Assembly: GCF_013046825.1 (NCBI RefSeq)
Contig: NZ_CP053187.1
Location: forward strand, 747,001 to 811,000
Direction: 5' to 3'
Origin: Turicibacter sanguinis
GTDB taxonomy: Bacteria; Bacillota_I; Bacilli_A; MOL361; Turicibacteraceae
Length of the DNA: 64,000 bases
Below the pieces are notes generated by a model, which was not told the DNA's origin, made no database searches, and worked only from the letters and a program-made list of their open reading frames with translations. Positions 1 through 64,000 of this stretch are shown here, piece by piece. The position numbers and the translations under genes were made by a program. Numbering within the stretch: the stretch's first letter is position 1; each line of letters starts with the position of its first letter.

Positions 1-650
1 ATAATATCTCGTGCAATTTGTGCTGATTCACTAACTGATAAAATTCCACGATGTCCATTTGCCTTAGCATATTCTCCCTCGTGTAAATAACCGCCAAATA
101 ATAAACTATCATCCTCACAGTGAGCAACGATTGGTTTATTAACTGCCTTCGCACGTTGCATAGCTTGATACATTACACCAGCTTCTTGAATTCCTCTCCC
201 ATCATCTGAGAATCCTAAAATACTTGTATTTGATAATCCCTCAACGTCGACGATTTCCTCACCGCGCTCCCCAATCGTAATCGCTCCGTAAGGTAAAACA
301 CGTACCTTTGCACTTTGTTTAATTAAATTTTCAATATATGAAACATTTTCAAGTGTATCTGGGACTGGGATGGTATTAGCCATCGCTGCTATTGTGGTGT
401 ATCCGCCACGGGCTGCCGCTTCCGTCCCTGTTTCAATTGTCTCTTTTCTTTCATATCCCGGTTCTCTTAGATGAACATGTACATCAATTAATCCAGGTGC
501 AACTAATTTTCCTTTTAAGTCATATACGGTTGCTGATGTTTCCTCAATATGATCAGCTATTTTTTTTATCATCCCTTTGTTGATTAAAATTTCAACTGAT
601 TCGAACTCACCGTGTTCATTAACACGTTTTCCATTTTTTAAAAGTATCAT
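1..650 (-). CDS. pyrC: dihydroorotase, 3' end outside window
   Basis: Catalyses the cyclisation of carbamoyl-aspartate to dihydroorotate, the third step of de novo pyrimidine synthesis, in the cytoplasm. Reading the minus strand from the ATG at 650 gives an open frame that leaves the window at base 1 (about 216 residues visible). The class I metal-site motif [10 protein letters not shown] lies near residue 60 and the later motif VAHCEDD is present, both typical of the amidohydrolase fold. The start is backed by AGGAAG eight bases upstream. It follows pyrB by 49 bp on the same strand, so it is probably the third gene of a uraA-pyrB-pyrC unit. Only the C-terminal part is missing, because of the window edge. 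Confidence 0.95.
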
Positions 651-699
651 CCCAATCACTTCCTACTCAAAATTTGTAATCATATTCGCTCGATGACTT

Positions 700-1578
700 T
701 TATCCTAATAAATGAGTTAAAACTGACATACGAACATAAACTCCGTTTTCCATCTGTTTAAAGATTCGACTTCGTTCACATTCGACGACTTCATTTGCAA
801 TCTCTACTCCACGGTTAAATGGTGCCGGATGCATAATAATCGCTCCATCTTTCATACGTTTTTCACGTTCTACTGTTAATCCATATTGCTGATGATACTC
901 TTCTTTTGTTAAGCTCATCCCATTATCGTGACGTTCGTGTTGAACTCGAAGTAGCATGATAATATCCATTTCCTCAATCACTTCATCTAATGTTTCCCAA
1001 TGGTACCCAACCTCCTGGAATTGTTCCGGTGCTACCACATGAACTTCCATTCCTAATCGATTCATCACTTCAATATTTGTATGTGCAACGCGTGAGTGAG
1101 CAATATCTCCAACAATTGCAATCTTTAATCCTTCAAATTCCCCATACTCTTGAAGGATAGTGAGTAAATCAAGTAATGACTGCGTCGGATGATTACCACT
1201 TCCATCTCCACCATTGAATATTGGAATGTTGAGATTTGGAATCAGTTCATCAAAGTAGTTATTTTGTGGGTGACGGATAACAACTCCATCTACTCCGATG
1301 GCTTCAAATGTTTTAACTGTGTCATAAAGCGTTTCTCCTTTTTGAACGCTCGAAGTTTCTGCCGTAAAATCTAATGTGTGGAGCCCCACTTTATGTTCAG
1401 CCATCGCAAATGAATACTGAGTTCTTGTACTTGGTTCAAAGAATAAATTTGCTACTACTTTGCCTGTTAATTGTGGTACATTCCCACCTTCAGCATATTG
1501 ATTTGCTGTTTCTAAAATAGTCATAATTTCTTCAATCGTTAAATCAGATAATCGTGTTAAATGCTTCACTTGAGTCAT
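700..1578 (-). CDS. pyrB: aspartate carbamoyltransferase catalytic chain
   Basis: Condenses carbamoyl phosphate with aspartate to carbamoyl-aspartate, the committed step of pyrimidine synthesis. The 292-residue protein shows the carbamoyl-phosphate loop FEPSTRTQ near residue 50, then VIRHP and the [11 protein letters not shown] segment, and ends with the family's MSVLTHLLG tail. Length matches the bacterial catalytic chain, and no pyrI regulatory chain is visible. I chose the ATG at 1578 because AAGGTGG sits five bases upstream; a GTG nine bases earlier would overlap that ribosome site. It lies between uraA and pyrC. A terminator-like hairpin separates it from uraA, so expression may depend on readthrough or a weak own promoter. 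Confidence 0.97.
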
Positions 1579-1641
1579 TCTTACCACCTTTTTCTACAAT
1601 ATTTTTCCTTATTTTCTATATTTTTCTTGAAATTTGGTTAT

Positions 1642-1667
1642 AAAAAAATCAGCACAAAAGCTGACTC
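1642..1667 (-). terminator. hairpin between uraA and pyrB
   Basis: On the minus strand AGTCAGC, a six-base loop and GCTGATT are followed by a run of T. It sits directly after the uraA stop codon. It would end or attenuate uraA transcripts before pyrB, allowing partial readthrough. Confidence 0.65.
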
Positions 1668-1679
1668 TTTTATAAAAGA

Positions 1680-3023
1680 CTAATTAGTCACAGTTGGTTT
1701 TGCCTTCACAACAGTAGAAGATACAGATTCTTCTGCTACTTCTAATTCACATTCAGTTGTTCTAGAACTTGGCCCGTAAGAAGCTTCTTTTTCAGGTAAG
1801 ATTAAGTGTAAGATAACACCGATAATCGCAGCCAATGCCATTCCTGATAAAGTGATTTGTCCAATGTTAATTGTTAATCCACCGATTCCTGTGATTAAAA
1901 TAACCGCACCGATAATCAAGTTACGTTGTTTTCCAAAGTCGATTTGATTATTGATTAAGACACGTGCACCTGATGAAGCAATAACTCCAAATAGTAAGAT
2001 ACTAACTCCACCCATAACCGCGCTTGGTACTGTTTGAACTAATGCTGTAAATTTTCCGATGAATCCTAGCGTGAAAGCGACAATTGCTGCCCCACCGATA
2101 ACCCAAACAGAAGCTACTTTTGTTAAACCAATAACTCCAGTATTTTCACCGTATGTTGTATTTGCTGGTCCGCCAATGAATCCAGCCATAAATGTTGCAA
2201 CCCCATCCCCAATTAATGTTCGATGTAATCCAGGATTTTTTGTTAAGTCTCGTCCAACGATTGTGCCAAGAACTAAGTGATCTCCGATATGCTCTGTAAT
2301 GGTTACAATTGCAACCGGAATCATAATCGCTGCTACTTCTAAGCTAAAGACTGGCTTTGAATGTAAAAAAGCAAAGCTTGGAAGTTCGAATAGGTTCGCC
2401 TGTGCAACTGGTGTGAAATCAACTAAGTTAAAGCACACCGCTGAAATATATCCTGCTACAATTCCACTAAAGATTGGGAGTAGTTGTAATAATCCTTTTG
2501 TATAAGTTGACACGATAACGGCTGTTAGCAATGTGATTAATGCAACTACGATATGTTCTGATGCCATATTTACCGCAGTTCCTGCTAAACTTAATCCGAT
2601 AACCATAATTGTTGGTCCGATAACAACTGGTGGTAAAATTTTATTTAACCAATCAGTTCCGACAAATTTAATGATGACCGCAATAAACATATAAACTAAC
2701 CCAACCATCATTAATCCGCCCATCACGGCCCCATAATTAGCTCCGTCTGCTACTCCTGTTGCACTTAATGCTAAAGCTGCTGTAATTGGAGCAATATACG
2801 CAAATGATGATCCTAAATAGACTGGTGATTTTCCTTTTGTTACAAAAATATAAAATAAAGTTCCAATTCCTGATGAAATTAAAGCTAAACTTACTGGTAA
2901 TCCTGTTAAAATTGGGACCAAAACTGTTGATCCAAACATGGCTAAAACGTGTTGAATACTTAATGCAATCCAGTGTAATGCTTTTGGTTTTTCATGGACA
3001 TCTAAAACTAACTTCTTTTCCAT
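1680..3023 (-). CDS. uraA: uracil permease, NCS2 family
   Basis: Imports uracil across the cytoplasmic membrane, probably with proton symport. The 447-residue protein is almost entirely hydrophobic, with about 12 to 14 membrane segments and the NCS2 signature region GGPANTTYGENTGVIGLT near residue 285, including the substrate-site glutamate. It is nearest to the Bacillus PyrP/UraA group rather than xanthine carriers, and the context confirms this: it is first in a pyrimidine operon behind a PyrR-type attenuator. The ATG at 3023 is preferred because AAGGG lies nine bases upstream; the upstream GTG falls within that site. The C-terminal 40 residues are polar and cytoplasmic. Confidence 0.95.
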   Translation of the reverse strand: MEKKLVLDVHEKPKALHWIALSIQHVLAMFGSTVLVPILTGLPVSLALISSGIGTLFYIFVTKGKSPVYLGSSFAYIAPITAALALSATGVADGANYGAVMGGLMMVGLVYMFIAVIIKFVGTDWLNKILPPVVIGPTIMVIGLSLAGTAVNMASEHIVVALITLLTAVIVSTYTKGLLQLLPIFSGIVAGYISAVCFNLVDFTPVAQANLFELPSFAFLHSKPVFSLEVAAIMIPVAIVTITEHIGDHLVLGTIVGRDLTKNPGLHRTLIGDGVATFMAGFIGGPANTTYGENTGVIGLTKVASVWVIGGAAIVAFTLGFIGKFTALVQTVPSAVMGGVSILLFGVIASSGARVLINNQIDFGKQRNLIIGAVILITGIGGLTINIGQITLSGMALAAIIGVILHLILPEKEASYGPSSRTTECELEVAEESVSSTVVKAKPTVTN

Positions 3024-3093
3024 AATAATCACCCTTCTTTTCTTTTTTAGCTTTATTTTTTCTGTATAAGAATTGGCTTAATCTTCAATCCAC

Positions 3094-3119
3094 CTTCAAC
3101 GAGCAGATGCTCGATGAAG
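3094..3119 (-). other. 11-bp hairpin between pyr attenuator and uraA
   Basis: CTTCA-T-CGAGC and its complement flank a four-base loop. There is no T-run, so it is not a terminator. It lies between the attenuator and the uraA ribosome site and may stabilise or process the leader. Confidence 0.5.
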
Positions 3120-3132
3120 CCTTTTATTATAC

Positions 3133-3174
3133 AAAAAAATCCCCTTTTAGCTTATAGGTAGGCCAAAAGAGGAT
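3133..3174 (-). terminator. attenuator terminator of the pyr operon
   Basis: On the minus strand ATCCTCTTTTGGC pairs with GCTAAAAGGGGAT and is followed by seven T. It lies downstream of the PyrR-binding sequence and upstream of uraA. This is the expected position for the terminator that forms when PyrR with UMP blocks the antiterminator. Confidence 0.85.
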
Positions 3175-3262
3175 ACACGAGTTCCATTAAAGGAAGATAT
3201 AAAATATCTATTATCTATTAACGTGTTCTTCTCAGCCTCACGGGACCGAATTAAAGCTTTCT
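3175..3262 (-). promoter_or_regulatory. PyrR-binding attenuation leader
   Basis: The minus strand carries GGTCCCGTGAGGCTGAGAAG (bases 3228-3247), close to the known PyrR binding-loop consensus ARUCCNGNGAGGYU. It is followed by antiterminator-capable sequence (ACACG ... CGTGT) and then the terminator at 3133-3174. By analogy with Bacillus pyr operons, PyrR bound to UMP holds this loop and lets the terminator form, lowering uraA-pyrB-pyrC expression when pyrimidines are plentiful. The pyrR gene itself is not in the window. Confidence 0.85.
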
Positions 3263-3267
3263 TGGTT

Positions 3268-3296
3268 ATTATAGGAGAATTCTTTTAAAATGTCAA
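3268..3296 (-). promoter_or_regulatory. consensus sigma-A promoter of the pyr operon
   Basis: TTGACA at 3291-3296 and TATAAT at 3268-3273 (minus strand) are separated by exactly 17 bases, a perfect vegetative promoter. Transcription would begin just before the PyrR-binding loop, as expected for an operon controlled by attenuation rather than initiation. Confidence 0.9.
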
Positions 3297-3339
3297 CAAC
3301 TCCTGAACGACAAATACATGTTTCGACAGAAAAACGTTT

Positions 3340-3981
3340 TTATACAAAAAACCATTCACTTAAAAATTCTTTAACAAATGACTCCATTACTTGATGACGA
3401 TGGTTGGCAATTTCTTTTGCCGTCTCTGTATTCATTAAATCCTTTAATTTAAATAATTTTTCATAAAAGTGATTAATTACTGTTCCTTGATGTGCACGAT
3501 ACGCAGCCTCATCTAAAAAATCTACGGGTTCAATATCTTCATCGAACATTTTAGAACCTTTTGCTCCACCATACATAAACGTACGACCGATCCCAATTGC
3601 TCCAATTGCATCTAAACGATCAGCATCTTGAACAATTTGGGCCTCTAAAGTTTTAACAGCTTCTCCATTCCCCCCTTTATAAGAAATATTTTCAATTATA
3701 TAAAAAATTTGCTCTAACTCAGACTGTGTACATCCAATCATTTGTAAAAACAAAAATAACTTAGCTTTTTGAGCAACAACATCTTCAAATAATTTCGCAT
3801 CAATCACATCATGAACTAATGCCGAAATTAAAATAACACGTTCATTTCCTCCTTCTCTTTTAGAAATATGTTTAGCGATTCTAGAAACACGAAGGGCATG
3901 ATCAATACTATGTCCACTCGAATCTACGCCTAACTCACTTTCTAAAAATTCAACGATACGATCAAAAACTTGTTCCATCAT
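3340..3981 (-). CDS. HD-domain phosphohydrolase, YedJ-like
   Basis: Probable cytoplasmic metal-dependent phosphohydrolase of about 213 residues. The HD signature is visible as GHSIDHALRVSRIAKHI (near residue 25) followed by SALVHDVID (near 58), giving the H...HD...D metal ligands; QDADRLDAIGAIG is the later conserved aspartate block. This arrangement matches the YedJ/YpgQ group, some of which hydrolyse nucleoside triphosphates, but the substrate cannot be read from the sequence. The start is uncertain: GGTGAG lies just before two consecutive ATGs (3981 and 3978), and a GTG twelve bases upstream of 3981 is also in frame. It is a single gene between convergent-looking regions. Confidence 0.85.
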   Translation of the reverse strand: MMEQVFDRIVEFLESELGVDSSGHSIDHALRVSRIAKHISKREGGNERVILISALVHDVIDAKLFEDVVAQKAKLFLFLQMIGCTQSELEQIFYIIENISYKGGNGEAVKTLEAQIVQDADRLDAIGAIGIGRTFMYGGAKGSKMFDEDIEPVDFLDEAAYRAHQGTVINHFYEKLFKLKDLMNTETAKEIANHRHQVMESFVKEFLSEWFFV

Positions 3982-4193
3982 ACTCACCGGCACTTTCTTA
4001 GTTGTCTTTTAGTCTTTCATTATAACATTTCATCTTTTAGTATTCTCAACTATTCACTATCTAATTTTTACTAATCCATCTACTATATAATTATAGGTAA
4101 TATTTTAATGATAATTTTGTTTTTATTATAAATTATTAAATAATACGCCCCACTCTAAAACGATAAAAACCATCTACTCCTTCTACTATAGTT

Positions 4194-4230
4194 AAAAAAA
4201 AAGACTAATTTCCCGAGAAATTAGTCTTTT
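4194..4230 (-). terminator. terminator after the aminopeptidase P gene
   Basis: AAAAGACTAATTTC and its exact complement flank a four-base loop, followed on the minus strand by nine T. It lies seven bases beyond the stop codon. Confidence 0.9.
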
Positions 4231-4236
4231 CCTCAT

Positions 4237-6021
4237 TTATTTTGTTAAAGGTTTTGTTTGTTCGACTAACCACTCTAATTCGCGTCCTTCTAAATTAGGT
4301 GATAAAACGTCTAACACTTTTTGATGATACTGATTTAACCATGCTAATTCTGATTCTGTCATTAATGTTACATCAACCGCTCTCGTATCAATCGGGAAGT
4401 ATGAAATAGTTTCAAATTCATAAAACTCACCATATTCTGTTGCATTACGTTCTACAACTAATAACGTATTTTCAATACGAATTCCGTGACGACCCTCCTC
4501 ATAAATTCCTGGTTCATTCGTAATCATCATTCCCGGTTTTAATGGAACAGTTTGCGTTAATCTAAACCCTTGTGGACCTTCATGAACCCCACCGAAATAA
4601 GAAACCCCATGACCTGTTCCACAACGATAGTCTAATCCATACTCCCAAATTGGTTGACGAGCTAAAATATCAAGATTTCCACCTGTACATCCTTTTTGGA
4701 AGACTGCTTTACACAGATTAATATGTCCTTTTAAAACAAGTGTGTAATGTAATTTTTCTTCATCAGTCAACTCACCAAGCACAAAAGTTCTTGTAATATC
4801 CGTCGTTCCATCAAGATATTGCCCTCCTGAATCAATAAGCAGGAATCCTTTTTTATCAAGTTTCGTACAATTCTCTTTCGTTGGATTATAATGCATCATA
4901 GCTGCATTTGCACCGTAAGCAACAATAGCCCCAAAACTTGAACCATAATTTAATGGTTGACGGCTTCTATGAACTTCTAAAATTTCACGCACATCGAATT
5001 CAGTTAATCCCGCTTCTGAGTCTAGCTTTTCATAAATCTCGCAAACCGCACCAACTAACGCTACGCTATCTTTTACTTGAGCATTATGTGTATTTTCAAT
5101 CTCAACTTTATTTTTAACAGCTTTCAATTCATTAACGATATCATGTCCATCAATCACTGTTACCTCTTGTTTCTTCGTTAAAATATCGTATAAATAATAG
5201 TTCATTGAATCAACAGGACATAAAATAGAACCACTTAATTGATTTAACACCTCATCAATTTGAGCGTAATCTTTCAATGTCACACCATTTTCAGTTAGAT
5301 ACGTTTTAACATCTTCACTTAAACGATGATTATCTACAAATAAGTAAGCTTCATTTTCAAGTACTAGGCCATAAGAAACGACAAGCGGATTGAATAAAAT
5401 ATCATCACCTCGAACATTAAATAACCAAGCAATACTTCCAAGTGCTGTTAAAACATAACCATTGGCCGATATTTTTTTCATTTCCTCGCGTACAATGCTC
5501 AACTTTTCATGACAACTATATCCTGTATACTGAGTTTCATGAACAAATACATCTGTTGATGGAATTGCCGGACGATTTTCCCAAACAGAATCAAGTAAAT
5601 CTTCATCGACTTTAAGTTTAAGATGTTTAGCTTCAAACGCCTTTTTCATCTCTTTAACAGTCGCAACAGATAATACTTTCCCATCAAATCCTACTGTATC
5701 TCCTTCATTCAACACACTAACTAAATACTCATTAATAGTTGGAACGCCCGGTTGTGCCATCTTAAACAGCTTAACCTCACTTCCTTTTAACTCATTTTCA
5801 GCTTGAATGAAGTAACGTCCATCTGTGAAAAGTCCACTCTCATCTAATGTAATCACAAGTGTCCCCGCAGAACCTGTAAATCCCGACATATACGCACGAC
5901 CTTGCCAATGTGTCGCCACATATTCACTTAGATGTGCATCAGAACTCGGAATCACATACGCGGATAATCCATGATTTTTCATCATATTTCTTAATAAATT
6001 AATTTTCTCATTCACGTTCAT
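4237..6021 (-). CDS. pepP: Xaa-Pro aminopeptidase, M24B long form
   Basis: Removes N-terminal residues that precede proline; cytoplasmic, two-metal enzyme. The 594-residue chain has two creatinase-like N-terminal domains and a C-terminal pita-bread domain. Metal ligands can be read as DSGGQYLDGTTDITRTF (two Asp, near 400), GTGHGV (His, near 480), NEPGIY (Glu, near 510) and RIENTLLV (Glu, near 530). The length and three-domain layout fit the long eukaryote-like APP1 group rather than the 360 to 440 residue bacterial PepP or PepQ. The ATG start has GGGAG eight bases upstream. The gene is monocistronic, with its own terminator. Confidence 0.93.
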   Translation of the reverse strand: MNVNEKINLLRNMMKNHGLSAYVIPSSDAHLSEYVATHWQGRAYMSGFTGSAGTLVITLDESGLFTDGRYFIQAENELKGSEVKLFKMAQPGVPTINEYLVSVLNEGDTVGFDGKVLSVATVKEMKKAFEAKHLKLKVDEDLLDSVWENRPAIPSTDVFVHETQYTGYSCHEKLSIVREEMKKISANGYVLTALGSIAWLFNVRGDDILFNPLVVSYGLVLENEAYLFVDNHRLSEDVKTYLTENGVTLKDYAQIDEVLNQLSGSILCPVDSMNYYLYDILTKKQEVTVIDGHDIVNELKAVKNKVEIENTHNAQVKDSVALVGAVCEIYEKLDSEAGLTEFDVREILEVHRSRQPLNYGSSFGAIVAYGANAAMMHYNPTKENCTKLDKKGFLLIDSGGQYLDGTTDITRTFVLGELTDEEKLHYTLVLKGHINLCKAVFQKGCTGGNLDILARQPIWEYGLDYRCGTGHGVSYFGGVHEGPQGFRLTQTVPLKPGMMITNEPGIYEEGRHGIRIENTLLVVERNATEYGEFYEFETISYFPIDTRAVDVTLMTESELAWLNQYHQKVLDVLSPNLEGRELEWLVEQTKPLTK

Positions 6022-6103
6022 TATTTTCGCTCCCTACTAATCAAATGATAAACTACGATGATTGTAACATGCTTTAACCTTCTCAAACAGTAATTTTTGG
6101 AAA

Positions 6104-6138
6104 AATAATAAAACGACAGTACCTGTCGTTTTATTATT
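6104..6138 (-). terminator. bidirectional terminator at 3' end of the 6137 gene
   Basis: AATAATAAAACGACAG and its complement form a 16-bp stem with a tiny loop. The stem overlaps the last bases of the gene ending at 6137. Confidence 0.75.
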
Positions 6139-7546
6139 ATAAACAATTGTTAATAACTAATAACAAAGAACGATATTTTGGAATGATTTCATCTTCTCCT
6201 AAAACACTGATAAAATGATTTAAAACAGCAGCTGCATCCAGTAATAAATTAAGATCTAATTGTTCGGGAAGAACATGTAAACAAATATCTTTTACTGCAT
6301 CGGATGTCCATTCATTTGGAATTTGATCCTTAATAGTATACATAGCTAAAACAAACGTCTGAGTTATCACTTTATAGTGTTGTTGCTGTGAAGGCGATAG
6401 GTCATCTAAAGCTTGTTGCGTCTGTAATGTATCTGTAATTTGTTCTACAAAACTAACTAATTTTTCTTCATCTGTTATTTCTTCACTTTCAATCGCTTTA
6501 GGTTCATTTGCTGATGTTTGTAACTCTTCAAAAATATATTCTGCAAATTCGTGAGCTCTTAAAACGTGTGGATTTAATGTTAGCTTAACATCAATTTGGT
6601 GACAAAAATCTTCAAGTAATGCATAAGTATCTTCATCTTCAGCGACAATTTCGCATGGTCTGAGTTTAAGTTCAAGTAATTGTTTTCCAAACTCATTAAT
6701 CGTATCCGTTAAATAAAGGGCTGCCGTTTCCTGAATATCTAGGAAAAACAATTGGCCTTCTTCAGAATCCACAAAGGCTGTCACCAACATATAGAAAGGT
6801 TGCTTTGAGTTTTCTGATACAACCGGAGTTGGTAAGTAAAATTGAATGGCTTCTAATGTGACGAGTAACTGAGGCAATTTTTTTAAGCGATAGGCGAGTA
6901 AATCATTTTGAAAAATTGTTTTTTTAGTTGAGACACTTTTGCGGTATAGACTCGCATCCACAAACTTAGATTTCCAACCTTCATCTGTATGATAACGCAT
7001 ATAATACTTTGCATCATAAATTTCAGGAACCTTTAACACCTTTTGAAAACAAAGCTTAGACACCACTATAGCTTGTTCTATCGCCTTCGTTAAAAAACGG
7101 CATTGCCATCCATCAGTTAAATACCAAGAGTAAACGCCTGGATGATGATATCTGAAGCGTGGAAACTGATTTTTTCCCTTAAAATCATATCCAAGTAATA
7201 TTGCTTGTTCATCATCGACATCTGTCATGTTTTCCGAATTTTCGAAACTAACTGTTAAACAATTACGTTTCACTTCACTTTTCATAAAGACATGATCCAT
7301 ATAAGCTAAACTTGCTTTATCATACAAATATCGATATGATTGATAACCACTTGGACCTAAATACACAGATAATGAGAAATGTTCGCCCATCATTCCCATA
7401 ATACTACAAAATCCATCAATATCCCTTTCATCGTCATGAATAATAAACACCTGAGATGCATACATCCACGTCCACGGCTTTAAATCTCTAAACGCAATGG
7501 CTGCTTCATAAAGACGATGTAGCTCAATATTCGTGATATTTCCCAT
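6137..7546 (-). CDS. uncharacterised 469-residue protein, paralogue of 11367-12767
   Basis: I do not recognise a named function. The protein is soluble, without signal peptide or membrane segment, acidic in its C-terminal third, and clearly paralogous to the gene at 11367-12767. Shared landmarks in the same order are an N-terminal LYEAAIAF/LYQASMDF block with a following PW, GFCSIMG/GFCCILG, LSVYLG/LNVYLG, then FPRFR/WPQFR, DGWQCRFL near residue 145, and KLPQ near 225. Uncharacterised Bacillota families with DUF numbers (possibly the DUF7309/DUF6930 type) have this size, but I could not check. The ATG has GGGTGA seven bases upstream. It is downstream of yidC on the same strand but separated by a terminator. 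Confidence 0.8.
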   Translation of the reverse strand: MGNITNIELHRLYEAAIAFRDLKPWTWMYASQVFIIHDDERDIDGFCSIMGMMGEHFSLSVYLGPSGYQSYRYLYDKASLAYMDHVFMKSEVKRNCLTVSFENSENMTDVDDEQAILLGYDFKGKNQFPRFRYHHPGVYSWYLTDGWQCRFLTKAIEQAIVVSKLCFQKVLKVPEIYDAKYYMRYHTDEGWKSKFVDASLYRKSVSTKKTIFQNDLLAYRLKKLPQLLVTLEAIQFYLPTPVVSENSKQPFYMLVTAFVDSEEGQLFFLDIQETAALYLTDTINEFGKQLLELKLRPCEIVAEDEDTYALLEDFCHQIDVKLTLNPHVLRAHEFAEYIFEELQTSANEPKAIESEEITDEEKLVSFVEQITDTLQTQQALDDLSPSQQQHYKVITQTFVLAMYTIKDQIPNEWTSDAVKDICLHVLPEQLDLNLLLDAAAVLNHFISVLGEDEIIPKYRSLLLVINNCL

Positions 7547-7640
7547 CTAAATTCACCCTCTCCTCGACTAAAACTAATCATCCTTAGTAAATAATATGTC
7601 GTTACTCGAAGAATCATGTTAAATTTTACAGAGGTAAAAA

Positions 7641-7674
7641 AACAAAAAGTGACTTCAACTAGCTTAAGTCACTT
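7641..7674 (-). terminator. terminator of the minus-strand yidC gene
   Basis: AAGTGACTT and AAGTCACTT flank a short loop, followed on the minus strand by TTTTTGTTTTTTT. It sits 25 bases after the stop codon of the gene ending at 7699. Confidence 0.85.
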
Positions 7675-7698
7675 AAACACTCAGTTTATATGTATTGT

Positions 7699-8490
7699 TT
7701 ATTGGTTAGAAGTTGATCTTTTTACAATAAAGAATTGAATAATTTGCATCACGGACCCTGTTAAAAAATAGAGTCCAAACGCAAATGGAGTCGCTATTGT
7801 AATCGAAAACATGGCAAATGTCATATAATAAGTCATTACTTTCATCATCATATTACTCGTTTTATTTTGTTGCGCAGACGAATTAGTCATCATACTCTTA
7901 TTCATCAAGCGCTGAGAATAAATTGAAAGCCCCGCTACAATAAGGGCCAAAATCCAGTTAGCCAGTTGTACTGTGGCACCTAAATTAACCCCTAAAAATT
8001 CAGATGCAGCTGCATCTTTAATTAATGGATGACGAGAAATTGCCTGGTAGAATGCTAAAAAGACTGGCATTTGTAAAAATGGCAAAATACATCCCATCAT
8101 CGGATTAAAATTATATTTTTTATAAAGATCCATCATCTCAGTTTGCATTTTTACTTGAGATGCTTGATCTGTTTTATTTTCATATTTCTTTTGAATCCGT
8201 TGCATCTCTGGCTGAATCTCTTGCATAATAGCTGAAGTCTTATTTGACTTCAAATATAATGGCATTAAAACTAACCGAACAATAGCGGTAGCTAAAATAA
8301 TCGCAAGTCCCAAATTTTGATTTAATAAGTTATATAAAAATGTAATGAATGTTGCTAATGGTAATACAAAGACCTTATCCCATAGACCGGATGCCGTCTC
8401 AGGAGTAATAGATTTAGTTGAAATAGAACACCCCGTCATCAATCCTATCGCTAAGATTAAAGATACAACTAAACTTAACTTCTTTTTCAA
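7699..8490 (-). CDS. yidC: membrane protein insertase YidC/Oxa1, lipoprotein copy 1
   Basis: Inserts membrane proteins with or without SecYEG. The 263-residue protein has a lipoprotein signal peptide ending LMTGC (Cys near residue 21), the short Gram-positive YidC layout with five membrane segments, the cytoplasmic charged loop (EIQPEMQRIQKKYENKTDQAS), the NPMMGCILPFLQMPVFLAFYQAI core and the conserved FITFLYN start. Translation starts at TTG, with GAGGGG placed seven bases upstream; no ATG is available near the signal peptide. It is a close paralogue of the plus-strand copy at 9378-10163 and diverges from it across an 887-bp gap. The C-terminal tail is short and ends TSNQ. Confidence 0.93.
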   Translation of the reverse strand: MKKKLSLVVSLILAIGLMTGCSISTKSITPETASGLWDKVFVLPLATFITFLYNLLNQNLGLAIILATAIVRLVLMPLYLKSNKTSAIMQEIQPEMQRIQKKYENKTDQASQVKMQTEMMDLYKKYNFNPMMGCILPFLQMPVFLAFYQAISRHPLIKDAAASEFLGVNLGATVQLANWILALIVAGLSIYSQRLMNKSMMTNSSAQQNKTSNMMMKVMTYYMTFAMFSITIATPFAFGLYFLTGSVMQIIQFFIVKRSTSNQ

Positions 8491-8848
8491 AAAATTCCCC
8501 TCTTTCTAAAACTTTGCAACAATTTGGATAAATATCCGATTAAAAAATTCTCTCTTCGAATCAATCTTTTTAAATACTATAGCATTAAAGAATAGCTAAC
8601 CTCGTCGAATAATATCTCTTGTTTCAATTTAATAAAAAATATTTTCCAACTCATAAAGATATGACCGTCATTTTTTCTATTAAACACTTTAAAAGTAAAA
8701 TCGACTATATCTTCAGTTCAAATTTATGAATACCAAACCATCATGAACGCTAAAATCCATTTCATTTTTCTAAGCTTTTTAAATTACCACTTTTACCTAC
8801 AACTAGAATTTATCAAATAAATAATTTGTCCTTCTATCTCCATTCATT

Positions 8849-8980
8849 CTAATTGCTATGAGAATCCATAACCTCTGATTTGAAAAATTCATGGTATCGC
8901 TTATCATTTGATTTTTCTGACATTAAGCTACCATCTATCTAGGATTCCTTCATAAAACTATCCTCAACTCTCATCAAAAG
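8849..8980 (-). pseudogene. decayed coding remnant
   Basis: One minus-strand frame reads as protein-like text broken by an internal stop: MRVEDSFMKES, stop, IDGSL, then MSEKSNDKRYHEFFKSEV and a final stop. Codon choice resembles the neighbouring genes, but there is no ribosome site and the source gene is not recognisable. It may simply be chance in AT-rich DNA. Confidence 0.3.
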
Positions 8981-9220
8981 CAATCTATCTCATTCTTATC
9001 CCTAAATTAGAAAATTTTTAAGATATTTTTTTAAAATAAAGAATATGAGTAATCATTTATAATCAAAATAATAATGAAAAGAAAAATAATCGTTAAAAAT
9101 TCTAATAATTATAATTTTATATCTAAATAAAATTGCTTCTAATTTATGTGTTTTTTTCATTAAAAGAATTTTTTATAATGATAACCCTTCATTTTTAAAA
9201 GTTTTTTTACACAATTTTTA

Positions 9221-9249
9221 TTGAATTAGCCCTTAAATTCACTTATAAT
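9221..9249 (+). promoter_or_regulatory. likely promoter of the plus-strand yidC gene
   Basis: TTGAAT (9221-9226) and TATAAT (9244-9249) are 17 bases apart. The leader to the TTG start codon would be about 120 nt. Confidence 0.6.
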
Positions 9250-9377
9250 ACTCATTATTGTAAGTATTTAATATAATTATGGAAAGTTTAGAATATTGTT
9301 GGTTTTGACTTGGTTTTGATAATTAATTGACTTAACAATATATCAATAAACACTACTAGGGGAAAGAAGGTATTCAC

Positions 9378-10163
9378 TTGAAAAAGAAATTAGGTCTAAC
9401 ATTAACATTGGTTTTAGCTGTTGGATTATTATCAGGATGTAGTATTTCGCAAGTTCCAATTACATCTGAAACAGCATCTGGTTTATGGGACAAGGTCTTC
9501 GTATTACCATTAGCAACATTCATTACATTTTTATATAACATATTAAGCCAAAACCTAGGATTTGCGATTATCCTGGCGACTGCAATTATTCGTTTAATCT
9601 TAATGCCATTATACTCAAAATCAAATAAATCAATGGCTGTGATGCAAGAAATCCAACCGGAGATGCAAAAAATTCAAAAGAAATATGAAAACAAAAAAGA
9701 TCAAGCTTCTCAAACAAAAATGCAAACTGAGATGATGGATCTTTACAAAAAATACAACTATAACCCAATGATGGGATGTATTTTACCATTCTTACAAATG
9801 CCAGTCTTCTTAGCATTCTACCAAGCAATTTCTCGTCATCCATTAATTAAAGATGCGGCTGCAGCGGAATTCTTCGGAATTAACTTAGGAGCAACTGGAA
9901 CAATGCCTAACTATATTTTGGCATTCATTGTAGCTGGATTAACGATTCTTTCTCAACGTATGATGAATAAGAACATGGCCTCTAGCGCTCAACAAAACCA
10001 AACAAGCAATATGATGATGAAAGTTATGACTTACTACTTCCCATTTGCAATGTTCTCAATCACAATTGGAACACCATTTGCATTTGGATTATACTTCTTA
10101 ACTGGACAAATCATGACGATTGTTCAATACTTAATTTTCAAAAAACCACAAGCGAAAAAATAA
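9378..10163 (+). CDS. yidC: membrane protein insertase YidC/Oxa1, lipoprotein copy 2
   Basis: Second YidC-type insertase, 261 residues, with a lipoprotein signal ending LLSGC, the same FITFLYN start, charged cytoplasmic hairpin, NPMMGCILPFLQMPVFLAFYQAI core and five membrane segments as copy 1. Most differences lie in the signal peptide, the region around residues 170 to 200 and the tail, which here is basic (KKPQAKK). The start is TTG with AAGAAGG seven bases upstream. Bacillus species keep two paralogues with partly different roles, one induced when the other fails; whether that applies here is inference. The gene stands alone, with its own promoter and terminator. Confidence 0.93.
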   Translation: MKKKLGLTLTLVLAVGLLSGCSISQVPITSETASGLWDKVFVLPLATFITFLYNILSQNLGFAIILATAIIRLILMPLYSKSNKSMAVMQEIQPEMQKIQKKYENKKDQASQTKMQTEMMDLYKKYNYNPMMGCILPFLQMPVFLAFYQAISRHPLIKDAAAAEFFGINLGATGTMPNYILAFIVAGLTILSQRMMNKNMASSAQQNQTSNMMMKVMTYYFPFAMFSITIGTPFAFGLYFLTGQIMTIVQYLIFKKPQAKK

Positions 10164-10207
10164 TTTTATTTTAGATAAGTTAATTTAAATAAAATCATAT
10201 TTTTTAA

Positions 10208-10240
10208 AAGAGAAGCACAAAAAAGTGTTTCTCTTTTTTT
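10208..10240 (+). terminator. terminator of the plus-strand yidC gene
   Basis: AGAGAAGCAC, an A-rich loop and GTGTTTCTCT are followed by seven T on the plus strand. Confidence 0.9.
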
Positions 10241-10349
10241 ATATAATAAATTCCTTCTGTGTATAACTCTTTTACAAATTAAAATACTAGTTAATATATA
10301 ATAAATATTCACCCTCATATATCAACTAAATTTTTATGTAAGAAATTAT

Positions 10350-10364
10350 ATGAAAACGTAAATA
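10350..10364 (+). promoter_or_regulatory. possible CcpA cre-like site upstream of the FNT gene
   Basis: ATGAAAACGTAAATA matches the cre pattern WTGNAANCGNWNNCW except at one position. It lies about 130 bases before the start codon, in an otherwise featureless 250-base stretch. A single near-match is weak evidence. Confidence 0.3.
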
Positions 10365-10491
10365 AAATGAGTGATTAATAAAGAAAATAGATTTTTTTTC
10401 TTGTCGAAGAGAAGTTAAATTTGTAAAATAGGAAAGTAATACTTTATATCTGATATCTTTTAAAAACAAAAAATATTATGGAGGGCACAAT

Positions 10492-11286
10492 ATGCAACAA
10501 CCACGTATGTTATCAGCAAAAGAAATTGCGAATGAAGTCGTTGAAGTAAGTAAATACAAAGTATCTAGAAAAAATAGTGTTGTTTTAATTTCTGGTATGC
10601 TAGCTGGATTATTTATCGGCTTAGGATATACAGTTTATTTACTAGTTTATGGTCAAATGTCAGACCCTTATGTAGGTAAAGTTGTCGGTTCATTCTTATT
10701 CCCAATTGCTTTAATTTTAATTTTATTAACGGGAGCAGATTTATTTACTGGAAATACATTAATTGCTAAAGCATGCTTTAAAAAAGAAGTTAAAGTAAGT
10801 GCTTATATTAAGAATTTAGTACTAGTTTGGGTCGGTAACCTATTAGGTATTTTATGTGCTATTGGATTACTATACGGGGCTCGTTTATTTACAAATGGTG
10901 TTAGTCCAACGGTTGCAGAAAATATTATGCATATTGCTGAAGTAAAAATTCATACACTTTCAACATCAGAAGTTTTCTTCCGTGCAATTTTATGTAATAT
11001 CTTAATTGCCGGTGGTGTATATGTATCTTATGCAGCTAAAGATGTAACAGGAAAAGTTTTATTAAATGTTATCGTTGTTGCAGTCTTTGCTTTAATGGGT
11101 GTAGAACACTGTATTGCTAATATGTTTGTTTTAGGAATGGGAAAAGTTTTAGGTGCTGATATTACGTTTGGTGGTATTGGATGGAATTTATTCATTGCTA
11201 CTATCGGGAATATTGTTGGTGGATTTATCATTGCTATTCCATATTACTTTAACTTTATTCACGCATATAAAAAACAACAAGTATAA
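10492..11286 (+). CDS. formate/nitrite transporter family channel
   Basis: Pentameric inner-membrane channel for small monovalent anions such as formate or nitrite. The 264-residue protein has six membrane segments and the FNT signatures: the re-entrant TGADLFTGNT stretch near residue 82, the second half-repeat FFRAILCNILIAGGVYVSYAAKD near 160, and the VEHCIANMF histidine motif near 205. The ATG has GGAGGG six bases upstream. FNT members cannot be assigned reliably to formate, nitrite or hydrosulfide from sequence alone. A fermentative host with AdhE makes formate export the likeliest role. It is monocistronic with a shared bidirectional terminator. Confidence 0.92.
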   Translation: MQQPRMLSAKEIANEVVEVSKYKVSRKNSVVLISGMLAGLFIGLGYTVYLLVYGQMSDPYVGKVVGSFLFPIALILILLTGADLFTGNTLIAKACFKKEVKVSAYIKNLVLVWVGNLLGILCAIGLLYGARLFTNGVSPTVAENIMHIAEVKIHTLSTSEVFFRAILCNILIAGGVYVSYAAKDVTGKVLLNVIVVAVFALMGVEHCIANMFVLGMGKVLGADITFGGIGWNLFIATIGNIVGGFIIAIPYYFNFIHAYKKQQV

Positions 11287-11291
11287 AAAAA

Positions 11292-11328
11292 ATAAAAACA
11301 CTGAATTTCAGTGTTTTTATTTTTTTTA
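11292..11328. terminator. bidirectional terminator between the FNT gene and 11367 gene
   Basis: AAAAACACTGAA and its complement flank a minimal loop, with T-runs on both strands. It serves the plus-strand channel gene and the convergent minus-strand gene. Confidence 0.9.
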
Positions 11329-11366
11329 TTTTATTCCATTGATTTTGAATATAGAGATACATCTTT

Positions 11367-12767
11367 TTATAAATTATAAACTGTCTTTACTCTTTGTTGT
11401 AATGTTTCGCTATTAGGCATAATTTTAGCCTCTCCTGCGATAAATAAATAACGATATAAAATTTCAGGAACCAATTTTAATTCCTCTTCAGATAAAATAT
11501 TTGGTAAAATTTCACGACATGCTGTTTCTACATGATCTGCTGTCCAATAATCCGGAAATTCATTAAAATTTCCAAGCATAACAATATGAAACAACTCCAC
11601 AATATTTGAAAATTGAGCTTGAACTTCTTTTGACATATCTCTAGATAGTGAATCAGAATTTAAAATAGTCTTACAAATCTCTCGAATTGTTTGCATCATG
11701 ACATCAACTTGATTTAGAGAATCTTCATCAAAGTCATAATTTTCATCTTCTGTAGAATCAATTAAATCGTCCATAAATTCATGAGCAGCTTCTAAATAAT
11801 CTACTTTCAAAATCGGTATTTTAGTTTTCTTACAAAAGTCAGCAAATACATCAATAACTTCTTGATGATCTGAGACTAAACAAGCAGGTCTAAATTTTAA
11901 ATCTCTACTTAATGTTCTTGCAAATTTTGATAAAACTTCATCATAACTTTCTCGACTCGAATCCGTCATCTCAGCTAGAACTAATTGCTTTGAATCTTTA
12001 TCTAAAATCGCTGTAATCATTGGAAAAAATCCTCTGGCACTAGGTTTTGTTTGAACGGGGTCAGGCAATAAAAACTGAGTGACTTCAAACACCATATCAT
12101 ACTGTGGTAACTTCATAATACGGTACGCTTCTAATTCATTATGATATGTAATTTGCAAATCAGAAATTTGTTCCAAAAATAAATTCATTGAAACTTTAAT
12201 CGTATTCCACTCAGCTTGTTCATTTTGAACACGGATAAAAATTTGATCACCAGTTGCGTTAATTTGATTCGTCTGAATGAGGTTAGCTAACTGAGTTGCT
12301 TGCTCAAGTGCTGTGGCTAAAAAACGGCATTGCCATCCATCCTCAAGCTCAGCTGGTAAAAATCCTGCTTTATAATCTCGAAACTGTGGCCATTCCTTAG
12401 TACCTTTAAATTTTAAACCTAATGCTTTGATTTGTTCAATATCTTTATCAGATAACTGACTTCTATCTTCAAAGCTAGAAACTAAACAAGTTTGTCCCCA
12501 TAATGTTTTAAAATAATTTGGGTGCCACAGCTCATCATCACTTAATTCTAACATCTGTAAATACCCTTTCAATCCTTCTATCCCTAAATAAACATTCAAA
12601 GCTAAATGTTTTCCTTTTTGGCCCAAAATACAGCAAAATCCAGTCAAATTAGTTTCCGGATCTTGCACCGCAAATAATTGATGCTCCGTCATAAAATTCC
12701 ATGGACTAAAACATTTAAAATCCATAGATGCTTGATATAATCGGCTCCATTCAGTAACAGTTGGCAT
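11367..12767 (-). CDS. uncharacterised 466-residue protein, paralogue of 6137-7546
   Basis: No named function recognised. It is soluble, strongly acidic between residues 335 and 370 (DDLIDSTEDENYDFDEDS), with no signal peptide or membrane segment. It shares with the 6137-7546 protein the N-terminal PW block, GFCCILG, LNVYLG, WPQFRDY, DGWQCRFLATALEQA and the central LEAYRIMKLPQ segment. The C-terminal third keeps a similar helical pattern (YWTADHVETACREILPNIL), aligning with WTSDAVKDICLHVLPEQL in the paralogue. A strong AAGGAGGAG precedes the ATG. The two copies bracket the yidC pair and the FNT gene, which suggests an old duplication of the locus, though the roles are unknown. Confidence 0.8.
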   Translation of the reverse strand: MPTVTEWSRLYQASMDFKCFSPWNFMTEHQLFAVQDPETNLTGFCCILGQKGKHLALNVYLGIEGLKGYLQMLELSDDELWHPNYFKTLWGQTCLVSSFEDRSQLSDKDIEQIKALGLKFKGTKEWPQFRDYKAGFLPAELEDGWQCRFLATALEQATQLANLIQTNQINATGDQIFIRVQNEQAEWNTIKVSMNLFLEQISDLQITYHNELEAYRIMKLPQYDMVFEVTQFLLPDPVQTKPSARGFFPMITAILDKDSKQLVLAEMTDSSRESYDEVLSKFARTLSRDLKFRPACLVSDHQEVIDVFADFCKKTKIPILKVDYLEAAHEFMDDLIDSTEDENYDFDEDSLNQVDVMMQTIREICKTILNSDSLSRDMSKEVQAQFSNIVELFHIVMLGNFNEFPDYWTADHVETACREILPNILSEEELKLVPEILYRYLFIAGEAKIMPNSETLQQRVKTVYNL

Positions 12768-13013
12768 CCTACTCCTCCTTATTAATCGTTTAAATTATTA
12801 TGGTAAAATAAGGTTTTTGTTACACATAAAAGTATAATTTTTATTTCAAAAAAAATTAGAATGCACTATTCTTGACCATCTTTTTTGAATTTTGTTAAAG
12901 TAAGATTAGAAATAAATTAAAAATATCACAATATATAAATATAGATATAGTTCATACTACTTATAGGAATAATTCCGTAATTTATTTCAAATTTGACTGT
13001 TGGAGGGTAATGT

Positions 13014-15626
13014 ATGATTCAGACTGTAGCCTTAAATAATGATGTTCATTGGTTAGGAATTCTTGACCCAAATCTTGATGTCTTTGATATCATCATGGAG
13101 ACAAAATACGGAACAACTTATAACTCTTATTTAGTTAACACAACTGAAGGAGCAATTCTAATTGAAACAGTAAAAGAAAAATTCTTTGATTCATATTTAG
13201 AAAAAATTAAAGAAACAATTGGGGACTTAGAAAATATTAAGTACATTATCACCAATCATACAGAACCAGATCATGCTGGTTCAATTGGACGTTTAGTAAA
13301 ACTTCTTCCTAATATTACAGTTATCGGTTCGAAAACGGCCATTACTTATTTAAAAGATTTAATCAATATGGATTTTAACTATTTAACAGCCGAAAGTCTA
13401 AAAACTTTCACACTGGGAAATAAAACATTTGATTTCATCCCTGCTCCATTTTTACATTGGCCAGACTCAATGTACTCTTATTTAAAAACAGATAATATTT
13501 TATTTACTTGTGACTCATTCGGATCACATTATAGCCCGAAACATGGCATTAAATTATCTGAAGTACCAGAAAGCGAGGAAGCGAACTACCAAGATGCCCT
13601 ACTTTATTACTACACGGCTATCTTTTCACCATTCAAACCTTATGTCTTAAAAGCAATTGATAAAATCAAAAATTTAAAAATCGAAATGATTTGTAATGGA
13701 CATGGCCCTGTGCTTGATACTCGCATTGATGAAATCATTAATACATACAAAACATGGTCAACGGCACCACAAAAAGCCCATCATAAAAAAGTAGTCGTCC
13801 CTTATGTATCAGCTTATGGTTATACTGGGGAACTTGCCGAAGCTATCGTCAAAGGAATCCAAGAAGTAGACCCATCTATCGACGTTGTAATGTATAACTT
13901 AGATATCTTAAATTATCCACAGAAAAAAGATGAAATCTTAGCAGCATTCGCTGATGCAGATGGGATTTTATTCGGAACATGTACAATCAATGGAGACGCA
14001 CTTCCTATCATTTGGGACTTAGCAATCAATTTAAATCCAATCGTTCACGGTGGAAAAGTGGTATCATGCTTTGGATCTTATGGTTGGAGCGGTGAAGGTG
14101 TGGATAATATTATGGACCGTCTACATCAATTACGTATGAAAGTATTAGATGGATTCAAAATTAAATTCCGTGCATCGGATCGCGAAACAAAAGATGCTAT
14201 CGATTATGGTAAATTATTTGCTAAATGCTTAATCGAAGGAAAAGTTCCTGCTCGAAAAAAAGCCGGAGCTACAAATACAGAAGACTTAAATCCAAGTGGA
14301 AAAGTTGTTTTATGGCGTTGCGTCATCTGTGGAGAAGTTTATCCTGGTGTATTACCTCCTGAAGTTTGTCCTGCTTGTGGAGTTGGTGCTGACTTATTCG
14401 AGCAATATGAAGAAGAAGTTATCACATTCAATTCAACTAAAGAAGAAAACTTCGTTATCGTTGGTAGTGGTGTAGCAGCAGTAAGTGCTGCAAATGCAAT
14501 CCGTGCTCGTAATGAGGTAGCATCTATTACATTAATCAGTAAAGAAGCAAGCTATCCATACTACCGCCCTGCTTTATCTGATTTAATTGTTAAAGATGTA
14601 CCGACTGAAGAATTCTACTTAAATCCTGAAGCGTATTACGCTGAAAAAAATATCACATTAAAATTAAGTACAACTGTTGAGTCATTAGATGCTACTAACA
14701 AATCACTTGTATTATCTGATGGAATTACAATGTCTTACGATAAATTAATCTTAGCAACTGGATCATCTAACTTTATCCCACCTATCAAAGGAGCAAATGC
14801 AGAAGGTGTGTTCAGCATTAAAGATAAAGAAGATGCATTAGCGTTACGTGAATACGCTAAAGGAAAATCTAAAGCTGTTATTATTGGTGGTGGAGTTTTA
14901 GGACTTGAAGCAGCTGATGCGTTACAAGAACTTGGATTACAAATCACAGTTATTGAAGCAGCCCCACGCATTATGCCACGTCAATTAGAAGAATCTGCAT
15001 CAGCATTCATGCAAAATATTTTAGCTACTAAAAACATTAACCTAATTACTGAAGCATCTGCTCAAGAAATTGTAGCAAACAGCAATAAAGTAACAGGTGT
15101 TAAAGTTAACAATGAATTAATTGAAGCAGATTTAGTCGTTATCAGCGTTGGAGTTCGTGCAAATACAGGGTTAGCTGTGTCTGCTAACATTACTGTTGAT
15201 CGTGGAATCGTTGTTAACGAAAACATGCAAACATCAGTTGCTGACATTTATGCTTGTGGTGATGTAGCACAGTTTGAAGGTATTTCAACAAACCTTTGGG
15301 CCCCAGCCATTGAACAAGGTAAAGTTGCCGGTACTAATGCTGTTGGTGATGTGGCAACATTCGCTAATCAAGTTGAACCATTATCATTAATTGCCTTTGA
15401 TACAGAAATGTTCTCAGTGGGAACATATCCAACAGAAAACATGGAATCTTACCAAGTGATGATGGATTCAAATCCAGCAACAGGATTATTCAAAAAATTA
15501 TACTTCAAAGATAATCACTTAGTTTATGGTGTCTTATTCAAAGATATCTCTAAAGCAAATGTTGTATTAAATGGAGTTCGTCAAGGTCATGACTATCAGA
15601 CAGTGATGAGCAAAATGTTTAACTAA
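13014..15626 (+). CDS. four-module flavodiiron protein-rubredoxin-NADH:rubredoxin oxidoreductase
   Basis: Reduces O2 to water, or NO to N2O, using NADH within a single 870-residue chain. Module 1 (about 1-245) is the metallo-beta-lactamase-like diiron domain with the HTEPDHAGS ligand motif near residue 82 and HGP near 235. Module 2 (about 255-400) is flavodoxin-like (VPYVSAYGYTGELAEAIV). Module 3 (about 433-465) is rubredoxin with CVICG and CPACG. Module 4 (about 475-870) is an FAD/NADH reductase with VIVGSGVAAVSAA, VIIGGGVLGLEAAD and YACGDVAQF. This order matches the class F flavodiiron proteins described from anaerobes. The ATG follows GGAGGGTAATGT. It is monocistronic with a strong terminator. 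Confidence 0.95.
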   Translation: MIQTVALNNDVHWLGILDPNLDVFDIIMETKYGTTYNSYLVNTTEGAILIETVKEKFFDSYLEKIKETIGDLENIKYIITNHTEPDHAGSIGRLVKLLPNITVIGSKTAITYLKDLINMDFNYLTAESLKTFTLGNKTFDFIPAPFLHWPDSMYSYLKTDNILFTCDSFGSHYSPKHGIKLSEVPESEEANYQDALLYYYTAIFSPFKPYVLKAIDKIKNLKIEMICNGHGPVLDTRIDEIINTYKTWSTAPQKAHHKKVVVPYVSAYGYTGELAEAIVKGIQEVDPSIDVVMYNLDILNYPQKKDEILAAFADADGILFGTCTINGDALPIIWDLAINLNPIVHGGKVVSCFGSYGWSGEGVDNIMDRLHQLRMKVLDGFKIKFRASDRETKDAIDYGKLFAKCLIEGKVPARKKAGATNTEDLNPSGKVVLWRCVICGEVYPGVLPPEVCPACGVGADLFEQYEEEVITFNSTKEENFVIVGSGVAAVSAANAIRARNEVASITLISKEASYPYYRPALSDLIVKDVPTEEFYLNPEAYYAEKNITLKLSTTVESLDATNKSLVLSDGITMSYDKLILATGSSNFIPPIKGANAEGVFSIKDKEDALALREYAKGKSKAVIIGGGVLGLEAADALQELGLQITVIEAAPRIMPRQLEESASAFMQNILATKNINLITEASAQEIVANSNKVTGVKVNNELIEADLVVISVGVRANTGLAVSANITVDRGIVVNENMQTSVADIYACGDVAQFEGISTNLWAPAIEQGKVAGTNAVGDVATFANQVEPLSLIAFDTEMFSVGTYPTENMESYQVMMDSNPATGLFKKLYFKDNHLVYGVLFKDISKANVVLNGVRQGHDYQTVMSKMFN

Positions 15627-15631
15627 TAAAT

Positions 15632-15670
15632 AAAAAGACTCTAGAACCTCATCGTCCTAGAGTCTTTTTA
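15632..15670 (+). terminator. terminator of the flavodiiron gene
   Basis: AAAAAGACTCTAG and its exact complement enclose a 13-base loop. It is the only signal between this gene and the convergent adhE terminator. Confidence 0.9.
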
Positions 15671-15858
15671 TTACTATTTATTGATGCAGTATAGTGACTT
15701 ATTATTTTTCATCAATTTTTCTTAAAATCCTAATATAATTTTTTAATATATCCTCACCTTGACATAATAATCTGAAATTTATTTTACCCCACCGTACAAT
15801 TCCTTTTTTCTTTAGTCATTATAAATGTTAGTAAACTTCATTTAAAAATTTTAATAAT

Positions 15859-15886
15859 AAAAAAAGAGCCGCTTGGCTCTTTTTTT
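15859..15886 (-). terminator. terminator of adhE
   Basis: AAAAAAAGAGCC and GGCTCTTTTTTT flank GCTT; the hairpin ends five bases beyond the adhE stop codon and has T-runs on both strands. Confidence 0.9.
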
Positions 15887-15890
15887 ATTA

Positions 15891-18524
15891 TTAAAATTTG
15901 CTTTCATAGTCATAGATTGTACGTAAAATAGCTTCCATATCATGTACCATTGGCATTCTTGGATTAGCTGGTGTACATTGGTCCTCGTAAGCATTCATTG
16001 CCATACGATGTACTGATTCTTCCCAAGCATCAGCATCAATTCCTTGAGATTTAATATTACAAGGAACTCCAACTTTTTTACATAACTCTTCGCAGGCATC
16101 TGCAAACATCTCTACCCCTTCAGCTGGAGTTTTTGGATTTAATCCAATTAATTGAGCTAACTCCATGTATTTAATATCTGCTTTATAATTTTCAATTTTT
16201 GGCCAGATATTTAATTTTGTTGGAATCGTTCCGTTATAGCGGATTACGTGTGGTAATAAGATTCCGTTTGTACGTCCATGAGGAACGTGCCATTCTCCAC
16301 CGATTTTGTGGGCTAATGAGTGATTCATTCCAAGGAATGCGTTGGCAAATGCCATCCCTGCAATCGTTCCAGCATTATGCATTTTTTCTCGTGCTTCAGG
16401 ATCATTTTTTCCATTCTTAACTGAACGTTCTAAATAATCGAACACTAATTTAACAGCTTGTTTTGCTAATCCATCTGTAAAATCAGACGCTAAAATTGAA
16501 ACATATGCTTCAATCGCATGTGTTAAAACATCAATTCCCGTATCAGAAGCAATCGATGCTGGCATACTCATTGCGAATTCTGGATCAACAATGGCAACAG
16601 TTGGCGTTAATGAATAGTCCGTTAATGGATATTTTTTATTAGCCGCTTTGTCTGTAATAACCGCAAATGGAGTTACTTCAGATCCCGTTCCAGATGTCGT
16701 TGGGATACAAATTAAGCTTGCTTTTTTACCGAGCTCTGGGAATTTAAAGGCACGTTTTCTAATATCCATGAATTTTTGTTTAATATCATCAAAGTTTACT
16801 TCAGGATGTTCATACATTAGCCACATAACTTTTGCAGCATCCATTGAAGATCCTCCACCTAATGCGATAATCGTATCAGGTTGGAATTTTCTCATTAATT
16901 CAACACCTTCATTAACTGTGTCGATACTTGGATCTGGTTCTACATCAAAGAATAATTCTAAATCAACTTTATTACGACGTCTTCTAATCACATCTTCAAT
17001 TTTTGCAACGTAACCAAGATTATACATTCCTCTATCCGTGATAATCATGGCTTTTTCCATTTCCTTCATATCTCTTAAATATTTAATTGAATTTTTTTCA
17101 AAATAAACTTTAGGAGGAAGCTTTACCCATTGCATATTATTGTTACGGCGCCCGATGCGTTTAATATTTAGCAAGTTAATTGCACTCACGTTGTTAGAGA
17201 CCGAATTGTGCCCATAAGATCCGCACCCTAAAGTCAAAGAAGGAATGAACGCATTATATACTGAACCAATCCCACCAAATGTCGATGGTGCATTTTCAAT
17301 CACACGAATAGCTTTACATTTTAATCCAAATTGAACTGTAATATCATGATCTTGCGTATGAATCGCAGCTGAATGTCCAAGCCCGTTAAATTCAACCATT
17401 GCTGCCGATTTTTCGATTCCATCTTCCGTAGACGTCGCTTTTAACACCGCTAAAACTGGGGATAACTTTTCGCGTGTTAAAGGCTCGTTAGGTCCTACTT
17501 CTTGGCACTCAGCACAAATAATTTGAGTATCTTCAGGCACAACAAATCCAGCTTGCTGTGCAATCCATGTCACAGGTTTACCAACTACAGCAGGATTTAA
17601 GTGAGCATCATTTACATGATCACTATAAGCCGTGCATCCAAACATATAATTTTCTAATTTTGCTTTCTCTTCTTCATTAGCAAAATAAACTTTAAAACGG
17701 CACATTTCATCTTTAAAATCTTGATAAATTTCTTCATCAACAATGGCTGCTTGCTCAGAAGCACAAATCATTCCATTATCAAATGACTTAGATAACACGA
17801 TATCATTGACTGCACGTTTTAATACACAAGTTTTCTCAACATAGGCTGGCACATTTCCTGCCCCTACCCCAAGTGCTGGTTTTCCACATGAATAGGCGGC
17901 TTTAACCATCGCGTTACCACCTGTTGCTAAAATCGTTGCAATTCCTTTATGATTCATCAATGCAGATGTAGCGTACATTGAACGCATTCCTAACCATTGA
18001 ATACAATCCTCAGGTGCTCCAGCAGCAATCGCCGCATCACGGATGACAGTCGCTGCTTGAACAGAACATTCATAAGCAGATGGATGGAATGAGAAAATAA
18101 TTGGATTTCGTGTTTTTAATGCAATTAATGATTTAAAAATAACCGTAGACGTTGGATTTGTTGTTGGAATAATTCCACAAATCACTCCGACAGGTTCTGC
18201 AATTTCAGTAATTCCAGTTAGCGGATCTTCACTAATAATCCCCACTGTTTTTAAATGACGGAGGTTGCTCGTTACATACTCACAGGCAAATAAGTTTTTA
18301 ACTGCCTTATCTTCAAAAACTCCACGCCCAGTTTCTTTAACAGCTGCTTCAGCTAACACACCATGTTGATCAAGCCCTGCAACTGAACATTTCGCTACAA
18401 TATAATCCACAGTTTCTTGATTGAAAGATTCAAATTTTTCTAAAGCTACTAGTGCCTTTTGAACTAACTCATCGACATGAACATCAATTTCTTCATTAGT
18501 CCATTCCATCTTTTGTTCACTCAT
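15891..18524 (-). CDS. adhE: bifunctional aldehyde-alcohol dehydrogenase
   Basis: Converts acetyl-CoA to ethanol in two NADH-dependent steps, recycling NAD+ in fermentation; forms cytoplasmic spirosomes. In the 877-residue chain the N-terminal aldehyde dehydrogenase half carries the catalytic cysteine in NGMICASEQ (near residue 255). The C-terminal iron-dependent alcohol dehydrogenase half carries GGGSSMDAAK, TTSGTGSEVTPFAVITD and the metal ligands in HAIEAY, GMNHSLAHKIGG and HVPHGRTN. Length is standard. GGGGAGGAA precedes the ATG. A long leader with two inverted repeats (18574-18626) hints at regulation by a redox sensor or RNA structure. Monocistronic. Confidence 0.97.
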   Translation of the reverse strand: MSEQKMEWTNEEIDVHVDELVQKALVALEKFESFNQETVDYIVAKCSVAGLDQHGVLAEAAVKETGRGVFEDKAVKNLFACEYVTSNLRHLKTVGIISEDPLTGITEIAEPVGVICGIIPTTNPTSTVIFKSLIALKTRNPIIFSFHPSAYECSVQAATVIRDAAIAAGAPEDCIQWLGMRSMYATSALMNHKGIATILATGGNAMVKAAYSCGKPALGVGAGNVPAYVEKTCVLKRAVNDIVLSKSFDNGMICASEQAAIVDEEIYQDFKDEMCRFKVYFANEEEKAKLENYMFGCTAYSDHVNDAHLNPAVVGKPVTWIAQQAGFVVPEDTQIICAECQEVGPNEPLTREKLSPVLAVLKATSTEDGIEKSAAMVEFNGLGHSAAIHTQDHDITVQFGLKCKAIRVIENAPSTFGGIGSVYNAFIPSLTLGCGSYGHNSVSNNVSAINLLNIKRIGRRNNNMQWVKLPPKVYFEKNSIKYLRDMKEMEKAMIITDRGMYNLGYVAKIEDVIRRRRNKVDLELFFDVEPDPSIDTVNEGVELMRKFQPDTIIALGGGSSMDAAKVMWLMYEHPEVNFDDIKQKFMDIRKRAFKFPELGKKASLICIPTTSGTGSEVTPFAVITDKAANKKYPLTDYSLTPTVAIVDPEFAMSMPASIASDTGIDVLTHAIEAYVSILASDFTDGLAKQAVKLVFDYLERSVKNGKNDPEAREKMHNAGTIAGMAFANAFLGMNHSLAHKIGGEWHVPHGRTNGILLPHVIRYNGTIPTKLNIWPKIENYKADIKYMELAQLIGLNPKTPAEGVEMFADACEELCKKVGVPCNIKSQGIDADAWEESVHRMAMNAYEDQCTPANPRMPMVHDMEAILRTIYDYESKF

Positions 18525-18573
18525 TATTCAAATTCCTCCCCATTTAAAATTTATATCTTATGCTACTACTATC

Positions 18574-18626
18574 CTTAGTATCAACAAGTCCTATATACTA
18601 AGCTCGATTCTTAAAATCTAAGAATC
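18574..18626 (-). promoter_or_regulatory. two inverted repeats in the adhE leader
   Basis: CTTAGTAT and ATACTAAG (18574-18581 and 18595-18602), then GATTCTTA and TAAGAATC (18606-18613 and 18619-18626), lie between a TATAAT near 18651 and the adhE start. Both repeats are perfect. They resemble operator half-sites or tandem RNA hairpins. They are not a clean match to the Rex consensus TTGTTAANNNNTTAACAA. Confidence 0.5.
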
Positions 18627-18811
18627 TATCTTACTGTCTATACAGATGTATTATAAAATTTCAAAAATTATTCCTGATTAATTCACTTTCTTATAGAAAA
18701 ACGTTTTACTTTTTTTTATATTTAAATATTTTTTGTCTAAGGTACTATTCCTATGCTCATAACAAATATAATGATATGATTTCCATAATAAGGATGAAAA
18801 GAGGGATTGAA

Positions 18812-20794
18812 ATGAAAAAGGTATTAGCAATCGTATTACTGTTTGTTACAATACTAGCTGGCTGTTCATCAAATGAAGTTGATTTACTATTCTCAAACTT
18901 TGATGAAAAGTTGGTAAATAAAGATTTTGAAGGGTTATATCTTTTACTGAGTAGTGAATCACAGGCTGCCATCACCCAAGAAGAGTTTGTCACAAGATAT
19001 AATAATATCTATTCTGGAATTGAGGCTAGCAACTTAAAAACTGAGATGGGAGAAATCGATACTGAAAATGAAGTAATCCCCTTCTCACTAACAATGGATA
19101 CCGTAGCTGGAAACTTCTCGTCATCTGACTATGAACTTCCATATATCAAAGAAAATGGGGAATTAAAAATTTTATGGTCTGAAGCCTTAATCTTTCCGAT
19201 GATGGAAAGTGGTGATAAAGTTCGCGTCGTGACGAAAAGTTCAACGCGCGGGAGTATTTTAGATCGAAACGGTGAAGCGTTAGCATCTGATGGAACATTA
19301 AAAATCATCGGAATTCATCCTGCTGAGTTTGACGATAATAATCGAGAAAGTAAAATTTCAGAGCTTGCTACCCTACTCGATATTGACGAAGATACCATTA
19401 TAAAAAAACTAGACGCAAACTCAAATCCTGATTACTTTGTTCCAATTGTTACGGTTCTTCCTGGAACTTCACTTATACAATTTTTAAGTAATCGAGAACA
19501 TGAAGGAATTTTAATTCGAAATACCCAAGGTCGAATCTATAAAAATGAAGAAGCGTTTGGCCGATTATTAGGGTATATTGGTGAAATTACAGCTGAACAA
19601 TTAGAAGCGGACGAAGAAGGCATTTATACAAGAAATTCTTTAATTGGAAAAGCAGGACTTGAACAAGTTTATGAAGAAACGTTACGTGGAATTGATGGAA
19701 TGGAAGTTTATATTGAACGAGATGGAACAAATATCGAAACCATTGCTTTAACAGAAGCTCGAAATGGATCTGATATCAAACTTTCAATTGATCCAAATTT
19801 ACAGGTAAAAATTTATGAAACAATGAATGGTGAGAAAGGTTCAGCCACAGCTGTTGATCCAACAACAGGAGAAATTTTAGCTTTAGTTAGCTCACCTTCT
19901 TACAACTCAAATCGTTATACGACTTACATGACAAACAGTGAGAAACAACGTCGCGAAGCCATTAATTATGCAGATGAAGCCAATCGCTTCACTACCCTCT
20001 ACTCACCTGGATCTACATTTAAATTAATTACTGCGGCAACTGGGCTTGAAAATGGAACTCTTGATCCCCAGGAAATCAAAACAATTGAAGGCTCAGAGTG
20101 GCAAAAAGAAAGTTCTTGGGGAAATTACAAAATTCACCGTATCAACGGGCAAACGCAAGTAAGTTTAAAAGAGGCTGTTAAATATTCAGACAATATCTAC
20201 TTCGCCATGAATGCACTAGCTATTGGAAGTGATGCCTTCATTAAAGGAGCAGAAAAGTTTACAATCGGAACAGAATTAAATATTGGTTATCCCCTTAACA
20301 CAAGTCAAGTCTCTAATAGTGGAGCACTAAGTAGCGATATCTTGCTTGCCGATAGTGGTTATGGACAAGGACAAGTGATGGTTACAACTTTAAACATGGC
20401 ACTCGCTTACAGTATGCTATCAAATAACGGAAATATCATGAATCCAAACTTGGTATTAAATGACTCAACAACTCCTACAATCTTAAAAGAATCTATTGTT
20501 TCAACTGATCATTTAACGATTCTACAAGACGTCTTTTCTGCAGCTGTTGAAGATAGTGATGGAACCGGTCATCTAGCTAAAATCGATGGTGTAAAACTTG
20601 CTGGAAAAACAGGTACAGCTGAAATCAAACAATCTCAAGGTGAAACTGGAAGTGAAAATGGATGGTTCGTTGCAACTGACTTAGATAACTCAAAAATATC
20701 AATAGCCGTTGTCGTTGAAGATGTTCAAAACGGTCTTGGGACACTAGGCGTTGTTTCAATGGTCGGAGATATTTTAAAAGCATACTTAAAATAA
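18812..20794 (+). CDS. lipoprotein class B penicillin-binding protein, MecA/PBP3-like
   Basis: Cross-links peptidoglycan as a membrane-anchored transpeptidase. The 660-residue protein has a lipoprotein signal ending LAGC (Cys near residue 19) and an NTF2-like MecA N-terminal domain (about 25-130). A dimerisation domain starting RGSILDRNGE follows. The transpeptidase domain has STFK (SxxK), SDN in YSDNIYFA and KTGTA. This is the architecture of Bacillus PbpC and Staphylococcus MecA, often low-affinity for beta-lactams, but affinity cannot be read from sequence. The ATG at 18812 is chosen because GAGGG is seven bases upstream and the signal peptide starts there; an upstream in-frame ATG has no ribosome site. 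Confidence 0.94.
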   Translation: MKKVLAIVLLFVTILAGCSSNEVDLLFSNFDEKLVNKDFEGLYLLLSSESQAAITQEEFVTRYNNIYSGIEASNLKTEMGEIDTENEVIPFSLTMDTVAGNFSSSDYELPYIKENGELKILWSEALIFPMMESGDKVRVVTKSSTRGSILDRNGEALASDGTLKIIGIHPAEFDDNNRESKISELATLLDIDEDTIIKKLDANSNPDYFVPIVTVLPGTSLIQFLSNREHEGILIRNTQGRIYKNEEAFGRLLGYIGEITAEQLEADEEGIYTRNSLIGKAGLEQVYEETLRGIDGMEVYIERDGTNIETIALTEARNGSDIKLSIDPNLQVKIYETMNGEKGSATAVDPTTGEILALVSSPSYNSNRYTTYMTNSEKQRREAINYADEANRFTTLYSPGSTFKLITAATGLENGTLDPQEIKTIEGSEWQKESSWGNYKIHRINGQTQVSLKEAVKYSDNIYFAMNALAIGSDAFIKGAEKFTIGTELNIGYPLNTSQVSNSGALSSDILLADSGYGQGQVMVTTLNMALAYSMLSNNGNIMNPNLVLNDSTTPTILKESIVSTDHLTILQDVFSAAVEDSDGTGHLAKIDGVKLAGKTGTAEIKQSQGETGSENGWFVATDLDNSKISIAVVVEDVQNGLGTLGVVSMVGDILKAYLK

Positions 20795-20798
20795 AGAC

Positions 20799-20840
20799 AA
20801 AAAAGCTTAGAAAACCTCACATAGGTAATCTAAGCTTTTT
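20799..20840. terminator. shared terminator of the PBP and fucosidase genes
   Basis: AAAAAAGCTTAGA and TCTAAGCTTTTT enclose a 17-base loop between convergent genes; T-runs lie on both sides. Confidence 0.9.
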
Positions 20841-20860
20841 ATTATTTTCACTCCACTCAC

Positions 20861-22204
20861 TTACTTAACACGGTATGAACCTGTTGCAACAACCTCTATT
20901 TTTTCAATATATGGCTCTTTACGGCATTCGAGGATTTTGATTATTAGATTATCCGTAACTATTGGCTCAAAAATTGCAATTTTTGAAAAACCAATGATTG
21001 TCCCCTCATATATTTTATTTTTATCGGAATAAATAAAAAAACGCTCAACTCGCTGAGATTTTGTTGTATCTTCTGAAATCCGTATACGGTCAACAGACTG
21101 CTTTTCAAAGGTCATTTTTATGTTAAAGCCATCAGTAGAACGTTCAATCTTCACATTATCTATTACTAAGTCATCTTCTTTTTTTATCCACTGTCCCATT
21201 TCACGCAAACGTTCAATATCCCTCTCATCAAGCAAACCATTTTTATCAGGAGGAATGTTCAATAGCATAAGCGAGTTATTCCCGGCAGAATTATAATAGA
21301 TTTTCATCAGATGATGAAGCGACTTAGGACTTTGCGTTAAGTGATAAAACCATCCTTCACGAATTGAAACATCTACCTCAGCAGGATACCACATAAATTC
21401 ATCAAAATGACTTAAGAATTCACGTGATCCCATATCAGGCAACATAATATCTTGGCAACGCTGTTGAAATTTCTTCATATCATGGTCTGTCTGACAATTT
21501 GCTACAAAATTCTGTTGTTCATATTGAAATTTTGGAACGACATTCCATTCACTTTCACGAGTTTTTCCACTTTCATTCCCTATCCAACGAACATCAGGAG
21601 CACAACCGGACATCACAATATCAGGTTGTAATTCAATTGCTGTAGTCCAAATACGTTCAAAATCATATTTTTGAACTGGCTTACCATCTTCTTTGGCACC
21701 ACATGCACCATCTAACCAAAGCATAAATATTTCACCGTAATTAGTTAATAGTTCTGTTAACTGTTTGATATAAAAATCATTATACTCAGGAGTTCCATAA
21801 CAATCTGCATTTCTATCCCACGGAGAAAGATAAACCCCGAATTTAAGTCCATATTTTTTACAGCTATTCGCAACCTCCTGTACCACATCTCCCTCACCGT
21901 TTTTATAAGGACTATTTTTAATTGAGTGCTCTGTTGTTTGGGTTGGCCACAAACAAAATCCATCATGGTGCTTGCAAGTTAAGATAATCCCTTTCATTCC
22001 CGCATCAGCAATCGCACGACACCACTGATCCGTATCTTGATTTTTAGGATTAAATAAACTTTCTTCCTCCCTGCCATTTCCCCATTCTTTATCCGTAAAC
22101 GTGTTGATACCGTAATGAATGAAGGCATAGTATTTCATTTCCTGAATGATGAGCTGACGATGATTGGGAACTATACTAGTATACATGTCCAATCTGTGAT
22201 CCAA
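20861..22204 (-). CDS. alpha-L-fucosidase, glycoside hydrolase family 29
   Basis: Hydrolyses terminal alpha-L-fucose from glycans. The 447-residue protein has the GH29 barrel motifs FIHYGINTFTDKEWGNG near residue 30, GIILTCKHHDGFCLWPT near 75, and the nucleophile region MLWLDGACG near 160. A C-terminal beta-sandwich follows (about 340-447). No signal peptide is present, so it should act in the cytoplasm on imported fucosylated oligosaccharides. The start is TTG, supported by GGGGAG six bases upstream; the next ATG is six codons in and lacks a ribosome site. No fucose catabolic or sugar uptake gene is adjacent. It stands alone between a PBP and dxs. Confidence 0.9.
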   Translation of the reverse strand: MDHRLDMYTSIVPNHRQLIIQEMKYYAFIHYGINTFTDKEWGNGREEESLFNPKNQDTDQWCRAIADAGMKGIILTCKHHDGFCLWPTQTTEHSIKNSPYKNGEGDVVQEVANSCKKYGLKFGVYLSPWDRNADCYGTPEYNDFYIKQLTELLTNYGEIFMLWLDGACGAKEDGKPVQKYDFERIWTTAIELQPDIVMSGCAPDVRWIGNESGKTRESEWNVVPKFQYEQQNFVANCQTDHDMKKFQQRCQDIMLPDMGSREFLSHFDEFMWYPAEVDVSIREGWFYHLTQSPKSLHHLMKIYYNSAGNNSLMLLNIPPDKNGLLDERDIERLREMGQWIKKEDDLVIDNVKIERSTDGFNIKMTFEKQSVDRIRISEDTTKSQRVERFFIYSDKNKIYEGTIIGFSKIAIFEPIVTDNLIIKILECRKEPYIEKIEVVATGSYRVK

Positions 22205-22321
22205 AGTAATCTCCCCTTATAAAATATTAGAATCATCTTAATAGTACTGCCATATAACGTATTGTTGAAAGTGTAAAAATTCAAGAATAACTCGTTATTT
22301 TACTGTATTTAAAACTAAAAA

Positions 22322-22371
22322 ATGTACGCTATGGAATAGACTTTTTACATTGTCTATCCTATAGCGTACAT
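22322..22371 (-). terminator. long-stem terminator of dxs
   Basis: A 20-bp stem with one bulge (ATGTACGCTAT... and ...ATAGCGTACAT) lies 12 bases after the dxs stop and is followed by TTTTTTAG on the minus strand. The stem is unusually long for this region. Confidence 0.8.
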
Positions 22372-22382
22372 ACTAATTTCTT

Positions 22383-24140
22383 TTATAACAGTCTTTTAAT
22401 ATCTTCTACAATCAAATCTTCTCTTAGGCGGTATCGTTCATATAATAGGTTAATATCCTCACGATCCGTAAATTCTTTTGTTGCACCGTAATTTAAAACT
22501 TTGATCTCTTTATCCGCGTAGAATCTTGAGATTTTTTCACCAAATCCACCATCAAGAACACCGTCTTCTAGTGTCACGATTATCTGATGATTAGCTAATA
22601 ATTGTGTCAGTAAAGCTTCGTCAATTCCACTAGCAAAACGAGGATTGATTAACGTTGCCTCGATACCTGTTATAGATTTTAACTTTTCTTGAACGTTTTG
22701 ACCTAATGTATAAAATGAGCCTAATGCTAAAATAGCAACCTTGCTTCCATCATTCATTTTTTGATAACAATTTAGTTGACTGAAGTTAGGTGCAACCTCT
22801 TCTTTTGTCGAAATAACAGGACCTCCAGGTACTCGCACCACAACCGGATGCTCATTTTGTTCAAGTCCCCATTCTACCATGGCTAGATATTCTTCCTTAG
22901 TCGTAGGAGCTAGATAAACGATATTTGGAATATTTGAGACAAGCGCAATATCAAATACACCTAAATGAGTAACATCAGCCGAAGAAATTCCGCTACCAAA
23001 TACTAAAATCAGCGCAGGATTATTATTGATGGCTAAATCTTGAGACAATTGGTCATATGTTCGTTGAATGAATGAGCTGTAAAGACCAAGAACAGGTTTT
23101 GCACCTTGAGAGGCTAATCCTGATGCTAGCGCAACGGCATGTTCTTCTGCAATTCCAACATCCATAAATTGTTCAGGGAATTCATATCTAAACTTATTTA
23201 ATCCTACAACCCCTGGTGTTCCAGCTGTAATCGCAATGACTTTTTCATCTGTTTTAGCTTTCTCACATAAGAAATTATCTATAATTTGACCATAGTTTTC
23301 ACCATTGAAACTGTAAAGTTGTTTCCCCGTCTCTAAATTAAACGGTCCTACATAATGGAAACCTTCTTTATTTGATTCTGATGGTTTATATCCTTTTCCT
23401 TTGACCGTATACATATGAATGACAACAGGTTTCTCGGTATCTTTTACTTCTGAGAATACATTAATTAAAGCATCAATATCATGACCATTTGGAACAAAGC
23501 GATAATCAAATCCAAGTGATTTAAAGAAGTTATTTTCACAGGTTCCATTCGATTGACGAAGTTCAGCTAAGTTTTTATATAAACCACCATGGTTGACAGC
23601 AATCGACATATCATTATCATTTACTAAGATAATCATATTTTTACCTGAGGCAGCAGCATTATTTAAACCTTCATAGGCTTCACCACCACTTAACGAACCA
23701 TCTCCAATAACTGCAATAATATTTTCTTTTTCACCTTTAACATCGCGCGCTTTGGCAAGACCGCACGCCAAACTAATAGAAGTCGAGGTATGACCTACTG
23801 TAAAGAAATCATGTTCACTTTCTTTAGGTGAGCTATATCCTGTAATTGATGCAAATTGCTCAGGATCAATAAATCCATGTTTTCTTCCTGTTAAAATTTT
23901 ATGTGGGTAACATTGATGTGAGACATCATATACAATTTTATCCACAGGTGAATTAAAAACATAATGCATTGCAATCGTTGCCTCTACCATTCCTAGATTC
24001 GGACCAAAATGCCCGCCTGTTTGACTCACCTTTTCTATAATAACTTGTCTAATTTCATCCGCTAATAATGGTAAGTCTTCCTGATTAAGCGCCTTTAAAT
24101 CTTTCGGGGAATTTATACGATTTAAAATATTTAACTCCAT
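22383..24140 (-). CDS. dxs: 1-deoxy-D-xylulose-5-phosphate synthase
   Basis: Condenses pyruvate with glyceraldehyde 3-phosphate using thiamine diphosphate, feeding the MEP isoprenoid route and thiamine/pyridoxal precursors. The 585-residue protein has the TPP-binding GDGSLSGGEAYEGLNNA motif near residue 145, HQCYPHKILTGR near 75, and the transketolase-like central domain with DVGIAEEHAVALASGLA near 320. It is about 40 residues shorter than typical DXS and lacks part of the usual loop after the N-terminal domain. That is seen in a shorter Bacillota/Mycoplasma-type subgroup. AAGGAGGA precedes the ATG. No other MEP gene is adjacent, so a specialised or second DXS cannot be excluded. Confidence 0.88.
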   Translation of the reverse strand: MELNILNRINSPKDLKALNQEDLPLLADEIRQVIIEKVSQTGGHFGPNLGMVEATIAMHYVFNSPVDKIVYDVSHQCYPHKILTGRKHGFIDPEQFASITGYSSPKESEHDFFTVGHTSTSISLACGLAKARDVKGEKENIIAVIGDGSLSGGEAYEGLNNAAASGKNMIILVNDNDMSIAVNHGGLYKNLAELRQSNGTCENNFFKSLGFDYRFVPNGHDIDALINVFSEVKDTEKPVVIHMYTVKGKGYKPSESNKEGFHYVGPFNLETGKQLYSFNGENYGQIIDNFLCEKAKTDEKVIAITAGTPGVVGLNKFRYEFPEQFMDVGIAEEHAVALASGLASQGAKPVLGLYSSFIQRTYDQLSQDLAINNNPALILVFGSGISSADVTHLGVFDIALVSNIPNIVYLAPTTKEEYLAMVEWGLEQNEHPVVVRVPGGPVISTKEEVAPNFSQLNCYQKMNDGSKVAILALGSFYTLGQNVQEKLKSITGIEATLINPRFASGIDEALLTQLLANHQIIVTLEDGVLDGGFGEKISRFYADKEIKVLNYGATKEFTDREDINLLYERYRLREDLIVEDIKRLL

Positions 24141-24343
24141 TTAATTTCCTCCTTTATGTTTTCCTCAATCTCGAAGAATTTAGTTAATAAACAATGATTT
24201 ACATCCCTGTCTTATCCTATTTTACTTTGAACCCTCTACAAAGAAAGTATCACCTATTCTTAACTTTAATATCCATCTGAAAGAGAGTATAACACCTGAA
24301 GTAAACTCTAACGCAATAGTGAAAATTAAATTTTTCAAAATAA

Positions 24344-24373
24344 GAAAAAGCTCCCTATAATAAGGAGCTTTTC
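24344..24373 (-). terminator. terminator downstream of a gene remnant
   Basis: GAAAAGCTCC and GGAGCTTTTTC enclose a nine-base loop on the minus strand. It follows the degraded frame at 24375-24523, so it probably ended that lost gene. Confidence 0.8.
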
Positions 24374-24374
24374 G

Positions 24375-24523
24375 TTAATCTATTGTTTCTTTAACAGGCT
24401 TCTCTTCACTAACATAAGAATCTACCACATTTTCAAATTTCTTTATTTCTTCAATCATTAAGGTAGATGACGTTTGGTATTCTTTTTTCCCTGATAGACA
24501 TCTCCTTCTTCTTTATACGCTAT
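24375..24523 (-). pseudogene. frameshifted 3' remnant of a lost gene
   Basis: Minus-strand text reads IAYKEEGDVYQGK, then, after a one-base shift in an A6 run near 24485, EYQTSSTLMIEEIKKFENV and onward to a stop at 24375. A proper terminator follows. A TAA lies just upstream of the first codon. The peptide is lysine/glutamate-rich like a protein C terminus. Its family is not recognisable. Confidence 0.4.
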
Positions 24524-24568
24524 TTAAACCCTTTTATCAACTATCAACTTTGCATATCCTTTAAATAA

Positions 24569-24970
24569 CTAAATTTGCTCTTCTAATAGTAGAACTTCAA
24601 TCTCTTTATCAGGCCAATACCCCCACGATTCAACAATTTTACCATTAACAACTTTAAAGTTTTCCAATGCTTCAAAGCTGATTGTTTTATGTGTTGCACT
24701 AATTCCCATATACTCGCCAATATGTTTAGCCTCGTACCGAACTCTCGTTGCCACCTGTTCATTTTCTGCAAAAACGTCTAGTATTTCTATCTTAAGATTA
24801 TCAAATATGTTAGCAATAATTTTTAAAATATTAACTGCATCATGATTACTTCTAGCTGACGCTGGACTATGATCAATATAATCTTCACTTAAAATTTTTA
24901 AGACATACTCATAATTCTTCTTCACATACCCTTCAATAAAAAAAGCGATGACTATTTCTTTTTCACTCAT
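24569..24970 (-). CDS. SnoaL-like (NTF2-fold) protein
   Basis: A 133-residue single-domain protein of the SnoaL/ester-cyclase-like NTF2 superfamily, judged from the pattern IAFFIEGYVKKNYEYVLKILSEDYIDHSP (helix-helix with YIDHSP) followed by strands VATRVRYEAKHIGEYMGISATHKTISF and KIVESWGYWPD. Family members include polyketide cyclases and many proteins with no known reaction; nothing here fixes a substrate. There is no signal peptide or membrane segment. GGAGAGGAG lies twelve bases before the ATG, a slightly long spacing. It stands alone upstream of a gene remnant. Confidence 0.75.
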   Translation of the reverse strand: MSEKEIVIAFFIEGYVKKNYEYVLKILSEDYIDHSPASARSNHDAVNILKIIANIFDNLKIEILDVFAENEQVATRVRYEAKHIGEYMGISATHKTISFEALENFKVVNGKIVESWGYWPDKEIEVLLLEEQI

Positions 24971-25053
24971 TTACAACTTCAACTCCTCTCCTTCTTTATA
25001 AATTTATGTACTTAAAATTGATTCTTTACTTCTTAATTTATTATTTATTCCTT

Positions 25054-25100
25054 ATAAAAAAAGCTTGGAAAAACTTTAAAATAAAGGTTCTCCAAGCTTT
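25054..25100 (-). terminator. terminator of guaA
   Basis: AAAGCTTGGA and TCCAAGCTTTTTTT form the outer stem, with an additional AACCTTT/AAAGTTT inner pairing. It begins just after the guaA stop. Confidence 0.9.
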
Positions 25101-25106
25101 CTAATA

Positions 25107-26642
25107 TTATTCCCACTCAATTGTTGCAGGCGGTTTAGATGTAATGTCATACACTACGCGGTTAACGTGTGCGACTTCGTTTACGATACGAACAGAGATT
25201 TTTTGTAAAACATCAAATGGGATACGTGCCCAATCTGAAGTCATACCATCAATTGACGTTACGGCACGAACAACAACCGTATGGTCATATGTACGCTCAT
25301 CTCCCATTACCCCAACTGATTTAATGTTAGGTAACGCAGTGAAATATTGCCATACATCGCGTTCAAGTCCTGCTTTTTTGATTTCTTCACGTAAAATGAA
25401 ATCTGACTCACGAACGATTTCTAATTTCTCTTCTGTCACTTCACCTAAAACACGAATTCCAAGACCAGGTCCAGGGAATGGTTGACGGAAGACAATTTCT
25501 TCTGGTAATCCAAGCTCAAGTCCTAATTGACGAACTTCATCTTTGAATAAAGTGTTCAGCGGTTCAATTAATTCGAACTCCATATCTTCAGGTAATCCCC
25601 CTACGTTATGGTGTGATTTAATTGTTTGAGCTGTATCAGTACCAGATTCAATAATATCTGTATAAAGAGTTCCTTGTGCTAAGAACTTCATGTCTTTTAA
25701 TTTAGCAGATTCTTCATCAAAGCAATAAACAAACTCATTACCAATAATTTTACGTTTTTGCTCAGGATCAGAAACACCTTTTAATTTATTTAAGAAACGT
25801 TCTTGTGCATCAATTTTGATGAAGTTCATATTGAATTTTCCATCAAATGTTTCAACAACACTTTCCGCTTCTCCTTTACGAAGTAATCCATGATCAACGA
25901 ACATACATGTTAATTGATCTCCGATAGCACGGTGAATTAATGCTGCAACAACAGATGAATCAACCCCACCACTTAAGGCACATAATACATTTTCAGATCC
26001 AACTTGAGCGCGGATTTTTTCTACTTGCTCATCAATGAAGTTTTTCATTGACCAGTTAGCCTCTGCACCACAAACATTAAAGATAAAGTTCTTTAAAATT
26101 TGTGAACCATACACTGAGTGTTGTACTTCAGGATGGAATTGAACTAAATAAATGTTACGTTCTTCATTTGAAGCTGCTGCAATTGGACATGAATCGCTGC
26201 TAGCATCAACAACAAATCCTTCTGGTAACTTTGTTACATGATAACCATGACTCATCCATACCACTTGTTCTTGTGGCATATCTTGATATAATTTATTCAC
26301 ATTTTTAATTGTGATTTCTGCTTTTCCATACTCACGTTGTTCAGCACGTTCTACTACTCCACCGTGCATATGAGTTGTTAATTGCATTCCGTAGCAAATC
26401 CCTAAAATCGGTAATCCTAAGTTAAAGATTTCAGGATCAACTGTAAATGCACCTTCTTGTGTGACACTATTAGGACTTCCACTGAAGATAATTCCTTTAA
26501 CATTTGGCATTTGCTTGATTTCTGCTGCCGTTAACTTATGTGATTTTAATTCACTATATACTCCGAATTCACGAATACGGCGAGTAATTAACTGATTATA
26601 TTGACTACCAAAGTCTAATACAATAACCTCATCATGTTGCAT
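25107..26642 (-). CDS. guaA: GMP synthase (glutamine-hydrolysing)
   Basis: Aminates XMP to GMP with glutamine and ATP, the last step of guanine nucleotide synthesis. The 511-residue protein has a class I glutaminase domain (1-195) with catalytic LGICYGMQL and HPEV. It is followed by the ATP pyrophosphatase domain with the P-loop [13 protein letters not shown] near residue 225, and the C-terminal dimerisation domain ending KPPATIEWE. Length and order are standard. GAGGTGAAGGA precedes the ATG. It lies directly downstream of pbuG on the same strand, with pbuG's strong terminator between them. Together with pbuG and hpt it makes a guanine salvage/synthesis set. Confidence 0.98.
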
Positions 26643-26723
26643 ATGTCCTTCACCTCTTTTTACTAGTTTGTTTTTTGCTTCGATATTTTATAGGATGACC
26701 GCCTAAAAATTTCTTATTTAAGA

Positions 26724-26790
26724 TTATATAGTAAAAAATGAACTTTTGTCACCCTCATTATGACAAAATGTTCATTTTTTCTACTATAAG
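26724..26790 (-). terminator. long imperfect hairpin terminator of pbuG
   Basis: About 24 bases on each side (TAGTA...GTTCATTTT and complement) pair imperfectly around CCCTCATTA, ending in a T-rich tract next to the pbuG stop codon. Confidence 0.75.
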
Positions 26791-26794
26791 TTAC

Positions 26795-28090
26795 TTACTG
26801 CATGATGAAATGTAATAGGAAAATAACTGCTAATCCCCACATAACTGGATGAACTTCTTTAGAACGACGTGCTGCTACCATCATGATTGGATATAATAAG
26901 AACCCTGATGCAATCCCTTCAGCGATTGAATATCCAAGTACCATCATAATAATAGTTACGAATGCTGGAATTGATGTCTCGATGTTTTTCCACTCAATGT
27001 CACCTAAAGAAGAAGCCATTAAAATACCTACAACAATTAAGGCTGGTGCTGTTACAGCTGAAGTAACAACTGATAATAAGCCTGAGCAGAATAACATAAT
27101 TAAGAAACATAATGCAGTAAAGACTGAAGTTAATCCAGTACGTCCACCCGCTTCAACTCCTGTTAATGATTCAACGAAAGAAGTTGTTGAAGATGTTCCT
27201 AAAACGGCACCAACAACAGTAGCAGTTGAATCGGCAAGTAATGCTTTATCTCCATCTACTAAATGACCTTTTTCATCTACTAAACCTGCACGTGCTCCAA
27301 CAGCCATTAAAGTTCCCGCCGTATCAAAGAAATCGACGAATAAGAATGAGAAAATAACTGGAATCATTTCTACTGTGAAAATACTTGGTAAGGCTTCAAA
27401 TAATGCACCAAATGTTGGTTTTAAAGAAGGAACTGATGCAATAATTTGCGTTGGTAATTCAACCACACCTAAAATCATTCCGACAACAGCTGTCACAATC
27501 ATACCAATAAAGATAGCTGCTGGTGTTTTACGAACTAATAAAATTAACGTTACAACTAATCCAATTACTGTAATTAATACATTTGGATCTGTGAAATCTC
27601 CGATTCCAACTAATGTTGCATCGTTATTAACGATGATTCCTGAATTTTGGAATCCTAAAAAAGCAATGAAAAATCCGATTCCTGTTCCAACAGCATGTTT
27701 TAACGATGTTGGAATACTATTAATAATTAATTCACGTAACCCAGTTGCTGATAAAATAATGAATAAAATTCCTGAGATAAAAATACCTGCTAAAGCTTGT
27801 TGCCAGCTATATCCCATCATTAAAACAACGGTATAAGAGAAGAATGCATTCATTCCCATCCCTGGAGCAAGTGCTACTGGGAAGTTAGCGAATAATCCCA
27901 TAATTAATGTTCCAATAGATGCTGCTAAAATTGTTGCTGTAAAGACAGCGCCTGTATCCATTCCCGCAGCTCCAAGTGTATTTGGATTAACGAAAATGAT
28001 GTACGCCATTGATAAGAATGTTGTAACTCCGGCAATAAATTCTTTTGAAACAGTTGTGCCACGTTCTTCTAATTTGAAGAATTTGTTCAT
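26795..28090 (-). CDS. pbuG: guanine/hypoxanthine permease, AzgA-like NCS2 family
   Basis: Proton-coupled importer of guanine and hypoxanthine. The 431-residue protein has about 12 to 14 membrane segments and AzgA-type landmarks: GVTTFLSMAYIIFVNP near residue 22, PVALAPGMGMNAFF near 72, and FFDTAGTLMAVG and GTSSTTSFVESLTGVEAGGRTGLTS in the second half. The guanine riboswitch upstream confirms the substrate class. GGGAGGAG lies seven bases before the ATG. Transcription from the promoter at 28411-28439 must pass the riboswitch terminator and a second hairpin before reaching the gene, so it should be repressed by guanine. Confidence 0.95.
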   Translation of the reverse strand: MNKFFKLEERGTTVSKEFIAGVTTFLSMAYIIFVNPNTLGAAGMDTGAVFTATILAASIGTLIMGLFANFPVALAPGMGMNAFFSYTVVLMMGYSWQQALAGIFISGILFIILSATGLRELIINSIPTSLKHAVGTGIGFFIAFLGFQNSGIIVNNDATLVGIGDFTDPNVLITVIGLVVTLILLVRKTPAAIFIGMIVTAVVGMILGVVELPTQIIASVPSLKPTFGALFEALPSIFTVEMIPVIFSFLFVDFFDTAGTLMAVGARAGLVDEKGHLVDGDKALLADSTATVVGAVLGTSSTTSFVESLTGVEAGGRTGLTSVFTALCFLIMLFCSGLLSVVTSAVTAPALIVVGILMASSLGDIEWKNIETSIPAFVTIIMMVLGYSIAEGIASGFLLYPIMMVAARRSKEVHPVMWGLAVIFLLHFIMQ

Positions 28091-28135
28091 GTCGGTACTC
28101 CTCCCAATTCTTCTCCTTCTCTCGGCTCGTAAATT

Positions 28136-28215
28136 AAAAAGGTAAGTATCACGGATCTATCTAATTTCCTACTCCAATGAACAAAGATAGAATGTCCTCC
28201 CCCGTAATACTTACC
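28136..28215 (-). promoter_or_regulatory. second structured hairpin in the pbuG leader, followed by T-run
   Basis: On the minus strand GGTAAGTATTACGG and CCGTGATACTTACC form a 14-bp stem with one non-canonical pair, followed by TTTTT. Inside, TCTATCT and AGATAGA make a 7-bp inner helix after a large asymmetric loop containing GGGGAGGACAT. It lies after the riboswitch terminator and before the pbuG ribosome site. It is not recognised as a known riboswitch. Confidence 0.6.
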
Positions 28216-28216
28216 T

Positions 28217-28259
28217 AAAAAACAAAAGGGACTTCCAGCTAAAAATGCTGAAAGTCCCT
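28217..28259 (-). terminator. riboswitch-controlled terminator
   Basis: AGGGACTTTCAGC and GCTGGAAGTCCCT form a 13-bp stem followed by TTTTGTTTTTT on the minus strand. GAAAGTCTC inside the aptamer can pair with GGGACTTTC of its 5' arm, offering an antiterminator. Confidence 0.85.
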
Positions 28260-28319
28260 ACTTATGGTAAATCAGAAATCAAAAAAATAATTGGCCTATT
28301 TTCTTAATAACTGATAAAA

Positions 28320-28386
28320 CCCGTAGTCTACTCATTTACGGTGAGTAGGTAGAGACTTTCGGACCATATTTCCGATGATATACGAG
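28320..28386 (-). promoter_or_regulatory. guanine-class purine riboswitch aptamer
   Basis: The minus strand has the purine-aptamer pattern: P1 CTCGTA/TACGGG, loop L2 AATATGG, the core TCTCTACC, loop L3 CCGTAAA between CTACTCA and TGAGTAG, and GACTACGG at the 3' side. The cytosine in GACTA corresponds to the ligand-reading base, which specifies guanine or hypoxanthine rather than adenine. It precedes a terminator and pbuG, so ligand binding should stop transcription. Confidence 0.95.
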
Positions 28387-28410
28387 AGAAAAGATTCAAT
28401 TTACTACTTA

Positions 28411-28439
28411 AATATAAGGTCTATACCTATAAAAGTCAA
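28411..28439 (-). promoter_or_regulatory. promoter of the pbuG riboswitch transcript
   Basis: TTGACT (28434-28439) and TATATT (28411-28416) on the minus strand are 17 bases apart, about 25 bases before the aptamer. Confidence 0.8.
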
Positions 28440-28525
28440 TGATTTTCCACAGAAAATTTACACCTTTTTTGTATTTTATTGTAAAAATGTAAATAATGAT
28501 TTTTATTTTCATAATTTAAGCTAGT

Positions 28526-28551
28526 AAAAAAGCGATTATATCTATAATCGC
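28526..28551 (-). terminator. terminator of the RDD-VanZ operon
   Basis: GCGATTATA and TATAATCGC with a two-base centre are followed by six T on the minus strand, directly after the stop of the VanZ-like gene. Confidence 0.9.
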
Positions 28552-28552
28552 C

Positions 28553-29200
28553 TCATTCAACGTAAAGAAATATTCTCTTAATTTTGTTAATAACACACCA
28601 AATCAATTTTAAGACAATATAAATAAGATATCCCCAAAAAACCCCCAGTGTGTTTACCATTAAATCATCGACATTAAATCCTCGATAAGCATATCCAGTT
28701 ACTAAGTCGTACGTTAATTGCAAAGATTCTATACATAAAGAGGTCATAAAACCAATTAGTGTTATATTTACTAAATTCCACTTATGCTTTTTAAATAGAA
28801 TCGGAAAATAAAAACTCAATGGCATTAACAACAAAAAATTCCCGACCGTTGTAATATGAAATAGATTTCCCCATTTCATAAAATCGAATAATTCAAAATT
28901 ATGTCGTCTCTCAAGTAAAATTCCACATTCAGACTCTCGCTTTAAAATCTCAATATAATTTGGATTAATTGGAATCGGAAAGAAAACTAACCGAATGACA
29001 TTTAAAACATAAAAAACAAAACTCGTGACTAATAAACACTTCCATATCGAATTCGTACTATTAAATCGGCGATAAAAAAACAAAAAAATCACTGACAAAA
29101 TAACAGTAACCCAAAAATTAAAGTGAATAACTGATGTTGCCTCTAAATGTTGAATTTGATTATACAACTCTCTTAAATCACTACAAGTTGTTAACATCAT
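28553..29200 (-). CDS. VanZ-like membrane protein
   Basis: A 215-residue polytopic membrane protein with five predicted hydrophobic segments. The VanZ-like features are NVIRLVFFPIPINPNYIEI near residue 65, GNFLLLMPLSFYFPIL near 120, the ESLQLTYDL motif near 155 (acidic residue in a membrane segment) and GFNVDDLMVNTLGVFWGYLIY near 172. VanZ family proteins are linked to low-level teicoplanin resistance or cell-surface functions, but most are unassigned. The ATG has AGAGGAA upstream, which overlaps the end of the RDD gene, so the two are probably translationally coupled. Confidence 0.85.
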   Translation of the reverse strand: MMLTTCSDLRELYNQIQHLEATSVIHFNFWVTVILSVIFLFFYRRFNSTNSIWKCLLVTSFVFYVLNVIRLVFFPIPINPNYIEILKRESECGILLERRHNFELFDFMKWGNLFHITTVGNFLLLMPLSFYFPILFKKHKWNLVNITLIGFMTSLCIESLQLTYDLVTGYAYRGFNVDDLMVNTLGVFWGYLIYIVLKLIWCVINKIKRIFLYVE

Positions 29201-29211
29201 CGTTTTTTCCT

Positions 29212-29661
29212 CTATTTCGTTACTTTGATAACATCTGTTTTCATAACATAATCTTGAAATGCGCGTAACGGTTGTTTACGAATCGATTGATACGTTAATA
29301 AAATAGCATTAAAAATAACCACAAATCCTGAAGTCATAGAAGATAATAAAAATTTTAATAAGAAATCACGTTTAAAATAATCACTAACTGTCATTTCCTT
29401 TTGGTTTTGTTTTACTTCTTTAATTTTCATGATACGTTTTCCAACTGTTTGCCCGGGCATACGAACTGGAATATAAATAAAATAAATGAATACATAAATA
29501 AGTTGTAGCATAATCATCGCTATGACAACTTGTAATCCAAAAGTTTGTCCAGCATTATCGAATGAAATAAAAATAAACTGTGCATTTCCATAGAAGATTA
29601 ACAATAATAAAATAAAATCAATAAAAAAAGCTACCCCTCTTCGTATTAACATCTCAAACAT
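29212..29661 (-). CDS. RDD family membrane protein
   Basis: A 149-residue protein with three or four membrane segments and the RDD family layout: LIRRGVAFFIDFILLLLIF at the N terminus (Arg, Asp in the first segment), then RMPGQTVGKRIMKIKEV near residue 85, and a last segment before PLRAFQDYVMKT. Functions of this family are diverse, some acting in ion transport. I chose the ATG at 29661 because AGGAG lies eight bases upstream and the protein then begins like other RDD proteins; a longer frame from 29706 lacks a ribosome site. It is the first gene of a pair with the VanZ-like gene. Confidence 0.82.
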   Translation of the reverse strand: MFEMLIRRGVAFFIDFILLLLIFYGNAQFIFISFDNAGQTFGLQVVIAMIMLQLIYVFIYFIYIPVRMPGQTVGKRIMKIKEVKQNQKEMTVSDYFKRDFLLKFLLSSMTSGFVVIFNAILLTYQSIRKQPLRAFQDYVMKTDVIKVTK

Positions 29662-29874
29662 GCGCATCACTCCTCTAGCCATTTTAAATTTTGTCCTAAT
29701 GTCCATTGTTTGATTCTTCTATCTCACAAAAATAATTATACATGACAATTGAAAACGCATAAATGAAATAATATTAATTTTTAAAACTTTCCTCATAATT
29801 AAAGATAAAAAATTCCAAAATATAGTATAATACGTTACATAGATTTCAAATTAAATTAGAAATGGGGAATATCG

Positions 29875-30915
29875 ATGAATTTTGATCATTCATATTTTTA
29901 TTCATTAGCAACAGATATTTTAATGACACCCAGTCCAAGTGGTTATACACAGGCTGTGATTGAAAAAATTGCAACTTATGCAAAAGAATTAGGTTTATCA
30001 GCTATTAAATCAAATAAAGGAAATCTAATTGTCACATTTGAAGGATTAGATTCTACAAAAGTTCTTGGACTTTCTGCTCACGTCGATACACTTGGATTGA
30101 TGGTTCGCTCAATTAGTGCTGATGGAACATTACGCTTAACATCAATTGGTGGAAATCAAATGATGACGCTTCTTGGAGAATACTGCACTGTTCATACCCG
30201 TGATGGAAAAGCTTATACCGGAACAATCTTAAGCCTTGCCCCAGCTTCACATGTTTATGAAGATTGTGGTAAAAAAGGGCAAACAGTCGATGAGTTAATG
30301 GTTCGTCTTGATGAAGTTGTGCTTTCAAAACAAGATGTTATTGATTTAGGGATTCAAAATGGGGATTTCATCTCAATCGATCCTAAAACCACAATCACAG
30401 AAAGTGGGTTCATTAAATCCCGTCACATCGATGACAAAATTAGTGTTGCCATCATCTTTACTGTTTTCAAATCTTTACTAGAAGCAAACATCAAACCTAA
30501 TCACACGATTCAATTCGTTGTTTCAACATACGAAGAAGTAGGTCATGGAGCAGCTTCATTACCAGCTAACATCACACGTATGATTGCTGTTGATATGGGC
30601 TGCATTGGTAAAGATTTATCATGTACAGAATATGACGTCTCAATCTGTGCAAAAGACTCATCAGGTCCTTACGATTATGAAATGACATCGGAGTTAATTG
30701 AACTTTCTAAAAAGCATGAATTAGGATATGCTGTTGATATTTATCCATTCTACGGATCAGATGCATCAGCTGCTCTTCGTGCAGGTCATGATATAAAGGC
30801 TGCATTAATCGGACCAGGAGTTCATGCTTCCCATGGTGTAGAACGTACTCATATCGATGGATGTGTTAATGTTATGAAATTATTATCTGCTTATCTTACT
30901 GAAATTAAATTTTAA
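29875..30915 (+). CDS. M42 family metallo-aminopeptidase
   Basis: A 346-residue cytoplasmic di-zinc aminopeptidase of the M42 (glutamyl aminopeptidase/FrvX, TET-like) family. Metal and catalytic motifs in order are LSAHVDTLGLM (His, Asp near residue 70), the RHIDDK block near 182, TYEEVGHGA (Glu pair near 218), VDMGCIGKD near 240 and a final His in GVHASHGVE near 320. The PA-like insertion between about 80 and 170 is present. It forms large tetrahedral assemblies in known cases. GGGGA precedes the ATG. It is monocistronic and convergent with dusB across a shared terminator. Confidence 0.9.
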   Translation: MNFDHSYFYSLATDILMTPSPSGYTQAVIEKIATYAKELGLSAIKSNKGNLIVTFEGLDSTKVLGLSAHVDTLGLMVRSISADGTLRLTSIGGNQMMTLLGEYCTVHTRDGKAYTGTILSLAPASHVYEDCGKKGQTVDELMVRLDEVVLSKQDVIDLGIQNGDFISIDPKTTITESGFIKSRHIDDKISVAIIFTVFKSLLEANIKPNHTIQFVVSTYEEVGHGAASLPANITRMIAVDMGCIGKDLSCTEYDVSICAKDSSGPYDYEMTSELIELSKKHELGYAVDIYPFYGSDASAALRAGHDIKAALIGPGVHASHGVERTHIDGCVNVMKLLSAYLTEIKF

Positions 30916-30917
30916 TT

Positions 30918-30956
30918 AAAAAGGTGACTCCTAAACTATTAGGGTCACCTTTTTTC
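30918..30956. terminator. shared terminator of the M42 and dusB genes
   Basis: AAAAAGGTGAC and GTCACCTTTTTT enclose a short loop between convergent genes. Confidence 0.9.
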
Positions 30957-30960
30957 TATC

Positions 30961-31971
30961 CTATTCTTCAACAACTAAACGAGCTGATTTATCTCCATTT
31001 AAGTAAGCTTCGTAACGATTTACAATGTCCATCATTTCTTCACGAGTTTTAACAGTTGTAATCATACGTTTAACATGAGTTGCCCCTTCTAATCCTTTGA
31101 TATACCATGCCATATGTGAACGCATTTCAAGCAATGCTACTTTTTCACATTTTAAGTCAATTAAACGATCCATATGATCAACCGCTAAACGTAATTTTTC
31201 ATGAGCTGATGGTTCTTCAATTAATTCATCTGTTGCTAAATAATGAACGATTTTTTTCATTAACCATGGGTTTCCAAGTGCGGCACGTCCAATCATAATA
31301 CCGTCTACACCACTCTCTTCAAGAACACGCTTCGCCATTTCTGGTGAATTAATATCTCCATTTCCGATAACAGGAATCGTCTTAATAGCATCCTTAACAT
31401 CTTTAATAATTCCCCAGTCAGCTTTTCCTTCATACATTTGAGAACGTGTACGCCCATGAACAGCAATTGCACTTGCTCCGGCTTGCTCAATTTTTAGTGC
31501 ATTTTCAATCGCATAAATATGTTCTTTATCCCATCCAGTACGCATTTTAACTGTAACTGGCTTTTTAACAACATCCACAACATTTGCCACAATATCATAA
31601 ATCTTATCGGGTTCAAGTAATAAACGTGCTCCCGCTTCATTTTTAGTAACTTTAGGAACAGGACATCCCATATTAATATCAATAATATCGCAATCACAAT
31701 TTGCATCTACGTATTTTGCCGCTTCAACAAATGTTTCCTTATCTGATCCGAAAATTTGCATTGATAATGGACGCTCAGCTGGATCAACATAAAGCATATC
31801 TAATGTTTTCTTATTTTGATAAACAACCGCTTTATCACTTACCATTTCAGCGTAAATTAATCCCGTTCCCATCTCTTTGATAATCGTACGGAAGGCTGCA
31901 TTACAAACACCTGCCATTGGTGCTAAAACAACTGGATTATCAATCTCAATTTCTCTAATTTTAAAACTCAT
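30961..31971 (-). CDS. dusB: tRNA-dihydrouridine synthase
   Basis: Reduces uridine to dihydrouridine in tRNA with FMN and NADPH. The 336-residue TIM-barrel protein shows LAPMAGVCNAAFR at the N terminus, the catalytic cysteine in DINMGCPVPKV near residue 100, the phosphate-binding RTGWD and HGRTRSQMYEG, and VIGNGDI near 205. It closely follows the bacterial DusB pattern usually found beside lysS or near the ftsH-hslO cluster. GGTGAAG is close before the ATG. It is alone on its strand here. Confidence 0.95.
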   Translation of the reverse strand: MSFKIREIEIDNPVVLAPMAGVCNAAFRTIIKEMGTGLIYAEMVSDKAVVYQNKKTLDMLYVDPAERPLSMQIFGSDKETFVEAAKYVDANCDCDIIDINMGCPVPKVTKNEAGARLLLEPDKIYDIVANVVDVVKKPVTVKMRTGWDKEHIYAIENALKIEQAGASAIAVHGRTRSQMYEGKADWGIIKDVKDAIKTIPVIGNGDINSPEMAKRVLEESGVDGIMIGRAALGNPWLMKKIVHYLATDELIEEPSAHEKLRLAVDHMDRLIDLKCEKVALLEMRSHMAWYIKGLEGATHVKRMITTVKTREEMMDIVNRYEAYLNGDKSARLVVEE

Positions 31972-32094
31972 ATCTTCACCACTTTCCTAAAAGTTTTATA
32001 TATATAAAATTTCTTATAATCAATCTTCGACAAATCATCATTATACCTTATCCACAACTTTTGTGCAACCAAGATAAAACCGTGTTGCCATGAT

Positions 32095-32128
32095 AAAAAA
32101 GTTATCTACTATGCGGTAGTAGATAACT
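32095..32128 (-). terminator. strong terminator after a gene remnant
   Basis: AGTTATCTACTA and TAGTAGATAACT enclose a five-base loop and are followed by six T on the minus strand. No intact gene lies upstream; it follows the short frame at 32136-32210. Confidence 0.85.
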
Positions 32129-32135
32129 CAATATC

Positions 32136-32210
32136 CTACATAAAATTAGCAAAAGCAGAAGCGGCAATTATCATAATTAATCCAGCTACTGTACTAGATA
32201 ACCTACTCAT
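32136..32210 (-). pseudogene. remnant of a membrane protein C terminus
   Basis: A 24-codon frame reads MSRLSSTVAGLIMIIAASAF and a few more residues to a stop, followed by a proper terminator. It is strongly hydrophobic and looks like the last membrane segment of a lost transporter. There is no good ribosome site, and the 230 bases upstream hold no clear reading frame. Confidence 0.4.
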
Positions 32211-32439
32211 TGTATATTCGATTTATCCAAAATAACTTCTACATTGAAACCAATACAATCAAAGAAAACTTCTATTATTTTTTAACTCATTTATTGGCGC
32301 TATCAAATAGTTTAGCTAGTCAATATATTTCCCAAGAAAATAAGATTCTCTTTACATCAAACTTGGGTTTATAGAATTTACTACAGTTAAATCAAACATT
32401 TTCTAAAATGGACTTATTATCTTTTACTATTTTACAAAG

Positions 32440-32463
32440 AAAAAAAGGCTTACGCCTTTTTTA
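32440..32463 (-). terminator. terminator of the cation antiporter gene
   Basis: AAAAAAGGC, GTAA and GCCTTTTTTT overlap the last codon of the gene ending at 32461. Confidence 0.85.
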
Positions 32464-33423
32464 ACCTTTCCAAATAACAAAGATCATGTATGCAACATAT
32501 AAGCAAACAAGGAATGCTCCCTCTTTTTTATTAATACTACGTTTTGATGCTGCAAATCCGTATGTAATAAATGAAGCAGCCATCATAATAAACATATCTA
32601 AGAAGACAGCACTGTTAATTGTAATCTCATGGATAAATGATGAAATACCTAATACAAAGAAGATATTAAAGATATTAGATCCAATAACATTTCCTAACGC
32701 AATATCACTTTCACCTTTACGTGCAGCTACAATTGAAGTAACTAACTCAGGTAATGAGGTTCCAACCGCAACGATTGTTAAACCAACTAAACTTTGACTC
32801 ATTCCCCAAGCTAAAGCGATGTTTGAGGCACTATCTACAACTAAATCTCCACCAATTACAATTCCAACAATCCCAATAATTGATAAAAGAATACTTTTTG
32901 GCAATGGATAAGATTTAATTTCTTCCTCATCTTCTTGGTCTTTTCCTTCTTTACGTGCTGTTAAAGCTAATTCAATTAAATAATACATGAAAATTCCAAG
33001 TAATACTAATAACATAATTCCATCAGCACGTGTTAAAACGTTATCTGTATAATTATGATATTTTGAATCTAACCCTAGAACAATTAAAACAAATGCTCCG
33101 AGTAAAGCAAATGGAAACTCTTTTGCAATAATTGACTTCTTAACATTTAGAGGTGAAATAAAGGCTGCGACCCCAACTACCACTAATAAGTTAAAAATAT
33201 TTGATCCAACAACGTTACCTACTGTAATATCATTAGCACCAGCAAATGCTCCTGTAATACTAACAGCTGCTTCTGGAGCACTTGTTCCAAATGCTACGAT
33301 GGTTAACCCTATAATTAAACTAGGAATTTTTAAAGTTTTGGCAATAGATGATGCTCCATCAACAAATAAATCTGCTCCCTTGATTAAAAAGATGAATCCA
33401 ATGACTAATAAAATATAACTCAT
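32461..33423 (-). CDS. calcium/sodium:cation antiporter, CaCA family YrbG-like
   Basis: A 320-residue membrane antiporter with ten membrane segments and two inverted alpha repeats: GTSAPEAAVSITGAFAG with GNVVGSNIFNLLVVVG near residue 48, and GTSLPELVTSIVAARKG with GNVIGSNIFNIFFVLG near 225. An acidic cytoplasmic loop (KEGKDQEDEEEIKSY) separates the halves. It exchanges divalent cations for Na+ or H+. It lies 40 bp downstream of mntP behind one manganese riboswitch. The context therefore suggests a role in divalent metal export, possibly Mn2+, though Ca2+ is the family's usual substrate. GAAGGGTG precedes the ATG. Confidence 0.9.
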   Translation of the reverse strand: MSYILLVIGFIFLIKGADLFVDGASSIAKTLKIPSLIIGLTIVAFGTSAPEAAVSITGAFAGANDITVGNVVGSNIFNLLVVVGVAAFISPLNVKKSIIAKEFPFALLGAFVLIVLGLDSKYHNYTDNVLTRADGIMLLVLLGIFMYYLIELALTARKEGKDQEDEEEIKSYPLPKSILLSIIGIVGIVIGGDLVVDSASNIALAWGMSQSLVGLTIVAVGTSLPELVTSIVAARKGESDIALGNVIGSNIFNIFFVLGISSFIHEITINSAVFLDMFIMMAASFITYGFAASKRSINKKEGAFLVCLYVAYMIFVIWKG

Positions 33424-33463
33424 AAAAAATTCGCACCCTTCTATTAAATTTTCGATTTATTAA

Positions 33464-34033
33464 TTAAGCTAAAACCGTGTGTTCTAAGAAAATACTAACT
33501 CCAATCAGAATTAAAATGATTCCCCCAACGATTTCTGCATAATTCTTTAGATATTCTCCTACTTTGTTCCCTATAATAACACCGGCAAAACTAATAACAA
33601 ATGTAATAACACCAATTAAAGTAATAGATGTCAAAATGTTAACATTTAAAAAGGCAAATGTAACTCCTACTGCTAAAGCATCAATACTTGTTGCAATAGC
33701 AAGAACGAGTAAAGAACGAGCATTTAACGGATCAACCTCAACACTATCCTCTTCATCCTCTCCTTTAAATGATTCATATAACATTTTTCCACCAATTAAC
33801 GTTAATAAAATTAAAGCAATCCAGTGATCAAATGCTGTAATATATTTTTCAAAACTTAACCCAAATAACCATCCAAGTAGCGGCATTAAAGCCTGAAATC
33901 CACCGAAGAATAAAGCAACTTTAGCAGCTTGTGGAACAGTTGCCTTTCTTAAGCTAATCCCTTTAGCAATTGAGACTGTAAAAGCATCCATTGCTAAACC
34001 AATTGCGACAAAAACTAATGCAATAATACTCAT
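33464..34033 (-). CDS. mntP: manganese efflux pump MntP
   Basis: Exports Mn2+ and protects against manganese overload. The 189-residue protein has six membrane segments and the family's duplicated acidic motifs: AIGLAMDAFTVSIAKGI near residue 12, and LAIATSIDALAVGVTFAFL near 113. The central loop is acidic (GEDEEDSVEVDP). AGGAGG lies seven bases before the ATG. The manganese riboswitch upstream is the same regulator known to control mntP in other bacteria, which firmly supports the assignment. It is the first gene of a two-gene operon. Confidence 0.95.
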   Translation of the reverse strand: MSIIALVFVAIGLAMDAFTVSIAKGISLRKATVPQAAKVALFFGGFQALMPLLGWLFGLSFEKYITAFDHWIALILLTLIGGKMLYESFKGEDEEDSVEVDPLNARSLLVLAIATSIDALAVGVTFAFLNVNILTSITLIGVITFVISFAGVIIGNKVGEYLKNYAEIVGGIILILIGVSIFLEHTVLA

Positions 34034-34082
34034 TTTAAACCTCCTATTTTATTGACTCAAATCATAACTCAAAGGTCGGCAT

Positions 34083-34133
34083 AAAAAAAACGAGACCAAT
34101 GCATAACAAAAAAGTGTTATGCATGAGTCTCGT
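34083..34133 (-). terminator. riboswitch terminator upstream of mntP
   Basis: GAGACTCATGCATAACAC and GTTATGCATTGGTCTC form a long stem followed by eight T on the minus strand, between the aptamer and mntP. Confidence 0.9.
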
Positions 34134-34135
34134 CA

Positions 34136-34226
34136 TTTAAGATTAAGCCAGAACTAAGTTCGCGTTTTGTTGACTTAACCACACTAAACGTGCCAACTAC
34201 TCCCTCATCATAAAGTGAGTTATTTA
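34136..34226 (-). promoter_or_regulatory. yybP-ykoY manganese riboswitch
   Basis: The minus strand shows the aptamer's GAGGGAGTAG loop near the 5' end and TCTGGC near the 3' end, with pairing flanks between them, followed by the terminator and mntP. The known class binds Mn2+ and prevents termination. The match was made by eye on conserved loops and gene context, not with a covariance model. Confidence 0.8.
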
Positions 34227-34240
34227 GTTACAACAAGACT

Positions 34241-34270
34241 ATTATATGTTATTTTTACACATAAAATCAA
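34241..34270 (-). promoter_or_regulatory. promoter of the mntP operon
   Basis: TTGATT (34265-34270) and TATAAT (34241-34246) on the minus strand are 18 bases apart, just upstream of the riboswitch. Confidence 0.75.
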
Positions 34271-34436
34271 CAATATTTGGATACAATTTATATTTATTAT
34301 TAATTTATGTAAAAAACGATAAAATATGTATTTTTTTAATAATTACCACACTAAATTTTCTCCTAATCTATATACATGTTGTGAAAAGGTGCTAAGGCCT
34401 ACACCAATTCAAACTAAAATCTAGGGGGAATAACTT

Positions 34437-34664
34437 ATGAAGGAAAACTTAATTAACCGTAAATTAATGATTTATTTTACAGCAGGTGTCGATGATGATG
34501 GGAAAATTATTAACAAAACTAAAACGTTTAATGCGATTCGTCTAGATAGCGAGGAATCAGATCTTGCCATCTTTGCTGATAAATACAGGGTGCTTTCTAA
34601 TCACATGTATAAAAAAACAGTAGCAGCTGACTACTTTGAAATCTCATTAGCAGATACACTTTAA
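34437..34664 (+). CDS. small DUF1659-like protein
   Basis: A 75-residue soluble protein. The pattern KLMIYFTAGVDDDGKIINKTKTFNAIR followed by a helical second half resembles the DUF1659 family, which in Bacillota is usually paired with a DUF2922 gene, as here. No biochemical role is known. AGGGGGAA lies seven bases before the ATG. It begins a two-gene unit and is separated from the next gene by 38 bp with its own strong ribosome site. Confidence 0.75.
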   Translation: MKENLINRKLMIYFTAGVDDDGKIINKTKTFNAIRLDSEESDLAIFADKYRVLSNHMYKKTVAADYFEISLADTL

Positions 34665-34702
34665 TCTTTATCCACAAAACAAAAATTTAGGGGGAATTTT
34701 AG

Positions 34703-34945
34703 ATGATTACAAAATCACTTATTTTAACATGTAAATTTAAAGATAGTTTAGGAAAAGCAAGATCAATTAATATTGATACGCCAAACGAAAATATTACAAC
34801 AGACCAAATCAATGCTTTTATGCGAGCCGCAATTGAGACGAATGTCTTATTAGTTGATGATAATCAGCCTGAAGTGACATTGGCAACCATTGAAGGTGCT
34901 GAAATTGTCAACAAAACAGTTGAAAAGCTTGATTTAGCAGAGTAG
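34703..34945 (+). CDS. small DUF2922-like protein
   Basis: An 80-residue soluble protein with the DUF2922 pattern LILTCKFKDSLGKARSINIDTPNENIT at the N terminus and VLLVDDNQPEVTLATIEGAEIVNKT in the second half. The family is widespread in Bacillota and has no known function. AGGGGGAA precedes the ATG. It is the second gene of the pair and is followed at once by a terminator, so the two proteins are probably made together and may act together. Confidence 0.78.
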   Translation: MITKSLILTCKFKDSLGKARSINIDTPNENITTDQINAFMRAAIETNVLLVDDNQPEVTLATIEGAEIVNKTVEKLDLAE

Positions 34946-34947
34946 AC

Positions 34948-34983
34948 AAAAAGCTCTTATCCTTGCGGTAAGAGCTTTTTTAT
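34948..34983 (+). terminator. terminator of the DUF1659/DUF2922 pair
   Basis: AAAAAGCTCTTA and TAAGAGCTTTTTT enclose TCCTTGCGG. Confidence 0.9.
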
Positions 34984-35110
34984 TTCAAAATAAGAGTTAG
35001 TTCTTTCAAAAATTACTATCAATTAGGCCATTTATCTATTTTAATCATTTAGCTACTCTCGGTTTTACAATTTTTTAGATAAACAATCAAGTATTTATAA
35101 AACAAGATGG

Positions 35111-35510
35111 CTATGAGATTTTAAGATACAATAAAAATCCATCATCTTTACCATAATCCGAAGTAAAAAAAGATAAACTAACATCCTTTGTATATATTTC
35201 AACAAAAGTTATAAGTTTTTCCAAATTACCGACGTAAGCTTCTATTTTTCCCTTTTACTGTTATTTCACTCCCTAATCATAAGGGACCTAAATCAATGGT
35301 TATAATCTTTGCCTCTATTCCTGAAGGTTTGTCTGACTACCCTGTCACTGCATAATTACCTCTAAAATGTTTTTCCAAAACCTCAATTTTATCAAGAAGT
35401 TCAAGTCTTAAGAGCTATTCGTGATACGCATTGTATAGTTCAAAATCTATAAAAATCCAATCATCATACACTATTTACTCCAATACTTCTAAAGCTAACA
35501 TTTTACGCAT
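35111..35510 (-). pseudogene. degraded protein-coding gene with several stops and frameshifts
   Basis: A good ribosome site (AGGGAGAG) precedes ATG at 35510, but MRKMLALEVLE runs into a stop. Further down, protein-like text continues in shifted frames: VYDDWIFIDFELYNAYHE, stop, LLRLELLDKIEVLEKHFRGN, stop, SDKPSGIEAKIITIDLGP, then GSEITVKGKN, and finally EAYVGNLEKLITFVEIYTKD to YLKIS and a stop at 35111. At least three stops and two frameshifts separate the pieces. The parent would have been a soluble protein of about 130 residues. I do not recognise the family. It explains most of the 622-base gap between 34984 and 35605. Confidence 0.75.
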
Positions 35511-35605
35511 TCTCTCCCTAATTTATACAATTATTACAACAGAAAGTATGGAAATTTTAAACAGTTCCATTGTATAATTAAGCGATTAATTAGGGGGTGG
35601 ACATT

Positions 35606-36814
35606 TTGAGACAGCAAAAAGAAACGCAGAAAATTATTTGGTTAACTCTAACGATTTTTAACCTCTTTCTACTCTTAGTTGGAAGTTTTGCCTACTACTA
35701 CGATAAAGCCAATACGACAATTAAAGAACTAACCTTAAAAGTAGAACAACAAAACATAACCATTGAACAACAACAATCAGCACAAAGTTCACTAATTGCT
35801 TCTAATCAAGAGATGCAAAAACAACTTGAAGAAGTATTACAAGCATCTGTTATCATTGAAGAAGAAAGCAACCAACAAGAATCACAACTTTCTCAGCTTT
35901 CTCAACAAAACCAACAACTAACTGATAACATCAAAAACTTGACCAGTCAAATAGATGAGTTAACAAAGCTAAATGAACAATACGTATCTGAGCGATCATT
36001 AAGCGTTAAAGAATTAGAAACAAAATACCGAACACTCGTATCAGATGCCGAAACAAAAGTAACCCAACTTGATACTGAAATTGTTCAAAAGCAAACAGAA
36101 TTACAACAATATTATGATCAAATCAATTCATATTTCTATATTGACGACGACCTAAAAATAAAATTAGTCGAAGAAAAATCAAATAATCAACATTACTGGG
36201 TGGCCGAAGTTATTGCCTCGAAAAATAAACAACTACAGTCCGAATTCGCTAATAATACTTATGGTGGAACTCGAGAAACATTATCTAGTATGGCTAATCG
36301 CGTAGGAGCAACACTTGCTATCAATGCATCAGGATTTTATACCGATACCAATAAACCAATGGGATCTATCGTTCGGGACGGCCAACTTCTTCAAACCGAT
36401 CCAAACTTCACCTGGGAAGTCCTCTCTACCACTTGGTCGGGAGACTTAAACTTCTTCCAAGTAGATGATCAAGCCTCTGCTTATGCCGCTGATATCAACG
36501 ATTCCTTTGCCTTTGGCCCAATATTAGTTCGAAATGGTGTAGCAACAGAAATCAAAGACACTTCTCGTCATCCACGAACAGCCATCGGCCAACTTGATGA
36601 AAATCGATACATCATCGTTGTAGCTGAAGGACGTCTACAAGATGCCGAAGGGCTAACCTTAACCGAACTACAAAACATTTTCCTAAGTCTTGGCTGCCAA
36701 ACTGCGTATAATCTAGATGGTGGGGGATCAACAACTTTGTACTTTAAAGGAAAAGTGATCAATACACCATCAGATGGTGCAGAACGCGCCATTGCCGATA
36801 TGATTTACTTCTAA
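35606..36814 (+). CDS. membrane-anchored coiled-coil phosphodiester glycosidase-like protein
   Basis: A 402-residue protein with one N-terminal membrane segment (about 12-32), a long coiled coil (about 35-165, rich in Gln, Glu and Ser), and an extracellular NAGPA-type domain (about 210-402). Landmarks of that domain are LAINASGFYTD near 245, FAFGPILVRNG near 305, HPRTAIGQ near 325 and NLDGGGSTTLY near 375. The domain is related to the enzyme that uncovers mannose 6-phosphate; bacterial members act on phosphodiester-linked sugars of surface polymers or are unassigned. The TTG at 35606 follows AGGGGG by eight bases and is preferred over the overlapping GTG at 35597. It has its own terminator. 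Confidence 0.85.
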   Translation: MRQQKETQKIIWLTLTIFNLFLLLVGSFAYYYDKANTTIKELTLKVEQQNITIEQQQSAQSSLIASNQEMQKQLEEVLQASVIIEEESNQQESQLSQLSQQNQQLTDNIKNLTSQIDELTKLNEQYVSERSLSVKELETKYRTLVSDAETKVTQLDTEIVQKQTELQQYYDQINSYFYIDDDLKIKLVEEKSNNQHYWVAEVIASKNKQLQSEFANNTYGGTRETLSSMANRVGATLAINASGFYTDTNKPMGSIVRDGQLLQTDPNFTWEVLSTTWSGDLNFFQVDDQASAYAADINDSFAFGPILVRNGVATEIKDTSRHPRTAIGQLDENRYIIVVAEGRLQDAEGLTLTELQNIFLSLGCQTAYNLDGGGSTTLYFKGKVINTPSDGAERAIADMIYF

Positions 36815-36838
36815 AAAGGAGCTAAGCTCCTTTTTATT
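36812..36838 (+). terminator. terminator of the glycosidase-like gene
   Basis: AAAAAGGAGC and GCTCCTTTTT form a compact hairpin just after the stop codon. Confidence 0.85.
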
Positions 36839-37025
36839 TTTGAAAATAAAATTTATGTCTTTCATATGTCATCGTCTGTGACAATTCCGTCACTTTAAAA
36901 ATATCATCCAACCACGTATAATATATTTATAAAGAGATTGACGTTTAAAACTAGATTAAACTATAGAAAAGGCTGAAATCACCAGTTAAAAATATAAACT
37001 ACAAAAAGAAGCTAAAGGAGAGTTT

Positions 37026-37184
37026 ATGATGTTAATACTTGATAACATTTTAAATGAGATTGACGAGGAATGGGATGTTCCCGTTGAAATAAACCATCAT
37101 TATGATATGGCAATTTTTAATGAAAGTATGTCATCAGATATTAACAATCACGGACACCTTTTATCGGTCTTCTTTGCAGATTAA
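37026..37184 (+). CDS. small acidic protein, 52 residues
   Basis: A short gene with a strong ribosome site (AAAGGAGAG, six to eight bases before either of two adjacent ATGs) and a clear terminator after it. The product begins MMLILDNILNEIDEEWDVP and is acidic and histidine-containing (INHHYDMA, NNHGHLLS), with no membrane segment. I do not recognise a family. A TTGACG-N18-TATAGA promoter lies at 36938-36967. The combination of promoter, ribosome site and terminator argues that it is real. Confidence 0.7.
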   Translation: MMLILDNILNEIDEEWDVPVEINHHYDMAIFNESMSSDINNHGHLLSVFFAD

Positions 37185-37186
37185 TA

Positions 37187-37226
37187 TAAAAAAGTCATCA
37201 CCTATAACTAGGCGATGACTTTTTTT
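37187..37226. terminator. bidirectional terminator of the 52-residue gene and folK
   Basis: AAAAAAGTCATC and GATGACTTTTTT enclose a 14-base loop. On the minus strand it overlaps the last codons of folK. Confidence 0.9.
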
Positions 37227-37687
37227 AATGCCTTCTGATCAAATTTTTGAATAATTGTTTCAACTGTGATGCCATCTATCTTTAAATCTTTTGCAATCTC
37301 ACAAAGCGGAATCATTACAAAGTCACGTTCTGTCATAAATGGATGCGGAATCGTTAAACGTTCAGTATTTATCGTCTCATCTTCAAATAATAAAATATCT
37401 ACATCAATAACACGTGGTCCCCATTTAATTAAACGTACACGGCCAAGCTCTTGTTCAATGAATTGACAACAATCTAATAATTCAACAGGAGACAAACTTG
37501 TTTCAATTAAAACAACCAAATTCATAAATAAATCCTGCTCCGTATATCCCCACGGACTCGTCTCATATAAAGAAGATAACTTTACGATGTGAATACCTTT
37601 ATACCCATCCAATAACTTAATCGCATCATATAAATACTTTTTCTTATCTCCTATATTTGACCCTAAACTTAAATAAGCTAGTTTCAT
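37208..37687 (-). CDS. folK: 6-hydroxymethyl-dihydropterin pyrophosphokinase
   Basis: Transfers pyrophosphate from ATP to 6-hydroxymethyl-7,8-dihydropterin in folate synthesis. The 159-residue protein has LSLGSNIGDKKKYL at the N terminus, YETSPWGYTEQDLFMNLVV near residue 42, and the signature WGPRVIDVDILLFEDE near 92 followed by LTIPHPFMTERDFVMIPL. Length is standard for a monofunctional enzyme. GGAGGGG precedes the ATG. It is the last gene of folP-folB-folK, with 17-bp spacing from folB, and ends in a shared terminator. Confidence 0.97.
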   Translation of the reverse strand: MKLAYLSLGSNIGDKKKYLYDAIKLLDGYKGIHIVKLSSLYETSPWGYTEQDLFMNLVVLIETSLSPVELLDCCQFIEQELGRVRLIKWGPRVIDVDILLFEDETINTERLTIPHPFMTERDFVMIPLCEIAKDLKIDGITVETIIQKFDQKALKKVIA

Positions 37688-37704
37688 CCGATAACCCCTC
37701 CAAC

Positions 37705-38067
37705 TTAACGTTTAATCGTCACTTCAACGGCAGCCGTTCCATTAAACCCAGTAATCGGAGGCTGCATTTTGCGGACTTCAACCTTCACCTTATCAATCAC
37801 AGCATAAGTGTTTAATAAATCTGTCCCAATACGAAAGGCCAACGTCTCAAGTAAATCTACATGATCGCCATACATAATATCTGCCACCACATCGTAAGCA
37901 TCTGCATAATTAATCGTTAAACTTAAATCATCAGTTGCTCCCGCTTCTAATACACAATCCGTATACATAAACACATCAACCTTAAACTTTTGGTCAAATT
38001 CATATTCATGTGGACATGCTCCATGCTTCGTAATAAACTCCATATCATTTAACATAATTTTCGCCAT
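37705..38067 (-). CDS. folB: dihydroneopterin aldolase
   Basis: Cleaves dihydroneopterin to 6-hydroxymethyl-dihydropterin and glycolaldehyde. The 120-residue protein shows MLNDMEFITKHGACPHEYEFDQKFKV-type N-terminal text, with the catalytic-region glutamate, LTINYADAYDVV near residue 50, LLETLAFRIG near 73 and KVEVRKMQPPITG near 95. It forms octamers in known cases. AGGAGGAA lies before the ATG. It is the middle gene of the fol operon, 18 bp after folP and 17 bp before folK. Confidence 0.95.
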   Translation of the reverse strand: MAKIMLNDMEFITKHGACPHEYEFDQKFKVDVFMYTDCVLEAGATDDLSLTINYADAYDVVADIMYGDHVDLLETLAFRIGTDLLNTYAVIDKVKVEVRKMQPPITGFNGTAAVEVTIKR

Positions 38068-38085
38068 CTCAGTTTCCTCCTATAA

Positions 38086-38919
38086 TTAAACTAAAGCTTT
38101 CATAACCTTTGCTGCTCTCGCATTTTCTAACACATCATGCACACGAATAATATGAACCTTTTGACTCACAGCAAAACAAGTCGCTGCCACCGTACCTTCT
38201 AAACGATTTGCTACATCCAGTCCACCAAGCAAATGTCCAATCGTTCCTTTCTTACTCACACCTAAAAGAAGTGGATAACCTAAAGAATGAAGCTCACCAA
38301 CACGACGCATCAACTCAACATTACCCTCTACTGTTTTGGCAAAGCCAATCCCTGGGTCAAGAATAATCTTATCCTCACTAACCCCTGCTGCTTTAACCAA
38401 CTCTACACAGTCTTTTAACTCCGTCATTACGTCTTGTACGATATCATCATACACGGTTAATTCACCTGTAATCGCCGTAATACAATCTGTTTCACTCATA
38501 TTAGGCATACGATTATGCATCAGGACAACATAAGCACCTGAAGTGGCCATCACATCTGGCATATCGGGATCAAACTTGCCACCACCAATATCATTAATAA
38601 TCTTAGCACCTGCTAAAACAGCCTGTCTTGCCACTTCTGCTTTATAAGTATCAATTGAAATCGGAACATCAATTTCTTCAACCAATCGTTTAATAACAGG
38701 AATAACACGAGCAATCTCATCTTCTACTTTTACAACAGTTGAACCAGGTCGTGTGGATTCCCCACCAATATCAATAATATCAGCGCCATCAGCAACCATT
38801 TGGCGTGCCTTTTTGACAATCTCATCAATATGTTGATAACTTCCACCATCCGAAAAACTATCCGGGGTCACATTCAAAATTCCCATAATAAGCGGTCTAT
38901 TTTGAGCAAACACTCTCAT
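38086..38919 (-). CDS. folP: dihydropteroate synthase
   Basis: Joins 6-hydroxymethyl-dihydropterin pyrophosphate to p-aminobenzoate; target of sulfonamides. The protein of about 277 residues shows RPLIMGILNVTPDSFSDGG at the N terminus, DGADIIDIGGESTRPG near residue 50, then VLMHNRMP and LDPGIGFAKT. The frame stays open upstream to 39222, but that region overlaps the rubrerythrin gene and is not DHPS-like, so it is not coding. The exact start is ambiguous: ATG at 38919 has GAGG too close, whereas GTG at 38913 has GAGGTG at six bases and TTG at 38931 has AGAGG at five. It is the first gene of folP-folB-folK. Confidence 0.95.
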   Translation of the reverse strand: MRVFAQNRPLIMGILNVTPDSFSDGGSYQHIDEIVKKARQMVADGADIIDIGGESTRPGSTVVKVEDEIARVIPVIKRLVEEIDVPISIDTYKAEVARQAVLAGAKIINDIGGGKFDPDMPDVMATSGAYVVLMHNRMPNMSETDCITAITGELTVYDDIVQDVMTELKDCVELVKAAGVSEDKIILDPGIGFAKTVEGNVELMRRVGELHSLGYPLLLGVSKKGTIGHLLGGLDVANRLEGTVAATCFAVSQKVHIIRVHDVLENARAAKVMKALV

Positions 38920-38987
38920 CACCTCAATCAATAAAGCCTCTAAATTATACCTATTAGTATAATTCATCTCAAAATTTCTGTAAACAT

Positions 38988-39019
38988 AAGAAAAAAAGTA
39001 TCGGAAAATCCGATACTTA
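38988..39019 (-). terminator. terminator of the rubrerythrin gene
   Basis: AAGTATCGGA and TCCGATACTT flank a short loop, followed on the minus strand by seven T. It also separates rubrerythrin from the fol operon. Confidence 0.9.
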
Positions 39020-39607
39020 ATTATTAGCCGCTTCTGCTTTAAAGTAACCTTTAGCATGTTTACAAACTGGACAAATTGCTGGAGCTGCGACACCATAATG
39101 AATATGACCACAAACCTCACAGTGCCAGGCAACAGGAGTTGGTTTTGTAAATAAAGTATCATTCTGCATATCTTTTGCAATTGCTGCAAATCGTTGACTA
39201 TGAGTTTCCTCAATCTTAGCAATCATATTAAAAGTTGCTGCAATTTGATTAAATCCTTCTTTTTTAGCCACTTCTGCAAATGCAGGATAAATTTCCTGAT
39301 GCTCATGAGTTTCAGCTGTAACAGAAGCTAATATATTTTGAAGGGTATTTTCTTGGTATATATCTACTGGATAAGCTGCATCAATTTCAATCTCTTCTCC
39401 ATTAAACTCTTCAGAAAGATATTGAAAGAAAATCTTTGCATGCATTTGCTCTTGATTAGCTGTTAAAGTAAATGTTTTTTCGATTAATGGATAACCTTGT
39501 TTTTTTGCAATTGAGGCATAAAACGTATATCGATTTCTTGCCTGTGATTCACCTGCGAATGCACGCATTAAATTTTTATGTGTTTCAGATCCTTTTAAAG
39601 ATGCCAT
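39017..39607 (-). CDS. rbr: rubrerythrin
   Basis: Reduces hydrogen peroxide with electrons from rubredoxin-type partners; cytoplasmic defence in anaerobes. The 196-residue protein has a four-helix diiron domain with FAGESQARNRYTFYA near residue 18, NQEQMHAKIFF near 50, ASVTAETHEHQEIYPAFA near 95 and AKIEETHSQRF near 128. A C-terminal rubredoxin domain carries CEVCG and CPVCK. The ATG at 39607 follows GGAGG by eight bases; the longer frame to 39670 lacks a ribosome site. With the flavodiiron protein at 13014 it makes a plausible oxygen and peroxide defence set. Confidence 0.96.
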   Translation of the reverse strand: MASLKGSETHKNLMRAFAGESQARNRYTFYASIAKKQGYPLIEKTFTLTANQEQMHAKIFFQYLSEEFNGEEIEIDAAYPVDIYQENTLQNILASVTAETHEHQEIYPAFAEVAKKEGFNQIAATFNMIAKIEETHSQRFAAIAKDMQNDTLFTKPTPVAWHCEVCGHIHYGVAAPAICPVCKHAKGYFKAEAANN

Positions 39608-39772
39608 CCCAACAACCTCCATATGTACGATTTCACCTTTATTTTGGAACATATTCATCCGATTATTCAAAATTACTCATCTATGTTTAAAATACTTTCA
39701 CCTAGATGCCACAATGCACGAAGATTATACAAATATATGTAAACACAATAAACTCATCTATCACATCATCAG

Positions 39773-39807
39773 AAAAAAACTCCTCTTTGTCGATTAAGGA
39801 GGAGTCA
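39773..39807 (-). terminator. terminator of the 39816 gene
   Basis: ACTCCTC and GAGGAGT arms with a 13-base loop are followed by seven T on the minus strand. Confidence 0.85.
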
Positions 39808-39815
39808 TGATACAC

Positions 39816-40754
39816 TTAAATACAAATTCTTAATATAAAATTATATAACGTAACTTGATCTTCTATCAGTGAGGTAACTTCATTCGTCGCCTTAATAAAC
39901 TCACCTCGTTTTTGTTCTACTTTATCCCTAAGTTCTTTCATATCCTTCGTTCTTAAATATGTTTTAAACGGCAAAGATAATTGCTCTAACTGTGGATATT
40001 GCTTATAATAAAAAGCTACTAAATCGATCATCGCAACATTCGCACGGTCATATTTCATTAACTGACGATTCAATAACTTCGTAAAATAAAAACATAACTC
40101 TGTCACAAGGGGAACGCTCTGACCTTCTTGCTGTAATTTTTTATTATATTCATTCGCATGTTTAAGTTGTGATAGCGTCGTTTTTAAATTACTTGATTTC
40201 GCAAAATGGGTATTAATTCCTTGTGCCATCAACCAATTATAAATACTAAACAAATTCGCTAAATCTAAATGACCCAGTTTTGCAAGAGTCACAGCAATAC
40301 GATTTCTTAAATGACAACTAGCTTTTGGATCATCTTCTTCACCATACAAATAAACATACACTTTTAACCTTAATTCAAGAGGCAAGTAATCCACAGGACT
40401 TGTGGGATAAACTCTAAAATTACCTTTATATAACCACACGACTCTTCTAGATAAGAAAGACTCTAATTCCTCATCCACCTTCCCATGTTTATTTATAATA
40501 TTCGCAAATGTTTTTTCGAAATAATCATATAAATCATTAATTTTTTTTTGCATTAGAGTGCTATACCAACTTGGAAATGTTTGACTTGTTTTATAATACT
40601 GATACAAATATAAATATTTAATTGTTGACAGATAAGCTTTACTATCAATACCCCGATTTAATTTCTTGGATTCTTCTAACAACCCCTCATTTTGTTGTTC
40701 ACCGTAAAGTGAAACAAGTTGTTCGGACTTATAAATCGCCTTATTAATATTCAT
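39816..40754 (-). CDS. uncharacterised helical protein, 312 residues
   Basis: No family recognised. The protein is soluble, basic and rich in Tyr, Leu and Lys, with an all-helical look and no signal peptide or membrane segment. Notable stretches are LSTIKYLYLYQYYKTSQTFP near residue 42, LSRRVVWLYKGNFRVYPTSP near 102 and CHLRNRIAVTLAKLGHLDLA near 148. That last segment resembles a TPR-type helical repeat. GGTGGGGTG precedes the ATG at good spacing, and a terminator follows, so it is a real monocistronic gene. Confidence 0.8.
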   Translation of the reverse strand: MNINKAIYKSEQLVSLYGEQQNEGLLEESKKLNRGIDSKAYLSTIKYLYLYQYYKTSQTFPSWYSTLMQKKINDLYDYFEKTFANIINKHGKVDEELESFLSRRVVWLYKGNFRVYPTSPVDYLPLELRLKVYVYLYGEEDDPKASCHLRNRIAVTLAKLGHLDLANLFSIYNWLMAQGINTHFAKSSNLKTTLSQLKHANEYNKKLQQEGQSVPLVTELCFYFTKLLNRQLMKYDRANVAMIDLVAFYYKQYPQLEQLSLPFKTYLRTKDMKELRDKVEQKRGEFIKATNEVTSLIEDQVTLYNFILRICI

Positions 40755-40862
40755 AATTTCACCCCACCTATTTAACTACGTAATACCCTATTGCCTTAAT
40801 ACATTATATGCAGGGAAAAGATTTATTTGTTAACACCCTTTAAAAAACTTAAAATGATAAAT

Positions 40863-40889
40863 AAAAAAAGAAGGGGGTATCCCTTCTTA
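40863..40889 (-). terminator. terminator of galU
   Basis: AAGAAGGG and CCCTTCTT arms, followed on the minus strand by seven T, overlapping the galU stop. Confidence 0.85.
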
Positions 40890-41849
40890 TTCAGTCACTT
40901 CTTCAGCGGTTTCTTCTACCTCTTCTTTTACTACTACATCTTTTGTTGCAACTTTTGATTTTAAAGTAGGCGCAATTTCATTTAATAAATAATCACGAAC
41001 TTGATCCCCTAAATCTTTACGATTTAAAGCAAAGTCAATTGTTGCCTTGATAAATCCAAATTTATCTCCAACATCATAACGTTTACCTTCAAAATCATAA
41101 GCATATACGGCTTGACGATCCATTAAACGATCAATTGCATCTGTTAATTGAATTTCTCCACCTGCACCTGGCTCTTGAGTTTCTAACATTTCAAAAATTT
41201 CAGGTGTTAAAACATAACGTCCCATTACAGCTAAGTTAGATGGTGCATCTTTTTGAGCTGGTTTTTCAACCATTCCACTTAATTTAACCATACGTCCATC
41301 TGCAACATGAGAAGATGATGGACGAACAATTCCATACTTAGATACATCTTCCCTTGGAACTTGTTGAACACCCATGATTGAGCATCCAATTTTATTATAA
41401 GCTTCTACTAATTGATGCGTTGCTGGATTCTCATCATTAACAACCACATCATCTCCAAGTAAAACAACAAAAGGCTCATCTTTAATAAATGTCTTAGCAC
41501 AAAGAATCGCATGTCCAAGTCCTTTTGCTTCTTTTTGGCGCACATAATGAATTTGAGCCAAGTTAGAAATTCCTTGAACCATTTCAAGCATCTCTGTTTT
41601 ACCTTTCTTAGCTAACGTATCCTCAAGTTCATATGACTTATCAAAATGGTCCTCAATTGGACGCTTCATTGAACTTGTCACAATTAAAATCTCTTCAATT
41701 CCTGAAGCAACAGCTTCTTCAATAATATACTGAATCGTTGGTTTATCTACGATAGGTAGCATCTCTTTTGGTTGTGCCTTTGTAGCAGGTAAGAATCGTG
41801 TTCCAAATCCAGCTGCTGGGATAACTGCCTTTCTTACTGGTTTACGCAT
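40887..41849 (-). CDS. galU: UTP-glucose-1-phosphate uridylyltransferase
   Basis: Makes UDP-glucose from UTP and glucose 1-phosphate for cell-wall teichoic acids, glycolipids and capsule. The 320-residue protein shows the nucleotide-binding [22 protein letters not shown] start, [14 protein letters not shown] near residue 38, [10 protein letters not shown] near 105, and [14 protein letters not shown] near 205. The C-terminal 30 residues are charged and repetitive in Val and Glu. The ATG at 41849 follows GGAGATG; the upstream ATG in frame lacks proper spacing. The CpsB-type phosphatase at 47027 may belong to the same surface polysaccharide theme, but it is 5 kb away. Confidence 0.96.
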
Positions 41850-42022
41850 CGTTTCATCTCCATTCACTTAACACTCTATATTAGATGTTTAATCAGTGTC
41901 ATTATATCACAACTAACTGACTAAGTAGAAGTAGTAATGGCTAAATTATGTAACCGATTAACTATGCTATCTTTATTCCGAAATACAATCAACTATTTCT
42001 CCTAATAAATTTAAAATTAATA

Positions 42023-42038
42023 TCTGATTTATATCACA
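42023..42038 (+). promoter_or_regulatory. possible CRP/FNR-type site before the YjcZ-like gene
   Basis: TCTGATTTATATCACA differs from TGTGA-N6-TCACA at one position. It lies about 75 bases before the small gene at 42110. Weak alone, but a perfect site of the same type exists at 47906. Confidence 0.35.
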
Positions 42039-42109
42039 AATTATTCCATTCTTCATAAATTAAATTAGGTAGTGAAACTACCGATTATGTTAAATGAGGT
42101 GAATGTAAT

Positions 42110-42196
42110 ATGTGTGGAAATCAAGGAAATTCATGCTGTTTCATTTTAGTGTTATTTATTTTATTAGCTATTATTTCTTGCTGCTGCTGGCGTTAG
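42110..42196 (+). CDS. YjcZ-like hydrophobic micropeptide, 28 residues
   Basis: MCGNQGNSCCFILVLFILLAI and then ISCCCWR: a single membrane segment framed by cysteines. The Cys/Gly-rich start and the LVLFILLAII core strongly recall the YjcZ/YhjR-type sporulation micropeptides of Bacillota, which are 25 to 50 residues long. GAGGTG lies eight bases before the ATG and a very strong terminator follows the stop, so the gene is probably real despite its size. The role is unknown, and the assignment to the family rests on pattern alone. Confidence 0.65.
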   Translation: MCGNQGNSCCFILVLFILLAIISCCCWR

Positions 42197-42233
42197 TGAA
42201 TAATGCTATGAAACCTGAATAATATAGATGTGG

Positions 42234-42270
42234 GAAAGGGACTATCTCATTTGAGATAGTCCCTTTTTGT
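42234..42270 (+). terminator. terminator of the YjcZ-like gene
   Basis: AAAGGGACTATCTCA and TGAGATAGTCCCTTTTT form a 15-bp stem. Confidence 0.9.
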
Positions 42271-42432
42271 TTTACTAAAGCTGAGAATAATGTTATTTGA
42301 CACGTCTACGATTAACTCGTCCATAAGCAATTTTCCATATAATAGTGCGTTGAAAATACTTCATTGGTCTTATTCGAGATTGTCTCATCTAATACCAGTC
42401 CGTTACTTACATCTGTTTATCAATTAGCGCTA

Positions 42433-42787
42433 CCTAATTAATACCCCTAAAGGTCACCTCTTTTCAGAGCGTGCGCAGACTATATCTTCATCCTAAAAAC
42501 TATAGGAGCACCATTTTTCGAATTACCAATCACTTGTAATTCTACTCCCACGCAATGGGATAGTCGTTGAACGTTTTCCATATCACTGAGACTTAGGAAA
42601 TTCGCTGCTAAACATCCATTTTTCATAAACACTTAGGATTTAACCATATGTTCATCTCAATGTTTTTTTCTGCTTTCGCTACGTTCACGCTTATCTTTTC
42701 AGATGACGTTTTCGTACATTGAGCTTTAGGATTTCAAAGCAATTAACGGTGAGTATCTGCTAATCACTTAACAGACAGGGCTAGTAT
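42433..42787 (-). ncRNA. free-standing group I intron, no homing endonuclease
   Basis: The minus strand holds the full group I catalytic core. P1 pairs AAGGGGU with GCCCU across the predicted 5' splice site (after the U at 42788). P3 is UACUC/GAGUA, P4 uses AAUUGC and the Q-like GCGAAUU, P5 is CUCAAUGU/ACAUUGAG, P6 is UUUCC/GGAAA. P7 is GACUAU in the R element UUCAACGACUAU paired with AUAGUC in the S element GAUGAAGAUAUAGUC. P8 is GAAUUAC/GUAAUUC. The 3' boundary at 42433 is a guess from possible P10 pairing. The flanking exons show no tRNA or protein gene. It follows the TPR-like gene ending at 42858 without a terminator. Confidence 0.85.
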
Positions 42788-42857
42788 ACCCCTTTTTAGC
42801 ACAATCGTTTTTACGTGCTTATTAAAATCTATTCAACTTTACTAATTAATATACTAA

Positions 42858-43712
42858 TTAAAGTAACTCAGCCAAAGCACTAGCTTCTTCACTAGTCACA
42901 TCGATGGCACTAATCATCTCGTAATATATTTTAACTTCTTCCATCTTCCCATCATTGACTGCTATATTCGCTAACTCATAATATTCATTCACTGTTTCTG
43001 CTATAATATTCTCTCTTAATTGTGATAGCTCCTCTACTTGTGCATCAGTAGTTGCATATTTGACAGCTTCTTCTAAACTATTTAAGAATAATGAATAAAA
43101 TAATTTATGATTAAAATATGTTGATGCCTCTGTTTTCGCTCTATCTACATAATATTCAAATAGAACATTTTGATAATAATCGATTTTCTCTTGCGTTTCT
43201 TCAACGTTTACACCATATGATAATGCAAGTTCTAATTTCCCCATAATCATTAAGTATAAATGCTTATCATATAAATCATCAACTTCTTCGTAAATAGATT
43301 CTACTAACCTTTGAGCTACTACTTTTAATTCATCCTGCGCTTTTTCATATCGTTCTTCATCACTTGGAATAACATTTTGATAATAGTAATACGCACTATC
43401 ATAGTTTTTATTTTGATTTGCTCTTTCACCTTTTAAGTAGTTAGATTTTGAAGTAATTAATTGCTTCACTTCATCGATATTCTCTTCAATTACTTTTTGT
43501 TTAACTGCCTGATAAGCTTTTTCATAACTTACTAGGGCTCCTTCTAAGTCATCATTTAAAAGTGAAACTTTAGCACTTTGAATATTTTTATACATTTCGA
43601 TATAGCCCGGAGCTTCTTTTACAATAAAGAACATAAAAATAATTAGGAATAATCCGATTCCTAATCCAACTTTTTTTCGATTTGTAATAATCCAATTTTT
43701 GAAATTACTCAT
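42858..43712 (-). CDS. membrane-anchored helical repeat (TPR-like) protein
   Basis: A 284-residue protein with a short basic cytoplasmic start, one membrane segment (about 14-32) and a long extracellular all-helical region. Repeated patterns such as LLNDDLEGALVSYEKAYQAV near residue 50, NKNYDSAYYYYQNVIPSDEERYEKA near 103 and EYYELANIAVNDGKMEEVKIYYEMI near 245 look like degenerate TPR units. They suggest a protein-protein interaction role at the cell surface. No named family. AGGGG lies nine bases before the ATG. No terminator follows; the group I intron lies 70 bp downstream on the same strand. Confidence 0.8.
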   Translation of the reverse strand: MSNFKNWIITNRKKVGLGIGLFLIIFMFFIVKEAPGYIEMYKNIQSAKVSLLNDDLEGALVSYEKAYQAVKQKVIEENIDEVKQLITSKSNYLKGERANQNKNYDSAYYYYQNVIPSDEERYEKAQDELKVVAQRLVESIYEEVDDLYDKHLYLMIMGKLELALSYGVNVEETQEKIDYYQNVLFEYYVDRAKTEASTYFNHKLFYSLFLNSLEEAVKYATTDAQVEELSQLRENIIAETVNEYYELANIAVNDGKMEEVKIYYEMISAIDVTSEEASALAELL

Positions 43713-43847
43713 TCCTAATACCCCTAACCTGACTTAATAGTTACATAAAAAGTCATTTTAATACAATTTTAGACTCTTTTCCATGTAATATCCTATCAGA
43801 TATCCTACTAAGGATAAAGCATTTTATCATTAATTTTCCAACAAATT

Positions 43848-43888
43848 AAAAAAGCTCCAAAATGTTTAATGACACTTTTGAGCTTTTT
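43848..43888 (-). terminator. terminator overlapping the end of the 43866 gene
   Basis: AAAAAAGCTC and GAGCTTTTTT form the outer stem, with the AAAAGTG/CATTTTG inner pairing. The 5' arm lies inside the last eight codons of the methyltransferase-like gene. Confidence 0.85.
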
Positions 43889-44723
43889 TATTACAAATCA
43901 TAATTTTATGCCCTGGATTGAGATAAATCGGTCCATATTTTTCAAGATAACGAGTTAAAAACAAAGTAAACTCCGCTATACGATGTCTTTTTACAATCAA
44001 ATCAATAAAATTTAAATTTTTAGCTGCAATTAATAAATTTATTAAAACATCTGCTTCATAAATTCCTGAATTATTATTATAATTTATGATTTCAATACTT
44101 TCAAATTTCTTTTCTAAAAATGACTCCACTTCATATCGTTCTAATCCAGTAGGATCCATTTGAATATCTAAACTTGAGTCAAACTGATACAATAACTGAT
44201 TCATTATATTTGTAAGTTGATTATTATCAATAAAGAAATAACAAGTACCATTTGGTTCAACCACTCGACAACATTCTTCAATCATTATAAGTTGATCACT
44301 TAGACTACATTCCTCAAAATCAATACGAGAAATGACTTTATTAAAACTATTATCATCAAACTTTAAACGCTTATAATCAACTAACTCAACTGGATAATTA
44401 ATATTTCTTGATTTTAGATTTTGCTGTGAAATCCGAACATTAACTAAAAGATTCTCCCCTAATGTAATAGGTGCATATGATTTTAACTTCTCCACATTTT
44501 GACACCATAGAACGCCAAAAGAACAACCTAAATCTAAAACAGTAGTGTCTACCTTTAAATTTAGATAATCAAAAAAGCTACGACTAATCCATCTTTGATG
44601 TTGTCCAGAATTAAAATACTTCATTTTTAACTTATAATATTGTTCATTCAATGGATGTAGATTAATGATAGAAGATTTATTATTAAATTTAAAATGAGAT
44701 GTTACCCTACGTACTAACTCCAC
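43866..44723 (-). CDS. class I SAM-dependent methyltransferase
   Basis: A 285-residue Rossmann-fold methyltransferase of unknown substrate. Motif I is intact (TTVLDLGCSFGVLW near residue 60) and the acidic post-I residue and VISRIDFEECSLS motif IV-like region follow; CCRVVEPNGTCYFFIDN near 150 matches the usual beta-5 region. The C-terminal 80 residues form a second region shared with the upstream gene. The start is GTG, with GAGGT eight bases upstream. It is 28 bp downstream of the paralogous gene at 44752, and the two are probably co-expressed. Confidence 0.8.
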   Translation of the reverse strand: MELVRRVTSHFKFNNKSSIINLHPLNEQYYKLKMKYFNSGQHQRWISRSFFDYLNLKVDTTVLDLGCSFGVLWCQNVEKLKSYAPITLGENLLVNVRISQQNLKSRNINYPVELVDYKRLKFDDNSFNKVISRIDFEECSLSDQLIMIEECCRVVEPNGTCYFFIDNNQLTNIMNQLLYQFDSSLDIQMDPTGLERYEVESFLEKKFESIEIINYNNNSGIYEADVLINLLIAAKNLNFIDLIVKRHRIAEFTLFLTRYLEKYGPIYLNPGHKIMICNKKAQKCH

Positions 44724-44751
44724 CCTATACTACCTCGATCTTATCTTAAAT

Positions 44752-45639
44752 TTAGACAGCTAATTTTAAACTACATTTATTTTTACCTATGATGAGATTT
44801 ACACGATGCTTAATTAAAATTCCACCATCTTCTTTTATTTTGTTCAATAAAAATGTTCTAAATTTTGATAATCCAGATTCGGAAATGATAAGTTTCAAAC
44901 TATCAAATTCACGTTCTGATAATAAATATCCGATTAAGTCATCAACATTCGTTATCCACCAGTCAGATTTAAAATACTCGACTTTAACCTCTGAAAAAAT
45001 CAGTTTAAAAAAATCATGTACTTTATCGACATTTACGATTTGAAATTGACTCCAATCTAAACCACTAGCTAATCGTGAATCATACTCTATTAATAGTTCA
45101 TAAATAGAATCATAATATTCCGCTGAAAGATTGGAGAAATAAAGAACCCCATCGTCTTTTAGAACTCGTAATCCTTCAGATAAAAAACTCATCCTTACGT
45201 CTTCAGGTATCAAACTAAATGATGAATTACTAAATATAATATCAATTGAATGATTCGGTAAGTTTAACTTACTTTTCGTTGAAAGACTTACTTTAAGGTT
45301 CGATACAATATTTTTTATAGCTGTTTTAAAATGAATCATCCCACCAAAATACTGATCTAAAACATAAACGTTTTGAAATTTACTGAAAACCTCTTTATGC
45401 TTCATCAAAGCTAGACCACTAATATCAATAAACTCAATAGCATTTTTATTTTTATTAGGATTCACATTTTCATTTACCCACTGAAGATAATCCATTGATG
45501 AAGTTGCATATTTCTCCATCATATAAACTAAATCATATTTTCGACGATAACTGCAATTTTGAACATTAGAAGACTTTGTAAAAAAAGGTACCAACATTTT
45601 GTTCTTCATACTAAAATTAAATAGATTGTTCGCAATCAC
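44752..45639 (-). CDS. methyltransferase-like protein lacking a canonical SAM motif I
   Basis: A 295-residue paralogue of the next gene. The general order is kept (IDIIFSNSSFSLIPEDVRMSFLSEGLRVLKDDGVLYFSN near residue 130 is the motif IV to VI region), as is the C-terminal region (LSKFRTFLLNKIKEDGGILI). But the glycine-rich motif I is replaced by AIEFIDISGLALMK, without the GxGxG-type loop. It may be an inactive partner or bind SAM differently. The start is GTG, with AAGGAGGGG at good spacing. Such active/inactive pairs are known among heterodimeric methyltransferases, but that is inference here. Confidence 0.75.
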   Translation of the reverse strand: MIANNLFNFSMKNKMLVPFFTKSSNVQNCSYRRKYDLVYMMEKYATSSMDYLQWVNENVNPNKNKNAIEFIDISGLALMKHKEVFSKFQNVYVLDQYFGGMIHFKTAIKNIVSNLKVSLSTKSKLNLPNHSIDIIFSNSSFSLIPEDVRMSFLSEGLRVLKDDGVLYFSNLSAEYYDSIYELLIEYDSRLASGLDWSQFQIVNVDKVHDFFKLIFSEVKVEYFKSDWWITNVDDLIGYLLSEREFDSLKLIISESGLSKFRTFLLNKIKEDGGILIKHRVNLIIGKNKCSLKLAV

Positions 45640-45712
45640 GAATTATTCCCCTCCTTAGTGACTTCGTTTACGATAAGTTATCCCCTTCTTATCAACAAAA
45701 CCAAAAAATCTA

Positions 45713-46016
45713 TGTGGATAAGAAACACATACCTTAAAATATGGTAATATCAATTATCATTAGCTATATTTCATCTTTATTATCTATTAATATCCACAAG
45801 ACTGTGTATAAATCTATTCTAACATATTGTGGAAAAAAATAAATATCTTTGTTCCTGTTTTTTACATTTTTCTGATATTTCGATAAAATTCTCACTTTTT
45901 AAAAATAACATTTTAGAGTATTTTGTCTTTTTTTACACACTGTCGACACCTAATTGTCGAAAAATTATTTATCTTATCCCCTAATTTCAACTTTAAGCTG
46001 TTGATAATATCCACAA
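45713..46016. other. AT-rich gap with a cluster of DnaA-box-like sites
   Basis: In the 419-base gap between 45640 and 46058, TGTGGATAA (45713-45721) and TGTGTATAA (45803-45811) match the DnaA box on the minus strand exactly. ATATCCACA occurs at 45790-45798 and again at 46008-46016 with one mismatch. No gene is visible in the gap. No dnaA, dnaN or rpmH gene is in the window, so this is not shown to be the origin. Confidence 0.4.
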
Positions 46017-46043
46017 TAAAAAAAGATAGTGGATTTTCCACTA
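46017..46043 (-). terminator. terminator of the LRAT-like gene
   Basis: TAGTGGA and TCCACTA with a three-base loop are followed by seven T on the minus strand. Confidence 0.8.
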
Positions 46044-46058
46044 CCTATCACATTATAG

Positions 46059-46550
46059 TCACTCTATTTTTTTACCACTACGACACCAACGCACAAAATG
46101 TTCACAATTATTTGTAATCAAATTATATTTTTCTTCCCCTAATCGACTAACAGCCCTGACCATTACTTCTTCCCTTGAATAAGTTATTTTACTTTGAACA
46201 ATAAAAATAGGCATCCCCTTTGCAAACTGTTCTAAAGTCACAATACAAATTCGATTAAAATCATAATGAATAACAAGTCCAAGACCAAGATAAAGTCCAT
46301 GATGAGTATACGGCGTTGGTTTATATCGAGTGACGCATATATGATCAGCACAATCTAAATTATATTTAGAAGGAACATAGCGTTGATTAGCCCTTAAGTT
46401 AAAATCACTATCAATTTTATTCCCTATTGTTCGTCCTATCCGTTCTACCTGTTCGACTGCATCTACAATTTTATGATACTTAGGTGAACTCCCTTCAGTC
46501 TCTTTTTTAGAGTTTTTTCTGTTTTTTCTTCGTCTATCGTCAGTCTTCAC
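46059..46550 (-). CDS. LRAT-like (permuted NlpC/P60 fold) protein
   Basis: A 163-residue protein with a very basic, disordered N terminus (about 1-22) and an LRAT-type domain. The first catalytic histidine lies in YTHHGLYLGLGLVIHY near residue 80, and the catalytic cysteine in NCEHFVRWC near 150, both hallmarks of the lecithin:retinol acyltransferase-like thiol enzymes. Bacterial members are thought to act as acyltransferases or amidases on lipids or peptides; the substrate is unknown. No signal peptide is seen. The start is GTG after GGTGGTGATAAC. It ends in its own terminator. Confidence 0.82.
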   Translation of the reverse strand: MKTDDRRRKNRKNSKKETEGSSPKYHKIVDAVEQVERIGRTIGNKIDSDFNLRANQRYVPSKYNLDCADHICVTRYKPTPYTHHGLYLGLGLVIHYDFNRICIVTLEQFAKGMPIFIVQSKITYSREEVMVRAVSRLGEEKYNLITNNCEHFVRWCRSGKKIE

Positions 46551-46696
46551 GTTATCACCACCATTTACATCGTTACTATAGTGTATGAATAACTAAAATC
46601 ACTTGTGACTTTTAAGAAAAACTATGAATATTGCAGATACTAATCGCATATATATTGATATAAATTATTTAAAAATATTAAAAAGGGGGGACCTTT

Positions 46697-46987
46697 GTGA
46701 AATTTCAACTTGTTGATCCTTCATACTGTGTCACAACTGATTTAACCTATCATAAACATGCGATTCGCGAAGGAATCCACGTCCTATATCCAAACGCAAC
46801 AATTAATATCCACCGATATTATTTTGAAATTGAGGATGAATCGACTGAAATCATTAAAGACTTACCGTTAATTAATGAAGAAATTGCAGCAAGAGATCCT
46901 TATCTAAAATCCCTCTTCAAAGACTATCCAACGAAGCAGAACAATGAAATTACACTCTCATCTTTTCTATTTAAAGATGCCAACTAA
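46697..46987 (+). CDS. uncharacterised small protein, 96 residues
   Basis: No family recognised. The protein begins MKFQLVDPSYCVTTDLTYHK and continues with an amphipathic IREGIHVLYPNATINIHRYYFEIED stretch and an acidic end. It is probably soluble, without signal peptide. The GTG start has a very G-rich ribosome site (GGGGGG) six bases upstream. It is divergent from the LRAT-like gene and convergent with the CpsB-like gene, whose terminator it shares. Confidence 0.7.
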   Translation: MKFQLVDPSYCVTTDLTYHKHAIREGIHVLYPNATINIHRYYFEIEDESTEIIKDLPLINEEIAARDPYLKSLFKDYPTKQNNEITLSSFLFKDAN

Positions 46988-46989
46988 AT

Positions 46990-47022
46990 ATAAAAAAAAC
47001 GTAGATTTTTTCTACGTTTTTC
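46990..47022. terminator. shared terminator between 46987 and 47027
   Basis: AAAAAACGTAGA and TCTACGTTTTT flank a T-rich loop; T-runs on both strands. Confidence 0.9.
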
Positions 47023-47026
47023 TTTT

Positions 47027-47809
47027 CTATCTTTTAAATTTACTAAATAAACTCTTAAAAAATCCTGATTTTTGAACCTCAATAGGCATAACCACTTCAA
47101 TTAACTCATTATTATAAACCTTTAACGGATTTTCAATGAATAACTCACGTGCTTTATCACCACTTAATCGGGTGATTTCATCTAATGCTTTTCTTACCTT
47201 AGGTGCACGGTTTCTTGGTGTATGAGCATCTGTTGCAACAAAATGAATCATATGATGTTCAATTAACGTGATCACAGTTTTTTGAACGCGTTCTCCAAAA
47301 AATCCCCGAATACTTCCGACATTTGCCTGACATAAAACACCTAAATTCAAAAACTTTAACAATATATTAGGATCCTCCATAATCATTGGATAACGTTCCG
47401 GATGCGCAAGAATCGGAGTCAACCCCATTAATCTTAATTCATAAAAAACATCCTCAGCATAAAGTGGGATATCATTCATCGGGAATTCAACTAAAATATA
47501 CTGCCCATTATTAAGTGTACTAACCTCGCCAGATTCAACTAATTTCGGTAAATCCGGAGTTAAATAAATTTCCTGACCGACTGCAAGTGATAAAGCAATA
47601 TTCTCTTTTTTTAAAACATTATTCACTTCGTCTACAAGCTGTTGAACCTGCTCCTTATTAGCATAATCACTATACTGGATATAGTGTGGTGTTGCAATAA
47701 TATGATAAATCCCTTCACTTACCGCAATACGTGCCATTTCTAAAGTTTCATCCATAGATTTTGCACCATCATCAATTCCAGGTAAAATATGACAATGAAT
47801 ATCAATCAT
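47027..47809 (-). CDS. CpsB/YwqE-type tyrosine-protein phosphatase (PHP domain)
   Basis: A 260-residue metal-dependent phosphatase of the PHP family that removes phosphate from BY-kinases controlling surface polysaccharide export. Metal ligands are read as IDIHCHILPGIDDG at the N terminus, TPHY near residue 40, GQEIYL near 80, LAHPERYP near 135 and VATDAHTP near 190. The C-terminal 35 residues are basic. No BY-kinase or capsule operon is adjacent, so it is an orphan here. AGGGGG precedes the ATG. Confidence 0.9.
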   Translation of the reverse strand: MIDIHCHILPGIDDGAKSMDETLEMARIAVSEGIYHIIATPHYIQYSDYANKEQVQQLVDEVNNVLKKENIALSLAVGQEIYLTPDLPKLVESGEVSTLNNGQYILVEFPMNDIPLYAEDVFYELRLMGLTPILAHPERYPMIMEDPNILLKFLNLGVLCQANVGSIRGFFGERVQKTVITLIEHHMIHFVATDAHTPRNRAPKVRKALDEITRLSGDKARELFIENPLKVYNNELIEVVMPIEVQKSGFFKSLFSKFKR

Positions 47810-47905
47810 AAACTATCCCCCTAATAACCAAATTATTATATTATTTATTTTATCTCATCTATTTTGAACAAACAATTAATATTACCTTTAAAATCTTTCC
47901 CTTTA

Positions 47906-47921
47906 TGTGACCTATATCACA
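47906..47921 (+). promoter_or_regulatory. CRP/FNR-family operator at position -41.5
   Basis: TGTGACCTATATCACA is a perfect TGTGA-N6-TCACA palindrome. A TATAAT lies at 47943-47948, and the centre of the operator is about 41.5 bases before the predicted start of transcription, the classical class II activator position. There is no clear -35. In Bacillota this consensus is used by Fnr- and ArcR-type regulators. Confidence 0.75.
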
Positions 47922-47980
47922 TTTTTATCTCACTATATCTGATATAATACTCTTAACTAGATATGAAAGGGATGAATGAT

Positions 47981-48232
47981 ATGAGTGAAATGATTTCAAT
48001 GAAATGTGGTTGTGAATTTGAAAATGGTCAAGCCGTAGCAGATAAAGTGCGTATGAAAGGATTTGCTGATAAAGAAATGCCAACACCAGCAACTATTAAC
48101 TGTTCTTGTGGAGAAACATACACTAAATTAAAATTAGTTGATCAGTGTCCAAACTGTAACATGACATATGCCGTTACACCATGTTCTGCTGATGATCATC
48201 AATATATCGTTCCAGCTGGATTAAACTATTAA
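47981..48232 (+). CDS. cysteine-rich small protein, possible metal-binding
   Basis: An 83-residue soluble protein with cysteine pairs CGC near residue 9, CSC near 42 and CPNC near 56, plus one further cysteine near 68. This is the arrangement of a zinc ribbon or small iron-sulfur protein. It has no membrane segment and no recognised family. The ATG at 47981 follows AAAGGGATG; an upstream in-frame ATG overlaps the ribosome site. It is controlled by a CRP/FNR-type operator, so expression probably responds to oxygen, redox state or energy supply. It has a perfect 18-bp-arm terminator. Confidence 0.75.
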   Translation: MSEMISMKCGCEFENGQAVADKVRMKGFADKEMPTPATINCSCGETYTKLKLVDQCPNCNMTYAVTPCSADDHQYIVPAGLNY

Positions 48233-48239
48233 GATCATT

Positions 48240-48278
48240 AAACCCCATCAATTATAAATTTATAATTGATGGGGTTAT
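48240..48278 (+). terminator. perfect long-stem terminator of the Cys-rich gene
   Basis: AACCCCATCAATTATAAA and its exact complement meet without a loop, followed by T-rich sequence. Confidence 0.9.
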
Positions 48279-48352
48279 TTTTTATTTTCTTGAATAATTA
48301 GGAAGAACCGTTAAATACTATGAAAGAAATCGACATGAAAGGAAGATTCAGA

Positions 48353-48856
48353 ATGAAACGTTTAATGGTTATGTTTATGATTGGGTTATGTTTAGTTGCT
48401 TGTTCAAACAATAAATCAACAACGACAACAACAGAGAACAATACAACTCAAAATACGCCAACAACAACTACTACAGAGGATAAACAAATTAAATATGTAA
48501 GTGACTTAGGATTTAAAAATGTTACTAATGTTAACGGAAGTAAGTACTACCAAACCTATACACTTGATGAAGCAACAGCTGCACAAGGCGATGTCTATAA
48601 TCAATGGTTATATACATGGGTAGAACCAAGTGAATATGTTGGGAAAACAGTTGATGTTTATCAATATACAGGAACAAAAGATAACAAAGATTATGATATT
48701 TATTTACTAATGAGCGGAGACAAAGAAATCGGTGGTTACTACTATGAAAAAGGAAAAGATATGTCTTCTGCAACAATTTTAGATAATTCAGTAACTGCCC
48801 GTATCGCATCTGACTTCCAAGCAACATGGGATAAGTTATTTAATATTCAAAAATAA
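48353..48856 (+). CDS. uncharacterised lipoprotein, 167 residues
   Basis: Signal peptide MKRLMVMFMIGLCLVAC with lipobox LVAC (Cys at residue 17), then a Thr/Asn-rich linker (about 20-45) and a compact extracellular domain of about 120 residues. Landmarks of the domain are YVSDLGFKNVTNVNGSKYYQ, TWVEPSEYVGKTVDVYQY and DIYLLMSGDKEIGGYYYEKG. Domain family not recognised. The ATG at 48353 has AAGGAAG seven bases upstream; the earlier in-frame ATG at 48320 is not preceded by a ribosome site. It is convergent with the sortase gene across a shared terminator. Confidence 0.8.
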   Translation: MKRLMVMFMIGLCLVACSNNKSTTTTTENNTTQNTPTTTTTEDKQIKYVSDLGFKNVTNVNGSKYYQTYTLDEATAAQGDVYNQWLYTWVEPSEYVGKTVDVYQYTGTKDNKDYDIYLLMSGDKEIGGYYYEKGKDMSSATILDNSVTARIASDFQATWDKLFNIQK

Positions 48857-48859
48857 AAT

Positions 48860-48895
48860 AAAAAAATCCTCAGATTAATCTGAGGATTTTTTTAC
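48860..48895. terminator. shared terminator of the lipoprotein and sortase genes
   Basis: AAAAAAATCCTCAGATTAATCTGAGGATTTTTTT is palindromic over its whole length (split here as AAAATCCTCAGATT and complement). Confidence 0.9.
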
Positions 48896-49446
48896 TCTAT
48901 TAAACTAGCTTTCACAACATATCTTTCAGGTGTTGGCCCCATATAAACAAACGGATAACAAGTCACTAATGTAATCATTGATCTATCTGATGACTCGTAA
49001 ATCCAATCATCATCTGGATCAACAATCTGAATATCTTGTATCTCATAAGTCAAGGTATTATCTAATGTCTCAATTGTAATTAACTCTCCAACCTCAACAT
49101 GTTTTAAATTCCAAAAAATTTCTTCTCGGTGGCCGTAAAGTACTGAATTACCCACATCACCAATCATAGATGTGTCGTCATCTATTCCTACCCCTTTTGT
49201 CAAAATCGCATCAGATGTTCCAACACGGATTGGCAATAACTTGTCAAATGAAGCAATCTGCATCATCCCAACAATACTTTGATCGACATTCTCATTCGAT
49301 GTTTCTTCCTTAGGAGTATTTTTTAATTCCTCCCATTGTTCCACCGATTCTTTAACTCCTTTATTCATCTCAATTAATGGATAAATTCCTATACCTAAAC
49401 AAACTACACCAATCAAAATCAATAAAATTGGTATTATCTTCTTCAT
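48892..49446 (-). CDS. class D-like sortase
   Basis: Membrane transpeptidase that attaches surface proteins to the wall. The 184-residue protein has one N-terminal membrane segment (about 5-27), the catalytic His in VLYGHREEIFWNL near residue 110, the catalytic Cys in TLVTCYPF near 160 and the Arg in PERYVV near 175. The small size and TLxTC motif fit class D. The ATG at 49446 has AGAGGTG eight bases upstream. It lies 58 bp downstream of the 550-residue membrane protein on the same strand. No LPXTG-type substrate was seen in the window. Confidence 0.9.
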   Translation of the reverse strand: MKKIIPILLILIGVVCLGIGIYPLIEMNKGVKESVEQWEELKNTPKEETSNENVDQSIVGMMQIASFDKLLPIRVGTSDAILTKGVGIDDDTSMIGDVGNSVLYGHREEIFWNLKHVEVGELITIETLDNTLTYEIQDIQIVDPDDDWIYESSDRSMITLVTCYPFVYMGPTPERYVVKASLIE

Positions 49447-49504
49447 CACTTCTACACCTCTAACGCAAAGGAGAAGCACGTTAGTAGCGCCTCTCCTTTT
49501 ATGA

Positions 49505-51157
49505 TTACTGAACGTAATTTAAATTATCAAATGAAACAATTGTTTTTGTCTGATTATTTGCGTCAATATACTCAATCTCAACTACGTCACCTTCGCGGGT
49601 AATAGCTAACTCCGGTGAGATAGTGCTTGCTCCCATCAATAATAAATTAGTTTGATCTTTTAAAATAATCGTATAATAAGTATTTCCATCACTTTGACTC
49701 ATTCCAAAACGCTCAACAGTCCCCTTAATTGACTTACGTTCTCCTGATGCAAGATTTGAAAAATCACCTTTTCCAAACATCAACTTCGTATAATTAGCAC
49801 GAGCCTCACTTAATGTTTCACCTGTACCAACCATCGAATAATCTTTTACATTAACAAATGCATATTGCTTAACTAAACCTTGGTTATCCTTTAACGTCAT
49901 AAAATACGTTGGTTCATTTTCAATATTTAATAACAATGGGAAACTCGCAGAATATGACATTTGTTGAACTTTTCCTTCTGCTGAACGCATCGCTGCAATC
50001 TCAGTTGCACCTGCAATTTTATAGAACTTTGTTTCCTTCGTTCTCGTATTCGATAACATAAATCCAACCGTTGATTCATCAGAGCTAGCTGAAGTCATAC
50101 CAGTATAGAAATACCACTCTCCATCGACATACATATAATTACTTCCCTGAGTTGCTTGAATAATCCCTTTTTTAGCAAATAATGTATTGAAGAATCCGTT
50201 TGTATACCACCCCCAGTCATTAATTTGATTAATCACAAATGATTGTGGTTGGATACGGTCAATCCATGTTGGTGCCTCTTCAGTTGAATATTTATGAGTC
50301 TCTCCAGTTTGCGCATCAACCACTACTACTCCAGTCGCATCAGATCCACCATTAATTCCGACTTTCTTAGTATAAGTTGTCACAACCCAATAAGGGCGTC
50401 CTGAATCATCTAATTCAAATGAGAAATCAGTCAATCCTTCAAACATATTTCCTTCAAAATATACCTTACGTTTAATATCATCATTAAAGAATGCCGAAGG
50501 TAAATACTTTAAGTGAATTGGGTTTCCTTCTGCATCTTCTTGAACTAAACGTACATCCTGAGCATCAGTCGCTGAAACCATTATATATCCAGGGGTCCCC
50601 TCATGATTAGCAAACCACTTAATAATATCAATATGTTCAAGAGGTGCTACCCAGAATAACTCGTCATTCATACTAATTAACGTATAATCCCCAACATAAA
50701 CCTGAGACCCCAAACCAACATCTTCTCCAAGCTTTTTCTCACCTAAACGGCGAGCATAATCTTCATCAACTGTTGGAATCTTAGATAAATCAACTGATGG
50801 AATCTCTTCAACAAATTCTTTTGTCTCCACATTACCAATTAAATCGTGATATTGTTTGCTCCAAAAAATAGGTAATGATGATAACTGATATCCAAAATAA
50901 ATGATAATCATCGTCAGTAAAACAAACTTAATTTTTGAACCTGGAAAACTAATGGGATGTCCTTTAGCTATATCTTGAAAAATATAACGTACATCTTCAT
51001 AAAAATAAGCAATAATTGCAATAATTAATAACCCGTAGAATAATCCAAATCCTTCTTCAAATCTAATATTTAAAGGTACTAATAATACATAATCCGCAAT
51101 TAAAAATAAAACAATCAACGGAATAATTGTAACTAAAATATTACGTAATCTTTTCAC
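49505..51157 (-). CDS. membrane protein with large extracytoplasmic domain, 550 residues
   Basis: Three N-terminal membrane segments (about 8-32, 38-54, 78-95) followed by some 440 extracellular residues. The outer part has repeated beta-rich patterns (DELFWVAPLEHIDIIKWF, GRPYWVVTTYTKKVG, EWYFYTG) and ends in an OB-like stretch (IKGTVERFGMSQSDGNTYY). No cysteine pair or LPXTG motif. I do not recognise a named family. The start is GTG at 51157, with GGAG eight bases upstream. It precedes the sortase gene by 58 bp, so the two are probably co-transcribed and may cooperate at the surface. Confidence 0.8.
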   Translation of the reverse strand: MKRLRNILVTIIPLIVLFLIADYVLLVPLNIRFEEGFGLFYGLLIIAIIAYFYEDVRYIFQDIAKGHPISFPGSKIKFVLLTMIIIYFGYQLSSLPIFWSKQYHDLIGNVETKEFVEEIPSVDLSKIPTVDEDYARRLGEKKLGEDVGLGSQVYVGDYTLISMNDELFWVAPLEHIDIIKWFANHEGTPGYIMVSATDAQDVRLVQEDAEGNPIHLKYLPSAFFNDDIKRKVYFEGNMFEGLTDFSFELDDSGRPYWVVTTYTKKVGINGGSDATGVVVVDAQTGETHKYSTEEAPTWIDRIQPQSFVINQINDWGWYTNGFFNTLFAKKGIIQATQGSNYMYVDGEWYFYTGMTSASSDESTVGFMLSNTRTKETKFYKIAGATEIAAMRSAEGKVQQMSYSASFPLLLNIENEPTYFMTLKDNQGLVKQYAFVNVKDYSMVGTGETLSEARANYTKLMFGKGDFSNLASGERKSIKGTVERFGMSQSDGNTYYTIILKDQTNLLLMGASTISPELAITREGDVVEIEYIDANNQTKTIVSFDNLNYVQ

Positions 51158-51365
51158 ATTATTCACTCCATTATTTAATAAGACGTATAAAAATTATTAA
51201 TGTAATTATATCAAATCATGATATTTATTACCACACTTTCCCCTTACTACTATCATTTAGAAAACGACACCCTTCATCGCTTAATCTAGTAAAACCACTA
51301 AAATTCTTCATCACACTCTATATTATTAAAAGACTTTGAATGGTAGTCTTCAAAATTCACGACAA

Positions 51366-51650
51366 ATAAAAAATCCTCGAAGTTTACCTCGAGGAAGATA
51401 ATCAGAAAACACTTGGTGGAGATAGTGATAGAATTTGAAGTCTTTTTAGAATCTACGCCGCAAATCATAGATTCCAAATTTAGTTTTATTTATATTTGAG
51501 GAGTACAAAACTAATCTATAGGGAATAAGTATTCTTAAAAAATACTTGAATGACTTCCAAATTTCTATAGGTGATAAATTCGATGAAAACTCATGACAAT
51601 TTTCATCAAAACTGACACTATCCTGTCATTAAATGACCATGTTTCCTAAC
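51366..51650 (-). ncRNA. candidate novel structured RNA with own promoter and terminator
   Basis: About 285 nt on the minus strand, from a TATAAT at 51657-51662 to a terminator (CCTCGA/TCGAGG plus ATTTTTT) at 51366-51393. A long-range closing stem pairs 51640-51649 with 51402-51411. A second (GGATAGTG/CACTATCT) and a third (51552-51568 with 51428-51442) stack inside it. Local hairpins are GATGAAAA/TTTTCATC, AAGTATT/AATACTT, TAGTTTT/AAAACTA and GAATCTA/TAGATTC. There is no open frame. It does not match 6S, tmRNA, SRP RNA or RNase P by eye. Confidence 0.6.
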
Positions 51651-51734
51651 ACGTATATTATACTATAATTTTACATATTTTTGTGAATTTTTTTAAAAAG
51701 TTTGTGATTTTTTTATTTTTGTAATTAAATTTAA

Positions 51735-51766
51735 TAAAAAAATAAGGTGAAATACTCACCTTATTT
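51735..51766 (-). terminator. terminator of the siderophore transporter operon
   Basis: AATAAGGTGA and TCACCTTATT with a five-base loop are followed by seven T on the minus strand. Confidence 0.9.
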
Positions 51767-51774
51767 GCAAATTA

Positions 51775-52755
51775 TTATTTTAACGCAGCACTAATTTCAT
51801 CAATCATCATATTTGTTGAAGTAAATCCACCACTCGCTGTATACCAAATCCCAGCATTTAAATAAACAATGTGATCATTTACACTTGCATTTGTTGCATG
51901 AATTAATTCATTATCTAATAAAGCCGCAGCCGTTGATTCTCCTCCAATCGCAGCCCCACGATCAACAACAAATAGATAATCTGGGTTAACTTCTAAAACA
52001 TATTCAAATGAAACATTTTGTCCATGTGTTGATACTTCAATATTTTCATCAGCTGGAATAAATCCAAATGTATTGTGGATGATTCCAAAACGAGAAACTT
52101 GACCATAAGCACTTACAGAACCATCATTAACTAACGTAATTAAAGCATTAGCTCCTGTTGCCGTTACAGCTTCATTTAAAGTCGCAACTGATTCCTCAAT
52201 TTTAGCTAATTCTTCTGTAACAAACTCTTCTTTTTCAAAGATTTGACCTAAAACTATCATATTTTCTTTGAATGATTCTAAATAATTCTCATTATCAATT
52301 CCCATGGAAATAGTTGGCGCAATTTTTGATAATTCTTCATAGTAATCAGATTGACGTCCAGAAATAATAATTAAATCTGGTTGCATTTCATAAACAGCTT
52401 CTAAATCTACTTCTTTTAAAGAACCTGCATTAGCATATTCAGAACCATCAAATTTTGATAAATGTTCTGGCATTGAACTTGATTGTGGAACTCCTGTAAT
52501 TTCAACCCCCATGTAATCTAATGAATCTAAAATTCCGTAATCGAAAACAACAACATTTTCTGGGTTAATTTCAACTTCTGTTTTCCCTAAGTCATGTTCA
52601 ATTATTAAAGTTGTTGCTACTTCTTTATTTTCAGTTGATTTTACTTCTTCAGATACAGCTGTATCTTCTGCCGGTGCTTCCATTGCAGGTGCCTGTGAGC
52701 ATCCTACCATTCCCATTGCCAAAACGGCCATCATTACTAATAAATTTTTCTTCAT
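51775..52755 (-). CDS. siderophore-binding lipoprotein, FatB/YclQ-like
   Basis: Extracellular substrate-binding lipoprotein of an iron-siderophore ABC transporter. Signal peptide ends MGMVGC (Cys at residue 19), then an acidic linker and the periplasmic-binding fold: VVVFDYGILDSLDYMGVEITGVP near residue 68, DLEAVYEMQPDLIIISGRQ near 118, and FGIIHNTFGFIPAD near 225. The arrangement is closest to Bacillus YclQ/FatB, which bind catecholate or petrobactin-type siderophores. It is the last gene of a four-gene operon and has its own terminator. GGTGG lies before the ATG. Confidence 0.92.
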   Translation of the reverse strand: MKKNLLVMMAVLAMGMVGCSQAPAMEAPAEDTAVSEEVKSTENKEVATTLIIEHDLGKTEVEINPENVVVFDYGILDSLDYMGVEITGVPQSSSMPEHLSKFDGSEYANAGSLKEVDLEAVYEMQPDLIIISGRQSDYYEELSKIAPTISMGIDNENYLESFKENMIVLGQIFEKEEFVTEELAKIEESVATLNEAVTATGANALITLVNDGSVSAYGQVSRFGIIHNTFGFIPADENIEVSTHGQNVSFEYVLEVNPDYLFVVDRGAAIGGESTAAALLDNELIHATNASVNDHIVYLNAGIWYTASGGFTSTNMMIDEISAALK

Positions 52756-52793
52756 TTTTCTTTTCCACCTTTTCTTATATATTTAATCCTAGC

Positions 52794-53549
52794 CTAGTAA
52801 TACACACAGATTTTTTTGTTATTAATCTCTTTAACTTCAAAATCCATATCATATAACTCGCTTAATGTTGATGCCTGCATAATTTCATCTACTGTTCCGC
52901 AAACCGAAATTTCACCGTTTTGCAAAGCAATAATTTCATCTGAATAACATGATGCAAAATTAATATCATGAATCACAATAATAACTGTTTTACCAAGCTC
53001 ATCTGTAATACGACGTAACATCTTCATAATTTGCACACTATGCTTCATATCAAGATTATTTAAAGGTTCATCAAGTAAAATATAGTCAGTATCTTGTGCC
53101 AACACCATTCCGATAAAAGCGCGTTGCCTTTGGCCCCCACTTAACTCCTCTAAAAACTTATCCTGAATATCCTCAAGTTGCATATAATGAAGCGCCTCGT
53201 CAATCTTAGCTTGATCGACTTCCGTTAAATTACCTTGACTGTGTGGGAAGCGACCGAACGCGACTAAATCTCGAATTGTAAGTCGGACGCTTAAATGATT
53301 ACTTTGCTTAAGTATCGCCAGGACTTTAGCTAATTCATTTGTTTTCCACTGTGATAACTCTTTTCCATCAATAAAGACTTCACCAGAATCTCTTTTCAAC
53401 AAACGACTCATCATTCCTAATACGGTACTTTTCCCAGCACCATTTGGTCCGATAAATGAGGTAATCTTTCCCCTCTTAATTTGAAAAGAGACATCATTTA
53501 CGACAGCTTTTGAACCATATTTCTTTGAAATATTTTTCACCTCAATCAT
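52794..53549 (-). CDS. siderophore ABC transporter ATPase, YclP-like
   Basis: Energises iron-siderophore uptake. The 251-residue protein has Walker A GPNGAGKST near residue 36, the signature LSGGQRQRAF near 135, Walker B DYILLDEPLNNLD near 155 and the switch His in VIIVIHDINFAS near 190. GGAGGAG precedes the ATG, which overlaps the stop of the upstream permease gene (ATGA), so the two are translationally coupled. Its C-terminal extension contains a short FEVKEINNKKICVYY tail. Confidence 0.95.
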   Translation of the reverse strand: MIEVKNISKKYGSKAVVNDVSFQIKRGKITSFIGPNGAGKSTVLGMMSRLLKRDSGEVFIDGKELSQWKTNELAKVLAILKQSNHLSVRLTIRDLVAFGRFPHSQGNLTEVDQAKIDEALHYMQLEDIQDKFLEELSGGQRQRAFIGMVLAQDTDYILLDEPLNNLDMKHSVQIMKMLRRITDELGKTVIIVIHDINFASCYSDEIIALQNGEISVCGTVDEIMQASTLSELYDMDFEVKEINNKKICVYY

Positions 53550-54496
53550 ACGCGCTCCTCCTTTAACAGAACATAAATAAAGTAAATCCCACCGACAAAG
53601 TTAATAATAACCCCAATTGTTGTACTAAATTGGAACACTCTCTCAACTAAGAACTGACCTCCAATTAACGATACAATACTAATTAATATTGCACCTGGAA
53701 TTAAAACACTATGACGATAATCTTTAAATAATTGATAAGAGAGATTGGTTACCAGTAATCCTAAAAACGTAATAGGTCCTACAAGTGCTGTTGAAACAGC
53801 AACTAAAATTGAAACAACAACCAATAATTTTCGAACAATCTTATCGTAATCAATACCTAAATTAATCGCATGTTCACGCCCTAAAGATAAAACATCTAAT
53901 CGCTTCATATCTTTAAATGCCCATAAAAATGTAACAACTATTGTTAAAAATGAAATCATTAATAAAGATGATTTAACATTATTAAAACTTGCAAACATTT
54001 TATCTTGAACGATTAAAAATTCATTTGGATCCATCACCATTTGCATAAATGAAGATAAACTACTAAATAAGGTTCCAAAAATCATTCCGAGCATTAGTAA
54101 GAAGAATAAATTCTGATTTTCCTGCTTGAACATAATACGAAATAATACTAACGAAAACAGAACCATTAAAATTCCAGCTAAAATAAAGTTAACATTCGAA
54201 CCAATTAAAGCAACATTTGCTGATCCAAAAATAAAGACAATGACAGTTTGTAACATTGTATATAAGGAATCCAACCCAAGAACACTGGGCGTTAAAATCC
54301 GATTATTAGTAACTGTTTGAAAGATAACTGAGGATACTGCAATTCCCCCACCTGTTAACATAATCGCAATTAACTTTGGAATTCGTCTTGACAAAGCATA
54401 TTGATAAGAATTCGGATTTAATCCGTATGCTAAATATAATACGCTAAAGCCAATCGCTAAAATGAGTAGGATACTAAAAAACTTACGACGTTGCAT
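53546..54496 (-). CDS. siderophore ABC transporter permease, YclO-like
   Basis: One of two FecCD-type permeases. The 316-residue protein has about nine membrane segments and the ABC-facing motif LGREHAINLGIDYDKI near residue 200, and GPITFLGLLVTNLSYQLFKDYRH near 250. It heterodimerises with the product of the gene at 54483. Its start lies 14 bp inside the upstream gene and its stop overlaps the ATPase start, so the operon is tightly packed. Confidence 0.93.
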   Translation of the reverse strand: MQRRKFFSILLILAIGFSVLYLAYGLNPNSYQYALSRRIPKLIAIMLTGGGIAVSSVIFQTVTNNRILTPSVLGLDSLYTMLQTVIVFIFGSANVALIGSNVNFILAGILMVLFSLVLFRIMFKQENQNLFFLLMLGMIFGTLFSSLSSFMQMVMDPNEFLIVQDKMFASFNNVKSSLLMISFLTIVVTFLWAFKDMKRLDVLSLGREHAINLGIDYDKIVRKLLVVVSILVAVSTALVGPITFLGLLVTNLSYQLFKDYRHSVLIPGAILISIVSLIGGQFLVERVFQFSTTIGVIINFVGGIYFIYVLLKEERV

Positions 54497-55445
54497 TTGA
54501 TTTCCTCCTCATAATTAAAAATAAGAAGATAATGCTTCCAATGACACCTACCGTTAATCCAATCGTAACTTCGTATGGATAAATAACTAATCTACCAATC
54601 AAATCACAGATTAGTAAGAACAATGCTCCTAAAATAGCAGTATGACCTAAACTATTTTTTAGATTATCGCCTAAGTATAATGACACAATGTTAGGAACAA
54701 TGAGGCCGATAAATGGGATAGCTCCAATAGTAATGACGATAACTGATGTAATTAAAGCAACAATCGTTAATCCAATATTCACAATCCACTTATGATTAAG
54801 ACCTAAATTTGTTGAAAAATCTTCTCCCATTCCTGCGATTGTAAATTTATTAGCATATAAAAATGCAACGATAATAAGTGGAATACTTAAATAAATAAGC
54901 TCGAAATTTCCTTTCATCACATTTGTAAAATTTCCTTGAGCCCAAGATGAAATATTTTGGACTAAATCAAACTGATAGGCAATAAACGTTGTAATGGAGT
55001 TAACAACATTCCCAAGCATCATCCCGATTAAAGGGATAAATAAACTATTTTGAAATTTAATTTGCTTTAATATTCCCATGAATAAGAATGTTCCTGCTAA
55101 AGAACAAATAAAAGAAAAAAACATTTTATGTAGCGGAGATGCTCCAGCAAAGAATAACATAGCGATAAGCATTCCTAATTTAGCAAAATCGATTGTGGCA
55201 GCAGTCGTTGGAGAAACAAATTTATTTCGTGTTAATTGCTGCATAATTAAACCACAAATACTCATTCCAACCCCCGCAACTAATATACTTAGCAATCTCG
55301 GAATACGACTCACAAATAAAATAAATAATTGATCAATGTCTCCATTGATAACTGAATCTAACGTAACATTACTTGCTCCAACAAATACTGAAACAATAGA
55401 CAGTATTAACAATAGAATTAATAAATATCGCTTCTTCAAATTCAT
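54483..55445 (-). CDS. siderophore ABC transporter permease, YclN-like
   Basis: First gene of the iron-uptake operon, 320 residues with about nine membrane segments. FecCD-type landmarks are SRIPRLLSILVAGVGMSICGLIMQQLTRNKFVSPTT near residue 45, AGMGEDFSTNLGLNH near 200 and GAIPFIGLIVPNIV near 240. GGGGAAGAGG lies before the ATG. A perfect Fur box stands 67 bases upstream, so the operon should be repressed when iron is plentiful. Confidence 0.94.
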   Translation of the reverse strand: MNLKKRYLLILLLILSIVSVFVGASNVTLDSVINGDIDQLFILFVSRIPRLLSILVAGVGMSICGLIMQQLTRNKFVSPTTAATIDFAKLGMLIAMLFFAGASPLHKMFFSFICSLAGTFLFMGILKQIKFQNSLFIPLIGMMLGNVVNSITTFIAYQFDLVQNISSWAQGNFTNVMKGNFELIYLSIPLIIVAFLYANKFTIAGMGEDFSTNLGLNHKWIVNIGLTIVALITSVIVITIGAIPFIGLIVPNIVSLYLGDNLKNSLGHTAILGALFLLICDLIGRLVIYPYEVTIGLTVGVIGSIIFLFLIMRRKSNATS

Positions 55446-55511
55446 ACCTCTTCCCCGTTGTCAACATATTTACTCTCAATAAATTCTATGTTATAATTAA
55501 TCCAACTTAAT

Positions 55512-55526
55512 TGATAATTATTATCA
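55512..55526. promoter_or_regulatory. perfect Fur box upstream of the iron-uptake operon
   Basis: TGATAATTATTATCA is an exact match to the 7-1-7 Fur consensus TGATAATNATTATCA, located between the divergent transporter and AraC genes. Confidence 0.9.
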
Positions 55527-55612
55527 TTTGTTTTTATTATAACAGTTAACCAAGTAACATTCTTAACTATGTTTAGATTTTTATAACTATATTTAGGTTT
55601 TAGCCTTTTTAT

Positions 55613-55627
55613 TGATAATAATTATTA
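55613..55627. promoter_or_regulatory. near-perfect Fur box upstream of the AraC gene
   Basis: TGATAATAATTATTA differs from the 7-1-7 Fur consensus at one position and is part of a longer AT-only repeat to about 55632. It lies about 35 to 50 bases before the AraC start. Confidence 0.75.
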
Positions 55628-55661
55628 TTATCTTTTTATTTTTTTATATGGAGGGAAAAAA

Positions 55662-56021
55662 ATGAACGATACAAACAAAAATAAAGCTCCAAATTCCGGT
55701 CTTTATGGCCCACAAGTTTTAGCATATATCTCAAATAATTACGATCGAAACTTAGTTTTAGAAGACGTTGCTAGCTACTTTCATCTTAATAAATGCTATT
55801 TTTGTTCTGTTTTAAAAAAGGAATTGGGGAAAACTTTCTCACAAGTTGTTAATGAAATTAGAATTGAAAATAGTAAACCACTACTCGAGGAAGGAAGATT
55901 ATCAACCCTTGAAGTTGCATTAACAGTTGGATTTAATAATCAAAACTATTTCAATATGACATTCAAAAAAATAACAGGGATGACACCCCTACAATATCGT
56001 CGAATTGCAAATCAAAAATAA
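55662..56021 (+). CDS. one-domain AraC-type regulator
   Basis: A 119-residue DNA-binding protein consisting only of the AraC double helix-turn-helix domain: VLEDVASYFHLNKCYFCSVLKKELGKTF (first HTH, about 32-60) and TLEVALTVGFNNQNYFNMTFKKITGMTPLQYRR (second, about 82-114). No ligand-binding or dimerisation domain is present. It is divergent from the siderophore transporter, with two Fur boxes between, so it probably activates that operon and is itself iron-repressed. GGAGGG lies six bases before the ATG. Confidence 0.88.
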   Translation: MNDTNKNKAPNSGLYGPQVLAYISNNYDRNLVLEDVASYFHLNKCYFCSVLKKELGKTFSQVVNEIRIENSKPLLEEGRLSTLEVALTVGFNNQNYFNMTFKKITGMTPLQYRRIANQK

Positions 56022-56054
56022 AAAAGGTCAAAGCACAAGCTTTGACCTTTTTTA
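56018..56054. terminator. shared terminator of the AraC and 56055 genes
   Basis: AAAAAAGGTCAAAGC and GCTTTGACCTTTTTT with a four-base loop lie between convergent genes. Confidence 0.9.
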
Positions 56055-57335
56055 TTAATCTACTAATAATTCACGAAGTACACGTCCATCTGCTTCAGGC
56101 ATTTCAAATCCTAAAATAGCTGCACATGTTGGAGCAATATCCACAACTTTAGCAACTGAGATTTCTTTTCCTTCAAGTACCCCTGGACCACTTAAAATTA
56201 AACATGGTTGCTCCCCTTTACTTGGGATATGTCCATGTGTACCACGACTTACACGATAATCATCATTCATAATTGGATTTTGATAATCAGCTAATAGATT
56301 CCATCCAAATGCGGCTCCTTCTTTAGCTTCTAATACAAATGTAAACTCTCCATTTAAACGATACGTTTTATTAACTTCCTCACGCGTAAAAATATGCTCA
56401 ATATGTAATAAATCACGATTTTCGTTTAATAACTGATAAACCTTTTGAACCATTTCTTCATCTTTAGGATTTTTTAAATAAACTTGAGCAGATACAGCAC
56501 TAGATTGGATATAAGCTTCCCAATCTGTCATTTTTCCATTCTCATCTACTGTTAATAATCCATTTTCAATTAATAATTTATTCGCATTAATATTCATATC
56601 CACATCAACTTGTCCATGATCTGAACAGAAAACAAACGTTGTTTTTTCATATAAATCATTTGCTTTTAAAGCATTTACAACGATTGCTAACATATCATCT
56701 AAATATTTATACGCATCTACTAATTTTTCAGATAATACCCCGTGTGAATGACGATAATGATCTGGTAATGTCATATGCATTAACATTACATCTGGTTGAT
56801 ATTTATTAATAACATATTCTGTTGCTTTTGCAGAAAATTTATCTGTTGAATAATAATTTGGTAACGTCCATGCTTCCGCACAATAGTCCCACATTTCCTG
56901 TGTTAAAACATCATTTGAATTTTTACGAATTTCAGATTCTTGTTCTTCTTTAGGATAATGAATTCCAGCACGTTGAACAACATAATCAACATTTGCTCCT
57001 ACTAATGTTGGCCAACTATTAATAAATGCTGAATAACCATTTTCTTGAGCTAGTTCAGGTAGAATTTGAGCTTTATTTTGTGAACGTAACTCATACCAAG
57101 GTGCATTATTAACTAATGGTGTAAATACCTCATTTGTGATAATTCCATGTTTATTAGGATAAGTTCCTGAAACAATCGATGCATGAGCTGTATAAGTCAT
57201 TGATGGATATACTGTCTCAACTGATTTTACAATTGATGCTTTTTTTAAAATTGGTCCAAACGTTGGTAACTGTTTTAAAATTTCAATATCTTTACCAATC
57301 ATCGCATCTAATGACATCAATAATAATTTCTTCAT
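56055..57335 (-). CDS. nucleotide pyrophosphatase/phosphodiesterase-type protein
   Basis: A 426-residue enzyme of the alkaline-phosphatase superfamily, NPP type, that hydrolyses phosphodiesters or pyrophosphates. The metal-site Asp is in LLLMSLDAMIG at the N terminus, the nucleophilic Thr in YPSMTYTAHASIVSGTYPNKHGI near residue 45, LMHMTLPDHYRHSHG near 190, FVFCSDHGQVDVD near 240 and GTHGHIP near 370. No signal peptide, so it is probably cytoplasmic, unlike eukaryotic NPPs. The ATG at 57335 is preferred over a GTG at 57344 whose ribosome site would be too close. Confidence 0.88.
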   Translation of the reverse strand: MKKLLLMSLDAMIGKDIEILKQLPTFGPILKKASIVKSVETVYPSMTYTAHASIVSGTYPNKHGIITNEVFTPLVNNAPWYELRSQNKAQILPELAQENGYSAFINSWPTLVGANVDYVVQRAGIHYPKEEQESEIRKNSNDVLTQEMWDYCAEAWTLPNYYSTDKFSAKATEYVINKYQPDVMLMHMTLPDHYRHSHGVLSEKLVDAYKYLDDMLAIVVNALKANDLYEKTTFVFCSDHGQVDVDMNINANKLLIENGLLTVDENGKMTDWEAYIQSSAVSAQVYLKNPKDEEMVQKVYQLLNENRDLLHIEHIFTREEVNKTYRLNGEFTFVLEAKEGAAFGWNLLADYQNPIMNDDYRVSRGTHGHIPSKGEQPCLILSGPGVLEGKEISVAKVVDIAPTCAAILGFEMPEADGRVLRELLVD

Positions 57336-57499
57336 ATCATCCACGCCCTTTCTTTGCTGTCCTCAGATATAAAATAACTTTATTAATATGATGACATAAT
57401 TTTGTATAAATGTCCAATATTTCCGCTCACGCCTTCCTTAGTCCACACGTATAGTAATATTGAGCTCAATCTCGACAAAAGCGATAAGGAGTGACACTG

Positions 57500-57685
57500 A
57501 TGAAAGTATTAAATACTATTCTTATCATTTGTGGTTTATTATTATTTTACATCGGACTTCAAGCAGATACCCAAGCTCCTTCAAACTCTTCTGATTTTTC
57601 AAGCCTAAGATATCAGCTTGAACAAGGTAATATTGATCTCCGCCCTAATATCATTAAAGTTATTGATGAATTCTATCCGATGTAA
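57500..57685 (+). CDS. small single-span membrane protein, 61 residues
   Basis: MKVLNTILIICGLLLFYIGL forms a single N-terminal membrane segment followed by a Ser/Pro linker and a short outer tail (SSLRYQLEQGNIDLRPNII). Family unknown. GGAG lies eight bases before the ATG at 57500; an upstream in-frame GTG at 57491 overlaps the ribosome site. A terminator follows at once. Confidence 0.7.
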   Translation: MKVLNTILIICGLLLFYIGLQADTQAPSNSSDFSSLRYQLEQGNIDLRPNIIKVIDEFYPM

Positions 57686-57727
57686 TAAAAAAATCCATTA
57701 TTTCAAAATGAAATAATGGATTTTAAT
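57686..57727. terminator. shared terminator of the 57685 and 57729 genes
   Basis: AAAATCCATTATTTC and GAAATAATGGATTTT with an AAAAT loop, between convergent genes. Confidence 0.9.
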
Positions 57728-57728
57728 T

Positions 57729-58028
57729 TTATCCAAAAATAATTTTATAAATAACGTAAAACCAACCAAGTAATCCATGAATAATCGCCCATAAAATAGA
57801 GTGATGTGCTGTGTAAGAGATAACAACTGCAAGCATCATTCCTAAATTATAGCTTTTTCCTAGAACCGACATCATTCCCTTTCTTAGTTCATGTCGATAA
57901 TCGTTTCTTAATTCTTGGCGAAGCTCTTCTTTAAGTTCCTCACGCCAATAATCCTTTTGTGAAGATGTACTTCCATCACTAATAACTTCACCTTCAACTA
58001 CTTCAATATTATCTTCATAGCGATTCAT
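57729..58028 (-). CDS. small membrane protein with acidic-basic coiled N terminus, 99 residues
   Basis: The first 50 residues are strongly charged (KDYWREELKEELRQELRNDYRHELRK), probably a cytoplasmic helix, followed by two hydrophobic stretches (about 52-72 and 78-97). No family recognised. AAAGGATG precedes the ATG. It lies 17 bp downstream of hslO on the same strand and is probably co-transcribed with it. Confidence 0.75.
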   Translation of the reverse strand: MNRYEDNIEVVEGEVISDGSTSSQKDYWREELKEELRQELRNDYRHELRKGMMSVLGKSYNLGMMLAVVISYTAHHSILWAIIHGLLGWFYVIYKIIFG

Positions 58029-58045
58029 ATTAATTCATCCTTTAA

Positions 58046-58921
58046 TTACTTTACTCGTTCTTTTAAAGCTTCTAATTCTTCAGCAGTAAATTGATAACGT
58101 TCCATACAGAAATGACAAACTGCCTCCGCACCGTGATCTTCATCAATCATCGCTTGGATTTCATTTTCTCCTAAACTAATAATTCCATTTTCAAATTTAT
58201 CTTTTGAACATTTACATTCAAAATGAACATCATGACGATCTAAAATACGAACATTTTCCGAACCAAAAATCGTTTCTAAAATTTGTTCAGGAGTAAGACC
58301 TCCATCAATCATTTGAGAAACAGGTTTAATATTAGATAAAGCAGTTTCTAACTTCACTAATGTTTCTTCTGTAGCTCCTGGCATTACTTGAATAATAAAT
58401 CCTCCAGCTGCTTTAACTGAGTTATCTGGTTCAACTAAAACCCCTACGCCAACAGCAGATGGAACTTGTTCAGATACTGCAAAATAATACGTAAAGTCAT
58501 CACCAATTTCACCTGATTGTAACGGAACTTGTCCTGTGAAATAATCTTTTAATCCTAAATCCTTTGTCACTGATAACTGCCCATCAGTTCCAACAGCCAT
58601 CCCTACATTTAATTTTCCTGAATTATATTGGAAGTGTACTTCTGGATTCGTAACATATCCACGTACAATACCTTTTGAGTCTGCATCTACAATAATTGAA
58701 CCGATTGGTCCATTTCCATTAATACGAATAGTAATTGTTTCTTCACCTTTTAACTGGCTTCCCATCATAGCAGCAACCGTTAAAGTTCTACCAAGAGCAG
58801 CCGAAGCAGTTGGCCAGCAACCGTGACGACGACGTCCTTCTTCAACTAAATTTGTTGAACTTACAGCAAATGCACGAATTTGATCATCAAATGCTAATGC
58901 TTTAACTAAATAATCTTTCAT
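58046..58921 (-). CDS. hslO: 33-kDa redox-regulated chaperone Hsp33
   Basis: Holdase activated by oxidative unfolding; the C-terminal zinc site releases Zn2+ when oxidised. The 291-residue protein has the N-terminal start [30 protein letters not shown], and the switch cysteines in FECKCSK near residue 235 and VCHFCMERY near 268. Length is standard. AGGAGG lies seven bases before the ATG. It sits beside the ftsH-hpt-tilS group, as in many Bacillota, but has its own transcript with the small membrane protein. Confidence 0.96.
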
Positions 58922-59072
58922 TTAATGTGCCTCCTTGTTGTCTCTTTTATTTCTTAGGAAATCATTTTTATGTTGTCTATGATAACAAAAATACACTTAT
59001 TTTTCTACTCATTATTGTCAGTATTAATTTTATATTGAGCTAATAGGAAAAATTTATTTACATCATCTCATA

Positions 59073-59110
59073 AAAAAACCGTTTCTCTAATGAGAAACGA
59101 TTTTTTTATT
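59073..59110 (-). terminator. terminator of the tilS-hpt-ftsH operon
   Basis: ATCGTTTCTC and GAGAAACGGT arms with a short loop are followed by seven T on the minus strand, overlapping the ftsH stop. Confidence 0.9.
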
Positions 59111-61142
59111 ATAACTCTTCAATTGGAGGTAATTCATCCTTTGAATGAGTTAATGTTGATTTTAATTGATAATTATTATTTTCACGCACTAATTTGAAAT
59201 TAGCTTGTTTTTTATCATCTTTATTAGAGCTACTAATTGTATAAGCTGTTGTTTCTAAGTGACCTTTTTCAACTAACTCATCAATTTGTTCTTTCGTTAA
59301 TGTTTCATACTCTAACAATGTTTCAGCGATTAATTTTACTAAATCTTGATTTTGCTCAAGAACCTTGCGACAACGTTCATAACATTCACTAATAATCTCA
59401 TGAATTGCCTCATCAATTTGACGTGCTAAATGATCAGAGAAGTTCTTATCTTTATTATAGTCACGTCCTAAGAATACATTTCCACTACGTTGTTCGTATT
59501 GGATAGGCCCTAATTTACTCATCCCGTATTCAGTAACCATCGCACGTGCAATAGCAGTTGCTTTTTGGAAGTCATTATGAGCTCCCGTTGTTACCTGGTG
59601 GAACGTTAACTCTTCTGAGACACGTCCAGCTAATAATCCAGTAATACGGTCTAATAAATCTTGTTTAGTTTGTAAATAAGTTTCCTCTTCAGGAAGCATT
59701 AAAGCATATCCTCCCGCTTCTCCACGAGGAATAATTGTAACTTTATGTACAATCTCTGCATTTTCAAGTTTTAATCCAACAACAGCATGTCCTGCTTCAT
59801 GATAAGCAACAACACGTCGTTCTTTTGGTGAGAATACTTTTGATTTTTTAGCAGGTCCCATCATAACGCGATCCGTTGCTTCATCGACATCACGCATTTG
59901 AATTTCTTTACGATTTTCACGAGCTGCTAATAAAGCAGATTCATTTAATAAGTTTTCAAGATCCGCTCCACTAAATCCTGGTGTACGTCTTGCAATATCT
60001 TCTAAACGTACTTCAGGTGCTAAACGTTTATTACGTGCATGCACTTTTAAGATTGCTTCACGTCCTTTAACATCTGGACGACCAATTGTAATTTGACGGT
60101 CAAAACGTCCTGGTCGTAATAAAGCCGGATCTAAAACGTCTGGACGGTTAGTTGCAGCCATTACGATAATACCTGAATTTGGACCAAATCCGTCCATCTC
60201 AACAAGTAACTGATTTAATGTTTGTTCACGTTCATCGTGTCCTCCACCCATACCAGCTCCACGTTGACGCCCTACTGCATCAATCTCATCGATAAAGATA
60301 ATACAAGGCGCTGTTTTCTTCGCAGTTTGGAACATATCGCGTACACGACTTGCCCCTACCCCTACGAACATTTCAACGAAATCAGAACCTGAAATTGAGT
60401 AGAAAGGTACTCCAGCTTCTCCTGCAACTGCACGAGCTAATAACGTTTTACCTGTACCTGGAGGCCCTACTAATAAAATACCTTTTGGAACACGTGCTCC
60501 CATTTCATTATACTTAGCTGGACTTTTTAAGAAATCGACAACCTCAACCAATTCTTCTTTCTCTTCATCATTTCCAGCAACATCTTCGAACGAGATTCCT
60601 TCTTGTTTAGATAATTTAGCACGGCTCTTACCAAAATCAAACGCCTTATTATTCCCTCGTTGTGCTGATTTAAACATAAACATGATGACACCTAGGAATA
60701 AAACAGTTATTAACGCGTAAGAAAGGAATGACCATATCTTACCTACACTTGAAGCTAATTTATTATTAATTTCAATGTTATTTGATAATGCTAAATCATA
60801 AATACGTGACAATTCCGAATTTGGAACATTTGCAGTATAGATAGTTTTCTTTCCATCTACCATCATTTCACCTTGAACAGACCACATATTTTGATTGTCT
60901 TCACCATCTACTGGTTGAACATATAATGAAACAATTTTTCCTGATTCTAAATCACTTAATAATTGTTCATAACGTGGCTCTTCAATTTTCTGTGTTTCCT
61001 GTGGAATAAATAAGAAACCATATAACCCTAAAACAATGATAAATAGAATAAAGTAGATTCCAATACTTTGTGGACCTTTTTTATTAAAACTACTTTTCTT
61101 TTTCATGCTTTTAATTTTATCTTTTGGATTAATTGGCGGCAT
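59109..61142 (-). CDS. ftsH: ATP-dependent zinc metalloprotease FtsH
   Basis: Membrane-bound AAA protease that degrades misfolded membrane and regulatory proteins. The 677-residue protein has two N-terminal membrane segments (about 27-46 and 133-155) bracketing a small outer domain. The AAA module has [11 protein letters not shown] near 225, Walker B IIFIDEID near 283 and SRH region [13 protein letters not shown] near 340. The peptidase has HEAGHAVV near 447 and the third ligand Asp in a later helix. AGAGGTG lies before the ATG. It is the last gene of tilS-hpt-ftsH. Confidence 0.98.
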
Positions 61143-61157
61143 CTTCGCACCTCTTTC

Positions 61158-61697
61158 TTAATTCATGTAGACTTCTTCTTTAAGAATTCCTACATATGGT
61201 AAATTTCTATAATACTCATCATAATCTAATCCATAACCAACAACAAAGGCTTTTGGAATTGTAAATCCAATGTATTTTGGTTCCATTACAACTACTCGAC
61301 CTTCTGGTTTATCCAACATTGTTACTACTTCAACACTTGCAGCTCCGCGATGTTTTAAAAGTGCGATAACTTTATCTAAAGTAAATCCTGTATCTACAAT
61401 GTCTTCAACAATAATGATATGACGTCCCTCTACTGAGATATCAATATCTTTTAAAATCTTAACTTGTCCAGTTGAAGCGGTTCCCCCATGATAACTAGAA
61501 ACATCCATAAACTCAATTTGAACTGGAATATTCATGCACTTCATTAAATCTCCGATAAACGGAACAGATCCTTTTAATAACCCTAATAAAACCGGTTTTT
61601 TATCCGCATAGTCGATTTCTAATTGCTTCGCTAATTCTGCAGCTTTAGCTTCGATTTGTTCAGTTGTTAATAAAATTTCTTTAATATCGTTATGCAT
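61158..61697 (-). CDS. hpt: hypoxanthine phosphoribosyltransferase
   Basis: Converts hypoxanthine and guanine with PRPP to IMP and GMP. The 179-residue protein shows LLGLLKGSVPFIGDLMK near residue 42, the PRPP-binding signature IIIVEDIVDTGFTL near 92, and KAFVVGYGLDYDEYYRNLPYVGIL near the end. The ATG at 61697 lies inside the end of tilS (8-bp overlap ATGCATAA) and uses GGAGG ten bases upstream; an in-frame ATG nine bases earlier is too close to that site. The overlap is the conserved tilS-hpt coupling of Bacillota. Works with pbuG and guaA. Confidence 0.97.
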   Translation of the reverse strand: MHNDIKEILLTTEQIEAKAAELAKQLEIDYADKKPVLLGLLKGSVPFIGDLMKCMNIPVQIEFMDVSSYHGGTASTGQVKILKDIDISVEGRHIIIVEDIVDTGFTLDKVIALLKHRGAASVEVVTMLDKPEGRVVVMEPKYIGFTIPKAFVVGYGLDYDEYYRNLPYVGILKEEVYMN

Positions 61698-63069
61698 CTT
61701 CTTCATTCCCTCCGAGGTGACAATAATCAATTGTAATCGTTTTACCATTTAAATGTTGTTGACAATAAGATGATTTTTTTAAAAGTGGAATCCAGATAAT
61801 TCGATCATTCGAATCTGTAATAATCGGCCATGTATCTCTTAAATGTTTGGGAACTCTACATTCAATCATAATTTCTTTAATTTTTTTCGTTCCATGTCCG
61901 TTCATTAGAGTGATACGATCACCTGGTTTGCGTGTTCTAACCTTTAAAGGTAATTCTATTTCATTATAACACAAATCAACTTTATTAATGCAAGATTTTT
62001 CCGTTTTTTCATCGACTTTGTTCTCCCTTATACACAAAGTAGAACCTTGAGGTAAGACAAGCGTAGAATCTACATCTAAAATCATCTCATATGGCTCTAT
62101 TTCATCAAGCATTGTAGAGAATTGTACTATATCATAGGCTATAACACAACAAATTTGATTAGGTAACGTCACGCTCAAATTAGGTTTTGAACTCTGCATA
62201 ACTGACAGTACTTCTTCAATATGTACAGTTTGAATATCCTTTATCATAAACTGCTGAAGAATTCGTTTAATCAATCGTCTTGATAAGCTTTTAGGAAGGC
62301 TATTTATAAAACTTCTTGAAACTTTAAATACTCCCTTAATTTCAGAAACTTCATTCATTAATTGATCAACCTGTAAATTAAAAAACGCTTCATCTTCACT
62401 TAACTGCTCACTAATGCTTCGAGAATGTTCATAAACAGAAAAAGTTTCTTCTGCTAAAGCTGGAATAATATATTTTCGAATTCGATTACGAGTATACACA
62501 TCGCTTTGATTTGATTCATCCTCTCTGTACTCAATTCTAGACTCACTACAATACTTGTAAATATCATCTTTTGTTACCTCGATTAATGGTCTAATTATTT
62601 TCAATCCGCAATACTCCACTATCGGTTCTATTCCAATTAAACCACTAACTGTACTATGATATAAAAGTCTATAAATTTGTGTTTCTAAATGATCATCGGC
62701 ATGATGCGCTGTCACAATACAATCTGCTTTATAATTAGCAGCAACTCTTTTAAAAAAGTTATATCTTTCTCTTCTCGCATATTCATGAAAATTTTCATTA
62801 GTTAAACACTTAGGTAAATAATAAACCTCATAATCTAATCCATTTTCTAATGCTATTTTGTTAACTAGAACCTCGTCTAAATCTGAGTTTTCACGCTTCT
62901 TGTGATTCACATGAGCTACAACTAAATGAAGGTTATACAGTTCTTTAATTTCGACTAGCAAATTTAGTAATGCCATTGAATCTGCCCCGCCTGAAACTGC
63001 GACAACAACTGATTTATTTTTCTCCAATAAATTGTATTTTTTTATCGTCCTTAATATAACCTTTTTCAT
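61690..63069 (-). CDS. tilS: tRNA(Ile)-lysidine synthase
   Basis: Modifies C34 of the CAU-anticodon tRNA-Ile to lysidine, so it reads AUA; essential. The 459-residue protein has the PP-loop VVAVSGGADSMALLNLL near residue 22, VVAHVNHKKRENSD near 50, IVTAHHADDHLETQIYRL near 110, and an IRKYIIPAL linker. C-terminal TilS substrate-binding domains follow, ending IPLLKKSSYCQQHLNGKTI. GGAG lies twelve bases before the ATG, a weak spacing. A TATAAT at 63113-63118 may serve as its promoter. It heads tilS-hpt-ftsH. Confidence 0.96.
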   Translation of the reverse strand: MKKVILRTIKKYNLLEKNKSVVVAVSGGADSMALLNLLVEIKELYNLHLVVAHVNHKKRENSDLDEVLVNKIALENGLDYEVYYLPKCLTNENFHEYARRERYNFFKRVAANYKADCIVTAHHADDHLETQIYRLLYHSTVSGLIGIEPIVEYCGLKIIRPLIEVTKDDIYKYCSESRIEYREDESNQSDVYTRNRIRKYIIPALAEETFSVYEHSRSISEQLSEDEAFFNLQVDQLMNEVSEIKGVFKVSRSFINSLPKSLSRRLIKRILQQFMIKDIQTVHIEEVLSVMQSSKPNLSVTLPNQICCVIAYDIVQFSTMLDEIEPYEMILDVDSTLVLPQGSTLCIRENKVDEKTEKSCINKVDLCYNEIELPLKVRTRKPGDRITLMNGHGTKKIKEIMIECRVPKHLRDTWPIITDSNDRIIWIPLLKKSSYCQQHLNGKTITIDYCHLGGNEEDA

Positions 63070-63189
63070 TTAATTCTATTTCTCCTTGCCCTTTAAAAAA
63101 CGCTTATTATCTATTATATCCATTTTGAGGTAAAAAAAAAGCATTCCCCTTACTTTCATACACTTTTTCTTAATATCCTCCAAACAACA

Positions 63190-63221
63190 AAAAATCAGAT
63201 CCTAGATAGAATCTGATTTTT
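63190..63221 (-). terminator. terminator upstream of tilS
   Basis: AAAATCAGAT and ATCTGATTTT with a ten-base loop are followed by a short T-run on the minus strand. It ends the hairpin-rich RNA described next, about 120 bases before the tilS start. Confidence 0.85.
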
Positions 63222-63440
63222 AAATTTATAATGAGCTCATTATTACAAATTAAACTTCAACAAATGACATGATTCGCGACTATCACATCATTCAAACCGG
63301 TCCCTTTACATATTCGGAACCTTCGAATACGCCCCTGTATCCGAAATAACGATTTACAAAATCGTGGATAATATTCAATTGTTTGTCCGAACACGTCCCT
63401 ACTCTAGTAGGACACTTCCATCATAAAATGGTTTTAAAAT
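63190..63440 (-). ncRNA. candidate hairpin-rich RNA upstream of tilS
   Basis: On the minus strand a row of strong local hairpins is visible: GTCCTAC/GTAGGGAC (63400-63419 region), ACGATTT/AAATCGT (63349-63365), TTCGGATAC/GTATTCGAA with loop AGGGGC (63322-63345), GGTTCC/GGGACC (about 63299-63321), TGAT-G-TGAT/ATCA-T-GTCA (about 63266-63291), the perfect palindrome TAATGAGCTCATTA (63228-63242) and the terminator. No open frame. It is either a separate small RNA or a regulated leader of tilS; no known riboswitch was recognised. Confidence 0.5.
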
Positions 63441-63740
63441 TGGATGAACACATAAAACTTTTTAAAAAAATATAAATCTTACTTAAAAACAAATAATTTT
63501 CAATGAGATTTCTATTATAACTACTTATATGGTGCCAGCCATAAAATAGTCAACCAATCTCCAATTTATAATAAATAATCAATTACTTTATTAAGGCTAG
63601 TAACCTGACCCTTGAACCTAGTACCCTACTAAAATTAATTTGTCGTTGTATAAGTTAATAACTTAACTAATATAATTCAAATAAATATTTAAAATTTATA
63701 TCACTATTTTAGGAAAGTGACCATCCTTACATATTTTTGA
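63441..63740. other. AT-rich stretch without a gene
   Basis: No coding frame, tRNA or clear promoter. It contains a small inverted repeat (AAGTTA-A-TAACTT near 63653) and a TAGTACCCTACTA palindrome near 63619. Nothing else stands out before the repeats begin. Confidence 0.6.
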
Positions 63741-64000
63741 TTACACACACTTGTTGTCATTGTTTTAGGCCCATGACCTGCCTCGCACACTTTAATCTAC
63801 ACACACAATTTTAACTTTCTGGATTTTACACACACTCGTTGTCACTGTTTAGGTCAGCAACTTACCTCGCACACTTTTTTTCTACACACACACTTTTAAC
63901 TTTCTGGATTTTACACACACTCGTTGTCATTGTTTTAGGCCCATGACCTGCCTCGCACACTTTAATTTACACACACAATTTTAACTTACTGGATTTTACA
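63741..64000. repeat. 85-bp tandem repeat array, continues past the window
   Basis: Units begin at 63741, 63826, 63911 and 63996 (partial), each exactly 85 bases. Each starts TTACACACAC, then TTGTTGTC or TCGTTGTC, CCTCGCACACTTT in the middle and a second TACACACAC run, ending CTGGATT. Units 1 and 3 are nearly identical (about three differences); unit 2 differs through its centre (GGTCAGCAACTTA in place of GGCCCATGACCTG). Confidence 0.95.

Follow-up and report, generated by a model that had tools for sequence, protein, structure and literature searches.

A group IA2 intron of Turicibacter sanguinis that may split the ribosome-binding site of a 31-codon open reading frame, and related introns at spore-coat genes

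The minus strand of the window, i.e. the whole 64,000-nucleotide stretch of Turicibacter sanguinis DNA analysed here, carries a real group I intron, whose match to the Rfam model lies far beyond chance. On a balance that tips slightly in favour of this view, the intron would split the Shine-Dalgarno (SD) sequence of a 31-codon open reading frame (ORF), the translation of which would follow splicing. The stronger result concerns related introns that lie outside the window and split the SD sequences of spore-coat genes. From the sequence of the window we infer that the intron splices, where exactly its 3' splice site lies, that the ORF is a gene and that its translation depends on splicing.

Identity, fold and boundaries of the intron

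The intron matched Rfam family RF00028 (Intron_gpI; curated gathering threshold 50 bits) on the minus strand at positions 42810-42455 with 54.9 bits and an E-value of 3.7e-13 when a 701-base stretch was searched. The match was recovered again in a whole-genome search; a fast scan of the entire window gave no RF00028 match at the intron. The R element UUCAACGACUAU and the S element GAUGAAGAUAUAGUC form a perfect 6-bp P7, and helices P1, P2, P3, P4, P5/P5a, P6, P7.1, P7.2, P8, P9, P9.1 and P9.2 were also found. The presence of P7.1 (UCCCA/UGGGA) and P7.2 (GAAUUAC/GUAAUUC) between P7 and P3 placed the intron in subgroup IA2, and both strands of each of these helices are altered among relatives. 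In a table of 14 helices compared over five related introns, all helices except P7 varied in sequence with the pairing kept, the lone nonstandard pair being found in P6 of the cotZ intron described below. The initial annotation had claimed a group I intron from the R and S elements with their perfect 6-bp P7 and from helices P1, P3, P4, P5, P6 and P8, and had proposed the RF00028 search as a check. The score obtained is above the threshold, P7 was found as described, and the helices named are all present and covary among the five introns.

The boundaries of the intron were set by a GG^U...GG^U rule read from the empty sites of relatives, and the sequence in the window fits insertion after GG, with a U opening the intron and GG closing it. 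The junction ATGGGG^T...ATATGG^TAATC of the closest phage lineage corresponds to ATGGGGTAAC in an intronless phage. The predicted P1 contains a U-G pair that adjoins an internal loop, and its U is, by the relatives' empty sites, the first base of the intron, as in BcISt1. A second candidate for the 3' splice site, AACGG^, is found after 42400, 5 nt further upstream; the UGG^UA site was preferred because the phage relative has the same UGG^UA and the SD spacing is better. The extent proposed initially, 42433-42787, was thus one base off at the 5' end and too short at the 3' end, since P9.2 extends to 42419 and the 3' splice is predicted to fall after 42395. There was no ORF of at least 60 aa between 41867 and 42858, hence no homing endonuclease and no transposase or TnpB part, and a tRNA scan of the stretch found none, in agreement with the initial view that tRNA exons and an endonuclease gene are missing.

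Table 1. Features of the intron locus (positions in the window)
Feature	Position	Strand	Basis
Predicted complete group IA2 intron, 394 nt, ORF-free	42395..42788	-	RF00028, helix comparison, GG^U...GG^U rule
5' exon end AAAAAGGGG, first half of putative SD, P1 5' strand	42789..42797	-	Pairs with GCCCU
Internal guide sequence GCCCU	42777..42781	-	Pairs with 5' exon end; helix table
P2, 8 bp, GUGA loop	42756..42775	-	Helix comparison
P7 5' strand GACUAU (R element)	42560..42565	-	RF00028 match, helix comparison
P7 3' strand AUAGUC (S element)	42478..42483	-	RF00028 match, helix comparison
P9.2 hairpin, GUAGCG loop common to related introns	42419..42442	-	Helix comparison
Intron-terminal GG, predicted 3' splice site CUGG^UAUUAG	42395..42396	-	UGG^UA also ends closest phage relative
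Putative 31-codon ORF MRQSRIRPMKYFQRTIIWKIAYGRVNRRRVK and stop	42293..42388	-	AUG 6 nt past exon junction
Bidirectional Rho-independent terminator, 16-bp stem, after ORF	42233..42268	.	Sequence
Upstream 284-aa gene, no family assigned, also in congeners	42858..43712	-	ORF list, homologue search

The predicted exon junction in the window

Ligation of the exons at the predicted sites would give AAAAAGGGG|UAUUAG-AUG, with an SD sequence 6 nt before the 31-codon ORF; the string predicted for an intronless site is AAAAAGGGGTATTAGATGAGA. The energy of the duplex with the anti-SD sequence would change from -5.5 kcal/mol before to -8.2 kcal/mol after splicing, a value that is reached at 3% of random places; it falls inside the range of the window genes (38 long ORFs) and is stronger than the SD of 32% of them. 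An ORF of this length starting 4-10 nt from the junction is rare by chance, with frequencies of 0.6% in shuffled sequences and 1.6% over all positions of the window, the length threshold in the shuffle test being the observed ORF length itself. The stop codon ends 24 bases ahead of the terminator stem. The statement in the initial annotation that the intron has no recognisable host gene is probably wrong, since the predicted splice joins the SD sequence to this putative ORF, which we regard as the likely host gene.

Other types of host were also considered. No protein-coding host interrupted in frame was seen, and no tRNA or tmRNA host was found by scan.

Two further elements of the window may be mentioned. 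A purine riboswitch aptamer is located at 28304-28405 on the minus strand (82.4 bits). A tiny membrane-peptide gene at 42110-42196 on the plus strand resembles the YjcZ-like sporulation family with 19.6 bits, just below the cut-off; in congeners it is kept next to galU, with two copies there in at least two of them.

Related introns at the spore-coat genes cotZ and cotJA

Related intron copies comprise a second one in the same genome (G000) and one in each of four congeners. The second G000 copy lies directly before a CotZ spore-coat gene, identified by Pfam PF10612 (E 2.6e-15), and the copies of G001, G003 and G004 directly before a CotJA gene that is followed by a CotJB gene. The copy of G002 (Turicibacter sp. 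UBA7094, contig C19; L011, L262) is an IStron with TnpB in yqxD, the exons of which join in frame as ACGG^...CGG^TTGAAATA, in keeping with the splice rule used for the window. This IStron also holds a small opposite-strand gene beside TnpB.

At cotZ, the empty site ACCTAGGAGGTGAGGATATGAGT stands against ACCTAGGAGG^T...AAGG^TGAGCTTATGAGT in G000, and the intronless CotZ genes of G001 and G004 begin ...ACCTAGGAGGTGAGGATATGAGT or ...ATCTAGGAGGTGAGGATATGAGT. At cotJA, the intronless G000 reads ATATGGAGGTGCAAACCGTTGATTTATAAT and G004 ATATGGAGG^T...TTTGG^TGCAAACGTGATTTATAAT. At the DNA level, both introns interrupt the SD sequence as GGAGG|UG and ligation would restore it 7 nt from the start codon. 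With GG present at either end, more than one exact splice bond would fit, whereas the ligated product is unambiguous. Predicted splicing would strengthen anti-SD pairing from -8.5 to -16.1 kcal/mol at cotZ and from -5.2/-6.3 to about -13 kcal/mol at cotJA. The two strands of P1 are matched in both lineages, as GGAGGU/GCCUCC in the cotZ and cotJA introns and as GGGGU/GCCCU in the window. The cotJA introns share about 90% nucleotide identity across the three species, in comparison to 57-61% identity of the CotJA proteins. Among the five introns of the SD type the window copy has the lowest RF00028 score (54.9 vs 69-89 bits).

The cotJA leaders (L008:1408-1496, L009:1405-1497, L010:1405-1497 and L038:1165-1262) have in common a structure of two hairpins whose apical loop UUGGAGGA is invariant, and 7 of the 23 pairs predicted for this structure are altered on both sides. 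The structure is present with and without the intron and is therefore a separate leader element; through its GGAGG it could compete for the intron guide. A short distance upstream of the cotZ and cotJA leaders, whether or not an intron is present, CATANNNTA motifs were seen by eye that resemble the -10 element of sigma factors active in the mother cell during sporulation (L007, L008, L009, L010, L038, L045, L046 and L048). The window intron, also judged by eye, has no clear motif of this type.

Lineages and distribution of the introns

In a tree of 70 introns the cotZ and cotJA introns formed one clade (95/92), and the window intron nested among phage introns (98/99 for the set of twelve). A single lineage for all five SD-type introns was rejected with 70 rows (p-AU 0.017) and had found no support in a first tree with 25 rows (0.063). 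By its sequence, the window intron is assigned to a separate, phage-type lineage, and the analogy with cotZ and cotJA is weaker for that reason. If the window ORF is real, the genus has seen at least two insertions of introns into SD sequences, or three with cotZ and cotJA counted apart.

Among eight genomes of the genus and family, the combination of SD target and matching guide sequence occurred once in each of four. The same pattern was found in none of 84,980 genomes or in viral contigs, a search that possibly left out near relatives of the window. Two overlapping searches of the family (395 and 392 genomes) gave other group I introns, and among those with flanks that were read none was at an SD sequence. 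The remaining group I introns of the genus are ordinary ones, in nrdD with GIY-YIG endonucleases. In G000 they interrupt the gene for anaerobic ribonucleotide reductase (L014:1-3193; L013, L015, L016), and the introns in nrdD of G001 are related to them.

Proposed mechanism and alternative explanations

Group I introns are spliced by guanosine attack, exon ligation and intron release, and the same course, with the attack after GG, is expected here. In the mechanism proposed here, an IA2 intron of the phage/IStron type would have been inserted after a GGGG motif that served as the SD sequence of the short ORF lying downstream. Before splicing, some 400 nt would separate the start codon from the 5' half of the SD, which would also be paired with the guide sequence in P1, and translation is taken to need splicing for these two reasons. 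Self-splicing with GTP, at GGGG^U on one side and CUGG^U on the other, would join AAAAAGGGG to UAUUAG-AUG; the ligation would place a usable SD 6 nt ahead of the AUG, and the 31-aa peptide could then be translated. The best reading of all the introns considered is that GG-targeting introns of the IStron or phage type land in SD sequences and would thereby make translation depend on splicing.

Why the introns are found at such sites is a separate matter. There is an even chance that landing in an SD is a by-product of a preference for GG-rich targets, with splicing rendering the introns harmless and no regulation involved. This would explain the presence of the introns and is compatible with the action of splicing proposed above. 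The genome has 33% GC and its GG-rich motifs are concentrated in SD sequences: in the window, 37% of GGAGG and 18% of GGGG occurrences fall in the SD zone, which comprises 3.3% of positions. Relatives also occur after GG within coding genes (phage tail fibre, yqxD), and the guide ACCCU of the phage relative nearly equals that of the window intron. Target preference alone may account for the SD sites, but both well-supported hosts are spore-coat genes, and the cotJA intron has been kept in three species with higher identity than the CotJA proteins themselves.

The last two observations speak for the introns being kept for a purpose. A further view, which we hold only tentatively, taken as a whole, is that Turicibacter has domesticated the introns as splicing-gated translation switches. 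In such a switch the anti-SD-like guide (GCCUCC) of the introns in spore-coat SDs would hide the SD in P1 until splicing, tying coat-protein synthesis to GTP level, time or compartment, and the same guide sequence would let the introns spread from SD to SD.

A less probable alternative to the proposed role of the window intron, though one to be taken seriously, is that the intron is active in an untranslated stretch, which may be the 3' portion of the transcript from the upstream gene or else an anonymous RNA, with the ORF fortuitous and splicing without effect on translation. The initial annotation had likewise considered a 3' UTR or an unknown ncRNA. The codon bias of the 31-codon ORF is weak: only 2% of gene windows are as low, and 12.5% of off-frame controls score as high. 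No homologue or protein family of the 31-aa peptide was found in congener, homologue and family searches. In G001 and G004, the congeners with a full homologue of the upstream 284-aa gene, this homologue is followed directly by a terminator and the syntenic gap holds neither the intron nor the ORF, so that no empty junction is readable there; the ORF was not found in the remaining congeners either. No convincing promoter was seen directly upstream of the intron. Against these points, an SD-like 5' exon followed at SD distance by the start codon of a sufficiently long ORF would arise by chance in about 0.6-1.6% of cases, and for four further introns of the genus a location at SD sequences is demonstrable.

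It is improbable that the window copy is a dead remnant that has lost splicing: its score is the lowest of the five, but its core helices are all intact with no mispair, P7 is perfect and P1 is preserved by matched changes on both sides. Least probable of all is an allosteric ribozyme, in which a ligand domain in the leader or intron would govern the choice of splice site as c-di-GMP does in Clostridioides difficile. The similar position in the message and the conserved cotJA leader hairpins, whose loop could pair with the guide, speak for it. Against it, no riboswitch family matched in the window stretch or at the four other loci, G000 has the structured leader at its intronless cotJA too, and only 60 bases lie between the upstream stop codon and the 5' exon motif of the window intron, leaving little room for an aptamer.

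Comparison with known systems

The group B IStrons resemble the window intron in the IA2 core, P7.1/P7.2 and P9.1/P9.2 and, by the boundaries predicted for the latter, in a 5' exon ending with GG, in U as the first intron base, in GG at the 3' end and in the placement of the U-G pair (PMC4227781). For one of them, BcISt1, RT-PCR has demonstrated splicing in vivo after GG with U as the first intron base (PMC4227781). They carry an IS component, unlike the window intron; the copy in yqxD of G002 is a true IStron of this type. Tourasse et al. 2014 mentioned an IA2 intron of Turicibacter, inserted at GGAGG, as related to such IStrons; the words Shine-Dalgarno and spore are absent from that paper, and SD or spore-coat hosts are not discussed there (PMC4227781). 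Their intron very likely belongs to the cotZ/cotJA lineage, given the same genus, subgroup and GGAGG insertion motif, whereas the window intron with its GGGG site is of a different lineage.

By the tree, the tail-fibre IStron of Silviavirus (e.g. PV017447.1, NC_030933.1) is among the closest lineages to the window intron. It has the target ...GGGG^U, the 3' end ...UGG^U and the nearly identical guide already mentioned, but it lies within a coding sequence and has a transposase gene downstream. At three Silviavirus loci (L268, L277, L279) the first part of the tail-fibre exon is annotated as a complete gene with the transposase next, and the host protein appears truncated in those records.

The allosteric self-splicing ribozyme of C. 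difficile was reportedly described by Lee et al. in 2010. In this c-di-GMP-II/group I system, splicing sets a ribosome-binding site beside the start codon (PMC9481103, PMC3984707), and a 2022 review found the arrangement in no other species (PMC9481103). No further natural allosteric group I intron is known. The initial annotation had rightly pointed to this leader intron for comparison. Like it, the cotZ and cotJA introns and, by prediction, that of the window are group I introns in mRNA leaders. Its suggestion of an allosteric ribozyme gained no support: the C. difficile ribozyme has a c-di-GMP-II aptamer, and searches of the window stretch and the four spore-coat loci gave no riboswitch aptamer. 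The likeness is therefore one of placement and not of membership, and the species and host genes also differ. That splicing brings a ribosome-binding site to a start codon is read from empty sites in the DNA at cotZ and cotJA and is predicted for the window ORF. The introns splitting spore-coat ribosome-binding sites of this gut genus would represent a second case, after C. difficile, of group I splicing placed to decide translation. Their anti-SD-like guide points to a simple way in which such introns could pass from gene to gene, and with them one can test whether bacteria use group I introns for control or whether these elements only hide where they do no harm.
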